A stretch of DNA of 64,000 nt, from contig NC_134682.1 in NCBI RefSeq assembly GCF_024713945.1, positions 4,751,001 through 4,815,000 on the forward strand, given 5' to 3'. A program made the position numbers and the translations under genes. A model generated the notes under the pieces. It was not told the DNA's origin and did no database searches. It worked only from the letters and a program-made list of their open reading frames with translations. Positions 1 to 64,000 of this stretch are shown piece after piece (the first letter of the stretch is position 1; each line of letters begins with the position of its first letter). The stretch comes from Dermatophagoides farinae. Taxonomy: Eukaryota; Arthropoda; Arachnida; Sarcoptiformes; Pyroglyphidae.

Positions 1-950
1 AGACAAATTCAATTTTCGCCATCTGGACGGGTCAAGATTTCATCGATGAAATGGAACAATTTAGGATTTCTGAAGATTCTGGTCGAGTTTCTGAAGGCAT
101 GGCAAGTTTGTTCCAGAAATACGAACATCTGTTTTCGGGCGTAGGTCATTACAAAGGAGTTCAACATTTCATTCCGTTATTGGACGATGCGACTCCGGTA
201 ATCCTTCCGGACCGGCGTTTCCCTGTTGCAGTCATGGATATGGCCAGAAAGGAAGTGAAGGAACTTTTGGATATTGGTATCCTTCGCAAGAGTCGTGATA
301 GCGAGTGGGCGGCTCAAATCGTTCCTATCAAAAAGAAGGATGGTACGTTAAGGCTAGCGATTGATTATCGGGAACTGAATAAGAAGACGAAGAAGCCTGG
401 TTATCCAATGCCTAGGATCGATGTTTTATTAGAAAAAGTTGCTGGGGCCGATAAATTTTCTAAGATTGACTTGGCCAAGGGTTATTATCAGATCGAGATT
501 GCCGAATTGGACAAGTGCAAAACTGCTTTCCGGTTCGATGGAGAGCTTTACGAATTTAATCAAATGCCATTCGGTTTGTCCTCGGCTCCGCAGACTTTCC
601 AGAGGGCAATGCATAAAGTTCTCAACGGTGTTCCTAATGTCGTCTGTTATTTGGACGATATCCTGATTTTCACTGGTCCGAACGAAGATCATTTGGCCGC
701 TGTGGATCGTGTTCTGGCCGCTGTGGAAGAGGCCAATCTTCGTATGAATAAGAAGAAATGTCAGTTCGAGTTGGAATGTGTGGAATTCTTGGGTTTCCGG
801 GTGGACAAGAATGGCGTTCGACCTTCGGAGGAGAAGATTAAAGCAGTGATGGAAATGCCTCGACCAACCTCTACTTCCGATGTTCAGACGTTTGTTGGTT
901 TAACTAATCATTTTGCTGCTCATATTCCGGAACATGCCGAAATCGCTACT
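1..950 (+). mobile_element. Ty3/mdg4-type LTR retrotransposon pol fragment (fossil)
   Basis: An open frame enters from the left edge of the window and carries a reverse-transcriptase domain of the Ty3/mdg4 (Gypsy) group. Visible family marks are the FSKIDLAKGYYQI block, the FNQMPFGLSSAPQTFQ block, the YLDD polymerase motif and the C-terminal GF(R)VDKNGVRPSEEK-type block. Only the RT part of pol is seen; no LTR, integrase or gag is present to its right, so it looks like a broken fragment. Its base composition is much less AT-rich than the neighbouring receptor genes, as expected for sequence with a different history. Family assignment is firm; age cannot be judged from one copy. Confidence 0.85.
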
Positions 951-1427
951 GTCAATCTATTTCATTATCGGTGGAACAAGTTTAAATTATTTTTAAAATG
1001 ATAGATTGATTAAATAGAAACAATTAAAATTTTCAAATGAAACCAAAAACTAAATTGAAAAAAAAGTTTTGTTTTTTTTTGTCACAAATAACCAATCAAT
1101 CGATTTGCTTAAATCATCACAATCGAATGATGAATCGAAAAACGAGAAAAAAAACATGTAAAACTTGTTTGTTTTTTTTTGCAACAAAATCAATATAATT
1201 GAAATGGGAAGAAAATGTTTTTTTTTGCAATTAGGCAGTAGAATCATAAAATCGATATGAAATCATTGATTCAAAAATTAAAAATTCATTTTATTCATTG
1301 GCAAACAAACAAAAAATTTAAATGTTATGATGATGATGATATATATGGAATTATTAAAGTTATTTTTGGTAAAAGAGATGATTGATTGACATTGCTAATG
1401 ACGGTGCTGTTCATTATGGATAGATAA
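951..1427. other. gene-free stretch
   Basis: AT-rich DNA between the retrotransposon fragment and TM-1. It holds several A and T runs and a short (ATG)n tract near 1,330. I see no coding signal; it probably includes the 3' flank of the minus-strand gene TM-1. Confidence 0.6.
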
Positions 1428-2714
1428 TCAAGCCATACAGAATTTTTTATAAAACATTAAAATAAGAACAAAATTCATCAAGAATAATTCAACAAATTTA
1501 AATTTCGTAATGAAAAACACTTGACCACAACTGATACCGAAACGATTTTTAGACATTGTCTGTACGAATAAATTTGATTTGATAATATCACGAATGAAAA
1601 ACCGATTTCGATCATGTTTATAATGTCGTCGATATTGTGAACATGCTAACCATTGCATCATTTTCTGACTAGCAATTTGATTGAATTGTGGAAATTGAGC
1701 TACACGTGAATATAAGCCATTAGTATAGAAGAATGGTGCGAGCGATAATATGACAATTATTGTATTGTGAATATTCATGTGAATCTGTTTACTATAAAAC
1801 ATAATGCAGAATACAATGGAACATTTTGATATGGCTTCAATATCGAGAAAAACGCCACTGATCGTTTTATTGAATATAGCCACTTCATAGTATAGTTGGA
1901 CATATTTTTTCATGAATCTAGTCCAAATTGACCGTCTTTTAGATAATAGTAAAAATCTATCAAGTTTTATTGTCCATCGTAAATGAATAACCAATCGTTT
2001 CAATTGTATTTTGAAAAATTCATTAATGAATAATAGATATTTCATTGCAACAAACAATTGACCAGCCATATATTCAATACGATATGATGAATTGGTGATA
2101 AGTAATATGAAAATAATCATAAAGAACATTGATATCTCATCATTCAAATAGAATGAATAAATTCGGTGTATGATTAATAGATAAAAAATGATTTCATTAA
2201 TAACAACCACCACATTCAATGTGTTTGATGCAAAATTACCAGTATGAGAAAAACGAGTTATATAACGATGATATTCTGGCTCCAAATGATCATTATTAAA
2301 ATGGCTATATTTCACTATCAATTGGCTAACTTTAAATTTATAGGTCAAAATCTCATGAAATAGAGTGAACCAAAAATATTCGAGCATTACGAATACGAAA
2401 ATTGATGGTGGAAAAATCAAATCACAACGATCGAATTGTAATTCTGATTCAAAATTTTTCATTGTTTTCAATTCAATATTAGTAGGATAAACAATGAGGT
2501 GAAGAAAACTCAGTATGTTTATCCATGAATTCAATGTAATCCAAATGGCACGTCGAAATGTTTGATATGTCCATGGAATTCGTTGATTCTGATAATCATC
2601 CAGTGAATATTCCAAACGAAATACATAATATTTGAAACATTCAAAAAAATCTTTGACCATATCACCAATTCGAATAAAATCCGTCGGATAAACGTATTGT
2701 CGTATACGTTGCAT
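1428..2714 (-). CDS. TM-1: multi-pass membrane protein, gustatory-receptor-like
   Basis: A single-exon gene for 428 residues. I count seven hydrophobic segments, near residues 57-76, 98-121, 160-186, 191-215, 293-308, 311-333 and 398-424, which fits a seven-helix receptor. Blocks shared with the other family members are FRLEYSLDDYQNQRIPW at the N terminus, a FYSKQIHMNIHNTIIV segment before helix 6, and a C-terminal CGQVFFITKFKFVELF followed by MNFVLILMFYKK. That ending is laid out like the TYhhhhhQF end of arthropod gustatory receptors, though the T, Y and Q are not kept. Function as a chemoreceptor is inferred. Its closest relative in the window is TM-8, 28 kb away. It is the left-most gene of the minus-strand array; the start Met is placed by alignment with TM-2 and TM-3. 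Confidence 0.75.
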   Translation of the reverse strand: MQRIRQYVYPTDFIRIGDMVKDFFECFKYYVFRLEYSLDDYQNQRIPWTYQTFRRAIWITLNSWINILSFLHLIVYPTNIELKTMKNFESELQFDRCDLIFPPSIFVFVMLEYFWFTLFHEILTYKFKVSQLIVKYSHFNNDHLEPEYHRYITRFSHTGNFASNTLNVVVVINEIIFYLLIIHRIYSFYLNDEISMFFMIIFILLITNSSYRIEYMAGQLFVAMKYLLFINEFFKIQLKRLVIHLRWTIKLDRFLLLSKRRSIWTRFMKKYVQLYYEVAIFNKTISGVFLDIEAISKCSIVFCIMFYSKQIHMNIHNTIIVILSLAPFFYTNGLYSRVAQFPQFNQIASQKMMQWLACSQYRRHYKHDRNRFFIRDIIKSNLFVQTMSKNRFGISCGQVFFITKFKFVELFLMNFVLILMFYKKFCMA

Positions 2715-3180
2715 AATGGTTGTTTTGCTGCTTGTTCAATTTACTGTTCTATAGTGAATGAATGATTGAGAAAAACAGGTGAAATTATCAATGATGATTT
2801 TTAACTAACCAACTTGATCACAATAATCGGTCTGATCATTCATGATAAATGTTATTATTATTTTGAATGTTACAGAAAAAAAAATCAATTAACCTCATTC
2901 AAATGAGAAAAGAAAATTAAAAAACATGAAAGTTCGCAGTAAAAATACGGTGAAAATTGCATTTTTTTTTTTTACTTAACAACATAATTGCAATGATGAT
3001 GATTTATTGATTGAAATAAAATTCATTTTTTGATTAAGATAGATAAACATAACTATGAATTCGTGATATGCATTCTTTATCAAGAATAATTCAACAAGAC
3101 ATATGACTCGTTGAAATGTAGAATATTTCCATCATTTGTTGTCATCAATTTCTAATAACTACTACTACTACACATAATAT
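2715..3180. other. intergenic, TM-1/TM-2, with a possible receptor remnant
   Basis: A 466-bp gap that contains the 5' flank of TM-1 and the 3' flank of TM-2. Around 3,078-3,135 a 19-bp match to the C-terminal coding end of TM-1 is followed by about 29 bp resembling the N-terminal coding part of TM-2, which could be the scar of a further, almost deleted, family copy. Nothing else is recognisable. Confidence 0.4.
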
Positions 3181-4449
3181 TCACAACATAGAGAATTTCT
3201 GATAAAATAAAAGAATAAGTTCAAAACTCAATATGAACAATTCAACAAATTTAAATTTAGTAATAAAAAACACATGTCCACAGCTAAAACCAAGACGATT
3301 ATTCGACATTGTTTGCGCAAATAGATTCAATTTGATCGAATTACGAATCAATAATCTTTGTGATCGATTTGGACATTGTCGATTCCTTTGAAATTTAGCC
3401 AACCAGTTTATCAATTTGCGGCAGCCAATTTGATTACATTGCGGTAGTCTAGCAACACGTGAATAAAGACAATCGGCATAAATGAATGACGATAGAAGAA
3501 ATGTGACAATAATCCAGTTGTAAATATTCATTGAATTCTGTTTACTAAAGAACAGTGTACAGAATATGATTGCCAATTTAGATATCATTTCACTGCAGAA
3601 AAAAACACCACTAACTGTTTGATTCAATATGGATATTTCACGAAAGAATTCATTATATTTTTTCATGAATATTAACCAGAATAATAGCCGTCGTCGATAT
3701 AATCGAATCATAATAAATTGTTTGAATTTTAAACAAAAAAATTCAATTATGAATAATAGATATTTCATTGCATCAAACAGTTGACTGAACATCACGGTCA
3801 TGCGATAAGCTGTATTAAACATCAACAAGTTATACGCAATCAATGTTATGAATGAAATTTCGCCATTATTGTCATCGTCATTTATATAAACTGAATATGT
3901 TGTATAATTAATGAAAACAGCGGACAACCATACAGCCTTAGACATTGTCTTGATCAATATTTTCGATATTAGATTACCATTATGAATCAAATGCGAAATA
4001 TGACTACGATATCTAGTATTCAAATGATGATTATTATCATTGAAAACGTTATATTTAATAAACAATTTATTTGCATTGAAATTATATGAGAGAATCTTTC
4101 GAAATTGGTCCAACCAAAGATATTCAATTTGAATAAATGTTAGCAATAGAAATTGATAAATTAAATCAGATCTCTGGAAATGAAATAATTTTTCAAATTC
4201 TTTCATTGTTTTCGTTAGTATCCAGCTTTGTTCGAGCACAATATAAATGATGAACAAAATGTTTATCCATGAATTCAATGTGAGCCATATTGCTCGTTGA
4301 AATGTATGATATGTCCATGGAATTTGTTGATTTTGATAATCATCCAGTGAATATTCCAGACGAAATGCATAAAATTTAAAACATTCGAAACAATCATTAA
4401 TAAAATCGTTGATTCGGATAAAACTATTTGGATGATAAACCAGCGGCAT
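3181..4449 (-). CDS. TM-2: multi-pass membrane protein, gustatory-receptor-like
   Basis: A single-exon gene of 422 residues and a very close sister of TM-3; by eye about nine in ten residues agree. It has the family N-terminal block FRLEYSLDDYQNQQIPW, the FDAMKYLLFIIEFF segment before the intracellular loop, ILNQTVSGVFF, FFSKQNSMNIYN and the C-terminal CGHVFFITKFKFVELF ending. Against TM-3 it differs mainly in the third helix region (near residues 165-195), where it carries a small Asp/Asn-rich insertion (NDDDNNGE). The start at MPLVYHPNSF is the same in both sisters. The upstream flank also matches that of TM-3, so the duplication included the promoter. Predicted plasma-membrane receptor; ligand unknown. 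Confidence 0.75.
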   Translation of the reverse strand: MPLVYHPNSFIRINDFINDCFECFKFYAFRLEYSLDDYQNQQIPWTYHTFQRAIWLTLNSWINILFIIYIVLEQSWILTKTMKEFEKLFHFQRSDLIYQFLLLTFIQIEYLWLDQFRKILSYNFNANKLFIKYNVFNDNNHHLNTRYRSHISHLIHNGNLISKILIKTMSKAVWLSAVFINYTTYSVYINDDDNNGEISFITLIAYNLLMFNTAYRMTVMFSQLFDAMKYLLFIIEFFCLKFKQFIMIRLYRRRLLFWLIFMKKYNEFFREISILNQTVSGVFFCSEMISKLAIIFCTLFFSKQNSMNIYNWIIVTFLLSSFIYADCLYSRVARLPQCNQIGCRKLINWLAKFQRNRQCPNRSQRLLIRNSIKLNLFAQTMSNNRLGFSCGHVFFITKFKFVELFILSFELILLFYQKFSML

Positions 4450-4593
4450 TCTGGATTCTTTTTCATCGCGAATTGTCGAATGATCTCGAAGAGTGAAAAT
4501 GAGGAAAAAAATTGTAACAATTTTTTCTCATTCTATCTAATTAAAGTAATAGCAAGGGTCTACACTAATTACTTTATTGACTTGATTAATTAT

Positions 4594-4990
4594 AATTTTG
4601 AACGACAGAAAAACAACAACAAAAAATATGGGACGAAAACAATAACAAAAAATAAGATACAATTATCGATCTATCTAATTGATTTTCTTATAAAACAACG
4701 AGACAAAAACAAAATTCATCAGGAATAATTCATGATACTTATAACGTGTAATAAAAAATAATGTGAAAACGAAACGATTATCGGACATTTTCTGCGCAAA
4801 TGAATTCGTTTAAATTATATTACATGGTGACCAATCGGTGACCAACAAGGATCTGTATTTATATCGTTGCCGTTGTGATCGCGCTAACCATTAAAATTGA
4901 TAAAGTGATCATGAACATTGAAATCGATATATTGTTGAACGTATCTGCTGAACAATTTGTTCAATTTCAATGATAAATAATTCTGAACCA
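4594..4990 (-). pseudogene. decayed duplicate of TM-4 (receptor pseudogene fragment)
   Basis: On the minus strand this stretch matches the 3' flank and C-terminal coding part of TM-4 (about 6,590-6,860). After about 4,896 the match jumps to the TM-4 region near 7,146-7,240, so some 280 bp are missing. It does not read as an open frame. Its place upstream of TM-2 mirrors the place of TM-4 upstream of TM-3, so the likeliest history is one duplication of the two-gene unit TM-3 plus TM-4, after which this copy of TM-4 decayed. Confidence 0.75.
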
Positions 4991-5135
4991 TATTACCAAT
5001 ATTCCATGCGACATAATCCATATGATGATAATGTAAAACATTTATTTTTCAATCAGTAAGGCAGAAAATCATATTATGTTAATCATAAATATTATCATTT
5101 GTAACCATCAAATAACTAATAACTACTTCTACTAT

Positions 5136-6389
5136 TCACAACATAATGAATTTCCGATAAAATAAAAGAATAAGTTCAAAACTCAATATGAACAATTCAA
5201 CAAATTTAAATTTAGTAATAAAAAACACATGTCCACAGCTGAAACCAAGACGATTATTCGACATTGTTTGCGCGAATAGATTCAATTTGATCGAATTGCG
5301 AATCAATAATCTTTGTGATCGATTTGGACATTGTCGATTCCTTTGAAATTTAGCCAACCAGTTTATCAATTTGCGGCAGCCAATTTGATTACAGTGCGGT
5401 AGTCTAGCAACACGTGAATAAAGACAATCGGCATAAATAAAGGCCGATAGAAAAAATGTGACAATAATCCAGTTATAAATATTCATTGAATTCTGTTTAC
5501 TATAGAACAGTGTACAGAATATGATTGCCAATTTAGATATCATTTCACTACAGAAAAAAACACCACTAACTGTTTGATTCAATATGAATATTTCACGAAA
5601 GAATTCATTATATTTTCTCATGAATATTAACCAGAATAATAGCCGTCGTCGATGTAATCGAATCATAATAAATTGTTTGAATTTTAAACAAAAAAATTCA
5701 ATTATGAATAATAGATATTTCATTGCATCAAACAGTTGACTGATCAGCACGGCAATACGATAAGCTGTATTAAATATTAACAAGTTATACGTAATCAATG
5801 TTATGAATGAAACTTCGTCATTTAAATAAAGTGAATATAATGAATAATTAATGAAAACACCGGACATCCATGCATTCATAGACATTGTCTTGATCAATAT
5901 TTTCGATATTAGATTACCATTATGAATCAAATGTGAAATATGACGACGATATCTAGTATTCAAATGATGATTATTATCATTGAAAACGTTATATTTAATA
6001 AACAATTTATTTGCATTGAAATTATATGAGAGAATCTTTCGAAATTGGTCCAACCAAAGATATTCAGTTTGAATAAATGTTAGTAATAGAAATTGATTGA
6101 TTAAATCAGATCTCTGTGAATGCAATAATTTTTCAAATTCTTTCATTGTTTTCGTTAGCATTGAGCTTTGTTCGAGAACAATATGACTGATGAACAAAAT
6201 GTTTATCCATGAATTCAATGTGAGCCATATTGCTCGTTGAAATGTATGATATGTCCATGGAATTCGTTGATTTTGATAATCATCCAGTGAATATTCCAGA
6301 CGAAATGCATAAAATTTAAAACATTCGAAACAATCATTGATAAAATCATTGATTCGGATAAAACTATTTGGATGATAAACCAGGGGCAT
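5136..6389 (-). CDS. TM-3: multi-pass membrane protein, gustatory-receptor-like
   Basis: A single-exon gene of 417 residues, sister of TM-2, with the same start (MPLVYHPNSF), the same N-terminal FRLEYSLDDYQNQRIPW block and the same C-terminal CGHVFFITKFKFVELF ending. It lacks the Asp/Asn-rich insertion of TM-2 near the extracellular loop after helix 3, and most other differences cluster in the same helix-3/loop region, so that part may be evolving faster. The flank between this gene and TM-4 (6,390-6,627) is also shared with the TM-2 side. Receptor function is inferred from topology and family resemblance only. Confidence 0.75.
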   Translation of the reverse strand: MPLVYHPNSFIRINDFINDCFECFKFYAFRLEYSLDDYQNQRIPWTYHTFQRAIWLTLNSWINILFISHIVLEQSSMLTKTMKEFEKLLHSQRSDLINQFLLLTFIQTEYLWLDQFRKILSYNFNANKLFIKYNVFNDNNHHLNTRYRRHISHLIHNGNLISKILIKTMSMNAWMSGVFINYSLYSLYLNDEVSFITLITYNLLIFNTAYRIAVLISQLFDAMKYLLFIIEFFCLKFKQFIMIRLHRRRLLFWLIFMRKYNEFFREIFILNQTVSGVFFCSEMISKLAIIFCTLFYSKQNSMNIYNWIIVTFFLSAFIYADCLYSRVARLPHCNQIGCRKLINWLAKFQRNRQCPNRSQRLLIRNSIKLNLFAQTMSNNRLGFSCGHVFFITKFKFVELFILSFELILLFYRKFIML

Positions 6390-6627
6390 TCTGGATTCTT
6401 TTTCACCGCAAATTGTCGAATGATCTCGAAAAGAGAAAATGAAAAAAAATTAACAATTTTTTTCTCATTCATTTTAGTCGAAATGAAAATTTAAAAAATT
6501 AATTAAAGTAACAGTAAGGGTAGTACAATAATTACTTGAAAACAAAGACATTATTGACGTAATCAATTAATATAATAAACGACAGAAAAACGACAACAAA
6601 AATAAGATACATTATCGATCAAACTAT

Positions 6628-7929
6628 CTAATTGATTTTCTTATAAAACAACATGACAAGAACAAAATTCATCAGGAATAATTCATGATACTTATAACGT
6701 GTAATGAAAAATACCGGACCACATGTGAAACCGAAACGATTATCGGACATTTTTTGCGCAAATGAATTCATTTGAATTATGTTGCCAATTAATCGTGGTC
6801 GCCAACCGGCGACCAACAACGATTTGGATTTATATCGTTGCCATTGTGATCGTGCTAACCATTGCATCCATTCACGGCTACCAATTTTATTATAATAAGG
6901 AAGTTGTGCAAGCAGTGAATAAAGACCATTTGCCGTCAAGAATGTTGAAAGAAAAAACAGCACAATAATTGAATTGTAAATATTCATTGAATCTTGTTTA
7001 CTATAAAACAATGTACACAATATAATGCCAAATTTAGAGATGGTTTCAATGCTGAAAACAAAACCACTGATTGTTTGATTCAAAATGAATATTTCATAAT
7101 TAAGTTTATCATATTTTTTCATCAATCTATACCAAAATCGATAATGTCTATAATGAAGTGATAATGAACATTGAAATCGATGTACTGTTGAACGAATCTG
7201 TTGAACAATTTGTTTAATTTGAATGATAAATAATTCAATCATGAATAACAGATAAATCATTGCATCAAACAGTTGACCAATCAGATAAATGGTACGTAAT
7301 AATAGATTAATTATCAATAAGCCATAAAAAATCATTGTAAAGAATGTAATGTCATCATTTGCATAAAATGAATACAGATTATATAGGCCAAACATTACGG
7401 ATACACACAATGCAACCACAATGGTTATGTCCAGTGATTTTATAATCAATTTACCAATACGTATAAAACGTGTTAAATAACGACGATATTGTGATTGAAA
7501 TTTTCGATCATCAAATTGCCTATATCTAATGAATTGATCATTTGCTTTGAATTTATAGCGAAGAATTTTTCGTAATAAAATAAACCAATGATATTCAAGT
7601 ATGATGAATGTAATGATTTGAAACAATAAAAGTAAATCAGATCTTTCAAAATGAAATAATTGAATAAAACTTTTCATTGCTGCCAATAACACTGGATTTG
7701 GATAAAAGAATTGATAGAAAATAAAAATAAGATTCATCCATGAATTCATTGTCAACCATATTGTACGATCAAATGTATGATATGACCATGGAATCTTATG
7801 ATTCTGATAATCTTCTAATGAATATTCTAAACGGAAAACATAAAATTTAAGACATTCAAAACAATCATCTATAATATTGCCAATAATTATATAATCAGTG
7901 GATATTTGGTGGCTAAGCAACAACAACAA
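6628..7929 (-). CDS. TM-4: multi-pass membrane protein, gustatory-receptor-like
   Basis: A single-exon gene of 433 residues. Family marks are FRLEYSLEDYQNHKIPW near the N terminus, IGQLFDAMIYLLFMIELF, EIFILNQTISGF, FYSKQDSMNIYN and the C-terminal CGPVFFITRYKYHELF with MNFVLVMLFYKK. Near residues 365-385 there is an extra basic stretch (SKSLLVAGWRPRLIG) not seen in TM-1 to TM-3. By its middle loop (ranging over the TVHRFQCSL-type sequence) it is nearest to TM-7, which lies 10 kb away in the opposite orientation. A decayed second copy sits at 4,594-4,990. Function as a chemoreceptor is inferred. Confidence 0.75.
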   Translation of the reverse strand: MLLLLSHQISTDYIIIGNIIDDCFECLKFYVFRLEYSLEDYQNHKIPWSYHTFDRTIWLTMNSWMNLIFIFYQFFYPNPVLLAAMKSFIQLFHFERSDLLLLFQIITFIILEYHWFILLRKILRYKFKANDQFIRYRQFDDRKFQSQYRRYLTRFIRIGKLIIKSLDITIVVALCVSVMFGLYNLYSFYANDDITFFTMIFYGLLIINLLLRTIYLIGQLFDAMIYLLFMIELFIIQIKQIVQQIRSTVHRFQCSLSLHYRHYRFWYRLMKKYDKLNYEIFILNQTISGFVFSIETISKFGIILCTLFYSKQDSMNIYNSIIVLFFLSTFLTANGLYSLLAQLPYYNKIGSREWMQWLARSQWQRYKSKSLLVAGWRPRLIGNIIQMNSFAQKMSDNRFGFTCGPVFFITRYKYHELFLMNFVLVMLFYKKIN

Positions 7930-8282
7930 CGAAGAAAGACCTTGAATAATAACAATTTCATTTCATTCAAGTAACGATGAATCTGCGTACTTGTGTGCGA
8001 TATCAAAAGAAAAAAATTAAAAAAATAGGAAATGGCCAAGATGAATATGATTGAAATTGATTTTTATTTCAGTAAATAAGATTTCAAATTGATTTCAAAT
8101 GTTTGTTTAATTTTTTTTGTGGGGGTGGGGAGGATGAGGAGAGGAAAAACATTTTTTAAATTAATTTTTTTTTTTGAAATTTTCAATTTAATGTTCAAAA
8201 GTAAATTGTGGAAACAAAAATCGACCAAGATATTAATAGAAAATAAAATCGGAGTGAAAAAAAAACAATGATTAATCGTCAT
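7930..8282. other. gene-free stretch, TM-4/TM-5
   Basis: AT-rich DNA with a G-rich run (near 8,120-8,145) and long T and A runs. Two short open frames here are homopolymer-driven and not credible. It should hold the TM-4 promoter (minus strand) and the 3' flank of TM-5. Confidence 0.5.
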
Positions 8283-9749
8283 TCAGGCATCAAATTTGAC
8301 GTCGTGTAAACAAATTTTTTTATAAAACAAAAGAATTAACACAAAATTCATCAAGAATATTTCAATAAATTTAAATTTTGTAATAAAAAATGCCTGTCCA
8401 CAGGTGAAACCAAAACGATGATTCATCGACGAAATTGTCTGTATGAATAGATTGGATTTGATTTGATTACGAATCCATAAACGGTGATTATAACGTCGTC
8501 GTGTTTGCAATTTTAATCGATTATTATTATTATCAAACCATTGTAAACGTGCCAACCAATTGAATAGATAATGGTAACCAAATTGATTGTAAGATGGAAA
8601 TTTTGCCACACGCATATACAATGCATTTGAATAACAGAATGGTGATAAAAACAACAAAATGGCCAACACGCTATAAAGATTCATATGAATTTGTTGGCTA
8701 TAAAATAATGTACCACAAATGAATGCCGATTTTGATATGAATTCAATATCAAGAAAAATACTACTCAATGTTTCATTTAATATTGAAGTTTCTGTGAAAC
8801 ATTTTACATAATTTTCAGAGAATTTTTTCCAATTTAAATTTAAATAATAATAATGGCTACGATGATTAATGTGATAATATAAAAAAAGTGTTGAACGTTT
8901 ATAACAATATGATGGCCATTGTTCGATATAAACAATCGGAAACAATGACGATATATCGAAAATTATTTGTTGAAATGAAAATTTAAAAAATTCAATAATG
9001 AACAGCAAATATTTCATTGCGCCAAACAATTGTCCAATCATATAATTTGAACGCCATAATGAAATGAGTGATAATAGATGAAATATCGATAAATATGTCA
9101 GATTCATTTCACCATTTGAATAATAACAAAAACATTGATATGAAATCAAAATGAAAACTTGAAAATTCAACATAATCATTATAATAGTGAACCATTTTGC
9201 AACGAAATTAAGAAAATGAACAAATGTGCAATATTGTTGATGATATTGTGGAAACAATTGTTGTTGATCATCATCATAATCATTCATTGAATATTTTATC
9301 AATAATTTTTGTGATTTAAAATTGTAATTTAAAATCTTCTGAAATAAAACATACCATGTATGTTCTAATATAATGAAAATAATGACCAAATTGATGATAA
9401 GAAATACTGATTTTTGTATTTGAAATTGTTTTTCAAAATCCATAATCATTGCAACACTATTATCATTCAATGACCAATATACTATGGCCATCATGAAACC
9501 GATACAAATCCATGAACAAATTGTCATCCATATAGTACGATAATAGGAATGGAATTCATTCCATCGACATTGATGTTGTTCATATTGATCGGATGAATAT
9601 TCTAAACGAAACACATAATATTTAATACAATCAAAACTTTTTTCCGCTATTTCATTGATGGAAACAATTCGTTGTTGATGATTGAATAGTAATAATGATG
9701 ATGATGATGATAAAAATAAATATTTCTTTGCAAATTTATTGATAAACAT
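8283..9749 (-). CDS. TM-5: multi-pass membrane protein, gustatory-receptor-like (long form)
   Basis: A single-exon gene of 488 residues, the longest of the array. The extra length comes from a Ser/Leu-rich N-terminal leader before the conserved part and from enlarged, Tyr/His/Asn-rich loops between helices 4 and 5 (about residues 270-310) and before the C-terminal block (NNNNRLKLQTRRRYNHR). It keeps the family marks: FRLEYSSDQYEQHQCRW, FGAMKYLLFIIEFF, ILNETLSSIF, FYSQQIHMNLY, and CGQAFFITKFKFIEIF followed by MNFVLILLFYKK. The first Met may be too early; the conserved part begins about 25 residues later. Divergent from TM-1 to TM-4, so probably an older paralogue. Function inferred. Confidence 0.72.
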   Translation of the reverse strand: MFINKFAKKYLFLSSSSSLLLFNHQQRIVSINEIAEKSFDCIKYYVFRLEYSSDQYEQHQCRWNEFHSYYRTIWMTICSWICIGFMMAIVYWSLNDNSVAMIMDFEKQFQIQKSVFLIINLVIIFIILEHTWYVLFQKILNYNFKSQKLLIKYSMNDYDDDQQQLFPQYHQQYCTFVHFLNFVAKWFTIIMIMLNFQVFILISYQCFCYYSNGEMNLTYLSIFHLLSLISLWRSNYMIGQLFGAMKYLLFIIEFFKFSFQQIIFDISSLFPIVYIEQWPSYCYKRSTLFLYYHINHRSHYYYLNLNWKKFSENYVKCFTETSILNETLSSIFLDIEFISKSAFICGTLFYSQQIHMNLYSVLAILLFLSPFCYSNALYMRVAKFPSYNQFGYHYLFNWLARLQWFDNNNNRLKLQTRRRYNHRLWIRNQIKSNLFIQTISSMNHRFGFTCGQAFFITKFKFIEIFLMNFVLILLFYKKICLHDVKFDA

Positions 9750-10143
9750 TTTTGTTTGTTTGTTCGTTTGTTTATTTTCAAGTCATCCACATTCATTCAT
9801 TCATTCATTAGCAGCAGCAGCAGCAGTGACGATATGCAAATGTAAATTGGGAATTTGTTTCTGCCTTTTTTTTGTCAATTCCAAATTGTTTGCTTGTTCT
9901 CTAAAGATCGAAAACTTTTTTTTCGAATGAAACAGAAAAAAATTAATAGGAAAAAAGTTCAAATAATTCGAATGAATAAACTTGAGAATTAATATCATCA
10001 TCATCTTGTTTTGTTTTCTTGGTGCGGTGGTATCAATGACAACCAGAAAAATAAAATACCCCTGAATACATATAAAACAGACATGGCGATCAATTTTCAT
10101 AATTAATAAATTGCTAATTTTTTTTTACTCAACAAAATGACAT
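9750..10143. other. gene-free stretch, TM-5/TM-6
   Basis: AT-rich flank with (CATT)n near 9,791-9,808 and (AGC)n near 9,811-9,824. I see no coding sequence; open frames on both strands are repeat-driven. Confidence 0.5.
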
Positions 10144-11412
10144 TCATGTTATACAGAATTTTTTATAAAACAAAAGAATCAATACAAAATTCATCAGGAA
10201 TAATTCAATAAATTTATAACGTGTAATGAAAAACAGATGACCACAACTATAGCCAAATCGGTTATTATTTCTGGCCATAGTCTGTGAGAATAAATTCAAT
10301 CTAATCATTGAATACTTTTGCCATATACGATAATGCAATGATAATGATGATTGATTCCATTGTAATGTGGCAAGATTATCGATTAATCGCCGATAAGCTA
10401 ATTGATTATAATATGGAAATTGTACAACACACGAATAGATTACATTTGAATAGATGAAACCAGCCATAAATACTACACAACATAATGTATTATAGAAATT
10501 CATTTCAATTTGTTTGCTAAAGAATAAAATGCCAAAAATGATGGCAATTTTCGATATGGTTTCAATATCCAAAAATATATAACCAATCGATTGATTATGA
10601 ATATTTATTTCCGTAAAAAGTTGCACATATTCTCGTTGAAAACGATAATTATGCAATATAAAACGTTGTTTTCCATATCTTTGTTGCTGTGATGGCTTGA
10701 TTTGTAAAATTTTTTTCGATCGAATCTTATTAAATTCAATAATAAATAGAAGATATTTCATTGCCTGAAAGAATTGTCCAGCCATATAATTTAAACGCCA
10801 TGTTGTTATCATTGACAATATGGTCATTGTAATCATCTGGATACCATTGATAAATCCAGATTCATAATAATAATAACAATAATAGATGATTAACAGGAAA
10901 ATTTCAATTTCACTTGACAATAAAAAAATGTCAAAAAATTTGAAAATTGAATTTCCCATGCGAACGAAATGTGAATAAAATATTTGATTCTTTCGTTCCA
11001 TATGTTGTTTGAGATCAAAATTTAGATAGTTCACGTAGAAATTGATTGATTTATATCGATATTTGAGATATTTTTGCAATGAAATAAACCATGTTGATTC
11101 AGAAATCAACAATACAATTATCAAACATGTTATTGCTAGATCCATACGTTGGACATTGAATTTTTGTTCAAAATTTTCAATTTTTATAAAAAAATCATTC
11201 GATGGCCAAAATGTTATGATTGATAGAAAAATAATTGCTATCCATGATACGGTCGTAATCCATATGGAACGATAAAATGTTTGATAATTGATTGAACATT
11301 GATGATTGATATATTGATCAATGGTAAATTCCGTTCGTAATAGATAATATTTTAAACAATCGAAACTTTTTATTAATACATCTTCACCAAATACAATTGG
11401 TTTCATTATCAT
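10144..11412 (-). CDS. TM-6: multi-pass membrane protein, gustatory-receptor-like
   Basis: A single-exon gene of 422 residues and, with TM-5, the most divergent member. The N-terminal block is changed to LLRTEFTIDQYINHQC, where the other genes have FRLEYS. The other marks remain: FQAMKYLLFIIEF, INIHNQSIGYIFLDIETISK, FFSKQIEMNFYN, and CGHLFFITRYKFIELF with MNFVLILLFYKK at the C terminus. It is the right-most gene of the contiguous minus-strand array and is arranged head to head with the plus-strand kinase gene. Membrane receptor role is inferred. Confidence 0.72.
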   Translation of the reverse strand: MIMKPIVFGEDVLIKSFDCLKYYLLRTEFTIDQYINHQCSINYQTFYRSIWITTVSWIAIIFLSIITFWPSNDFFIKIENFEQKFNVQRMDLAITCLIIVLLISESTWFISLQKYLKYRYKSINFYVNYLNFDLKQHMERKNQIFYSHFVRMGNSIFKFFDIFLLSSEIEIFLLIIYYCYYYYESGFINGIQMITMTILSMITTWRLNYMAGQFFQAMKYLLFIIEFNKIRSKKILQIKPSQQQRYGKQRFILHNYRFQREYVQLFTEINIHNQSIGYIFLDIETISKIAIIFGILFFSKQIEMNFYNTLCCVVFMAGFIYSNVIYSCVVQFPYYNQLAYRRLIDNLATLQWNQSSLSLHYRIWQKYSMIRLNLFSQTMARNNNRFGYSCGHLFFITRYKFIELFLMNFVLILLFYKKFCIT

Positions 11413-12056
11413 TTTGTATGTTTAAATCAGTGATGACTTTTGTTTAGCTATTCGTAACGGGAACACAAATTATACCAGCAAGCAAAAATTGTTTCATATC
11501 ATATCAAAAAAAAAACATGAACGGTTTGCGGTATAAATAGGGTGATGATCAGATACCATTAAAACTAATTCAATGGAAAAAGTTTTCTATCCACAGAAAA
11601 ACAAACGAATTAATTTGCTTTGAATTCCCATTTCTTTACGTCAATGCATTTTATTATGAAATGAAAAATGCAATAAATTTTTGTTTTTCATTTTTTTTTT
11701 TACCAACGAATCATATTAATAAATTAAGAGTTTTTCCCCTTAGGAACAAAATCGGAAATCTGTAATCATCATTAACTCAAATTGACAAATTATCAACAGA
11801 TGAAAACATAACAATGCAATCATCAAGTGAGAGATTGGTTGATAATCAAGTTGTTATTGGTAACCATTACCAATTTTTTTTTAAAGTCTAATCCTACAAA
11901 GTACGATGATGATGATGATAGTCATCATCATTATTAGTAAATAAAAATAAAATTGTGTTGTAGGTGTTTTTTTTTTAATCAACAACAATAACAACAACAA
12001 CATCATCACCATCAATCATTGAATTTTCGAAAAACAAACCAAAAAAAAAAAAAAAA
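11413..12056. other. divergent intergenic region between TM-6 and the kinase gene
   Basis: A 644-bp head-to-head spacer. On the plus strand a TATA-like box (TATAAATAG, 11,532-11,540) points toward the kinase gene, about 520 bp before its ATG, which would give a long 5' leader. (CAA)n and (CAT)n repeats lie just before the ATG, which follows an A run of 17. No further gene is seen. Confidence 0.45.
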
Positions 12057-13481
12057 ATGATGTCCAGTGAACAAAATGAATTTGAAAATGTAGAATTATA
12101 TGATCAATTCTATGAAAGTCGACCAGCATATTGGGATGTAAATAATACAACAACATTATCATCATCATCATTATCGATTGATGATCATTATTCAATTGAA
12201 GAATTATTAAACAACAACAACAAAAGCAATGAAGAATCATTGAAAAATTATGTAATTGTTTCATTATTAGAAAATTGTCATTTACATTTGCCCAAACAAT
12301 ATGATGAAGTTGTTTATCTTGGTTCCGGTGAACAAAGTGTTCTTTGTGCTGCACGTGATCGTTTAACTAGAAAAATGGTTGCTATAAAAAAATTTGATCA
12401 ACCATTTAAACGACCCGATTGTGCTGAACGTATGATTCGTGAATTTCGTATCCTACAATTTGTTAATCATCCAAATGTAATGAATTTATTGGATGCATTT
12501 CCAGGTAATGCACAATCGTTGGATCAATTTGAAGATGTATATCTAGTCACTGAACTAATGGATCATGATTTAACAATAATTTGTAATGATAATAAAAATC
12601 ATCTTTGTCATCGTGAAATTGCTGACATTGTTTATCAAATTCTATCGGGTGTTCAATATCTTCATCGTATTGGCGTTGTTCACGGGGATCTATCACCAGC
12701 CAATATTGTTGTTCGTCGTCATCGCAATGATGGTCATTTAGAGTTGAAAATTATTGATTTTAGCCAAACACGTTCACGACAATCAATGATGATGAATGAT
12801 GATCAGCGACAATTATTGTTTTCAACAAGATCATATCGTGCACCTGAAGTAATATTGAATATGGATAATTATTTTGATTATCCAATCGATATATGGTCCA
12901 TTGGTTGTATAATGGCCGAACTGATTAATAAAGATGTTTTATTCAGAGGCATTAGTAATCTACATCAATGGAAACATATTGAATCTTTGCTGGGTAATCC
13001 AAAAGAAACATTCATACGAAGAATACGTTCTAGTGTAAGAAAAATTCTTAATGGTAATCGACAACAACAACGACGATCATCGGTAATTTATCGAAGAAAT
13101 TTGAATCAAATTTTCAATAAAGAATTTGATTCAAACGCCAACAACAAAGACGAAGAACATAATAATGAAAAAGCAATGGATTTATTACGACGAATTCTGG
13201 TTGTTGATCCACGCGAACGTATAACCGTAGATGAAGCGTTGAAACATGAATATTTTTCGATTCGAAATTCCATATTACAACAAAATGATGAAGAACAAGA
13301 AAAAATGGAAAACATTTGTAAACAATCAATAATCGAATATCGTGAACAATCGAATAATAGTATCGATACCCTGCCAGAAAATGAACAACATAATCAATGG
13401 AAAAAATTGCTATTCGATAAAATTCGTGTGTTTCAACATAAAAATCGACAACAAATTCGTCGAACATTGAATTCAATTTGA
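12057..13481 (+). CDS. divergent JNK/MAPK-like protein kinase, degenerate catalytic motifs
   Basis: A single-exon gene of 474 residues: a Ser/Asn-rich leader (1-80), a kinase domain (about 83-400) and a Gln/Glu-rich tail. It aligns best with JNK-type MAP kinases: glycine loop GSGEQS (89-94), VAIKK with Lys111, REF with Glu129, DVYLVTELMD, SPANIVV and the DIWSIGCIMAELI block. The catalytic loop reads HGDLSPAN (209-216) instead of HRDLKPSN, and the metal-binding triplet reads DFS (234-236) instead of DFG. The activation segment (237-264) has no T-x-Y pair. Lys111, Glu129, Asp211, Asn216 and Asp234 are all kept, so residual or altered activity is possible, but activation by a MAPK kinase is not expected. 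Lack of introns suggests an old retrocopy or simply local gene style. Confidence 0.85.
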   Translation: MMSSEQNEFENVELYDQFYESRPAYWDVNNTTTLSSSSLSIDDHYSIEELLNNNNKSNEESLKNYVIVSLLENCHLHLPKQYDEVVYLGSGEQSVLCAARDRLTRKMVAIKKFDQPFKRPDCAERMIREFRILQFVNHPNVMNLLDAFPGNAQSLDQFEDVYLVTELMDHDLTIICNDNKNHLCHREIADIVYQILSGVQYLHRIGVVHGDLSPANIVVRRHRNDGHLELKIIDFSQTRSRQSMMMNDDQRQLLFSTRSYRAPEVILNMDNYFDYPIDIWSIGCIMAELINKDVLFRGISNLHQWKHIESLLGNPKETFIRRIRSSVRKILNGNRQQQRRSSVIYRRNLNQIFNKEFDSNANNKDEEHNNEKAMDLLRRILVVDPRERITVDEALKHEYFSIRNSILQQNDEEQEKMENICKQSIIEYREQSNNSIDTLPENEQHNQWKKLLFDKIRVFQHKNRQQIRRTLNSI

Positions 13482-14931
13482 AAAAAATGAATATATATTG
13501 ATTTCATTCAAAGTGAAAATTGGAGATGAAACTTACGCGTGATGATTGGTTCAAAATGTCAGCTGGGAAAAAAATTAAAGGTCATTTTTTTCATTGATAA
13601 TATTATCAAGCAAAACACAAAAAAGAACATATTGATGCAATAAACCAATCGATGATGACGAATGTGATTTTGATTGATTCAAATTTTGGAACCACCTGTG
13701 TTGATTTATGAATGATGATTGATTGATGTCGACGTGTGAAGAAAATGTTGTGTCGCACACTTGAAATTTTTGATGAGGATGATCAAAGGTTGTTTCAACA
13801 GCGAACCAATTAATGTAGTTATATGTCTAGTTGATGATGAAATGAAATAAATAAATTGGTCATAATAATCAAATTTATTCATGAACATGAAAAAACAACA
13901 AAAATAAATGTTCACAAACGTAAAAAAAAATTTCGAATGATTAGAATCAAATGTCACGTTCATAAATGACGAAACAAAATTACATTCGAATCTTTTGTTT
14001 ACTTTATTTTGATATCGTTTTGGCCACGATTTTTTTCCAAGATGATGATGATCAAATTTCACTGATTGTTGTTTTTATTGTTATCTCACATAATCTTTAT
14101 TTAATCTATTGTCAATTGAGATGTATGATGATCACAAAACGTGATCATTGATCGTGATTTTTATTGTTATTGTTGCGACGATAAAATCTACAGAATCTAA
14201 GAACTACAAGGCCATCATCATCATCTATCTATCTAGAAAGGTAAACATGTTGTGATTAAATCAATGTCAAACATTTCATTTTATTTTATTCATAATCTAG
14301 AGATATGGAAACATGTCGAATGAATAAATATAAAGAAAACAATACGAAATGATCATCATCTCAAATGGAACAAAATTGATAATCATATCGAATGAAAGTG
14401 AATCTAATAGTAGATTATCATAACTGTGATTCGTTCATCATTATCATCATTGTTCATCATCATAATCACTGTCACTTTGAGTGTTTATCAAAATCACAAT
14501 GAGAATCATTTTTCTGTTTTTCTGTTGTCAAAACAAATCCGATATGGATCTACATGATCATCTTTGTTTTTATGTGAATCTTTCTTCCCCTACATTTCAT
14601 GATTGGATTTCAAGCTAAGCATTTCTTTCATTTTCTTTAAATGTCAAGTAAATTTGTGAAATGTATTTTTGTTTCTGTCATTACGTAAATATAATGTTCT
14701 AATCGTCTTTATATAAATGATGATGAATATGTAAATGTCAAATGATATCGAAATAAACGAGAAAATTTGTCGAAAGTTATCATCACAGCATTACACTCGA
14801 CCAATAAAAAAATATTGATTTGCCTTGATGATGATCAAATTTGAATCGATAAATATTTGACAGATTAATATTCACCAATAATCATCGATCCAATTCGAGT
14901 ATCTGTGTGTTTGGTTTCGTCGCTAATGATG
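13482..14931. other. gene-free stretch before the hAT element
   Basis: AT-rich intergenic DNA with short (GAT)n and (CAT)n tracts. Small open frames on both strands (13.6-14.1 kb) look random. I see no RNA gene or mobile element before the target site of the hAT insertion. Confidence 0.5.
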
Positions 14932-14939
14932 GAATATCG
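14932..14939. repeat. hAT target-site duplication, left copy
   Basis: The 8 bases GAATATCG directly precede the left inverted repeat and recur exactly at 17,069-17,076. Eight-base duplications are the hallmark of hAT insertions. Confidence 0.95.
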
Positions 14940-14954
14940 CAGTGATTCTCAACC
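14940..14954 (+). repeat. left terminal inverted repeat of the hAT element
   Basis: Fifteen bases, CAGTGATTCTCAACC, followed by a T run and the first GCGGCACAC motif. Pairs with 17,054-17,068 with one mismatch. Confidence 0.93.
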
Positions 14955-15129
14955 TTTTTTTTTGTTGCGGCACACATTTTACGATTTCAAAATTTGGCGG
15001 CACACAAAGAAAAAGCACTGCGTAAAATAGATTATGATAATGATTTTAAATGTGCTAAATAAAATAATATATAATATGTACTACAAAAATAACAGTATGT
15101 AGTGTATTTGTTGTTAATTCGTTTATTCC

Positions 15130-15836
15130 AGTTCAGAATCGAGAAAATGACAAATCCAACCTAACACGATCAGTTCAGAATTCAAAATTCAAAATAAAAA
15201 AATAACAAGTCAAACTTAACACGACCAGTTCAGAATTCAAAATCAAAAAAATGGCAAATCCAAACTAACACGACTAGTTCAGAATCGAGAAAATAACAAG
15301 TCAAACTTAACACGACCAGTTCAGAATTCAAAATCAAAAAAATGACAAATCCAAACTAACACGACTAGTTCAGAATCGAGAAAATAACAAATCAAACTTA
15401 ACACGACCAGTTCAGAATTCAAAATCAAAAAAATGGCAAATCCAAACTAACACGACTAGTTCAGAATCGAGAAAATAACAAGTCAAACTTAACACGACCA
15501 GTTCAGAATTCAAAATACAGAATCGAGAAAATAACAAATCCAACCTAAAACGATCAGTTCAGAATCGAGAAAATAACAAATCCAACCTAACACGATCAGT
15601 TCAGAATCGAGAAAATAACAAATCCAACCTAACACGATCAGTTCAGAATCGAGAAAATAACAAATCCAACCTAAGACGACCAGTTCAGAATTCAAAATTC
15701 AAAATAAAAAAAAATAACAAGTCAAACTTAACACGACCAGTTCAGAATTCAAAATCAAAAAAATGGCAAATCCAAACTAACACGACGAGTTCAGAATCGA
15801 GAAAATAACAAATCCAACCTAACACGAGCAGTTCAG
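15130..15836 (+). repeat. left internal tandem array of the hAT element
   Basis: About sixteen head-to-tail units. The short unit is 42 bp, starting AGTTCAGAATCGAGAAAAT and ending CTAACACGATC; a longer form of about 49 bp replaces the middle with TTCAAAATCAAAAAAATGG. The short and long forms partly alternate, which suggests amplification of a two-unit block, while four near-identical short units in a row (15,520-15,680) suggest a recent local expansion. The 42-bp period keeps a frame open, which explains a spurious leucine-rich open frame here. Confidence 0.92.
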
Positions 15837-16006
15837 ATGGTTAGTTATTGGAATTAGTTACCAGAATTGGTTGGTTTCTATACCGTTTTTTAGATTCATT
15901 AAAAATTATTTTCAATGATGAATTGTGTTTTCCAAGATTCAGAGTTAAATAATGTTTGTTACATTTAATTAATTCGATATGTATCGGATGTTCTGCCATT
16001 GAAGAT
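15837..16006. other. central spacer between the inverted arrays
   Basis: About 170 bp of non-repetitive AT-rich DNA that would form the loop if the two arrays paired. Confidence 0.8.
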
Positions 16007-16768
16007 GAACTGGTCGTTTTAGTTTGGACTTGTTATTTTCTCGATTCTGAACTGGTCGTGTTAGGTTGGATTTGCCATTTTCTCGATTCTGAACTGGACG
16101 TGTTAGGTTGGATTTGTTATTTTCTGGATTTTGAATTTTGAATTCTGAACTGATCGTGTTAGGTTGGATTTGTTATTTTCTCGATTCTGAACTCTGAACT
16201 GATCGTGTTAGTTTGGATTTGTCATTTTCTCGATTCTGAACTCTGAACTGATCGTGTTAGTTTGGATTTGTCATTTTCTCGATTCTGAACTGGCCGTGTT
16301 AAGTTGGATTTGCCTTTTTCTCGATTGTGAATTTTGAATTCAGAACTGATCGTGTTAGTTTGGATTTGTTATTTTCTGGATTTTGAATTTTGAATTCTGA
16401 ACTGATCGTGTTAGGTTGGATTTGTTATTTTCTCGATTCTGAACTCTGAACTGATCGTGTTAGTTTGGATTTGTCATTTTCTCGATTCTGAACTGGTCGT
16501 GTTAAGTTGGATTTGCCTTTTTCTCGATTGTGAATTTTGAATTCAGAACTGATCGTGTTAGTTTGGATTTGTTATTTTCTCGATTCTGAACTGGTCGTGT
16601 TAGGTTGGATTTGTTATTTTCTTGATTTTGTACTGATCGTGTTAGATCGGATTTGCCTTTTTCTCGATTGTGAATTTTGAATTCTGAACTGATCGTGTTA
16701 GTTTGGATTTGTTATTTTCTCGATTTTGAATTCTGAACTGGTCGTGTTAGTTTGGACTTGCCATTTCT
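16007..16768 (-). repeat. right internal tandem array, inverted relative to the left array
   Basis: The same unit as at 15,130-15,836, in reverse complement (GAACTGGTCGTGTTAG, then TTGGATTTGTTATTTTC). Long and short forms are again mixed, with more drift than on the left and several units carrying a doubled GAACTCTGAACTG start. Confidence 0.92.
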
Positions 16769-17053
16769 AGAATCTAGCACTTTTTGTAAAACATTGATTA
16801 ATAAAAAATTGTTTAAAGAAGAATTGCTTTTATTTGTTTGTTTAATTATACTTATTTTTCCTATGTTGGTTCCACTACAAACAATTCGCACAACTATTAA
16901 TAGATATTTGACTAATCGAAGTACATGTTTTTGATTCAGGATTACCATAATATTCAAATGTATCAAAACAAAAAATATTTTCATTTTATTAAATCTAAAA
17001 TTTGGCGGCACAATCTTAGAATTTGGCGGCACACAAAAGTGCCGCGGCACAGT

Positions 17054-17068
17054 GGTTGAGAATGACTG
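17054..17068 (-). repeat. right terminal inverted repeat of the hAT element
   Basis: GGTTGAGAATGACTG, reverse complement of the left end with one mismatch; preceded by the palindromic GTGCCGCGGCAC at 17,040-17,051. Confidence 0.93.
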
Positions 17069-17076
17069 GAATATCG
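17069..17076. repeat. hAT target-site duplication, right copy
   Basis: GAATATCG, identical to 14,932-14,939. Perfect identity argues that the insertion is not very old. Confidence 0.95.
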
Positions 17077-17153
17077 TGTATAGAATCGATTCATTATGTT
17101 TGAAAAATTCAAAGTTGAAGTCTTCAAACTGTTTTTATTTTCATATATAAATA

Positions 17154-17163
17154 TCAAATGAAT
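17154..17163 (+). promoter_or_regulatory. TATA box of TM-7
   Basis: TATATAAATA about 82 bp before the TM-7 start codon, a suitable distance for a short leader. It lies only 78 bp outside the hAT insertion. Confidence 0.5.
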
Positions 17164-17244
17164 GATATACAAAGACTCACACAGATCACCTAATCATCAT
17201 CAGATATATTCCAGTGAGAAATTACTACCAAGAATTAAATCATC

Positions 17245-18567
17245 ATGATCTTTACTATTTATCGTACCAAATATATACGTATAAGTGATGTAATCAATGA
17301 TTGTTTTGAATGTCTAAAATTCTACGTATTTCGGCTAGAATATTCATTAAATGAATATGAACAACGCCAGATTCCATGGACATATAAAACATTCAAACGA
17401 ACAATATGGATTACATTGAATTCATGGATTAATATCTTGTTCATCAGTTATGTTGTTCTAGATCAAAATCCAATACTATCGAAATCATTAGTAACAATTG
17501 AACAATTACTTCATTTTGAACGTTCAGATTTATTGTTACAATTTCAAATATTTACGTTTATTATACTTGAAGCACTTTGGCATAAAAAGTTTCGAATGAT
17601 TCTCACTTATAATTATAATGCGCATTTTATAGTGAGAAAATATGGTAATCACTTTAATGATGATCATGAAATTGAACAAAGTAATCGACGTCATTTAACC
17701 CATTTTGTACGTATTGGTAATTTGGTATCGAAAATAATGAGTTTTAATATTCTGATGGCAATGTTTGTATCTGGTGTGTTTGTTGTTTATAAATTTTTTT
17801 CATTCTATAATGCTGGCAACATTGGATTCATTGAAATGATCATTTACATTACACTATTGATTAATCTATTAATACGTTCAACATATCTAATTGGCCTGGT
17901 TTTTGATGCAATCAGATATCTATTATATGTGATGGAATTGTTTAAAATACAAATTAAACAAATGATTTTTCGTTTACAATCAACCATTCAATGTTTTCAA
18001 TATTCATTATTGCCATTTTACAAACAAAGATTTACATTTTGGCCACAATTTATAAAAGAATATGACAATATTAATGCACAAATGTTCATGTTGAATCAAG
18101 CATCAAGTATGGTTTTTTTTGTTGTTGAAGCCATTTCAAAAATAGCAATCATATTCTGTACATTGTTTTATAGTAAACAGAGCGCCATGAATATATACAA
18201 TACGATTATTGTATTATTTCTACTGGCTGCATTCATTTATTCGAATGGCATTTATTTATGTACAGCAAAAATACCCGATTATAATGAAATTGGCTGCAAA
18301 GAATTGATGAATTGGCTAACAAGATTTCAAATGCAGCAACAACGACGACAAGCAAATCGTGGTCGAAATTATTGGCAAGGAAATCGGTCTAGATTATTCG
18401 CCATACGTGATACGGTTCGATCAAATTTATTTGTACAACAAATGTCTCAAAATCGTTTTGGTTTCTCATGTGGTCAATTGTTTTTCATAACAAAATCTAA
18501 ATTTATCGAAGTATTTTTGCTCAGTTTTGTATTGAGTTCTTTATTTTATAAAAAAATTTGTTTATAA
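17245..18567 (+). CDS. TM-7: multi-pass membrane protein, gustatory-receptor-like
   Basis: A single-exon gene of 440 residues, the only plus-strand family member here. It has FRLEYSLNEYEQRQIPW, FDAIRYLLYVMELF, MLNQASSMVFF, FYSKQSAMNIYN and the C-terminal CGQLFFITKSKFIEVF. Its final helix ends SFVLSSLFYKK, where others have NFVLILLFYKK. A Gln/Arg/Asn-rich insertion (near residues 370-390) sits before the C-terminal block, like the one in TM-4, which it also resembles most in the middle of the protein. The hAT element ends 176 bp upstream of the start, so the insertion may have cut this gene off from distal control sequence. Receptor role inferred. Confidence 0.75.
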   Translation: MIFTIYRTKYIRISDVINDCFECLKFYVFRLEYSLNEYEQRQIPWTYKTFKRTIWITLNSWINILFISYVVLDQNPILSKSLVTIEQLLHFERSDLLLQFQIFTFIILEALWHKKFRMILTYNYNAHFIVRKYGNHFNDDHEIEQSNRRHLTHFVRIGNLVSKIMSFNILMAMFVSGVFVVYKFFSFYNAGNIGFIEMIIYITLLINLLIRSTYLIGLVFDAIRYLLYVMELFKIQIKQMIFRLQSTIQCFQYSLLPFYKQRFTFWPQFIKEYDNINAQMFMLNQASSMVFFVVEAISKIAIIFCTLFYSKQSAMNIYNTIIVLFLLAAFIYSNGIYLCTAKIPDYNEIGCKELMNWLTRFQMQQQRRQANRGRNYWQGNRSRLFAIRDTVRSNLFVQQMSQNRFGFSCGQLFFITKSKFIEVFLLSFVLSSLFYKKICL

Positions 18568-21403
18568 TTTCGTAATATCTATCCACACTATGGATGAATG
18601 AATTTTTGATTCAAAAAAAAAAAATGAAATTTCATCAAATTCACATTACATTCCACATTAGTAGATTTCTAAATAAAATATAGAACACCTTCATACACAA
18701 ATCAAGTAAAGTTTGTGACCATGAAATTTTCATTTTTTTTTTTTTTTTTTTTTTTGAAGAAAAAAAATGATGCATCAGTTTTCGTTGTTGTTGTTGTTGG
18801 GGATATTGAGGTTGTTTTCGTTTTAAATCCGTCGTTATCGCCACACCATCATCACATTAAATCGAATCACATCACATCATGATTGAAAACAATTTTTTTT
18901 TTATTATTACATAATGGACAATGGTCATGGAATTCAATTGTTTTTTTTCACTCATAAAACACACACACACAGTGGGTGGTGGTAGTAGGATTCACACACA
19001 CACACACAAACGTACGCGTAACCTTTTCAATCATTGGTGATGGTTGTGGTTGCTTTTAGAAGAAGCAACAGTATGTGGTGATGATTTTTTTTTCTCTATT
19101 CAAGATTTATTTACCATTTCAATCAATTAATTGAAGGTTAAGGGTTGCAAATAATGATGATTTGTGGGCAAAGAAAGAAAGGAAAAAAAGGAAAAAAAAT
19201 CCAATTGATTGATCCATAATACTCAATGAATGACTGATATACATGGACATTTTTTTTTTTTTTTGGAAACGGAAATCTTGACTGAGGTTTAGTCCAATGT
19301 ATGAATGGTTCATCATCACACACATATATGTGGAACACTTTTATTTATAAAGAGATTTGAATTGACAATTCTTGCCTGGCCAATCGATTGGTGATGATTG
19401 ATTCCTCAAATGAAAAGTCAACAAATGTCAAGGTTAAATATTTGACCAAAAAAAAGAAAGATGTTGACGATTATAGAAAATTGATTTTTTTCAAAAAAAA
19501 AATCAATTTTCTCAATCAAATTAAGTTTGAAAATCTCTTTTTTATTCTTCACATGAAGATAAATTGAGAGCAAAAGAAAAAAAAATAAATAGATCATGAT
19601 CGAGAGATCGAGAAATGCAGTTTGATTGATGATGAGTTTAACTGGATGATGATGATGATTGGATTTGTATTTAGCATGAAACGAAAGAAGAGAAAAACGT
19701 GTGTTTAAGATTTCATCATCCACTCATAATGACAAAAACGGAATATAGAGAGTGAAAGAGAGAGTTGAGAATTTTGATTGAAAAATTTCAATTTTCATAA
19801 ATCTACAAATGAAATGAAAATAAAAAAAGTTTTTTATTGTTTTTCCCGTGTGCCGTATGAGAATATCCGGATTGGTTTCGGTTTTTTTTATTCCGCCACT
19901 CAATATATGAAGAAGAAGGAGAAAAAAAAATGTCAAACAAATGAATAAATGTCAGTGAGTGGTGGTGTAATGAATTACGAAAATTTTCGTCTCTGCAATA
20001 GAAACAGAGAAAAAAAAATCATTTTATTGATCGTTGAATCAACTTGAATGTTTTGTATAGGAATTTACCGTTCATATTATGATTGATTGATTGATTTTAT
20101 CAATTATGAAAACATGATCATGTTGACCATGATTACGACGACGATGATGATGATCTCAATTGGATCAGAGAAAAAAAAAGAGAAAGAGAAAGTGGAAATT
20201 TTTTTTTTTCGTTTGATAATGATTTAATTATAGGGTTGTGTGTGTGTGTGTGTGTGTAAATGATGAGAAATTTTCCAAGCAACTATGTTTCTTGGGAATT
20301 TTTTTTTCTTGATAATCACTAAATCATTTTTAGCTGACTCTTTGAGAAACAGAAGAAGAACAAAAAAAATCATTAAATATTCAGCCAATATGATCAAAGA
20401 AGAAGGTTTTTTTTCCAAAAATTTCAAAGTCTAACGAAATTCAAAAAAAAAATTAAAAATTCACGCAATAGACAGGCTACAAAAAAAATTTCATTTTTTG
20501 ATCGAATCTCAACAAAACATTGATGTTTCGTCACTTGAAACATTTTTTTTCGTATTTCTTAAAATGAAACCACCACCACCACAACAACAACAACAACCAA
20601 GGTGGACAGCAATTTTTCCCGAAATAATCATTACCGTCCATAGTAGTCGTCAAATTGACAACTAGGTTATTATCATCGACTACGACAATCGTATCTGTCA
20701 TTGTATCATCATCATCATTAACACATTTTTCACGACAAAAAAAAAATTGTTACCGAAAAGAAGAAAAAAAAATGGAAAAAAAATTTTGCAATGTCGTAGC
20801 ATTTGCACAATTGTTGAAATTGAAAAAATTTTTTTTTTTTAGTTTGTTTTGTTGTTCACAACTACTATGCTGCTACTGTGCTACTGTTTTTCATTTAATG
20901 ACTCTATTACAACAACAACAGCAAAAAATTTTACGTCATTTTTTTTTCGTTTCTGGAAAATTTTTCTCTTGGCAGCAAATAAACGATATATATTGGAAGA
21001 TTGTTTATTGCTTGTTGTTGTTGTTGTTGACATAATGATGTCATTTATGGATTGTTATTTTTTCTTCTTCAACTGCAACATATTCATCGATGTTTCATCG
21101 ATCAATCATTAATGCGGGTTTGGATGGAAAATTAGATCATATTTATTTATTTATTTATCATTTTTTATATTATTAAATTTATAGCGTAATAATGATGGAT
21201 AATAAAAAGTTTTTTTTTCTTTCAAAGTCAAGATTAACCAGATCGATCAATCAATCGATCGATCGATCAATTTGTATCGATTGTGTGTGCATGTTTGTGG
21301 TAATCGTTTATTACTTTTATATGTTGCTCTTGTTTTGTTTTATTGTTATTTGTTTGTGGTCAAAAAATTGGATCAAATCAATTTTTTTTCTGTGAAAAAG
21401 GTA

Positions 21404-21442
21404 AAAAAGTTTTCAGGGAATTTTTTTCCCTGAAAACTTTTT
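21404..21442. repeat. perfect 17-bp inverted repeat (hairpin)
   Basis: AAAAAGTTTTCAGGGAA and its exact reverse complement are separated by five T. As RNA it would be a stable stem-loop. No gene adjoins it; purpose unknown. Confidence 0.8.
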
Positions 21443-22285
21443 CCATTGGCGTTTCCCGGTAGCAAAAAAAAAATTTTTGGCCTTTTTTTTATTTAATCTA
21501 AACAAAAAATATTCCATTCACAATTAGTTTTAATCAATCAAATCACAACATTATCGAATCATCAGATAATCCGGATATGATGTGAACAGATGACATACAG
21601 ATGATATAATTTCAACCTACACATTTATTTTAATTAAAAGGTGGAGAAAATGAAAATTTCATCTATAAAAAACAAACAAAAACATCTACGACATTGATGC
21701 ATAAAAAAAAATAATGATCGAAAACAAAATCATCATCACAAATGATCAAGTCAATCGGAAAATGAAAATCCGGCTCATTATCACACACAAACATATGACA
21801 GTTTGATCTGTAAGAAACTGAGCAACGGGAAAAAAAATGTATGCAAATTTTAAATGAAACAAAACGATGAAAAATTCATAATCATCACGCATTAATCGTA
21901 TTTTACCATTATTCATTTCAATCTTGAATCATGATAAAATTGTTTGAAATTTGAGCATTTCACGAATGAGAGAAACAAAAATCAAAATTATGATATGGAA
22001 AAAAAACAAATTTAAAAACAGCTTGCATCTTCCGGTTATTATTTTTTATTTTATTTTTTTTTTTGAACAAAAAAAAACAGAACAGAACAGAACAAAATGA
22101 TTATGACACGCGTTAAGATGATCATGATGATGATGATGATGATAATTGTTCATCAAAACAAAACAAAACAAAACAACAAAAATGAAATGAAAATCATCAT
22201 CATCATTGAGAAAAAGATATAAAGGCCACAACGTGTTTATTATGATGATGATGATTATGGTTATGTTTTGAAACTGGTCCATTGT

Positions 22286-22351
22286 TTAGACACCTATGGC
22301 GCCCTTCATTCTGTCCATCTTGACATTGGTGGTCACATACTGAATGATGAC
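22286..22351 (-). other. candidate terminal coding exon on the minus strand
   Basis: After an AG (22,352-22,353 on the minus strand) a 21-codon frame reads VIIQYVTTNVKMDRMKGAIG plus Val and a TAA stop. It stands out by balanced codon composition in a region of A/T runs and CAT repeats. The acceptor lacks a good pyrimidine tract and I see no upstream exon, so it may be chance or a relic. I do not recognise the protein. Confidence 0.25.
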
Positions 22352-23596
22352 CTGGCGAATTTCTCATTTTTTTTTATTTTCAATCTAAAAATTCAAAAAA
22401 AAAAAATTTTTTTTTTGTTTTGTTCTGGATCATCATCATCATGATCTTGAGAAGAAAAAAATTTTTTTGAATTCTCTTTATTCACAAAAAAAAACAAATT
22501 AAAATGAATATAAAACCAGGGATTGAACTGAATTTTACAACAAAAGCACGCGCACACACAACAACAACAAAAAAAACACGTGCAAATTATGTGATTGGTA
22601 ATAATAACGAAAATTAAAAACTTGAATGAAATGATTTGAGATTTGTTTTTTTTGTTGTTGTTCATCATCCAATTCCACTATTCATAATCCATAATAAATG
22701 ACTTGATAGTGAATCAAGAAAAACTATCGGATTTAATCCGGAACACAGTCCATCAATTAATATATGACCTTTATTGATCAAGTGGGGACAAATCAATAAA
22801 AAAAAATTCGATTAACGTTATTTATGGATTTTTCTGACACTATGTTTATGGAAGGGGGGAATGAAAAAAGCTGAATTTTGTAATATAACACAAATAATTT
22901 ATATATATGTGTGTGTTTTGATTGCTCTCGAAAACATCATGAATTATGGCGAGAAAAAAAAAATAGTCGAAATTGCCTAAAACGCGTGCACGACACGCGT
23001 TTGTAATTTGACCTGATGATCATCATTTTGAATCATTTCACAGTGTCTCTTTCAAATAGAAACAGAAAAAAAATTTCCATCATAAGACATTCATATGTGT
23101 CTTTGCAACACTATTCGGGATTTTGTTTATTTGCTCGATTTCTCTCTGTTCATTTCTTCACCACCACCATCATAATCATTCTCTTTGTCCGTTTTTTTTT
23201 TACCACAAGATTTTCAAGGTAAAATTGGATTTTCAATACCGTGAATGGATAATGTGTATGTGGATGATCCACCACCACTGTCATCATCATCATCATTTGA
23301 CCAATTGCATATTGACCATTCAAAGACCGCCTTTTTTTGAAAAATTGAAAATTGAAAAATGAAAAAAAACGACTCATCTTCTCTACATTAGCAAGTGTGT
23401 GAATACCATCATCATTATGATGATGATGATGATAATGATGTTTCATGGATTGAGAAAATGAAGCTACACGTTTGTTGACGAAATATGTGTCTCTCTCTCA
23501 CTCTCTCTCTCACACACACACACTCTACAGTTTCAACAAAATTCGGTAATAATTTTTTTTGTTGGAAAAAAGGGAAAATATCGTCTTTTTCTACCA

Positions 23597-23604
23597 TATA
23601 TAAA
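23597..23604 (+). promoter_or_regulatory. TATA box of CL-1
   Basis: TATATAAA, 166 bp before the CL-1 start codon. Confidence 0.55.
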
Positions 23605-23769
23605 CTGGATGATCAATGCACGATCGGTCATCATCATCATCATCATCATCATCGTCATCATTCGATCATTTTATTCGACGATCACAAATCGACTTATTCA
23701 GAATTGAAAAGTTTGAAATTCTTCATTTTTTGTTTCTGTGACTAATATCTTGACATAAATCGAACAATC

Positions 23770-24579
23770 ATGTTCAAAGTATGTGTCTTTTGTGGATATG
23801 TTGATGGTTGTTGTGATTTTTGATTTGAATAATTTCTTCTTCTTCTGTTTTTTTTCTGGTTATATCACACTAGTATATTGTTGCCATTTCATCCATGATT
23901 GTTTGCTCTATGGCTGGAGGATATGGTGGTGGCGGTTCTTCTTCTTATGGGGGTGGAATGAGTAGTCGTGGTAGTTCTTATGGTGGTGGTGGCGGTGGTG
24001 GAGGTTATGGTGGTGGTGGAGGTTTTGGTGCCGGTGGTATGGGTGTTATCCAGGCTGCAATTCAATCCAGACATAATGTACAATTCTATGATGTTCCATC
24101 ATCCGGAATGATTAATCCAACTACGATCGAAGGTCTGTATTATTTTGTTTTTGTTGGCTGAATTCTTTGATCAATTAGTATATTCTGATTTGCCTTTAGT
24201 TGGTGCACAAGCCATACCTGTGAATATGATATTTCGATCAGCATCATCGAATCTAAATGTACAACAAATGCATCAAGGTGCAGCCGGTTCTCAACAAGAA
24301 TCACAATCAGAAGATGAGCCACATATATTGCGTCATACGGTGAAAAAACCGATTTATCAAATGGTCAATGAGATCATTACACCATATCGCAAAATTACAC
24401 AGGAAGTTAAACCTGTACAAGAAGATATCCAAACAATTATTGCACGAATGTCCGGCGGTGGTTACGGCGGTGGTGGTGCTGGTGGAATGTCCGGCGGTGG
24501 TTACGGTGGCGGTATGTCACTTGGTGGTGGTGGTGGTTATGGAGGTAGTAGTGGTGGTGGACGAAAAGGTGGCTATTAA
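23770..24579 (+). CDS. CL-1: secreted glycine-rich cuticle-type protein
   Basis: Three coding exons: 23,770-23,778 (Met-Phe-Lys), 23,874-24,132 and 24,200-24,579, giving 215 residues; donors are GTATGT and GTCTGT and all joins keep frame. The split signal peptide is MFK plus YIVAISSMIVCSMA. A Gly/Tyr/Ser-rich part follows, then the family core: AAIQSRHNVQFYDVP, VGAQAIPVNMIFRSASS, SEDEPHILRHTVKKP and EVKPVQEDIQTIIAR, and a Gly/Tyr-rich tail. Such composition is typical of structural proteins of arthropod cuticle; the exact role is inferred. CL-5, 22 kb away, is its closest relative, with the core after the second intron almost identical and the same intron positions. Confidence 0.85.
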
Positions 24580-25572
24580 ATGATTGATCTTAATCATTAA
24601 TTCCAAAACAAAAAACAAAAAAAAAAGAAAAAAATAGATTCGAATTGAATTTCGTTTCGTATTCTGTGCTTATTTATTTATTGTCAATTTTTATCGAATC
24701 GAATCAATTTTTTATTGATGAATTTTGTTTCCTATTCTCTTGTCTTGTTGAATTTTCATATCCAATTTCGTTATAAGATGAATTCTGAATGTCCAAAGAT
24801 TTTTTTTTGTTTTGTCCAAATAATTTATTCTGGTGCAAATGCAAATGTTAATTATTTATTTTGTTTTTGTTTCTGTTTTTTTTTATTGTTGAAAATTTTC
24901 ATTTCAATTCTGTGACACAAATAAAAATTACGAAGAACGAAAAAAAAAATTGGAAAAAAACGGCCGATGGAAACATCTTCCTCATCATTCACATGATTAC
25001 ATGATGATGTTCCAGGAACTGATGATTTACTTAAAATTAAAGTTTGAATAAAAAAAAAACAAAACAAAAACAAAACTTATTAGACAAAATAACCTGTGTG
25101 TGTGTGTGTGTGTGTGCGTTTGTGTCCAAAGTCATCATCATGATGATGATTTGATTGGAACACTGAATAGAGAGAAAAAAAAACGTGTGTGGATAACGAT
25201 TATAATAATAACACATAACACAACGCCTAGATGATTATTATTTGAATGGCCAAAAAAAAAATACAGTCAGTTGGTCATTGGTCAACATTCATTATAGTAC
25301 GTGTTTATGTGATGCTGATGCTGATGTTGTTATTTTTTTCAATTATGAATAAAAGGCCGGAAAATAACAAAGTGTGGCACATGGTTAGTCCATATATTTT
25401 TTTTGTGTAACATTTGAGTGTGTGCATGTTGACCCCGACTAACGTAAAGATAGAGTGAAATTGACAAAAATGTCCAGAAATTTCATGGTTTTTATCATTT
25501 TTATCTTTAGATAATTGAATGATATGTGTGTGGGGGTGGCAAACGAATGGGGATAAACAAGCAAACAAAAAA

Positions 25573-25582
25573 AACGCCATCT
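25573..25582 (-). promoter_or_regulatory. AGATGGCGTT motif (CTCF-like), copy 1
   Basis: Minus-strand AGATGGCGTT, between CL-1 and CL-2. It resembles the AGATGGCGC core of the Drosophila CTCF site; the role is inferred from repetition of the same word five times in the window. Confidence 0.35.
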
Positions 25583-26718
25583 TGTAGGAAAATTGTGAAA
25601 ATTTTATCATTGAAAAATCAAAATTCAACTTTTTAATTATGGGGGGAAACAAAAATGACAATGACAAGATTTGAAAGAAAAAATTTAATAAAACTTCCAT
25701 AACGATATTTATGAAGGGCATCATCATCGTCGTCATCATCAAGATAATCGTATTAAAAAAAAAAATTTGGAGATAAAATGAATGTCCATCAAAGTGATAA
25801 TAAGATAATCTCAGTGTTTTGTTGAAATTAGCAAAAAAAAAAAATTTAAATGTCGATGATGATGATAAGATTGTCATTGCATTTTTTTCAATTTTTTTTT
25901 TCAATTTTTTCGAATAATAAAAAGATTTTAAATGTTAATTTTAGAATAAACAGAGAAAAAAACGTTTTTTGCACACAAATGCCGATAATGATCATCGTAA
26001 ACAAATGACGGACAAATATCGACAAATCGATTCAAGGTTTCATTGATTTCCTGACCGAAATGGAAAATTAAAAATTTGATTATATCATCATCAACGACAT
26101 TGAAAGTGAATTCATCATCAAAAAGGTTTTTGTATTTTTAATCAGAAAATCAGAAAAAAAATCTCCTTATTAAATGATTTCTTGTCATGTTTGTTCCAGA
26201 AACCATATCAGGTAAATCTGTTTTGCTGTGGTTTTAAATCAAAACAAAACAAAAAAACACACTGATTGATTTGTAATCGATAATGATCATCTATCGATGA
26301 TAAAAAAAATATTGTGAAACATTTCAGAGATTATCGATTTAATTTAGAAAAAAACAAATGATGCAATTAATGAATGAGTGAGTAAAGTCAAAATCAGATC
26401 ATCATCATCATGGATATCTCTGCAAGAATTTAAAGAATGAAAAACAAACTTGAATATTCGAAATTTTTTTTTTTTACTCTTTTTTTTCTGAAACGTTTAC
26501 ACTTACACATGTTCAATCATGATGATGATGATTATCAATCCAATCAAAAATGGATCGTTTTCTTTTTTCTTTTTTTTTTCTTTCTCATCAGACTCTATAT
26601 GAAATATGTGTCTGTCCTTGCGTCTTTTATTAACAAATTTTACACTTTTTTTCTCATCATTTTTAAACGGAAAAATTGAAGAAAAAAACAAAGACAAAAA
26701 AACTGGCTTGAATTCTTG

Positions 26719-26726
26719 TATATAAA
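26719..26726 (+). promoter_or_regulatory. TATA box of CL-2
   Basis: TATATAAA, 117 bp before the CL-2 start codon. Confidence 0.6.
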
Positions 26727-26842
26727 GTGATACAAGTATCGATAAACTAAATCAAATTCAAATTCAAATCCAAATCAAACAACAACAACAAAATTCCAAC
26801 AATTTTTGTCACTGTTTGACGCTAGAAATTTTTTAAAAAAAA

Positions 26843-27897
26843 ATGTTCAAAGTATGTTAAACTTTCAAATGTTTTTTTTAATTTGAATTTTGTTTTTTTT
26901 TTCGTTTTCTGTTTTATTTGCAGCAAATTATCGTCATTTCCGCATTTGTTTCGGTTGTGATTGCTGGTGGTTTGAAAACCGCTGGTTATGGTGCTGGCTA
27001 TGGTGGTCTTATTGCATCCGGTCCCGCTCTAGCTCCTGGTTTAGCTCTTGCTGCTCCTGCTCTTGCTCCAGCTGCCTTGGTTTCCGGTCCCGCATATGCT
27101 AAAACAGCAGCTTATGCTTCTGCTCCGGCTATTGTAACGGCTGCCGTACAATCACGACATCATGTCCAATATTATGATGTTCCAACTACTCGTCAAATTA
27201 CACCAATTACCATTGATGTTGGTGCCAATGTTATTCCTGTCAACATGATTTTCCGATCGGCATCATCACAATTGAATGTTGAACAAAATCATCTTAATCA
27301 AGGCGGTAGTGTAAGTAAATCTGGGATTTCATTTAATGATCGCCATAATAACCATATTATATCACACATTAGGTACAAGAAACAGCTAGTCAAGATGAAC
27401 CACATATATTGCGTCATAGTGTTCAAAAACCTATTCTTCAAGAAATTAGAGAAGTCATTATTCCAATGCGACGAATCCAACAGGAAATTCAGCCAGTACA
27501 GGAAGAAGTTTCCACTTTGGTCGCTCGTGGACATCAACAAACTGTTGTTGCAGCAGCCCCTGTTGCTGCTGCTCCAGTTGTTGCCGCAGCCCCAATTGCT
27601 GCAGCCCCAGTTGTCGCCGCAGCCCCAGTTGCCCCAGTAGCTGCTGTTTCCGCTGGCCCAGCTTTAGTTGCTTCAGGTCCAGCTTTGGCTGCTGCCCCGA
27701 TATCTGCTGTTTCCGCTGGCCCAGCTTTTGTTACCGGATCTGCTTTGGCTTCACCAGCTTTAATTGCTGCTGGTCCAGCTGAATTTGCTGGTACTACTAC
27801 TTTGCTTGCTCAAGGTGGTCCTGGTTTTGCTTTTGGTAATGGACAATTTGCAGGAGCTGCTCCATTTTTTGCCGGTAAACTCAAATATCGTAAATAA
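26843..27897 (+). CDS. CL-2: secreted Ala/Val/Pro-rich cuticle-type protein
   Basis: Three coding exons: 26,843-26,851 (Met-Phe-Lys), 26,924-27,310 and 27,373-27,897, giving 306 residues; the second intron is phase 0 with a GTAAGT donor. The signal peptide is MFK plus QIIVISAFVSVVIAG. Then come a Gly/Ala/Pro-rich part, the core (AVQSRHHVQYYDVP, VGANVIPVNMIFRSASS, SQDEPHILRHSVQKP, EIQPVQEEVSTLVAR) and a long tail of Ala-Ala-Pro-Val and SAGPAL repeats, much like hydrophobic low-complexity cuticle proteins. Unlike CL-1 its second intron lies at the GGS/VQE position. It shares this with CL-3 and CL-4. Structural role is inferred. Confidence 0.85.
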
Positions 27898-28365
27898 ATC
27901 GTATTGAACAAAAAAAATTCAATACTCGCACACACACACCACAAATACCAATCACCTCGAGACCTCTTCTGGATAATTGAAAGAAACAAAAAAACACCCA
28001 CTCTTTCACACATCACCATCCTACACAGTTGAATTTGAATTATGAAAAAAAGCCACACGCTTACATCACAGTAAATATTGTTTTGAGCTTATTTTTGTAT
28101 CCACAAATCACCGAATCAATCAATCAATTATTCAATTTTTTTTTCTTCTATTTATTCAATGAATTAAAATCAATGAAATGTATTGAATTGCGAAAATTTT
28201 TTTCTTGATTCAACATTACATTGCTAAATTGCGAGGTCGATGATTTTTCAAAAAAAAAAAAAATCATTGCAATAGATGGCGTTGAAACAAAATGAGCAAC
28301 ACTGTTGAATTCACACATGTGTGAAAGTTTTTTGTTTTGTTTTATTAAAATTCAATTTTTAAATA
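27898..28365. other. intergenic, CL-2 to zinc-finger gene
   Basis: 468 bp that hold the CL-2 3' flank and the zinc-finger gene promoter. An AGATGGCGTT motif sits 82 bp before the zinc-finger start codon. No further gene. Confidence 0.5.
28274..28283 (+). promoter_or_regulatory. AGATGGCGTT motif (CTCF-like), copy 2
   Basis: Plus-strand AGATGGCGTT, just upstream of the zinc-finger gene. Its promoter-proximal place would also suit a YY1-type ATGGCG initiator element. Confidence 0.4.
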
Positions 28366-29394
28366 ATGGATTTTCAATCCGAATTCACAAATAATGATCC
28401 AAATGGATATCAAACGATTGGCAGACAAGTGGAAATAGATTCAAATGATAATCAAAGATTAATCATTGAAGAATTGTTCGAATCAACGATGAATGCAATG
28501 GAAACGGCAATGGAAAATGAACAAAAAATACTTGAATCAAAATTGGAAATAATTGAAAAACGATTAATGAGTCGCCTGATGAATATTGAAGTTAAATTCG
28601 TACATTCCTGTCATGATATTCGATCATTGACCGATGATTTTATCGATTATCAACAACATTGTTTGAATCGTCCCAAACGTTCGGCGAACCAAAAATTAAT
28701 GCCTTCAACATCATCATCATCATCATCAATTTCGGCCACAATCAATCAAGCACCGACTAAAAGACGTTCAGAACGATTATCCACTAAGCGTTTAAACGAT
28801 GTTGTTGTTAATGCTGCAATCGATGATAATCAGGAATCAGATCTCTCAGGTTCTACAACAGATGATGATGAAGATGAAGATGAATATACAGCACCTAAAA
28901 ATCGAAAAAAAGCAACAACAAAACAATCATTATCATGTCCAAAATGTTCATTTAAATTTGAATCTGAAGCAATATTAAATAGCCATTTAAAAACACATGT
29001 TCCTGGACGTGAACAAATATGTGAATTATGTGGTAATCTATTCACTAGAAAATCAGATCTTGATCGTCACAATCGTACCGTACATTCGGATGTTAAACGA
29101 TTATTTAAATGTCAATTTTGTAATTATGCCTGTTCGTTAGAATTATCATTACAAAAACATATACTTATACATTCAAACGATCGTTTGTATGGTTGTGATC
29201 ATTGTGCCAAACGTTTCTATCAGCGTCATGATCGTGATCGTCATATGCAAACACATACAAATGAAAGACCATATTATTGCAAAGATTGTAATATAAATTT
29301 TCGTCAGAAATATAATCTAAGTAGACATTTACGATCACCAAAACATCAACAACAAATACAACTACAACAACAACAACAAGAAAAAGAATCATAA
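28366..29394 (+). CDS. C2H2 zinc-finger protein with five fingers
   Basis: A single-exon gene of 342 residues. The N-terminal part (about 30-80) is Glu/Met/Leu-rich and probably a coiled coil for self-association. A Ser run, basic KRRSERLSTKR and an acidic DDDEDEDE patch follow. Five C2H2 fingers fill the C-terminal half, at about 191-211, 219-240, 249-269, 277-297 and 305-327; the last has five residues between its two His. The linker TNERPYY resembles the TGEKP linker of DNA-binding arrays. It ends in a Gln run. It is likely a sequence-specific nuclear DNA-binding protein; target unknown. The stop lies only 28 bp from the stop of the converging gene TM-8. Confidence 0.88.
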   Translation: MDFQSEFTNNDPNGYQTIGRQVEIDSNDNQRLIIEELFESTMNAMETAMENEQKILESKLEIIEKRLMSRLMNIEVKFVHSCHDIRSLTDDFIDYQQHCLNRPKRSANQKLMPSTSSSSSSISATINQAPTKRRSERLSTKRLNDVVVNAAIDDNQESDLSGSTTDDDEDEDEYTAPKNRKKATTKQSLSCPKCSFKFESEAILNSHLKTHVPGREQICELCGNLFTRKSDLDRHNRTVHSDVKRLFKCQFCNYACSLELSLQKHILIHSNDRLYGCDHCAKRFYQRHDRDRHMQTHTNERPYYCKDCNINFRQKYNLSRHLRSPKHQQQIQLQQQQQEKES

Positions 29395-29422
29395 TAATAA
29401 TAAAACAATAGATTCTCAATGA

Positions 29423-30979
29423 TTACATGAATATTTTCTTATAAAACATAATAGTCATGACAAAATTCATTAAAAACAATTCTGTGTATTTATATTTTGT
29501 GATGAAAAACACCTGTCCACAACTGATACCGAATTGATTATTTGACATTGTCTGTGCAAATAGATTTGTTTTAATCACATTTCTTGGTAAAAGACAAATA
29601 TTCTTTCGTTGCTTTTGTTGTGTTCGGCCTATCCATTGCATTATTATACGGCTACCAAGCTGATTGAAATGTGGAAATTGAGCCACTCGTGAATACAATC
29701 CATTTGTATAGATGAATGGTGCCAGAAAAAATATGACAATTATTGTATTGTATACATTCATCTGGATTTGTTTGCTGTAAAACAATATGCAGAATATAAT
29801 TGCAGATTTCGATATGATTTCAATATCCAAGAAGATGCTACTAACAGTTTGATTAAATATGGCCACTTCATAATAAAGTTGAACATATTCTTTCGTGAAC
29901 ATTGGCCAAAATAATCGATAATTGATCGATGAGGATTTACCACAACAAGATTGTCGTAATTGCGTAATCATTCTTTTCATTCGCAATTTTAATAATTCAA
30001 TAAAATATAATAAATACCGCATTACACCGAATAATTGACCAACTAAATAGTGCATACGATGTAATGAATTCGTGATTAGTATGATGAAAATGATCATAAC
30101 AAACATTGATATTTCATCATTTTGATAGAATGAATGTAAACGATAAATGATTATTAGATAAAATTCGACCAAGACAATGAAAATGACAACATTCAATACA
30201 TTTGATACTAGATTGCCAATTTGAACAAAACGTGTCAAATAACCACGATATTCTGGTTCCAATTCATCATCATTAAAACGGCTATATTTCATTATCAATT
30301 CGTTAACTTTAAATTTATATGTTAAAATTTCGCGAAATAAATCAAACCATAAATATTCAAGCACCGTAAATGCGAATAACAAGTGTGAAAAAACAAGATC
30401 TGATCTTTGTAAATGGAATTCTGATTCAAAATTTTGCAATACTTTCAATTCAATTCTGGTTGGATAGATGACAAAATGAGAAATGCACACGATATTCAAC
30501 CAAAAACTCAATGTTAACCATATTGAACGACGAAATGTCTGATATGTCCATTTAATTCTGCGATTTTGATAATCATCTATTGAATATTCCAAACGAAATA
30601 TGTAATATTTCAGATATTTGAAAAATTCATCCATTATATGGCCAATTTTTACAAATTTTTTCAACGATAATGATGATGATGGAAAAATTGTTTGTACACG
30701 TTGTATAATGATTCTCATTATAGAAGCCATGATATTGATAATCATTGGATATGTTGATTTATTTGTTTGGTTATTTACATGAGAAGAAAAATGAACGTTG
30801 AATGTTTGGCAAATTTGTTTCATTTTTTCCACACAATTCAATGGTGATGGTGGTAGTAGTTTTTTTTTTTGGTTGAATAGTTGTACTGTACTTGACTGTA
30901 TAACGACTGATGATGATGGTGACATTTGTCTTTCTTGCCAGAAAAAAAAATGAAAAAAAAATTGATTCATTTTTTCCAC
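29423..30979 (-). CDS. TM-8: multi-pass membrane protein, gustatory-receptor-like
   Basis: An open frame of 518 codons. The conserved family part begins near residue 105 (KIGHIMDEFFKYLKYYIFRLEYS), so the true start is probably Met84 (30,730) or Met88 (30,718), giving about 431-435 residues; the leader before it is Phe/Ser/Gln-rich and partly from homopolymers. Family marks are FRLEYSIDDYQNRRIKW, FGVMRYLLYFIELL, IFNQTVSSIFLDIEIISK, FYSKQIQMNVYN and CGQVFFITKYKYTELF with MNFVMTIMFYKK. It is clearly the sister of TM-1 (both have LEPEY and IGNLVSN/TGNFASN-type sequence in loop 2), although it sits 28 kb away next to a zinc-finger gene. Receptor role inferred. Confidence 0.75.
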   Translation of the reverse strand: MEKMNQFFFHFFFWQERQMSPSSSVVIQSSTVQLFNQKKKLLPPSPLNCVEKMKQICQTFNVHFSSHVNNQTNKSTYPMIINIMASIMRIIIQRVQTIFPSSSLSLKKFVKIGHIMDEFFKYLKYYIFRLEYSIDDYQNRRIKWTYQTFRRSIWLTLSFWLNIVCISHFVIYPTRIELKVLQNFESEFHLQRSDLVFSHLLFAFTVLEYLWFDLFREILTYKFKVNELIMKYSRFNDDELEPEYRGYLTRFVQIGNLVSNVLNVVIFIVLVEFYLIIIYRLHSFYQNDEISMFVMIIFIILITNSLHRMHYLVGQLFGVMRYLLYFIELLKLRMKRMITQLRQSCCGKSSSINYRLFWPMFTKEYVQLYYEVAIFNQTVSSIFLDIEIISKSAIIFCILFYSKQIQMNVYNTIIVIFFLAPFIYTNGLYSRVAQFPHFNQLGSRIIMQWIGRTQQKQRKNICLLPRNVIKTNLFAQTMSNNQFGISCGQVFFITKYKYTELFLMNFVMTIMFYKKIFM

Positions 30980-31886
30980 TTATTCATTTCACCGTTTACA
31001 ATCGATTGACAGAAAATATCATTTTGTTACATTCATAATTTCATAATAATTATAATTATGGTTGGTGAAAATGCTTAAAAGATAATAAGAAATTGATGCT
31101 GGAAATTATTCTTTGAAGTCATTCCATTTCCAAAGAAATCACCGGAAACAGTAAATGAAATTGTTTATTTTTTATTGTCTTGATTTAAATTTTAAAATTT
31201 TCATTGGAATTTTTACATGAAACATTCAATTCAAAAATAAACTAGAAAATATAATGTATGTGTGTGTGTGTGTGTTGATTTTTATACGTGATTTTGAGAA
31301 AATTTAACCAGATTATCATTTTTTTCATTAAAATTTTGAAAACTTTATTAATAAATAAATAATGGACATTTTTATTGTCACCACAAACAACTAGTAGTCA
31401 GCCAAATATTCCACACATTTTTTTACTATTAAGTTGGTTGACTTTAAATTTATAGGTTCTAAAATGTTCTGTCGAAAATTATCGATTTGTGACCATTATA
31501 GAAGAACCAAAAATGTCTCATTACATGAGAAACAAATTTGTTTTTTTTTTAATTTCTTCCATATCCTTGAAAAAAAATCATGCAAGAATTGTGAAGAGTG
31601 GTGTTGTGTTCATGAGCAGGTGTATGCACATTGTATTAAAAAAAAAATCGAACAAAAATAGCGATTTTATTTTTTCCATTTATCGAGTTAGTTTCATAAT
31701 GTTGTTGCTGTTGTTCAAGACCAAATTTCATTTTTTTTTTCAATTTAAAATCCACAACTGTTTAACGATTTTTTTTAGTTTGAAAATGCAAAAATGTAAA
31801 AAAAAAATAAAGACCATGACCATTATTATTATGCAAAATTTTTCAAAATTTAAATTGAAAATTTTTTTCCCCACAATAGATAACCT

Positions 31887-31896
31887 AGCGCCATCT
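31887..31896 (-). promoter_or_regulatory. AGATGGCGCT motif (CTCF-like), copy 3
   Basis: Minus-strand AGATGGCGCT, the copy closest to the Drosophila CTCF core, in the gap between TM-8 and the reductase gene. Confidence 0.4.
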
Positions 31897-33374
31897 ATCG
31901 TGTTTGTAGATAGTTAATTTTCAAAATTTCAACTTTTTTTTGGACTGAATACAATAGAATCGGTGATTATTTTTCTGAATGATAGAATCATTTTTGGATA
32001 AATAAATTATCACTTTTTCATGGAATTTTCTTTCGTTCATTTACACCATTATTTGAATTGAATGTAGGGCCGGGGGCCATCACAATCGATATACAATGCG
32101 CGTATGATGATCAATAAATATTGCCAATAGAATGACAATGAAAAACAACAAACAAACGACAACGATAACGAAATGATTCCAGAACAAAAAAAAAATTAAT
32201 GTTTTTGGAAATTGGAAAATTATAATGTACAACAACAAAACGAAGCAGAAAATCAAATTATTTTGGCTTATTTGATTGACCATCATCATTATCATCATCA
32301 TCATCATCATCATCATCGATATCGATGTTTACTGCCAACTAACTAATACAGAGACAAACGATAATAATAATAATAACCCCGAATAAGGAATTTATCATCA
32401 TCATCATCATATGTGGGAATCGATTAGTCGATGATGTATGATGGTCATCGAAGCATTTTTTTTTCTCTGTGTTGTTGAATGAATTAAAACTTGAAATTCA
32501 TCAACTACAAATGTTGCAAAATTCACACACATACACACACGCACACTGGAATAGAGAGATAGAGAAAAAAAAATTACAGCTGCAAGCATTGATCCATTGA
32601 ACAACGAATGAAAAAAAAATTGATCCAAAAGAAAAATGAAGCAAGGCAAAGAAAAAAAGTTTTTTTTTCAAGATCGTTATCATCATCATCATCATCATCC
32701 GTAATAATTTTTAATGCAAAACAAAAAAAAATATTGCTATTTTGGAACAAAACACAGAAAAAAAAGTGTAATGTTTATGGCAGTAGTAGCCTAAAAAATG
32801 AAAATGTTATGTTTTGTTCATTTGTTCGTTTTATTTTGAAATGAAACACCGACACGATCATGATGATGATGATGATGGCTGGCCATTATCAACACAGTGT
32901 AAATACAAAATAAAAGATGATCAAAATCTTGATATTTTCGTATTACACACACGATAATCCATAATTTCGTCAGCCATAATATTATGTGCTGTATTTGTTC
33001 TTTTTCTTTGGAAATTAATATGGATTTTTTCTGTTGCTATTTTTTTCAAACAACAAAACAAAAAGAAAATTACGCTATTAATTTCTGAAATGTGTAGAAA
33101 TGAAAAAAATTTTTGCTTATTTCGTTTGTGTTGACTCATGATCATAAAAATTGTTGATATGATAAAGGTTGTCAAGGGAGAATGGTCAAATTTTTTTCGA
33201 CATTGTACACAGAGGGTAACACATGTGACACAGGCGCACAAATCAAGTATACATGCATGTCCAGGTTCACGTTTCGATTTGATAATAACTAATCCAAACA
33301 CAACGAGTGAAGAAGAAAAAAGGAAAGCTAACAATCTGGCCTGATAATTTTCGATCTGAACGTTTCTTTTTTTG

Positions 33375-33384
33375 TATATATAAA
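33375..33384 (+). promoter_or_regulatory. TATA box of the fatty acyl-CoA reductase gene
   Basis: TATATATAAA, 83 bp before the start codon. Confidence 0.65.
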
Positions 33385-33466
33385 TCGATCACACACAAAA
33401 CATGACCATCACACACATGTGGCATTTTTTCTGGTCGTCATCTTGTCAAATCCCAACTAGAAAATC

Positions 33467-35267
33467 ATGTTTCGTTATGAAACTTTAATCGAAACGGTGG
33501 ACGCACCTCAACGTTGCAGTAATAATCAAACAGAATTGAATCCAACCTATTTACAGGAATTATTATCATCGCAACAGCAACGACCAAACAATCGACAACA
33601 ACCGACTTCTGACTACCTGAATGTACTGCAATTTTATCAGGATAAAACCATATTGATAACTGGTGCCACCGGATTTATTGGCAAAGTTTTACTGGAGAAA
33701 CTGTTGCGTGTTGGCGTCATCCGTCGGATTTACATTTTATTACGTTCAAAACATTCGAAAACACCACATGAACGACTGGAGGAATTACTGAGTAAATCAC
33801 AATGTTTTCAATTTCACCGCCAACGGTTGGATTTCGCCAAAGTATTTGCAATCGAAGGTGATATTACGAGAAAAGATTTGGGGTTATCAGCTCAAGATCA
33901 ACGTCGATTAACCCAAGAAGTAAATGTTGTGTTTCATTCAGCTGCATCCGTACAATTCAAAGGAAATCTGCGGATATTTATCGAACAAAATGTTCTCGGC
34001 ACTGATTACACGATGAATTTATGCACAAAAATGATTGGCTTGAAGGTAATTCTCCGATTGTCCTAGTTCGTGTTTGATGATCATAATTTTCTTCATTTTC
34101 ATTAGGCTGTCGTGTATGTGTCCACCGCATATGCAAATTGCAATTTATCCACCGTTGAGGAGAAAGTTTATCCACTCAATTTCACCATACCATATGCATA
34201 TGTAAATGATGAAAGTATCGATCAATTCATCAGTGATATTCTGTGGAAATATGGCAACACATGGCCCAAACGCGGACATCAAGCACTGTGGGGCCGTCCA
34301 AATTGTTATACACTTTCCAAAGCATTAGCTGAATTGTTAATGGTGAAAAAATACTCGAATCTTTTGCCGTATGTTATTTGTCGTCCATCGATTGTGACAC
34401 ATTCAGCTGCCGAACCAACGCCAGGTTGGTGTGATACAAAAAATGGTGTCTCTGGTGCCATGATTCTTGGTGGTCTTGGTATTGCACGCACAATGATCTG
34501 TGAGTTTTTTTGAGTTTCTGGATTGAGTTCCATTTATTTATTCGATTTCTCCATCTTCATTAGTGAATGGCAAATGTAATGCTGATGTAATACCTGTTGA
34601 TCATGTCGTCAATTCATTGATAGTTGTGGCTGCACATACAGCCATCGTACCTGTTGAACAACGGAAACAAGTTGTTCATCTCACATCTGGACAACGTAAT
34701 CCAATCACATGGGGTGAATTACTGGATCGTTCACGTGAATGTGTGGCTACCAAGCCGTTCATGAAACAAATTCGTCCATTGGCACAAAAACCAGAAACAA
34801 TCGACACAATGTACGGCCGATTATCGCATCAAATGACGAAAATCTTTTCACATTATGGTTTCGCACTGTTGGCCGATGGTTTAATAATTCTGACCGGTAA
34901 TAAACCATTCCTGATGAATATAACGAAACGCATGCATCTAGGATTCGACACGTTGGAACCATTCACGAATAACGAATGGCAATTTCGACATGAGAATTAC
35001 CAAGACATCTACTATCAATTATCACCGCATGAACAAGAAATATTCCAATCTGATGTTGGTTCATTGGATTGGATGAAATATGTGGATAATGCTACGCTTG
35101 GCACCCGTCGCTATCTGCTGAATGACGATGATTCCACCATTGATCGGGCTATCAAACGACAAAAATTCATAAATTGGGCACATGGTTCGGCCGAAGCATT
35201 GGCCTATCTTGGCATTTTCGGCATAATATGGTGCAATATATTCGCCCAGCATATTCATCAATTGTAA
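33467..35267 (+). CDS. fatty acyl-CoA reductase (alcohol-forming)
   Basis: Three exons, 33,467-34,045, 34,106-34,499 and 34,564-35,267, with GTAATT and GTGAGT donors, give 558 residues, about the usual family length of 500-550. The NAD(P)H-binding motif TGATGFIG is at 65-72 and the catalytic Tyr-Lys pair at YTLSK (261-265), in a Rossmann-type NAD-binding-4 domain. The C-terminal sterile domain follows, with KPFLMNITKRMHLG and FDTLEPFTNNEW typical of FARs, and a final hydrophobic segment (about 533-552) that may anchor it in a membrane. The enzyme reduces fatty acyl-CoA to primary alcohol with NADPH, the entry to waxes and ether lipids. Nearby cuticle-type genes fit a surface-lipid role, but that link is inferred. 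Chain-length preference cannot be read. Confidence 0.95.
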
Positions 35268-35963
35268 TTTGAGCTTTTTTTGATCTAAATAATTTTGTAA
35301 TTAATTTTTGTTAATAAAAAAAACATTTTAATGCATCGAATTACAATGAACGAACAAAAAAAACTTGATTTTTATCGATAAAATATTCGTTGTGTTCCTC
35401 ATGCAGTAAAAATGGATCAACCTTGAAATCGATTGATATCTAAATGATCCATTCAATTGAGACGCAAAATGATAAATCTTTGAATCATGAATCAATTTTC
35501 ATATTTTACTAGACATGTCTACTCATACACACACAAACGAAATGAGATGAAATGATAGATCGAATCGATGAGATTAATCAATTGATCAATGATTAATTTA
35601 ATGATTTCTTTATTTATAAAAAATAATTATTTATTCATTTATTTATATACTGAGAATGTGAGATAGAGAAAAGGGATGTATGTGTGTGTGTGTGTGTGTT
35701 TGCGTGTGGCAGTGATGGAAAAAACAAGATAATGATGATCAAGATAATGGATTTTTTTTTATCATTGATACATTATCGAGAGTCAGCAAGAAAAAAAATA
35801 TTCGATTCACACACATGAATCACAATGGACCGTAGTAGTTATATTTGGCACCCGGAATATATTGATTGATTGTAGATAATATAGGAGGGAAATTGATTGT
35901 GATGAAAAATTGGTGATGGACATTTATTTACTGGGGAATATTCATTTGATTTGGGATTTTTTT
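35268..35963. other. gene-free stretch, reductase to CL-3
   Basis: 3' flank of the reductase gene and of CL-3 (converging). A (GT)n tract at 35,680-35,700. No coding sequence seen. Confidence 0.5.
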
Positions 35964-37192
35964 TTAATATTTGCCATACAATTTACCGGCTCCCAAACCC
36001 AAACCATAAGCACCAGCATTATATCCGTAACCGGCGAAACCAGCACGGCCGAAACCAGCACCAGCTAAACCGGTGCCCAAGATAGCGCCACCGCCTAAAA
36101 CACCACCAGTAGCGATAGCTGGACCAGCAGCAATAGCACCAACACCAACTGGACCGGATACAGCAGCAACTGGAGCAGCTACAGCGGCAACTGGACCAGC
36201 GGCAACAGCACCAACACCAACTGGAGCAGCAACGGTAGCGATAGCATTACCTGCTGGAGCACCACCAGCGTTACGGGCAACAAGAGTTTCAATACTTTCT
36301 TGGACTGGTTGAACAGTTTGGGTGATTCGTCGGAATGGTGAGATGACTTCTCGGACTTCTTGGATAACTGGTTTGTTGACAGTGTGTCGCAAGACATGTG
36401 GTTCGTCTTGGCTAGCGGTTTCTTGGAACTATATAAATAGATTGCGTGATTAAATAAGAATCGGTCAATTTTCCTGGGTGGAATATACTTACGGAACCAG
36501 CTTGACCTTCGTGCATTTGTTGAACATTAAGAGCTGATGATCGTGATCGGAACATCATGTTGACTGGGACGGTGTTGGCACCGATATCAATATTAATTGG
36601 AGCGACTGGACCGGATGATGGAACATCGTAAACTTGAACGGATTGTCGGCTTTGTACAGCAGCTTGAATTGGACCACCAACAGCAGCTAAACCGAGACCA
36701 CCGCCGATCAAAGCACCACCGCCTACCAAAGCACCACCCCCTACCAAAGCGCCACCACCGAGTAAAGCACCATTACCAACCAATGCACCGCCACCAAGAC
36801 CACTTGCTAATCCATAGCCACCAGCTAATCCATAGCCACCACCTAATCCATAGCCACCAGCTAATCCATAGCCACCACCTAATCCATAGCCACCGGCTAA
36901 ACCATAGCCACCATATTTTGGAACGGCTTGAGCCAATGCACACAAACCAGCGACAACCAAAAGCTATTTGTTTCGGGTTTGATTAGGATAGGGATAGAAA
37001 AAAAGAAACGAAAAAAAAATCAAATTAAAAAAAATCACATTCCGTTTGTTGTCACTTGTCAGTTTTTTTAGGAGATTGAATGGGTACAACAACACAACAA
37101 AAGATAGATTAGGGTGATTGTTTGGTTGACGAAGAAAAAATGAATAGATAAATAAATCACCGCAACTGTGGAGAAAAACATACTTTGAACAT
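35964..37192 (-). CDS. CL-3: secreted Gly/Ala-rich cuticle-type protein
   Basis: Three coding exons on the minus strand: 37,192-37,184 (Met-Phe-Lys), 36,963-36,493 and 36,428-35,964, giving 314 residues. Signal peptide MFK plus LLVVAGLCALAQA. Then alternating GGYGLA and GGYGLG repeats (about residues 20-60) and a GGGALVG repeat block, the core (AVQSRQSVQVYDVP, IGANTVPVNMMFRSRSS, SQDEPHVLRHTVNKP, TVQPVQESIETLVAR) and an Ala/Val/Gly-rich tail ending in a Gly/Tyr-rich segment. The second intron (phase 0, between GS and FQE) matches CL-2 and CL-4. Repeat tracts make it prone to length variation. Structural role inferred from composition. Confidence 0.85.
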
Positions 37193-40100
37193 TTTTGTTT
37201 TGTGTTTAATGAAATTTGATTTCAAAAAAATAAAAATAAAAGTTGACTAAAGCTGCTGTTGCTGTTGGATGTTGTTTCCAAATTGTTTGATGATCTGATT
37301 CATTGAATTGTGAGTCATATTTATAGTGGAACTGTAAACACACGAAAACAATCAAAATGAAATGAAATGAAAAAAAAAAAAAATTTTTCCAACATGAATT
37401 ATTATGAATTGGAAATGTAACGAAAACTAGAGGAATTGGATTGAATTGAAAAGTGAATAGAATTGACCACCACCACCACTATTCACCACAATCCTATGGC
37501 CATCGTAACAAAAAAAAAAGAAAAAAAATTCATTTCTTCATCGACAGAACTGAGACAAAGAGTTTCATTACATTATTAGACATGAACAAAGCAGCAATAG
37601 AAATTTGTAATTTTCACATTTTCTCCTTCTCATTTTATTTTTATATCTATTATATTTGTATATATATTGGTCGATATTTAGTTTTTGCTCACTTTTTTTT
37701 GAACACGTGCTTGAAAAACACGCACTATTTTTTTTTTTTTTTTGTCACGCTGATCACTTTTTGTTTTGTTTTCTTCCGAAATTTTTTTAGCTAAATTTCT
37801 CTTTTTTACTCTTATGAAAAAAAAAATCACACCACCACCACCACCACACACACAGACAGACAATTGGTCATTTTTTCTATACAAATCATCATTGATTACC
37901 AATTTTAGGAATTAATTGATAATAATAATTTTCATTCAATCGATAATGAAACTTTGTACAGAACAGAACAGAAAAAAAATAACTCAGTATTATAATAGAC
38001 AATTGCGTGGTTATTAAATGAATGGAATGTGGATCGTCAGATTGAATGGTATATATAATTAATATTCATCACATTAATGATAATTGTGATTGAAATGAAG
38101 AAGAAAAAAAAATGTTTAAATCTAAATCTATTTCTTCATCCATTATTGATCTTTTTTTTTCTTGTTTTGAATGTCAAATTTTTTTCAAACATTTTCAGTA
38201 GTAGTAGTAGCAGCAGTAGCAGCAGCAGGGAATAATTTTGAATAAAAAAAATATTCATGGAACACCTACCGGTCATAGTGTTTCATCATCATCGTGGATT
38301 CATTGACGTTGGATTGCATGTGCATTCCAGATATGTTTTTTTTTTTTTGATTGCTCCAATTTTTTTTCACACATTCATGAAGATATTGGCTTGAAATTGA
38401 TCATTGTCATATATCAATGTTGATGTTTATGAGTGGAAAAATTTTTCATTTTTTTTTCTCATATCTCCCACGCATTTATTTTTGATGATTAATTGTCATT
38501 TTTATTTTCTGGTGGCCAACCAATTTACAGGAAAAAAAATTGACTGAAAACAAAATGGCCATAGTTTAACCTTGAATAATCATGTTGACCGATGATGATG
38601 ATGATGATTTTTGTTTTGTTTTTGGATACAAATTATCTATTCTAGCCATATAGTGGTCTATTTGTTTTTGTTTAAAAAAAAAATTTTTTTCCAATCAATC
38701 AATCAAAGGAACAAAAATCAAAAAACGAAACGAAATCGTTTCCATTGATGATCATGATCATGATGGCAAAGTTAATCAAATCAAAAACAATTAAATTAGA
38801 TGAATCAAAAAAAATTCAAATCTAAATCAAGAAAAAAAAATGAATGATTGAATCATTCATTTCACAGCCATCGTCAATGATTAAAAAGAAAAAAAATCAA
38901 AAAAACCCAGAAGCAAAAATCTGATCATCATCCATCACCATCATCATCATCATACTCAACACATTTAGAAATGCGTCAGAAATAAAGTCAATTATCATTC
39001 ATTTCATTCAAAATGGCTACAGAGTGTTGAGATTGAGATTTTATTTTCAAGGATAAAACACCTTGTTTTTTTTCACTTTCTTGGATTAACGGATTTTTTT
39101 TTTACTTCATCGCCATTTTGTCGTTGTCGTTGTCGTTGGCCATATATCGATCAAATCGTTGTTGTTGTTGAATGTCCATCATCAGTTTTTTTTCTTTTTA
39201 TATGACTAGATTTTCTATTAGATTAGATTTGGCATTTCGAATAAATCTTTTCATTTATTGAAATTCAAAACATTCAATGATCCAAGGAATTTGTCAACGT
39301 TTCGCCATTTTAATTTTTCTTTTTCATTTTTGCCAACTTGATGAAATTGTGGTTAATTTATTGATCCAAATGAGTGGTTTGTATATTAATTGAACGCCCT
39401 ACGGTGATGGTAATGATAATGATTTGTTTTTTTCTCGTTTGAAAATTACCAAAAAAAAAAAAATTCTTGGAAAAATGGTTTTTTTTTGTTTCGTTTTTCT
39501 CACGCTCGAAAAAATCAATTTGTTCAAATGAATAAATTGAAATGAGCCCGTTGAAGAATTTGTCACCCATTTTCTTGCTGATGAATTTTTTTCTAGCCCA
39601 AAGGAAAAATTTGTTTGTTCATCAATCAATCAATTGAATATGTGTTACATGTTTATGTATATTTTTTTTTAAATAATGACTATGAATGTTCATCCAAAAT
39701 CTGCCACCCCTAAAAAAAAAATTTGTATCAAACATTGACGTAAAAAGAAACGTACATTCTACATTCAATTCAATTCATTCATATTTTGGAAAAAGATTGA
39801 AACGCCCAAGATAATCTCTCACCATCATACACACACACAATGCACATCATATTCCATCAAAACATTGGAAATTTTTGTTGTTTTTTTTTACTTTCGTTTC
39901 TGGAACATCACAGGCGGTATATTATATATATTATTATTATTAATGTTGAAAACAAAATTCGATTTGTTTGCTCTCTTGATGATGATGATGAATTTATTTA
40001 AGATTTTTTTTTTCGTCGTCGTTGTTGTTGTTTCATTCATCGTCAATCAATGGTTTTTTTAGCTAGTTAGTTAGTTAGTTACTTAGTTAGCCAAGTTATT

Positions 40101-41429
40101 GGATTGGATAAATTTTTTTTCATCATCATCATCAACATTCAGTTGGAAATTATAAAGTTTTTATCATCATCAACAGCAACAACATGGACAACATAAGCTT
40201 ATTTGGACATTGTATATATGGAACATTTTCGTTTGCTTTGTTCATTGTTTTTTTCATTTTTTCGTTTTCCAATTTGATATATTGAGTTTTTTTTTTTTGT
40301 TTCTATTATTCAGTTTGACTAACACAAATTTTTTTTTTTTTTTTTTTTTTTGATTTGAAAAATGGAATTATTTTCAGTATCAATTCGGCAGTTTTTATTT
40401 TTTCGCCTTGAATATCTTGACCATCTCTTGTTCTCAATGTCTGTCCGTGTGTGTGTGATATTTGAAAACGAAAAAAATTTTTTCGAGCTTCTTTTTTGTT
40501 CTGCTCAATAAAAAAAAATGAGAAATATATAGAGAGAGAGAGAGAAATCTAAATTTACCAATCAAGATTAATTTAGTCATTCTGCTGATGATGATGACGA
40601 TGGCGACGATGGTGGTGGTGGTCAATTGAATATCAACGGATAAAAAATTGAAATTGAAATGAAATAAAAAAAAGGATTAAATGTGTAAATGGACAGGCGT
40701 ATACAGTTTTTGTTTAAATTTATTTCAAAAAAAAAAACAAAAAAAAATGCGATCAAAATATATGTGTGTGTGCGGCCATCATCATTTATAATTTTTCTTA
40801 TAACACACATCACCATCGATGGTCAATTTTTGCAAGAAAAAGAAGAAGAAGAAAAAAAGGAAAAAAAAATTGGCCAATCATCATCATCATCATCATTTCT
40901 ATATCGACATTGAAATTTAATATGAAAACAGACAGACAGACAGACATACAGAAATTGTATGCAGATGTAATCATCATTGTTATTTAGCCCCGAAGAAGAT
41001 GAAATTTTTTTTTCCAGATCAATTTAATTTATTTCAGCAAACGAAAAGCAAAAATTCAGGAAATGAATGTTTTAAATTGTTTCATTTTTTGTTTTGTTTT
41101 GTTTTGTTTAATCAACTTTATTATTGAATTCAAAAAAAAAAAAAATAAAATACAAAAATGCGTGGAAATTGAAAAATGAAAAAAAAAATCAAAATTAATT
41201 TCACTGCATTGTGTGGATAATTAGTGGCCAGTTTCAGTTTCAATTGTCGATTAATGGTTATTTTTAATTGATTAATCAATTTGTTGGTCGATTGGTTGAC
41301 ATTGAAAACTGGTTGCAATCATAATAATCATTTGAACACAATGGATAAATTATTACTTTTTTTTTTTACTTGAGTGAATGAATAAATTATCTGGAAAACG
41401 AACATCCATAATGATGATAATCACATTGA
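37193..41429. other. 4.2-kb gene-poor stretch, CL-3 to CL-4
   Basis: The CL-3 promoter lies at the left (TATA on the minus strand near 37,320). The rest is low-complexity DNA: (AGT/AGC)n at 38,202-38,228, (CAT)n tracts, T runs up to about 20 (40,329-40,351) and a (GA)n tract at 40,532-40,545. Open frames are homopolymer-driven. No gene seen. Confidence 0.5.
37318..37325 (-). promoter_or_regulatory. TATA box of CL-3
   Basis: TATAAATA on the minus strand, 126 bp before the CL-3 start codon. Confidence 0.55.
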
Positions 41430-42443
41430 TTAATATTTTCCATAACCACCAACACCACCAAGTGTGGCCAATTTACCATAACCACCACCATTAAAGCCAC
41501 CAAAACCACCGCCATTGAATCCGCCAAAACTACCGCCATTGAATCCGCCAAAACCACCATTAAATCCACCTAGACCAGCACCAGCACCACCACCAATAAA
41601 AGAGCCACCACCATGAGATTTTCGTGCAACCAAAGTTTGAATTTCTTCTTGAACTGGCTGAACTTCTTGTTGAATTCGTCGAAATGGTGTAATGATTTCC
41701 TGTACATGCTGAATAACCGGTTTTGTAACCGAATGTTTTAAGACATGTGGTTCATCTTGTGAATGTGATTCTTGGAACTATAGATATACCAACAATAATA
41801 TGAGCTTCAAATCGATTAATCAATCAATTTCAAATACATACCGAACCACCTTGATTTTCATGATGTTGTTTTACATTCAAATGTGATGATTGTGAATGGA
41901 AAATCATATTCACTGGAATGGCTTGGGCACCAATTTCAATGTTGACCGGATGAACATAACCATGTGATGGTACATCATAATATTGCACATTATGATGGGA
42001 TTTTACTGCCAGATTAACGGCATGACCACCGTAACTACCGTAACCACCACCACCATAAGCACTACCACCATAAGCACCACCACCATAAGCACCACCACCA
42101 TAAGCACCACCACCATAACCGCCACTCAAAGCATAACCACCGCCACCACCACCAAGAGCACCACCATAACTTTTAACACTTTGTGTTAAAGTGGCTAAAG
42201 CGGCAATAATCAAAATCTGAAATTATGAACAACAAAAAGAAAAAAAAATGGATTAAAATTTGAAAAATAAATATTTTCATTGGCAATCAACAGATGGCAA
42301 CAAAAGCACAAAAAACAATGTGATACAAAAAATAAGTGGCGACATCTTTCAGCGAAACGATGAAACTTGAAATTTTTAAATTATTTCGAAAATATTCAAA
42401 AAACCGAAAAATCTATCAGTTTTGAAACACATACTTTAAACAT
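41430..42443 (-). CDS. CL-4: secreted Gly-rich cuticle-type protein
   Basis: Three coding exons on the minus strand: 42,443-42,435 (Met-Phe-Lys, with TTT for Phe), 42,216-41,842 and 41,777-41,430, giving 243 residues. Signal peptide MFK plus ILIIAALATLTQSVKS. A GGAY repeat run follows, then the core (AVKSHHNVQYYDVP, IGAQAIPVNMIFHSQSS, SQDEPHVLKHSVTKP, EVQPVQEEIQTLVAR) and a GGFNG-repeat tail. Intron 2 is phase 0 at GGS/FQE as in CL-2 and CL-3, while the Gly/Tyr composition is nearer CL-1 and CL-5. A structural role in cuticle is inferred. Confidence 0.85.
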
Positions 42444-42568
42444 TTTGTTTCGGGATTTGTATATTGTTGATTTGTAAGTCGATGAAATGATTGATGATTT
42501 TTTTTTTTTTTGTAAGTCGAATTTTGATTCGATTGTTTGATATACAAATTTGAAACGCTAATCATCGA

Positions 42569-42580
42569 TTTATATATAAA
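42569..42580 (-). promoter_or_regulatory. TATA box of CL-4
   Basis: A nearly symmetric TTTATATATAAA, about 130 bp before the CL-4 start codon on the minus strand. Confidence 0.55.
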
Positions 42581-45400
42581 TCGTGGAACGACCGCTGCTA
42601 TGCACAGAGAATTCTTAAATTTTCAGTCACACACACACGTGTCTCTTCATACACGCGACAGTATTGATCCATTTTTCAAATGAAAAAAAAGAAGGGATAT
42701 AATTGCCGAAAACAATCATTTGTGGTCATTTTTCCAATGAAAAACAACATTTTTTTTCCCATTTATTCTCTTCATTCATTCATCATCAAAAATCATTATC
42801 ATTTAAAAAATCATTTCTCTCTGTTGTGTGCAATTGTCAACTATTTAATTCAGAATCTTTTTTTCGTTGTTATTGTCAATTAAATTAGCAGAGAGTAAAA
42901 AAAAAATTCAATGTCACAAAACAGAAGAAAAAAAATTTTAAATAAAAAAAAGAAACTCATTTAATGATATAGTTCCAAAATAATAAAGGATTATTATCAT
43001 CATCATTATCATTATCATTATGAATGGCGAAGAGGCCTCAATTCATTCGCAACCAAATAGTGTTCTTTTTTAAAGCAAAAGTTTTTCTTTAAATTTCTCA
43101 ATTTCAATTTCTTGATTTGTCATTTCATTTTTGGAAAAATGTCCTGCGCGTGTGTGTATGTGTGTGTCAAACAAAAAGTAAAACACATGGCTTTTTTTTA
43201 TTAATTTGATTACAAATGTGTGTCCACCACCACCACCACCACCGCCACCATCATTATTCAAATGTGTTTTTTTTTTGTTGCACATGGATCACAACAAAAA
43301 AAAACACGTGTGTGTATGCGGTGGCGAAAAAAAAATCATTTTTCATGACAAAAAAAAATTTTTTTTTCCATTCCGTTTGATTCTTTCCCTTCATCGAATT
43401 CTTTTCAATAAATTCGTTACCATTGAATGACATTTGAATAAAATTTAGACAAGTGGAAAAAAAAACAAGACCACCATAATCGAAAAAAAAGACAAGAGTT
43501 CATTATGGTGCAAATGCATAAAATAAAAAAATCCAATTACATCAAAGCATGATAACCGTTTCATTGCACACACATATATTTAGCCTTTCGGGCAAATATA
43601 AAGTAACGAAATGGTGATGAGGCTAAATTTCTTAGCGTGTTTGTTGTTCTAATCCAGACAAACAACAAAGTTTGAAAACTCAAAAAAAAACTGTTGTTGA
43701 TAATGATTTTTTTTTTGAAAAACAAAAAAGTCAAAAAAAAAATTTTTATTTTACGTTAATCCAAAATGGATTGAGCCATATGATATGTGTGTGTGTGTGT
43801 GTGTGTGATTGCATTCGTTGCATACCATACACACACACACAAATCTTATCTACAAGCTTCTTATGATGACATTGCGATATATTCGAGAGTGTTTCGAATA
43901 TAAACAAACAAATTTGATTCAATTACTGAAATTTGTTTGTTATCAATTAATTTTATTCTAAAAAAAAATTTATAAATCCATTTTCATCATCATCATCATC
44001 ATCGTGTTCCAAATTTTTGTTTTGTTTTTGAACATTTTCATATTTGATTGCAATGATCATGATGATGATATTTTTATCATTCAAATGTATGCAAAGTGTG
44101 ATTGATTAATTTTTTTTGTTCTCAGTTCTGTTTTTCACCATGTTTGGCAATGAATTTTTTGCCTTTGTTTTTTGTTTTTACAGCAGAAACAAAAAAAAAT
44201 CTTTTTCTTCCAAAATACCAATCATTAACATTCGAACAACCATTCACATTCACCGTTGTTTCCTGTTTGATCAAACCAAAATTAAAATTATATATGGCAA
44301 TGTATGTGCGATGTACAATAATAATAATGTCAATCTGATATGATCATAATCATTATCATCATCATCATCATCATTTTATTGATCAAATTCAAATGCAAAT
44401 CCTTGAATGATTTTCCTTTTGATTGGTAATTTTGTAGTTCAATGAATGAATGAATGAATAAAATAGATCAATATACAAGCCAAATAATTGATACTAACAA
44501 GTAAATCAGATGACCATCATCATCAATGTGTGTATAAAAAATTGGAAAATTAAACAAAAAAAAAAACAAAAACATGCCCGAAAGTGAAAAAATAAAAAAT
44601 AAATGAAAAATTCAAGTACACACACACACACATTTCATTTGATCTGTTTTTTTTTCTCTATATTACAGTGAAGAAAATTGAAACTTTTCACCACCGCCAA
44701 AGGTTGTCAACAACAACAACAGCAGAAGCAGTAGAGATTATTGGAATCAAATTAGATCAGATTAGATGGAGCAAATGCAAAAAAAAATTGAACATCTTTT
44801 TCCATCATCATCATTATGGCAAATATTTGCAGTTTGAATCAAAAATTTTTTTTTCAGATTTTCAGTTGTTTATTGTTTGTTGCACCGATAATGATTGATT
44901 GAAAATTTATTATGAAAAAAAATAGACAGAGAGACAGAGAGAGAGAGAGAGAAAGCAAATGAAAGATTCATATTCATTTATTAATTATATCCATCCATCG
45001 ATCCAGTTGACTTTTAACATTTTGCTTTTCTTTATTTATTTATTTGGTGCATAAAAAATAAGCTCGAAAAGTTGAAAATGAAAGTTTTTTTTTCATTTTC
45101 ATTTTTAAAACGAGACAAAATGGAGTAAAAAAAAATAGATTAAATAATTTATAGAGCAAACAGAAAAAAAATGATGTAAAAAAATTACAACAAGGTCGTG
45201 ATGATTAATCGATTGAACCTAGAGATGTTGTTGTTGTTGTTGTTGTTAAAGTTGGAGGTGTTGGCCAGTTGTTGATTGGTCAACTAAACAAATGTGCATC
45301 ACAATTCACGTTCATTTGTACTATTAGTTGTCAATAATAATATAATAAATATTTTGTAAATAAATGTCAAATCAATTGAAATGAATTTGTTGTGTTTATG

Positions 45401-45432
<32 letters not shown>

Positions 45433-45537
45433 AAAAACAGCAATAATATTAACCCGGTGAGTACACATAATGATGATGGTCAGTGTGTGTGTGTGTGAAG
45501 AGATGCTCTTTTTTTTCCTAGTCTAATCTGAAAATCA

Positions 45538-45545
45538 TATAAAAA
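45538..45545 (+). promoter_or_regulatory. TATA box of CL-5
   Basis: TATAAAAA, 126 bp before the CL-5 start codon. Confidence 0.6.
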
Positions 45546-45670
45546 TTCGTAGTCCACTATGGATCCAGATCACATTAGCACAACACATCAGATTGATCTG
45601 ATCACTAAAAAGCATCTATTTTGAAATTTGAAAAATTTTCAACTGATAAAACAAAAAAAAAATCTCAACC

Positions 45671-46529
45671 ATGTTCAAAGTATGTGTGATTTTGTTTCAT
45701 CTGTTTTTTTTTTTTTTTTTTGTTTTGAAATTACGTGATTCTGGTGCTAATTTTTTTTTATTGGTTTTTTTTTGGTAAATAGATTTTCGTTATCGCTGCA
45801 TCAATTACCATGGCATATGGTAGCGGTTATGGAAGTATGGGTGGCAGTAGCAGTGGTGGTGGCGGCGGTGGTGCTGGTGGTTATGCCGCTCAAGCCATTA
45901 ATTTAGCTGTTAAATCTAGCCATAATGTTCAATATGTTGATGTTCCAACACAACGAATGTTCAAACCAATCAGTGTTGAAAGTATGTTTTGTCTGTCTAA
46001 TCAATCTAAAAATCACTAATCAATCAAATTTTTTTTTGTTTGTTTTTTTTTTGTTTTTATTCGAATCAATCAAGTCGGTGCTCAAGCCATTCCAATCAAT
46101 ATGATTTTCCGATCACAATCATCAGCATTGAATGTTAAACAACAACATCAAAGTGCTGCCGGTTCTCAACAAGAATCAAAATCGGAAGATGAACCACATA
46201 TATTGCGTCATACGGTTAAAAAACCAATTTATCAAATGATCAATGAAATCATTACACCATATCGCAAAATTACACAGGAAGTTAAACCAGTACAAGAAGA
46301 TATCCAAACAATTATTGCACGAATGTCCGGCGGTTCAAACATGGGTGGCGGATACAGTTCTGGCAGTTCAGGCAAAAGCGCTGGTTCCGGCATGAGTGGT
46401 GGTGCTGCTGCTGCTGCTGCTGGTGGTGATGCTGGTTACAGTATGTCTAGTGGTTCTGGTTCCAGTATGGGTGGTGGTGATGGTGGATACAGCAGTATGA
46501 CCATGAACAGCAATGGTGGTGGTTATTAA
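45671..46529 (+). CDS. CL-5: secreted Gly/Ser-rich cuticle-type protein
   Basis: Three coding exons: 45,671-45,679 (Met-Phe-Lys), 45,783-45,981 and 46,075-46,529, giving 220 residues. Signal peptide MFK plus IFVIAASITMAYG. The core reads LAVKSSHNVQYVDVP, IGAQAIPINMIFRSQSS, SEDEPHILRHTVKKP and EVKPVQEDIQTIIAR, nearly identical to CL-1 in its second half, and the phase-1 intron before the IGAQA block is at the same place. The N- and C-terminal low-complexity parts differ from CL-1 and are rich in Gly, Ser and Ala, so the core is conserved while the flanks are free to change. Confidence 0.85.
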
Positions 46530-47052
46530 TTGTCCTTTTTTTTGGATGAAAAAAATTTTTTTTTTTTTAAATTCTTAAACATCCACCTCAAATTTGATTC
46601 GAATGAGGCTAATTAATTGTTAATTAGTCAAACAATTTTTCGATTCAAAACAAACAAAATGAATTCGATTCATTATTTATTTATCCATTGTTCCTATTTA
46701 TTTATTTATTTATTTATCCATTGATTGTTGTTGTTATTTTTTTTTCATTATTTTTCATTCCTTATTGTTGTTGTTGTTATGCAAATATCAATTGAAATAA
46801 ACGATTTTCTTTTTCACTATACAATCCAGAATCAGAATGGAATGTGAAATAATAATGAAATTTTCCAATTTTCAGCTAATAATCACGAAAATCGAACATA
46901 TACAAAAATGGCCTGGCTATGAATATAGTATAAATAAATTTGACGACCAATTTATTTTTTTACAATCTAAATATTTTATTTTATTTTAATTTTTTTCCTG
47001 ATTTGGTTTGGTTGTTTTTGTTTACTCTTTAAAACATTATTATACTCTTAAA
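46530..47052. other. intergenic, CL-5 to Tail-A
   Basis: 3' flank of CL-5 with (TTTA)n and (GTT)n tracts, then the Tail-A promoter. From about 46,840 the sequence is similar to 49,105-49,260, upstream of Tail-B. Confidence 0.55.
46929..46936 (+). promoter_or_regulatory. TATA box of Tail-A
   Basis: TATAAATA within a block shared with the Tail-B upstream region, 117 bp before the Tail-A start codon. Confidence 0.55.
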
Positions 47053-48741
47053 ATGATGATTGATATAACAATTATGGCCAATAAACGAATATGGTTCAAA
47101 TGTTTGATGATGATCATCTTTTTCATGACGATTGTTGCAAATATTGTATTGGCTAATGATAAATCATTCATAGTGCGTGGTAATAATGTAACCGAATGGG
47201 ATTCTGTTCGATATCCATACAAATCCCTTTATGGTATATCCAAAAGATTAAAATGTGATGGATCGATTCATCAACAATTTAATGAATGTGAACGAACAGC
47301 ACATCATACGTGGCAAGTGACCATTGATGATTATGTGAGTTAATGGTTGAGATAATTTTTATGGTTATTATACAAATTATTCACTATATTTTTTGTCACT
47401 ATCAAAGTTTTATCAATCAAAAAAGTTTTGCTGTTTCATCTGGCAAACACTTGATTGTGAAAGAGATGTTGCTGCAAAATGTAGTGTTGATTATGCAAAG
47501 AAACTTGAAGCTAACGCTGAACAATCATACAAATCAATGTGCGATGGAGTTGGTTCAGCTCGTGATTCATGGACATGTTGGTTTACAGGTGAAAGAACGG
47601 ATACGATTCTTTGGATTATCGGAATTGTACTTCTTATCTTAGCGACCATCTGTGCATGCTTGGGAATTAGACTTTACAATAGTAATAAAACAAAGTAGGT
47701 GCTATTTTGTGTTCGTTTTATTTTACAATTTGAATCAATCTTTTTATATTCAATTTAATTTGAAAATTTTTTAGACCTGGATTGGAAAAAATTGGAAATC
47801 CAGAAAATTATAAAGAGGATGTTCGTTTATATTTGGAAACATTTGAGGCCAGAAATCCTAAATTTTCTGCCATATTGAAAGCAACAACTGCGAAGCAACC
47901 AGATGCCACTAAACTAACTCGTCCTAAAAGTTTCCATCATATGGAAAGACCAACGCCTGAAGGAGTTGCAGCTGGAATGGTGAGAAGAAAGGAAATTCTC
48001 GATCGTCCACCTACTTTACAACGTACTACCTCTGTAAAGCATCCAGATGTATCAATAAAACCAGTTCGTCCTAAAAGTTTTCATCATTCGGAAAGACCAA
48101 CGCCTGAAATCGTTGCCGCTGGAATGAGAAAACAAGATATCCTAGATCGTCCACCCACTTTACAACGTACTACATCTGTGCAGCAACCAGACACATCAAT
48201 AAAACCAATTCGTCCTAAAAGTTTTCATCATACTGAAAGACCAACGCCTGACGGCGTTGCCGCTGTAATGAAAAGACAGGAAATCTTCGATCGTCCACCC
48301 ACTTTACAACGTACCACATCTCTACAACAGCCAGATGCATCGCTAAAACCTTTGACACCAACTAAAAGTTTTCATCATACTGAAAGACCAACGCCTGACG
48401 GCGTTGCAGCTGGAGTAATGAGAAGACAGGAAATCTTCGATCGTCCAGCCACTTTACAGCGTACTACATCTTTACAACACCCAGATGCATCGATAAAACC
48501 ATTGAGTTCAAGTAAAAGTTTTCATCAACTTGAAAATCCAACGGCTGGCACCGTTGTCCCTGAACTAAATGCAACGAATCGACCACCAACTCCAGTAATG
48601 CCAACAACCGAAGGTGTAACAACAACCGTAACTCCCACGGCACCGCCATCAACATCGCCACTTACTGCAGATATCACATCGGCAATGACTAATGTAGATG
48701 AAATACAGAGATTGGTGCAACAATTGGATCATCTGAAATAA
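47053..48741 (+). CDS. Tail-A: single-pass membrane protein with Cys-rich ectodomain and repeat tail
   Basis: Three exons, 47,053-47,334, 47,408-47,694 and 47,775-48,741, joined in phases 0 and 2, give 511 residues. A signal peptide (IIFFMTIVANIVLA) is followed by a small ectodomain with eight Cys, including an adjacent CC pair in FCCFIWQTLDCERD, and one N-V-T glycosylation site. A helix (TILWIIGIVLLILATICACL) precedes a 320-residue cytoplasmic tail. The tail holds four clear and one degenerate repeat of 48-50 residues (47,920-48,570), each with KSFHH, ERPTP, DRPPTLQRTTS. The LQRTTS element looks like a basophilic kinase site. The last residues are a short amphipathic stretch (IQRLVQQLDHLK). 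I do not recognise the family. Met at 47,074 is an alternative start. It is paralogous to Tail-B. Confidence 0.82.
47920..48570 (+). repeat. coding tandem repeat in the Tail-A tail
   Basis: Repeat starts lie at about 47,920, 48,067, 48,211, 48,361 and 48,511, a spacing of 144-150 bp. Units 3 and 4 are closest to each other; the fifth fades after its KSFH start. Confidence 0.85.
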
Positions 48742-49092
48742 AAAAAATGACCATTCTGCTGATGATGAGCAACAATTGAAATTATTTTTGTTTTGATTTT
48801 TTATTGAAATTTTTATCGTTGTTGTTGAGATTTTTTTTTTCTTAAAACTTGAAATTAAAAAATGAATGATGTGGTGGTGTAAATAGAGCCAGCATGCGTT
48901 TTTTCTACTAAAATATCTATCAATTTGATTCATGTTTATGCCAAAAATTGAGCATTAGATCTGTGATTTATATTGTTGATTATTGATGAATAAATGTCAA
49001 CATTGATTGTTCATAAGACGAAATGATAAATAAATAAATGAAACTGGTGTTTAAAATACAAACTAATTAAAATGTCATTAATTTATCACGCT

Positions 49093-49102
49093 AGATGGCG
49101 TT
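49093..49102 (+). promoter_or_regulatory. AGATGGCGTT motif (CTCF-like), copy 4
   Basis: Plus-strand AGATGGCGTT right at the left border of the duplicated Tail-B promoter block; absent from the corresponding Tail-A site. Confidence 0.4.
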
Positions 49103-49207
49103 ACATATGATAAATGTTGAAACGAAATAAAACAAAAATAATGGAATTTTCCAATTTTAGCTAACAAAATCACGAAAATCGAATAAACAAGAATGGATTG
49201 AATATCG

Positions 49208-49215
49208 TGTAAATA
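49208..49215 (+). promoter_or_regulatory. degenerate TATA position of Tail-B
   Basis: TGTAAATA stands where Tail-A has TATAAATA, in an otherwise well matched block. The change should weaken TBP binding, so Tail-B may be expressed differently. Confidence 0.45.
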
Positions 49216-49299
49216 AATTTGACCACCAATTTTTTACGATCTTAATTTTTATTTTTTTTTTTGGTGTTGTTGTTTTATGTTATAATAATAACTCTTTTA

Positions 49300-52200
49300 A
49301 TGACCGGATTTTTGTTTATAGATAATGATGGCAAACAAATCTCTTCAATATTTTTGAGGATAGTCATCTTCTTCATGACGATTGTTGCAAATATTGTGTT
49401 GGCTGATAATAAATCATTCATAGTGCGAGGTAATAATGTAACCGAATGGCAATCTATACGATATGCATACAAATCCCCCTATGGTCTATCCAATAGATTA
49501 AAATGTGATGGATCGATTCATCAACAATTTAATGAATGTGAACGAACAGCACATCATACGTGGCAAGTGACCATTGATGATTATGTGAGTTAATGGTTGA
49601 GATAATTTTTATGGTTATTAACAAATTAATTACTATATTTTTTGTCACTATCATAGTTTTATCAATCAAAAAAGTTTTGCTGTTTCATCTGGCAAACACT
49701 TGATTGTGAAAGAGATGTTGCTGCAAAATGTAGTGTTGATTATGCAAAGAAACTTGAAGCTAACGCTGAACAATCATACAAATCAATGTGCGATGTAGTT
49801 GGTTCAGCTCGTGATTCATGGACATGTTGGTTTACAGGTGAAAGAACGGATACGATTCTTTGGATTATCGGAATTGTACTTCTTATCTTAGCGACCATCT
49901 GTGCATGCATGGGAATTAGACTTTACAATAGTAATAAAACAAAGTAGGTGCTATTTTGTGTTCGTTTTGTTTTACAATTTGAATCAATCTTTTTATATTC
50001 AATTTAATTTGAAAATTTCTTAGACCTGAAATGGAAATCCAAAAAATTGGAAAATCAACAGAAATGCATTTATCTATTGCAAATTATGCTGCCAATTTGA
50101 GACAGGTATCAGCATCTGATGCGCCAATAAAACAACCACAAACTCGAGGAAACCGATCATTTTTACTTCCCGATGGAGGTGGCTCCATAACGGATCCACC
50201 ATTGCCAAGTGGTGTTTCAAAAAATATCTCTTCATCTGCATCAAGAACACCGACTCCAGTAATGCGACCCGAAAGAGCAACAACTCCAGTAATGAAACCC
50301 AAAGGAGCAAGTGTTCCAAAGAATATCGCTTCATCTGCATCAAAAGCACCAACTCCAGTAATGAAACCCGAAGGAGCAAGTGTTCCAAAGAATATCCCTT
50401 CATCTGCATCAAAAGCACCAACTCCAGTAATGAAACCTGAAGGAGCAAGTGTTCCAAAGAATATCCCTTCATCTGCATCAAAAGCACCAACTCCAGTAAT
50501 GAAACCCGAAGGAGCAAGTGTTCCAAAGAATATCGCTTCATCTGCATCAAAAGCACCAACTCCAGTAATGAAACCCGAAGGAGCAAGTGTTCCAAAGAAT
50601 ATCCCTTCATCTGCATCAAAAGCACCAACTCCAGTAATGAAACCTGAAGGAGCAAGTGTTCCAAAGAATATCCCTTCATCCGCATCAAAAGCGCCAATTC
50701 CAGTAATGCAACCCGAAGGAACAAGTGTTCCAAAGAATATTCCATCATCTGCATCAAAAGCACCAATTCCAGTAATGCAACCCGAAGGAACAAGTGTTCC
50801 AAAGAATATTCCATCATCTGCATCAAAAGCACCAATTCCAGTAATGCAACCCGAAGGAACAAGTGTTCCAAAGAATATTCCATCATCTGCATCAAGTAAC
50901 ACCGCCGCTATACATGGTTTGGAAAATGTAAGTCCTAGTTCATCGGTTCATAGAGGAGGATATTCAAGCGGCACCCTGACCCCAGCTTCATCGAGAAATA
51001 GTTTTGGGTCAGATATTACTCAAGTGTTATCTCAACCAACAAACTCCAAAATTCAACGACATTCATCGCTACCTGATCTAAAATCGACACAACCAGCAAC
51101 AATTGAGCGATTGAGTAAGAGTCTTATTTCTGTTCAAGATCAACAAAGCCCCTTATCATCAGCCTCATCGACATCATCATATTTGTCGGCAAGTGATGGT
51201 TATGCTACCGATAGTTCTGGTTTGGTAATGATTGCAGGATCAAAGAAACCAAGATTTCAAGCAAACACAAGTTCCTCATCCGTTCTCGGGAGACAAATAG
51301 ATACACCATCATTGCAACAAACATCACCACCACCACCATCTCCAACAGCACCTGTTGGCAACGTCTTAGGTAATTATAATGGATTAATTAGAAAAGATCC
51401 CATAATTATTAATGTCTTTCTCTTACATCAAACGCATCGGCATCTTTTAACTCATCTGTACCATCAGAACAAATTCCTCAAATGGACGCACATACACCTA
51501 GAAAATTTGTTCTTCAGCCTCCCATTCGATTAGACCGCACTCAATCGGAAATAATTACAGGATCGAGACAAACATTATTGCCAAAAAGCGCAAGTTCACC
51601 ATCTATTTTCTATCCCGAAATGGACGCACCATCCCCAACAGCACCTGTTGGTAACGTTTTAGGTAATTATTATATTGATTAATGATCAATTAACCAAGAT
51701 TCCATGATTATAAATTTCTTTCTTTCATCTTACTTTCTTCCGTTTCATCGAACTCAACTCTTTACCACCAGATCAAATTCCTCAAATGGACACTCATACA
51801 CCGAGAAAATTTGTTCTTCAGCCTCCCATCCGATTAGACCGCACTCAGTCTCAAATAATTACAGGATCGAGACCAGCGATATTGCAAAAAAGCACGAGTT
51901 CACCATCTATTTTCTATCCCGAAATAGACGCACCATCATCATCAACATCAACAACACCGACCCCGGCAACATCTGTTGACAACATTTTAGGTAATTATTA
52001 TATTGATTAATGATCAATTAAACAAGATTCCATGATTATAAATTTCTTTCTTTCATCTTACTTTCTTCCGTTTCACCGAACTCAACTCTTTTCCACCAGA
52101 TCAAATTCCTCAAATGGACGCTCATACACCTAGAAAATTTGTTCTTCAGCCTCCCATCCAATTAGACCGCACTCAGTCTCAAATAATTACAGGATCGAGA

Positions 52201-53513
52201 CCAGCGATATTGCAAAAAAGCGCAAGTTCACCATCTATTTTCTATCCCGAAATGGACGCACCATCCCCAACAGCACCTGTTGGTAACGTTTTAGGTAATT
52301 ATTATATTGATTAATGATCAATTAACCAAGATTCCATGATTATAAATTTCTTTCTTTCATCTTACTTTCTTCCGTTTCATCGAACTCAACTCTTTACCAC
52401 CAGATCAAATTCCTCAAATGGACGCTCATACACCTAGAAAATTTGTTTTTCAGCCTCCCATCCGATTAGACCGCACTCAGTCGGAAATAATTACAGGATC
52501 GAGACAAGCGATATTGCAAAAAAGCACGAGTTCACCATCCATTTTCTATCCCGAACTAGACGTACCATCATCATCGACATCAACAACACCATCCCCGGCA
52601 ACATCTGTTGACAACATTTTAGGTAATTATTATATTGATTAATTTACCAATATTACATGATTATAGATTTCTTTCTTTCATTTTAAACTCATATGCATCT
52701 TTTAACTCATTTGTACCACCAGATCAAATTCCCCAAATGGACACTCATACAACTAGAAAATATGTTCTTCAACCTCCCATCCGTTTAGATCGCACTCAAT
52801 CGGAAATAATTACAGGATCGAGACAAACAATATTGCCAAAAAGCACAAGTTCACCATCCATTTTCTATCCAGAACTAGAAGCACCATCATCATCGACATC
52901 CACACCATCCCCGACACCATCTGTTGACAACGTTTCGGGTAATTTTCCATTAATTAATTAAGATTTCAAGATTATAAATGTCTTTTTTATCTCAGTCTCA
53001 TCATCTAGACCACTATCACCGGCACTATCTGAAACATCTGATATTCATCCAAGTATTGGATCGAATAAAGCATTAGCAACAACAGAACCAGTAAATTCAT
53101 CTATAGATGTCATTAAAGATGTTAATATAAGTCGTGGTCCAAGTTTTAAATCGGCAAAAAAAACAATTGAAAAAAAATTTGCATATGAACCTCGATCAAC
53201 TGTCGTTACTAATTTGGATAGTTTCGAAACAAGAAGACAATCGATCGCTGAGAAAATGACAACAATAGTGCGACATTTATTTTCGTTTTCTGGAACATCA
53301 TACACGAGACCAGTATCAAGATCAACCACTGCTATTTCACCTCAACCATCACCATCACCATCATCGTCGTCAACCTCGACATCATCGTCTTCAACCTCGA
53401 CACCATCGTCTTCAACCTCGATACCAGATATGACAGCAACAACGGATATGACACGAGTCATACAAGAATTGGATGCATTGAGTAAATTACGAAATTTAGA
53501 TTCAACACCATAA
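49300..53513 (+). CDS. Tail-B: single-pass membrane protein, long repeat- and cassette-built tail
   Basis: Nine exons by splice sites and frame: 49,300-49,584; 49,657-49,943; 50,024-51,369; 51,468-51,662; 51,772-51,990; 52,100-52,294; 52,404-52,622; 52,723-52,938; 52,996-53,513. Together they give 1,159 residues if all are used. Exons 1-2 repeat those of Tail-A almost unchanged: signal peptide, eight-Cys ectodomain, helix. The N-terminal leader before IFFMTIVANIVLA is less certain because the frame differs from Tail-A there. Exon 3 codes nine to ten 23-residue repeats (KNIPSSASKAPTPVMKPEG) and a Ser-rich part. Exons 4-8 are repeats of one cassette, all phase 1 at both ends. The last exon is Ser/Thr/Pro-rich and ends with IQELDALSKL, like the Tail-A tip. 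I do not recognise the family; the tail may be a scaffold for cytoplasmic partners. Confidence 0.78.
50220..50895 (+). repeat. 69-bp coding minisatellite in Tail-B exon 3
   Basis: About nine full units and one partial unit, each 69 bp (23 codons). Units of two subtypes (…TPVMKPEGASVP and …IPVMQPEGTSVP) are grouped, the last three being almost identical, which points to recent unequal exchange. Long open frames on the minus strand here are side effects of the 3n period. Confidence 0.9.
51468..52938 (+). repeat. tandem array of five symmetric cassette exons in Tail-B
   Basis: Five exon-plus-intron units with exon lengths 195, 219, 195, 219 and 216 bp, all divisible by three and bounded by phase-1 introns. 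Introns 4, 5 and 6 are each 109 bp and almost identical. Every cassette starts (D/E)QIPQMD, then HTPRKFVLQPP, LDRTQS, IITGSR, SSPSIFYPE, and ends SVDNILG or PVGNVLG. The 195/219 alternation implies duplication of a two-exon block. Confidence 0.88.
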
Positions 53514-54055
53514 TATAATTTATTATTGCGAAAATTGAAAAAATAGATACGAATAACCAATAATTGTTTTATATTTTTTTTCTATTTTTATAATTCATTT
53601 CAATGTTATCGATTTGACCAAATTTATATCTGAATTTCAAAGATAGATTTTGTCATGACATGATTTTCATGTCAAGCAGTGTGGCAACAACGATATTATT
53701 ATTTTCTGCCACTTTTTTTTGTGGAAAATTTCACTTTTATCTTAAAAAAAAAAATAAAAATGTACATTTTTTGTAATTTAAAAATTTTTCTTGTTATCTA
53801 CTATATAATTTTATTATTCTTCTTGTCATTTCTTTTTTCGTATTTAAATAAATAAATAAATAAATAATTATCTGTGGGATTGAAAGAGATATGGTTGAGA
53901 GAGAGAGAGAGAGAGAGAAAATGGATTTGGCATTTCAATCGATTTTTTTCTTGGTTCTTCACAGGTTATTGTAGCCATATCCACCATCGTTTCGGATTTT
54001 TTTTTCAAAAAAAAAACTACAGCTACCATTTTGAATGGTTTACTACAATTATTAT
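53514..54055. other. gene-free stretch, Tail-B to CL-6
   Basis: 3' flanks of two converging genes, with (AAAT)n (53,848-53,866) and (GA)n (53,896-53,918). The last 100 bp resemble the 3' flank of CL-7. No gene. Confidence 0.5.
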
Positions 54056-54896
54056 CTAATAGCCACCACCACCATATCCACCGCCCATACCGCCACCATA
54101 ACCACCTCCTTGACCACCACCATAACCACCGCCCATACCGCCACCATAACCGCCTCCTTGACCACCACCATATGATTGTCGTGAAACCAAAGTTTCAATT
54201 TCTTCTTGCACGGGTTTAATTTCCTGAGTAATTCGTCGACGTGGTGTAATGATTTCATTGACTTCTTGGTAAACTGGTTTTTTCACTGTATGTTTCAAAA
54301 CATGTGGTTCATCTAAACAAGTGGAAAATTAAATTACCGATAAGCGGAAATTATCAACAATACCACATACCTTGTGAATATGATTCTTGATGGCTGCCTT
54401 TTTGACCTTCATGTTGTTGGTTTACATGCAAATACGATGATTTGGATCGGAAATTCATATAAACTGGAGCAGCATTGGCATTGACTATCGAATTGGAAAT
54501 TGATTAAGAAAATTAATTTTAAACAAATCAAAGAGAAAAAATTCGAAAATAATCATACCATCAACATAGACTGGTTTGCTGTAACCAGATGATGGAACAT
54601 CATATGAACGGATATTGTGATAAGATCGTACAGCTAATGGAATGGATCCGTAGCCGCCACCACCACCATAGCCGCCACCACCACCACCACCACCATAACC
54701 TCCACCACCATAAGCACAGACCAAAGTGGTCAAAGTAGCCAAAACCAAAAGCTATTTAAAAATTGAAATGAAAAGAAAAATTAATGAAACGAATGATATG
54801 ATTTTCAGATGCGTTCAGGTTATCGGATGGTTATGGATCAAAGAAACTCGAGACAAATGGATCATTCAAACGAAAAAAAAATCATACTTTGAACAT
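54056..54896 (-). CDS. CL-6: secreted Gly/Tyr-rich cuticle-type protein
   Basis: Four coding exons on the minus strand: 54,896-54,888 (Met-Phe-Lys), 54,751-54,559, 54,484-54,371 and 54,312-54,056, giving 190 residues, all joins in frame. Signal peptide MFK plus LLVLATLTTLVCA. A short GGGGY part, then a changed core (LAVRSYHNIRSYDVP, VNANAAPVYMNFRSKSS, SQDEPHVLKHTVKKP, EIKPVQEEIETLVSR) and a tail of GGGYGGGMGGGYGGGQ repeats. It has one intron at the CL-1/CL-5 position and an extra phase-1 intron before DEPHVL. Sister of CL-7, which shares both introns and flanks. Confidence 0.85.
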
Positions 54897-54991
54897 TTTT
54901 GTTTGTTATTAAAATGAAAAAAAAAGTGTTGATGATGATTGAAATTTGTTGATTTTTGATGATGATATAAAATGATCGAACGAACTGATCA

Positions 54992-54999
54992 TTTTTATA
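54992..54999 (-). promoter_or_regulatory. TATA box of CL-6
   Basis: TATAAAAA on the minus strand, 96 bp before the CL-6 start codon. Confidence 0.6.
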
Positions 55000-55125
55000 G
55001 TCAAAATCTTAACGTTGTTTATGTGTGTTTTACGTAATTTTCAAAATTTTATAAATAAATAAAAAAAACAAAAACGAAACGATAATTAACGATTCTTAAT
55101 TTGTAATTTGTTTCTGTCTCTATTT

Positions 55126-55157
<32 letters not shown>

Positions 55158-55160
<3 letters not shown>

Positions 55161-55173
55161 CGTGTTGCACGTA
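55158..55173. promoter_or_regulatory. conserved E-box element upstream of CL-6
   Basis: ACACGTGTTGCACGTA, 16 bases identical to 57,551-57,566 upstream of CL-7, with a CACGTG E-box. The surrounding sequence has drifted, so the block may be held by selection. Confidence 0.5.
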
Positions 55174-56356
55174 CTTGATTTTTTTTTTAATTTCTTTGCT
55201 TTGATTATAACACACATGTACATTATGTGTTAAATGATCAGATAATGAAAACGGACATATTTCATAAAAATATATCTAGATCAATCAAGTCTGTGTGACC
55301 AACTGTGTGTGTGTTTTTTTTTTTTTTTTTTTTTTTTTGAAAATCGTGCTCATCTGTGTTTCTTTTGCTAAGAGTCAAATTATTTAAAAAAAAAATTTTT
55401 TTTCTTGTTTCAAGAACACTTTTTTTTCGTCGCAAAAAAAGAGAAACTTTTAAAACTGATGATGATGAAAATCAACAGCAACAGCAACAACAACAAGGTG
55501 ATTAAAAAAAAAATACACCCACACACACACACAATAACATAGTGGATACACCCACCTAAAAAAAAAACACCTGATCGATCCAAATTGAAATCAATTGCGT
55601 ATCAATTATCAAGAAATTCATAATGATCATCATCTTAATTTATGTAATAAATTTGGAGGAAAAAAAACTTCCGAATTTTCTAAATTTAACTTCAATGACA
55701 GAGAAAAAAATTTTATTTTTTATTTTTAAAACATTTCGTTTTTTTTCTTCACAGATTCAAGATGAAACAAATTTTTATTTTTTTCGTGTCCTTTCAAACA
55801 TGACTATAATTAAAACGAAATGAAATCGTATCAGCAAGATTTTATCTTATCACCATAATGTGAACGATGTAAATGTTTATCATTCCGTTGGTCATAATAT
55901 CTTGTATGATGATGACCATGAAAAATGTTTCTTTTTTTCTCACATTTTTTTTGTTTTGTTTGCATAACACACACACACACACACAAGTGTAGATTTTCAC
56001 AATCTTCAAACACTTGATAGGAAACGATAATGACTATTTCGACATTCAAATTTCAAATTTGATAATAATCAATTATTTTTTATTAAATTGGAGAAAACAT
56101 ACACACAGACACTTGTATTGAACAGTGAGTGTGAAAAAGAAAAATCAATTACATAAAATAAATAGAAAAAAAGGGGGTAAAATAAATAATGATAAGGGGG
56201 CTGGAAAAAATTCTTGGCCCACCAGAAATTGTTGAGATAAATAATTGATTCACAAAGACATCCAAATCACGTTTTTTGTTTTTTTGGTTTCGGATTTTTT
56301 TTTCAAAAAAAAAAAAACTACAGCTACCACTTTGAATGGTCAACTACAATTAATAT

Positions 56357-57216
56357 CTAATAGCCACCACCGTAACCACCGCCCATACCGCCACCATAAC
56401 CACCACCCATACCGCCGCCATATCCGCCTCCACCACCATATGATTTTCGTGCAACCAAAGTTTCAATTTCTTCTTGTACTGGTTTAATTTCCTGTGTAAT
56501 TCGTCGATATGGTGTAATGATTTCATTGACTTCTTGGTAAACTGGTTTTTTCACTGTGTGTTTCAAGACATGTGGTTCATCTGAAAAAGTGGAAAATTGA
56601 ATTACCGATAATCGGAAATTATCAACAATACCACATACCTTGTGAATATGATTCTTGGTAGCTGCCTTTTTGACCTTCATGTTGTTGGTTCACATGCAAG
56701 TACGATGATTTGGATCGGAAATTCATGTAGATTGGTACGGCATTGGCATCAACTAATTTTTTTGAGTTAAAAATCAAAATTCAATTTAAATTCAGATTTT
56801 ATGTTTCATGAAAATGAATGTCGTAGAAAAAATTCATACCATCAACATAGACTGGTTTGCTGTAACCATATGATGGAACATCATATGAACGGATATTGTG
56901 ATAAGATCGTACAGCTAATGGAATGGCCCCGTAGCCGCCACCACCACCATAGCCACCACCCATTCCACCATAACCATAAGAATGGGCCAAAGTAGCCAAA
57001 GCAGCAATAACCAAAAGCTAATGAATGGATTCACGATTGATGGAGGTGTGTGTGTGTGTGTGGAGGGTAAAAGATGAAAAAAAAACAATAGAAAGAAAAA
57101 AATCAATATAATTGATTGATTGAATACACGATTCAGACGGTCAAATCCGGATGACAAAATTCGGAAAAAATGACACGAAAAACAAAACAAACAAAAAAAA
57201 ATCATACTTTGAACAT
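56357..57216 (-). CDS. CL-7: secreted Gly/Tyr-rich cuticle-type protein
   Basis: Four coding exons on the minus strand: 57,216-57,208 (Met-Phe-Lys), 57,017-56,840, 56,752-56,639 and 56,580-56,357, giving 174 residues, the shortest of the family. Signal peptide MFK plus LLVIAALATLAHS. Core: LAVRSYHNIRSYDVP, VDANAVPIYMNFRSKSS, SQDEPHVLKHTVKKP, EIKPVQEEIETLVAR; the tail is GGGYGGGM repeats. Exon 3 is 114 bp in both CL-6 and CL-7. The pair lie 2.3 kb apart in the same orientation and share 3' flank, introns and upstream element, so they arose by a recent tandem duplication. Confidence 0.85.
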
Positions 57217-57333
57217 TTTTTTGTTTGTTGGTTTGCTTGTTTTTTCAAAGAAAAACTGGATGCAAATTGTTTGCTGTATGTTTGATGGATGGATGAATGT
57301 GCGTTTGATACAAATGATGGAACAAACTGCTCA

Positions 57334-57341
57334 TTTTTATA
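57334..57341 (-). promoter_or_regulatory. TATA box of CL-7
   Basis: TATAAAAA on the minus strand, 118 bp before the CL-7 start codon. Confidence 0.6.
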
Positions 57342-57550
57342 GCCGAAAAAGTGAACAAAATAATAATAATAATAAATAATACTGTCGCTGTTGTTGTTTT
57401 CTGATAATAATTGAAATTAATAACAAAAATAACGATTCGTAATTTGTAATCCTGCTATGTTTAGCTCAAAGTTAGGCCCCATTCACTTTTGCTTTTTGCT
57501 TTTGGTGTGTGTGTGTTTGTGTGGACTGTGTGACTGCCCATTTGTGTTGC

Positions 57551-57566
57551 ACACGTGTTGCACGTA
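57551..57566. promoter_or_regulatory. conserved E-box element upstream of CL-7
   Basis: ACACGTGTTGCACGTA, identical to the element upstream of CL-6. Confidence 0.5.
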
Positions 57567-58784
57567 TTGTGTATTTGTGCTTGGAACATTTCCACCACAC
57601 ACACACACACACACACATAGATGTATTGTACAATGATGGAAAAAAATTTAGAAAATAAAACGGACATTATTACATAAATATATCTGGATTAAATGAATGG
57701 ATGGATGCGTGGACAAAACAAATGAAACGATGATGATGATGAAAAAAAAATGGAACAGATTGACCAACCATTATCATCATTATCATCAACAATCATGAAA
57801 AAAAAAATTTTTTTTTTAAGTCGTAGATCTATTTTTTTCTTCTTCTTTCTGTTGAATAATTTGTCAATTGATAAGTTATGGAAAAAATTTTCAAGTTTTT
57901 TCTTTTTGCTTCATTCTCTGTTTTTGACAAAAAACAGAGACATAAAGAAAAATCCATTACCACCTACACGTTGGCCAACACCAAAAACAAATAAAACAGA
58001 TCCGATCTGCGATCCAAAAAAAAAAATCAATCAATCAATCAATCAGATTAATATTTTCGAAACAACGAACAAAAAATATTAATACCGAAAAATTGAATGT
58101 TGAATATCAAAAATTTTGTTTTTTCTTTTCGGTTCGGGTTATGCAATTATTTTTCGTGATTTGTAATTACTTCTTTCCATCATTTTTTTTTTCTTCGTTG
58201 TTATGGTGGTCATTGATCATCATCATCATCATCATCATCATTATCTTTAATTCACGAAAAGTGATAGTTTTCTTATTCATCATCTTCTTCTTTTCATTGT
58301 CGTTTATTTTTGTTCGTTTCTTCTTCTTTAATTTCAAAGAAGACTTATAATGTCATCCATGTGTGTGTAAAAATTATTCACGTGTTTGTTCCATTTATTT
58401 TTATTTTTATTTTTTCATTTCATTTCATCGTCGGATGATGATGATCCAATAATGATGATGATGATGATGCTAAACTTGATATGTTTTTATTTTCATCCAC
58501 ACGCACAACAAAATAAAAACATTAATCCAGTGTGTATCCTTGAAAAGCAAAAAAAAAAAAATTTGCTCCTTGGGAACATAGTTAGAGATAAAGATGGAAA
58601 AACACGTTACAAATTGGATTTGGACAAACAAAAAAAAAAATCTTCATGGCCATTTTGTTGTTGAAAAATCAAAAATCAATTTTTTTTTCTTCTATCGATT
58701 CACATAATCACAAGGGGGCAATTTTGTTGAAAATTCGGTTCAATTGGCAATCCATTTTCTATTCATCGATGATTGTTGAATTGA

Positions 58785-58853
58785 TCAAGCCAAGTGTGGA
58801 ATGTGTGGATGTTTAGGTGCCCTAATAGCAGTGTGGATCAAGGACTCAACGCT
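58785..58853 (-). other. candidate terminal coding exon on the minus strand
   Basis: On the minus strand, after CAAG, 22 codons read SVESLIHTAIRAPKHPHIPH plus Leu-Ala and a TGA stop. The codons look protein-like against a low-complexity background. The preceding sequence is a (TG)n tract, a poor acceptor, and no partner exon is visible, so this may be chance. Confidence 0.18.
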
Positions 58854-60196
58854 CTTGCACATACACACACACACACACACACCACCCAGCCAATGGAGAG
58901 AAAAAGATCTTGAAATAGATGAATGAATGAAAAAATTATACATTAATTTCAAATAACTACTAAATCAATCGATTGATCGGAAAACCAATGAAAAAAAAAT
59001 TTGATCTACGAAAGAATAAAATTTAAATATTTTATGATGATTTGAAAAAAAGCAGCAGCTAAAAGTCTTTCATCATTATTATGTAACTAGATGGATAGAT
59101 AAATTGACCGGTCTGTGTGAAGTAGAAAAAAAACAATTTTTTTTGTTGACCGATTTATTTATTTTCAGATTTCAAATTTCAGATTGAAAAAAAATACTGT
59201 GTGTATGCGGCAATGTGAGAGAAAAATGAAAAGCGTGCCCGATCAAATGATTGAGAGAAATTTGATGAAAAAAAAAATAAATGTCTAAAATTGAATTTTT
59301 TTTTTCTTGTTGTGGCCATAATTCTCTTCAATTAGCCAACAATTTAATAATGGGATAATCAATCGATTTTTGATCGATTATAATCATTATTTATTGGATA
59401 TTGGATCGATTGATTTGTGGATTCTCATGCACGAGAACAGAAAGAAAATTGAGCTTATTCTTGGATTATGAATGTATATGTAATGTAATGAAATGACACA
59501 AATGACAAAATTAGTAGTAAGAAGAAAAAAAATTGATTTCCATGATGATTATGTAACTGGCGTTTTTTTTTTGCTTTTCACTGATCATGAAATGAATAAA
59601 AAAAAATTTTTGTGTGTGTGTTTGTTTGTAGTAATAGTAAATAACATTCGTTTTCATTTCATTTTCATTCAATATCGATCGATAGATGATCGTCGTTTTC
59701 TTCATTAAATGTTTTCATAGATTATCATGAAACATCAATTGCTGCTGCACAATCATTATCATTATCGCTATCAGCCATTTTTTTTTTTTTTTTTGAATGC
59801 ATACACAACAGTGACAAACACCTTTAGGGGATAAAATTTACAAACGGTTGAGATATACAAACACAAACGATCCATTTATATATTATTTCGCACAAAGAGC
59901 TTATATATTTTCTAGGGGGGAAAAATCGTGCAAAACAAAATAATTTTGTGTGTGTATGTGTGTATGCATGTATGGAAAAATCCCTTCATTGAATTTGTTT
60001 GAGATAACGAAGCAACGGGGACATTTGATTTTTTATTATTATTATTATTTGTCATTCATAAATGCGACATTAAATGTGCGACACATAAGATATCCACTTC
60101 CTAAAGCCAAAATGAAAAATTTTGTTTCAAAATTTGTTTGAGAATCGATTCAAAACGACGACAACAACAACGATAATAACAACAGGTACATGGTTT

Positions 60197-60220
60197 CATT
60201 CCATGCCATGCCATGGAATG
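60197..60220. repeat. inverted CATTCCATG pair
   Basis: CATTCCATG (60,197-60,205) and its exact reverse complement (60,212-60,220) with a 6-bp centre. Each arm contains CATTCCA, the core bound by TEAD/Scalloped factors; binding is inferred. Confidence 0.3.
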
Positions 60221-61069
60221 TGTGTGCATGTGTGTGTATGACTAAATTGATCAATTTATTTTCGGCCATTTAATTATCATTTTTATCTCCATTTCAAGAT
60301 TATAATCACTTTTTTCAATCTCATTCTGTCTCTTTTTTTTCACTGTTTACATTTGGTCGATTTTGAGTTTTAATTTTCACTTTTTCATTACGATAGACAA
60401 AAAAAATGGTTTCCAATTTACGAATGGTCATTAAGATGAGTGGAAAAAATTTTTGACGACGATGATGACGAATATTTACGTGTGTAGAAATTTTTTTATT
60501 TTTGGACAAATTTTTTTTTCGTCAAAAAAATGAAATGAAATGAAATGGATTAAAAAAAAATGTCATGTCATTGAATAGGACGATGACAGGATAGAATGGA
60601 TGGATGGAACAACAACAACAATTTCGACAACACAACGTCCGTGTTGATATTCATTGAATCCATTTTTTTTTTTTTTTTTGTTAATGATGGTGAATCATGT
60701 TGTATAATCATAAAGATTCGAATTTCGATGACCTTGGTTGTTTTGTTTTTTTTAATGGTGTTAAAATTGTTCATTTTCAAACAAAACAAAAAAAAACAAA
60801 AAAACACAATGCATGATCATCATCACCATTGTTATTGACTTGATTTTTTTTCACTGATGATGATGATCAAAAGTGATTTGGATTTTGATGACCGATGTTT
60901 TTCTTGATTTTATCATTACCATTACCATTATTATTATTATTATTATTGAACATCTTTATATAGAGAATAAACACCTGCAACAATTTTGGATCTCGACAAA
61001 TTAAACAAAAAAAAACGAACGAAATCATCATCAGGACTAAAAATAAATTTAATTTTTTTTAACACTAGT

Positions 61070-61079
61070 AACGCCATCT
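61070..61079 (-). promoter_or_regulatory. AGATGGCGTT motif (CTCF-like), copy 5
   Basis: Minus-strand AGATGGCGTT, 120 bp beyond the 3' end of the ABC transporter gene. Confidence 0.35.
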
Positions 61080-61198
61080 TTCGATCGTTTCTATTACATA
61101 ACATTAAACAAAACAAATCAGATAATAAAAAACACAATCAATCATCATCTCATTCGTCTCTTTTTTTTTATTTAGTACAAAATGGATAATTATCATTT

Positions 61199-63941
61199 TT
61201 ATATGGCAAATTGTTTGATTGTAAATTCATGATGGCAACCAAGACCAGGTATGATTACATTTAATGGTCGTAATGTTTGATGATGATTCAAAATTTTTTC
61301 AGCACGATTTCGCCGTGATTGAAATGGATTTACTTTCACAATCAATGCCAATAATGCCAATGTTTGAAATAACAGGACATTCATAATTAACATCAATATT
61401 GAATGATTCAGATCATCATCTACAATATGATAACGATAAAGAATTGCTTGAATTTCTTTCGAACGACAACGATCAAAACCATATTGCAAGATTAATGTAC
61501 CACGATTTAGAAAACGTAATGGAACAAAATTGGATAAGATTTGATAACTGTAATGTAAATCATCAATGGGTGCATTTCCATCGGATAGAAGAAACCATAT
61601 TATTGAAATGACAGACATTGTAACGATAATGACGGCAAAACTATTTGCAGCAACAATTACCAGTAAATAACCAATACTTTGCATTGGAATCACGGCCAAA
61701 ATGAATAACAACGTGTACCAATAAAAAATCCCTGGCCGTACGATTTCATAGATATTGATCGTGTAGACAAAACCAATGGTCGTTATTAATAATGGTATCC
61801 ATTCAATAACCATCCTGGTTAGATAGAATGTACCACTACTGTACCAACCTGTGTGAATGAATGAATAAATTAATTATTAATTGAAATTTAGTTATAATAA
61901 CTACTAATTTACTACTAACCATTTCGATGTTCATTTGAAAAATATCGTAATTCAGATAATAATAATATTGTACATTGTAGAAATATCAATGAAACAAAAA
62001 AAGTATTTGCTGAAATAATGTACATGAAATTTTGTTCCAAATCATCATCTTTCTGGCGTTCTACTTCGGTTCGATTGCAAGTATTATTATAGGATTCTTC
62101 CCAATTCACACAACCACTTGTCAGTGCAATATTTGTGTTGATTTTCATTACTAACGATGGACCTTGTATAATAATAAGAATTATAAATGCCGTAAACGAT
62201 ATCCATTTATGTCCACGAATATAGGCCATATATCGTAATAACAATATCCAACATGATCTTAATGAAAATCGGATACGATTCGTTGGAATACCATCGATAA
62301 CTTTTTGTGTATCTTGCATTGATTCCATTTTGTTTTGTTGATTTGTAATTTCCATCGCTGTTGCATGTTGAGCTAGTTTTTCAACTATCGGATCTGTGTA
62401 ATTCAAACAAGAATATCGTATAAGTTGTTCGATGGGAAATAAGTTGTTTTCTTCCATGATTCTCGTTTCATTGATATCGGGAATTTGCATGAGAAATTGT
62501 CGTATATTTGACGGTGGACCCGAATAAACACACACACCACCTTTAGCGAGCACATAAAGTTGATCAAACATCATCAACACTTGAATGTTTGGTTGATGAA
62601 TACTAGCAATGATGGTCAGATTATGTGCACGTGCAAGTTTAGCCAAATAAGCTACAACAACTTCAGCTGAATTACTATCCAATCCACTGGTTGGTTCATC
62701 GATGCAAATCAAATTTGGCATTCTTTGGCTAGTTAATTCTAAACCCAATGCCAGTCGTTTACGTTCACCACCTGAACATTTTTGTACATAAGTATCAGCT
62801 ATATCTGCGATGCCTAATTCATTCAACATATTTCTTGCAATACTTTCATGATTTAAATTGGATTCTTCGGATGAATTTTTCAATCTTGATGCATATATAA
62901 GACTTTGTAGCGCTGTTAAACCAGGCATCAGATGTCCAGAAACTTCTTGCGTCAAATAACATACACGTGTTGGACAATATTTTGTGAGATAAAATTCACT
63001 TTCTTCACTCAATCGCGTTTTCATTTGTCCATTTAAAACTTTCAATAATGATGTCTTGCCAGCACCCGATGGACCCATCAATGCATTCAATGAACCGAAA
63101 CGAAAGTGACCATTTAAATTTTTCAGGATTAATTTCGATCCTTGATCAATATTATTGGCTGAACGTATTTCATATATTGATGAGGATGCAAACAGATTGA
63201 TTGAACGCCATGCAATCATAATTTTATTGCGTGTAAAATTTTCAAATTCAATTTCTTTACCAATTTTTGTACGATTTATTTGTGTTAAATCAATATTTTC
63301 CATTTTGGCATTTTCATCATAATCGATTGGCAATAATTCATCGTTTGTCGTGGTCTGAGGCAATTGTTTTTTGCCACGTTTATAATAGAAAGAAAATTTC
63401 CACCAAAGTATCAAAGCAGTAATCAATCGTATAATAAGAATATTCAAGAAAACTCCAGCAGATTCACTGAATATTTGATCTTGATCAATATCGTTATCGA
63501 CTAATATATATGAACGTTCCGTTTCAGGATCACAACGATGAAATGAATAAAATGAATATAAAAAACCATTAAAAATATAACGATTTTTAACAATTTTTAT
63601 CATTGTTTGCCATATAGGATCATTCAATTGTTCAGATTTGAAAATCATACCAATAAATATATGAAATGTTTGTGAAACAATCAATCCTAATATAACGGCA
63701 ATTTCCAAATAACGGGTGAATATGATGCCAAGTAGAAAACCACAACTTTGATTATATATGATGATTAACCATGTAAAATAAACATAATAACTAAATCGTT
63801 GCCAGTCAATGCGATATTGATCAATATATAAATGATTTACAGTGAAATAATTGAATATTGTAAGGAAAATGGCTACCAATGTAAATTCAAACAATCGTAC
63901 AAGATTGAATGATAGATAAAAGGCAACCAAACTATACCATT
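61199..63941 (-). CDS. ABCG-type transporter, 3' part of a full-size protein (cut by window edge)
   Basis: Two exons on the minus strand, 63,941-61,920 and 61,848-61,199, joined in phase 1; the gene continues upstream past the right edge (acceptor at 63,942-63,943). The first exon begins inside a membrane domain: its WYSLVAFYLSFNLVRLFEF start matches GWYSSGTFYLTRMVIEW at the same place in the second membrane domain, and both domains end with a YGFDRC/FYSFHRC-type segment. A complete nucleotide-binding domain follows: Walker A GPSGAGKT (about 63,075), signature CSGGERKR, Walker B LICIDEPTSGLD, H-loop IASIHQPN. The second membrane domain ends at 61,199. ABCG proteins move lipids, sterols or xenobiotics across membranes; the substrate here is unknown. 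The order TMD-NBD-TMD in one frame implies a full-size transporter, unlike the usual animal half-transporter. Confidence 0.88.
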
Positions 63942-64000
63942 CTATTTATTGTTAAAATGTAAAATTAAATTAAATCACAGGCAAAAATACAATTAAACTT

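Follow-up and report, generated by a model that had tools for sequence, protein, structure and literature searches.

Siglec-11 and Siglec-16 are paired receptors whose extracellular exons have been converted repeatedly (PMC5701461). Paired receptors of the CEACAM family combine a similar ligand-binding outside with opposing cytoplasmic parts (PMC2832619 and PMC5112662). In Botryllus, an invertebrate, the FcoR/fester receptors have long tails, and alternative splicing exchanges the ITIM, hemITAM or Yxx[I/L/V] motifs that these bear (PMC12065747). Two tandem genes of the mite Dermatophagoides farinae, A and B, located in a 64,000-nucleotide stretch of contig C6 (the window, C6:4751001-4815000), can be compared with these receptors. 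The initial annotation saw in their shared outside and different insides a design that it could place in no known family; the principle is familiar from vertebrate paired receptors, e.g., Siglec-11/16. Judging from their sequences, A and B probably belong, as tandem members, to a family of mite type I membrane proteins that cross the membrane once. This family of about 27 surface proteins is apparently undescribed and unnamed.

Gene structure at the A/B locus

Exon models of A and B were predicted from splice signals, open reading frames and paralogues. Gene A occupies 47053-48741 (+) with three exons coding for 511 amino acids. Gene B occupies 49300-53513 (+) and has nine exons in the model, coding for 1159 amino acids when all of them are included. 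The features are:

47053..47334, + strand: gene A exon 1, signal peptide and ectodomain Cys 1-2 (translation and donor GTGAGT)
47408..47694, + strand: gene A exon 2, FYQSKKFCCF..., ectodomain Cys 3-8 and transmembrane helix (acceptor backed by paralogues)
47775..48741, + strand: gene A tail exon, 48-50-residue repeats (four complete, the fifth partial); its ends are weakly family-like
47245..47779, + strand: high-identity (conversion-like) tract, counterpart in B at about 49495-50028 (change-point test)
49300..49584, + strand: gene B exon 1, start ATG at 49300 (open frame and resemblance to paralogue N-termini)
49657..49943, + strand: gene B exon 2, Cys 3-8 and transmembrane helix
50024..51369, + strand: gene B first tail exon, family tail block followed by 23-residue repeats (match to the g2-g6 tail profile)
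50276..50895, + strand: gene B array of 23-residue (69 bp) repeats, 9.0 copies, from family block VPKNISSSTSRTP..VM
51468..51662, + strand: gene B cassette exon 1, 195 nt, phase 1-1, IFYPEM
51772..51990, + strand: gene B cassette exon 2, 219 nt, IFYPEI
52100..52294, + strand: gene B cassette exon 3, 195 nt, IFYPEM
52404..52622, + strand: gene B cassette exon 4, 219 nt, IFYPEL
52723..52938, + strand: gene B cassette exon 5, 216 nt, IFYPEL
52996..53513, + strand: gene B last exon, resembling the end of the paralogue g6 tail

Both genes, the eight ectodomain cysteines, the single transmembrane helix, the 48-50-residue repeat of A and the 23-residue repeat and five cassettes of B had been recognised by the initial annotation and were all confirmed. 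Hydropathy gives A and B one N-terminal hydrophobic stretch and one transmembrane stretch each, and the basic residues after the latter suggest that the tail is inside the cell. As judged from the paralogues, the exon 2 acceptor lies 18 nt before the AG adjoining FCCF, with FYQSKK preceding FCCF. A small indel puts the N-termini in different frames, B uses another ATG (49300), and the first ~20 residues of the two proteins differ. Since the five cassettes of B are all multiples of three in length and in phase 1-1, skipping any one of them would leave the reading frame intact. Retention of intron 2 in A (47694) or B (49943) would meet an immediate TAG and would give a tailless receptor.

The pair is flanked by genes for Gly-rich secreted-type proteins on opposite strands, at 45673-46529 (+) and ~54050-54700 (-). 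Inverted arms by A and B (46187-46322 and 54179-54314) are 78% complementary. The window also holds two ~42-bp tandem-repeat arrays (15144-15837 and 16006-16760), whose consensus units look mutually reverse-complementary, and a Der p 2-like gene (E 1.4e-30 against Der p 2).

The ectodomain family

A search for paralogues combining the ectodomain with other tails, proposed along with the initial annotation, was rewarded: whole-genome protein searches (62.4 Mb in 22 contigs) located the eight-Cys ectodomain at 27 places on three contigs, with very different tails behind it. Queries with three different members recovered one set: the first gave 27 places, the second added a single tail fragment to these, and the third missed one of them. 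Some places were marginal with one query and clear with another; the weakest, C4:548155, reached E 0.008 at best. Nine places are on C6 (A, B and g1-g7) and lie either here or ~180 kb upstream, one is elsewhere on C6, eleven are on C4 and six on C8. g7 (C6:4622364) seems to be without intron 2, its tail running on from exon 2. An ectodomain alignment of 18 of the 27 members, which omits nine close copies, shows no variation in FCCF, in the Cys-Glu that comes next and in another single Cys, and almost none in two other Cys.

The design had not been assignable to any known family. This holds against the Pfam-A cut-offs and the PDB: homology to a known family was looked for in both, and none was found at cut-off. 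Pfam gave no family at its cut-off for A, B or the ectodomains, a sequence-profile search of the PDB with an 18-row exon-2 profile yielded nothing up to E 10, and a search of viral contigs found no known family. The listed Pfam matches, with E up to 10 (25 of 30 families in one case), included no Ig-like or C-type lectin domain. The nearest family by score was PF22394 (25.5, cut-off 26), whose match to 27 residues (381-407) within an A tail repeat we take as chance. A weak profile match to DUF5346 (PF17281) covers the part encoded by exons 1 and 2, with 18.0 bits (E 0.0033) in B and 14.9 bits in A; the best of these does not reach the curated cut-off of 27 bits. Among six trimmed ectodomains one matched DUF5346, at 12.1 bits, and that of A itself gave no match. 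A search of the mite literature, in which subscription journals are thinly covered, found no such family described. The structure predicted for exon 2 alone, without an alignment, is a poor model (mean pLDDT 57.4, pTM 0.30, all helical), with pLDDT mostly below 50 in the ectodomain part.

The high-identity tract and probable gene conversion

A and B share ~540 bp at ~98% identity, covering late exon 1, both introns and exon 2. Their DNA identity is zoned: it is ~70% upstream (shuffled ~61%), ~89-90% in early exon 1, ~98% in the core and 62-69% in the tails, little above chance (shuffled 59-63%). At 47245 a change point divides the alignment into 123 columns with 13 differences and 536 columns with 9; one of 2000 permutations equalled it, the stretch (47122-47780) having been picked after the identity profile had been viewed. 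Within the tract, differences number 0/88 in exon 1, 4/73 in intron 1, 2/287 in exon 2 and 2/80 in intron 2, and 13 of the first 32 tail columns differ. The near-identical outside that had been described stands for exon 2 (98% identical in protein), but not for the first ~20 residues, and the likeness is a mosaic. The border placed exactly at the intron before the tail was close on that side, where identity drops within a few nt past the tail acceptor, but the tract also starts inside exon 1, at ~47245.

Exon 2 of A and B (95 codons) has no synonymous change in 58 sites and two nonsynonymous changes in 227. By comparison, dS amounts to 0.118 over the final 73 exon-1 codons of this pair, and to 0.39 in exon 2 between A and g5. 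Introns are 67-69% identical and exon 1 87-88% identical between A and g5, so introns are the fast part in that pair. In A/B this rate order is reversed, which conversion explains and selection does not. Purifying selection alone was rejected, as the introns of A and B are about as alike as the exons. Recent duplication of the whole gene was also rejected, since divergence in the tails and upstream regions greatly exceeds that in the core.

When the early exon-1 segment is taken alone, A and B are still sisters (98/94), on branches of 0.052 and 0.057 versus 0.014 and 0.016 when the whole segment is used, i.e., 3-4 times longer. With this pairing on longer branches, A and B look like older sisters that were homogenised later. 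The outer part of the two genes has probably become nearly alike through gene conversion between older tandem sisters, as far as the sequence pattern can tell. The locus had initially been taken for a duplicate with unrelated tails, a view that has to be given up: the outer part looks converted, and the tail of B is a family tail.

A GENECONV-like permutation test on the shared segment of eight C6 genes (A, B and g1-g6) gave a global p of 1.0 for A/B, which match at 92% of the polymorphic sites. Low global p values were obtained for B/g3 (0.0015), A/g5 (0.0135) and A/g2 (0.0165), all in a conserved part of exon 1. The g2/g5 pair is similar to A/B, with dS of 0.017 in exon 2 and 0.146 in exon 1, intron 2 96% identical and the tail start 77% identical. 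Intron 1 is 100% identical between g2 and g6, and tail starts are 84-86% identical between g5 and g6. The array paralogues show a patchwork similar to that of A/B.

Tails of A and B

The tail of B appears to be the native tail of this family, enlarged by repeat expansion, its 23-residue unit having arisen from a conserved family block. As a whole it beats 200 of 200 shuffles against the tails of g2, g3, g4, g5 and g6, with scores of 247, 171 and 166 against g2, g6 and g5 (shuffle means 61-79; 0/200 each); against g1 and g7, 40/200 and 177/200 shuffles were as good. A g2-g6 tail profile scores 67.9 bits on B, a value reached by none of 198 scored decoys, and its stretch 65-86 hits the 23-residue units (TRF period 69, 9.0 copies) repeatedly, in nine domains of 4.0-10.1 bits. 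Searched against the genome, the g6 tail block has eight matches, all in six genes (g2-g6 and B) and behind an eight-Cys ectodomain. The last exon of B resembles the end of the g6 tail (score 109, shuffles 52+-8, 0/500). The C-terminal family profile misses B (-31.9 bits; 171/199 decoys as good). The cassettes match B only; a further hit, on C10 (E 0.43), falls in the portion of that query taken from the last exon. Derivation of a B cassette from a segment of g6 was unsupported, 308/500 shuffles being as good.

The tail of A seems largely private and could be a replacement. Against the whole genome it matched only itself at E <= 1. No relation was found between its 48-50-residue unit (TRF period 144, 4.2 copies) and the g2-g6 tails, and the likeness of this unit to the start of the B tail is not convincing (34/500 shuffles as good). 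Equating it with the B cassette was likewise unsupported (score 28 vs 25+-5, 150/500). Its first 60 residues beat 200/200 shuffles against g2 and g6; as good were 108 of 200 against B, where the score of 21 equals the shuffle mean, and 5, 20, 4, 10 and 86 of 200 against g1, g3, g4, g5 and g7. The N-terminal family tail profile gives A -5.1 bits, with 180/198 scored decoys as good. The last 40 residues beat 200/200 shuffles against g3, g5 and g7; shuffles were as good in 1/200 cases against B (score 45), 1/200 against g2 and 5/200 against g6, and the comparisons with g1 and g4 were not above shuffles. Here the C-terminal family profile scores 8.1 bits, above 180/180 scored decoys. Over the whole tail A and B score 86, with 31/200 shuffles as good (13/200 with roles swapped). 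Three unrelated repeat types had been recorded in these tails: the A unit and the cassette indeed gave no sign of a relationship, but the 23-residue repeat comes from the family block.

Tail repeats and other close pairs

Tandem repeats of at least 18 bp were found in 7 of the 27 tails (A, B, g1, g2, C8:1708, C8:920 and C4:1142), with periods that are all multiples of three except for B's intron-bearing units. Ten of the 27 tails are shorter than 250 nt in this count, which outside the array takes only the frame continuous with exon 2; C8:1712 is cut at the locus end, and C4:4952 reads N and is also cut. The full frame of C8:1712 gave no repeat with the same program. Copies of the tail repeats have pN/pS of 0.43, 0.39 and 0.42 and look to be under some constraint. 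The Pro/Ser/Thr-rich tails diverge, partly through in-frame growth of tandem repeats.

The A/B pattern recurs in one of three further close pairs, C8:920/922, where windows of 40 residues have 32-38 agreements along the 160 residues that begin at FCCF and 4-17 beyond them. The same outside with different insides therefore holds for A/B and C8:920/922, but C8:1708/1712 shares most of its tail, 21-40 of 40 residues agreeing over most of it and 2 of 40 in one window; this tail has a stretch of repeats and is less alike in its middle. This pair perhaps represents an early stage of tail divergence. C8:1708797 and C8:1712045 (L018, L019) are a recent pair, with a 42-bp repeat (5.2 copies) in the former and none called in the latter. 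C4:1142/4952 is comparable only up to an N stretch because its second member reads N.

Putative signalling motifs and a possible mechanism

The A repeats carry RPKSF and RTTS[VL], amounting to seven RxxS-hydrophobic sites. IFYPE[M/I/L] occurs once in each of the five B cassettes, three of which are strictly ITIM-like by the motif rule; A has no such Tyr motif. By general motif rules these RxxS and Yxx[M/I/L] sites are candidate kinase, ITIM-like or PI3K-type sites. By chance RxxS appears in 28-55% of shuffles and Yxx[M/I/L] in 6-13% of shuffled cassettes, and in neither case are the copies independent. Adaptor-coupled activating receptors have a charged transmembrane residue; the transmembrane helix of A and B has no charged residue.

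The reading that we prefer, though with confidence no better than even, is that the outside is kept homogenised, the disordered tails diversify and A and B work like paired receptors. The two proteins would then have one ligand or partner specificity in common, and this shared input would be fed into different docking platforms in the tails. In A, the repeated basophilic-kinase-like RxxS sites may serve as such a platform; in B, each of the five cassettes would contribute one Yxx[M/I/L] site, and the number of sites could be set by exon skipping. A bolder version is speculative and, in our judgement, improbable: a non-Ig, non-lectin receptor system of mites, perhaps of arthropods, in which conversion would keep a common recognition module, each gene would grow a repeat-built signalling scaffold, and B would dial phosphotyrosine sites by cassette skipping, so that one input gives several outputs.

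Alternative explanations

Tandem copies may exchange sequence wherever they are alike enough, with no selection for a shared outside; the tails would escape exchange because their repeats make them unalignable. Such neutral concerted evolution is a possibility that we take seriously while doubting it. It fits the extension of the tract over introns as well as exons and the array patchwork, which crosses the ectodomain/tail border at the 84-86% identical tail starts of g5/g6, but it sits less well with the apparent constraint on the tail repeats (pN/pS ~0.4) and with a second same-outside/different-inside pair on C8, neither of which is decisive. Far less probable is a partial duplication or exon shuffling event that copied the 5' half of one gene ahead of an unrelated tail gene. 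The identity drop at the intron/tail junction would be expected from it, and the A tail matches only itself in the genome, its repeat unit having no match in g2-g6. However, the tract begins within exon 1, where the A/B homology that precedes it is older, the B tail block is found only behind an eight-Cys ectodomain, and the C-terminus of A resembles those of g3, g5 and g7 (0/200 shuffles each). That the tail exons are separate genes is disfavoured for the B-type block, as it was found in six genes only and always behind the ectodomain.

The proteins could also be structural surface or adhesion proteins, the ectodomain docking to cuticle or a neighbour cell and the tails being non-signalling cytoskeletal spacers of variable length. 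The Gly-rich secreted-type genes that adjoin A and B (the neighbourhood looked at was that of A/B), the long Lys/Glu-rich tails of some C8 relatives and the highly variable tail length would suit this role, which we nevertheless regard as unlikely; the retention of kinase-like motifs in the repeats speaks weakly against it.

Comparison with known receptor systems

Returning to the preferred paired-receptor reading, A and B are like Siglec-11/16 in being neighbouring receptors with ectodomain exons made near-identical, in A and B probably, by gene conversion; the Siglecs are sialic-acid-binding Ig-like lectins with opposite (inhibitory/activating) signalling. In contrast, A and B have an orphan eight-Cys ectodomain, an uncharged transmembrane helix and repeat-built tails. 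CEACAM ectodomains are made of Ig domains. The motifs described for CEACAM receptors are of ITIM/ITAM type (PMC2832619, PMC5112662). The Botryllus FcoR/fester proteins differ from the mite proteins in their Ig/Sushi ectodomains and their place in an allorecognition locus (PMC12065747); their likeness to A and B is at the level of gene architecture.

With vertebrate paired receptors as a whole, A and B share a near-identical ectodomain with different tails and its homogenisation by conversion, although the GENECONV-like test was negative for A/B; they do not share the Ig-like or C-type lectin ectodomain. We therefore draw an analogy in gene architecture and claim membership in no named system. 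If it is true, an arthropod would have evolved paired-receptor logic independently, with another kind of ectodomain and repeat-expanded tails. Even a modest reading yields a mite family that apparently has no name, together with a clear example of diverging insides beneath an outside that has been homogenised.
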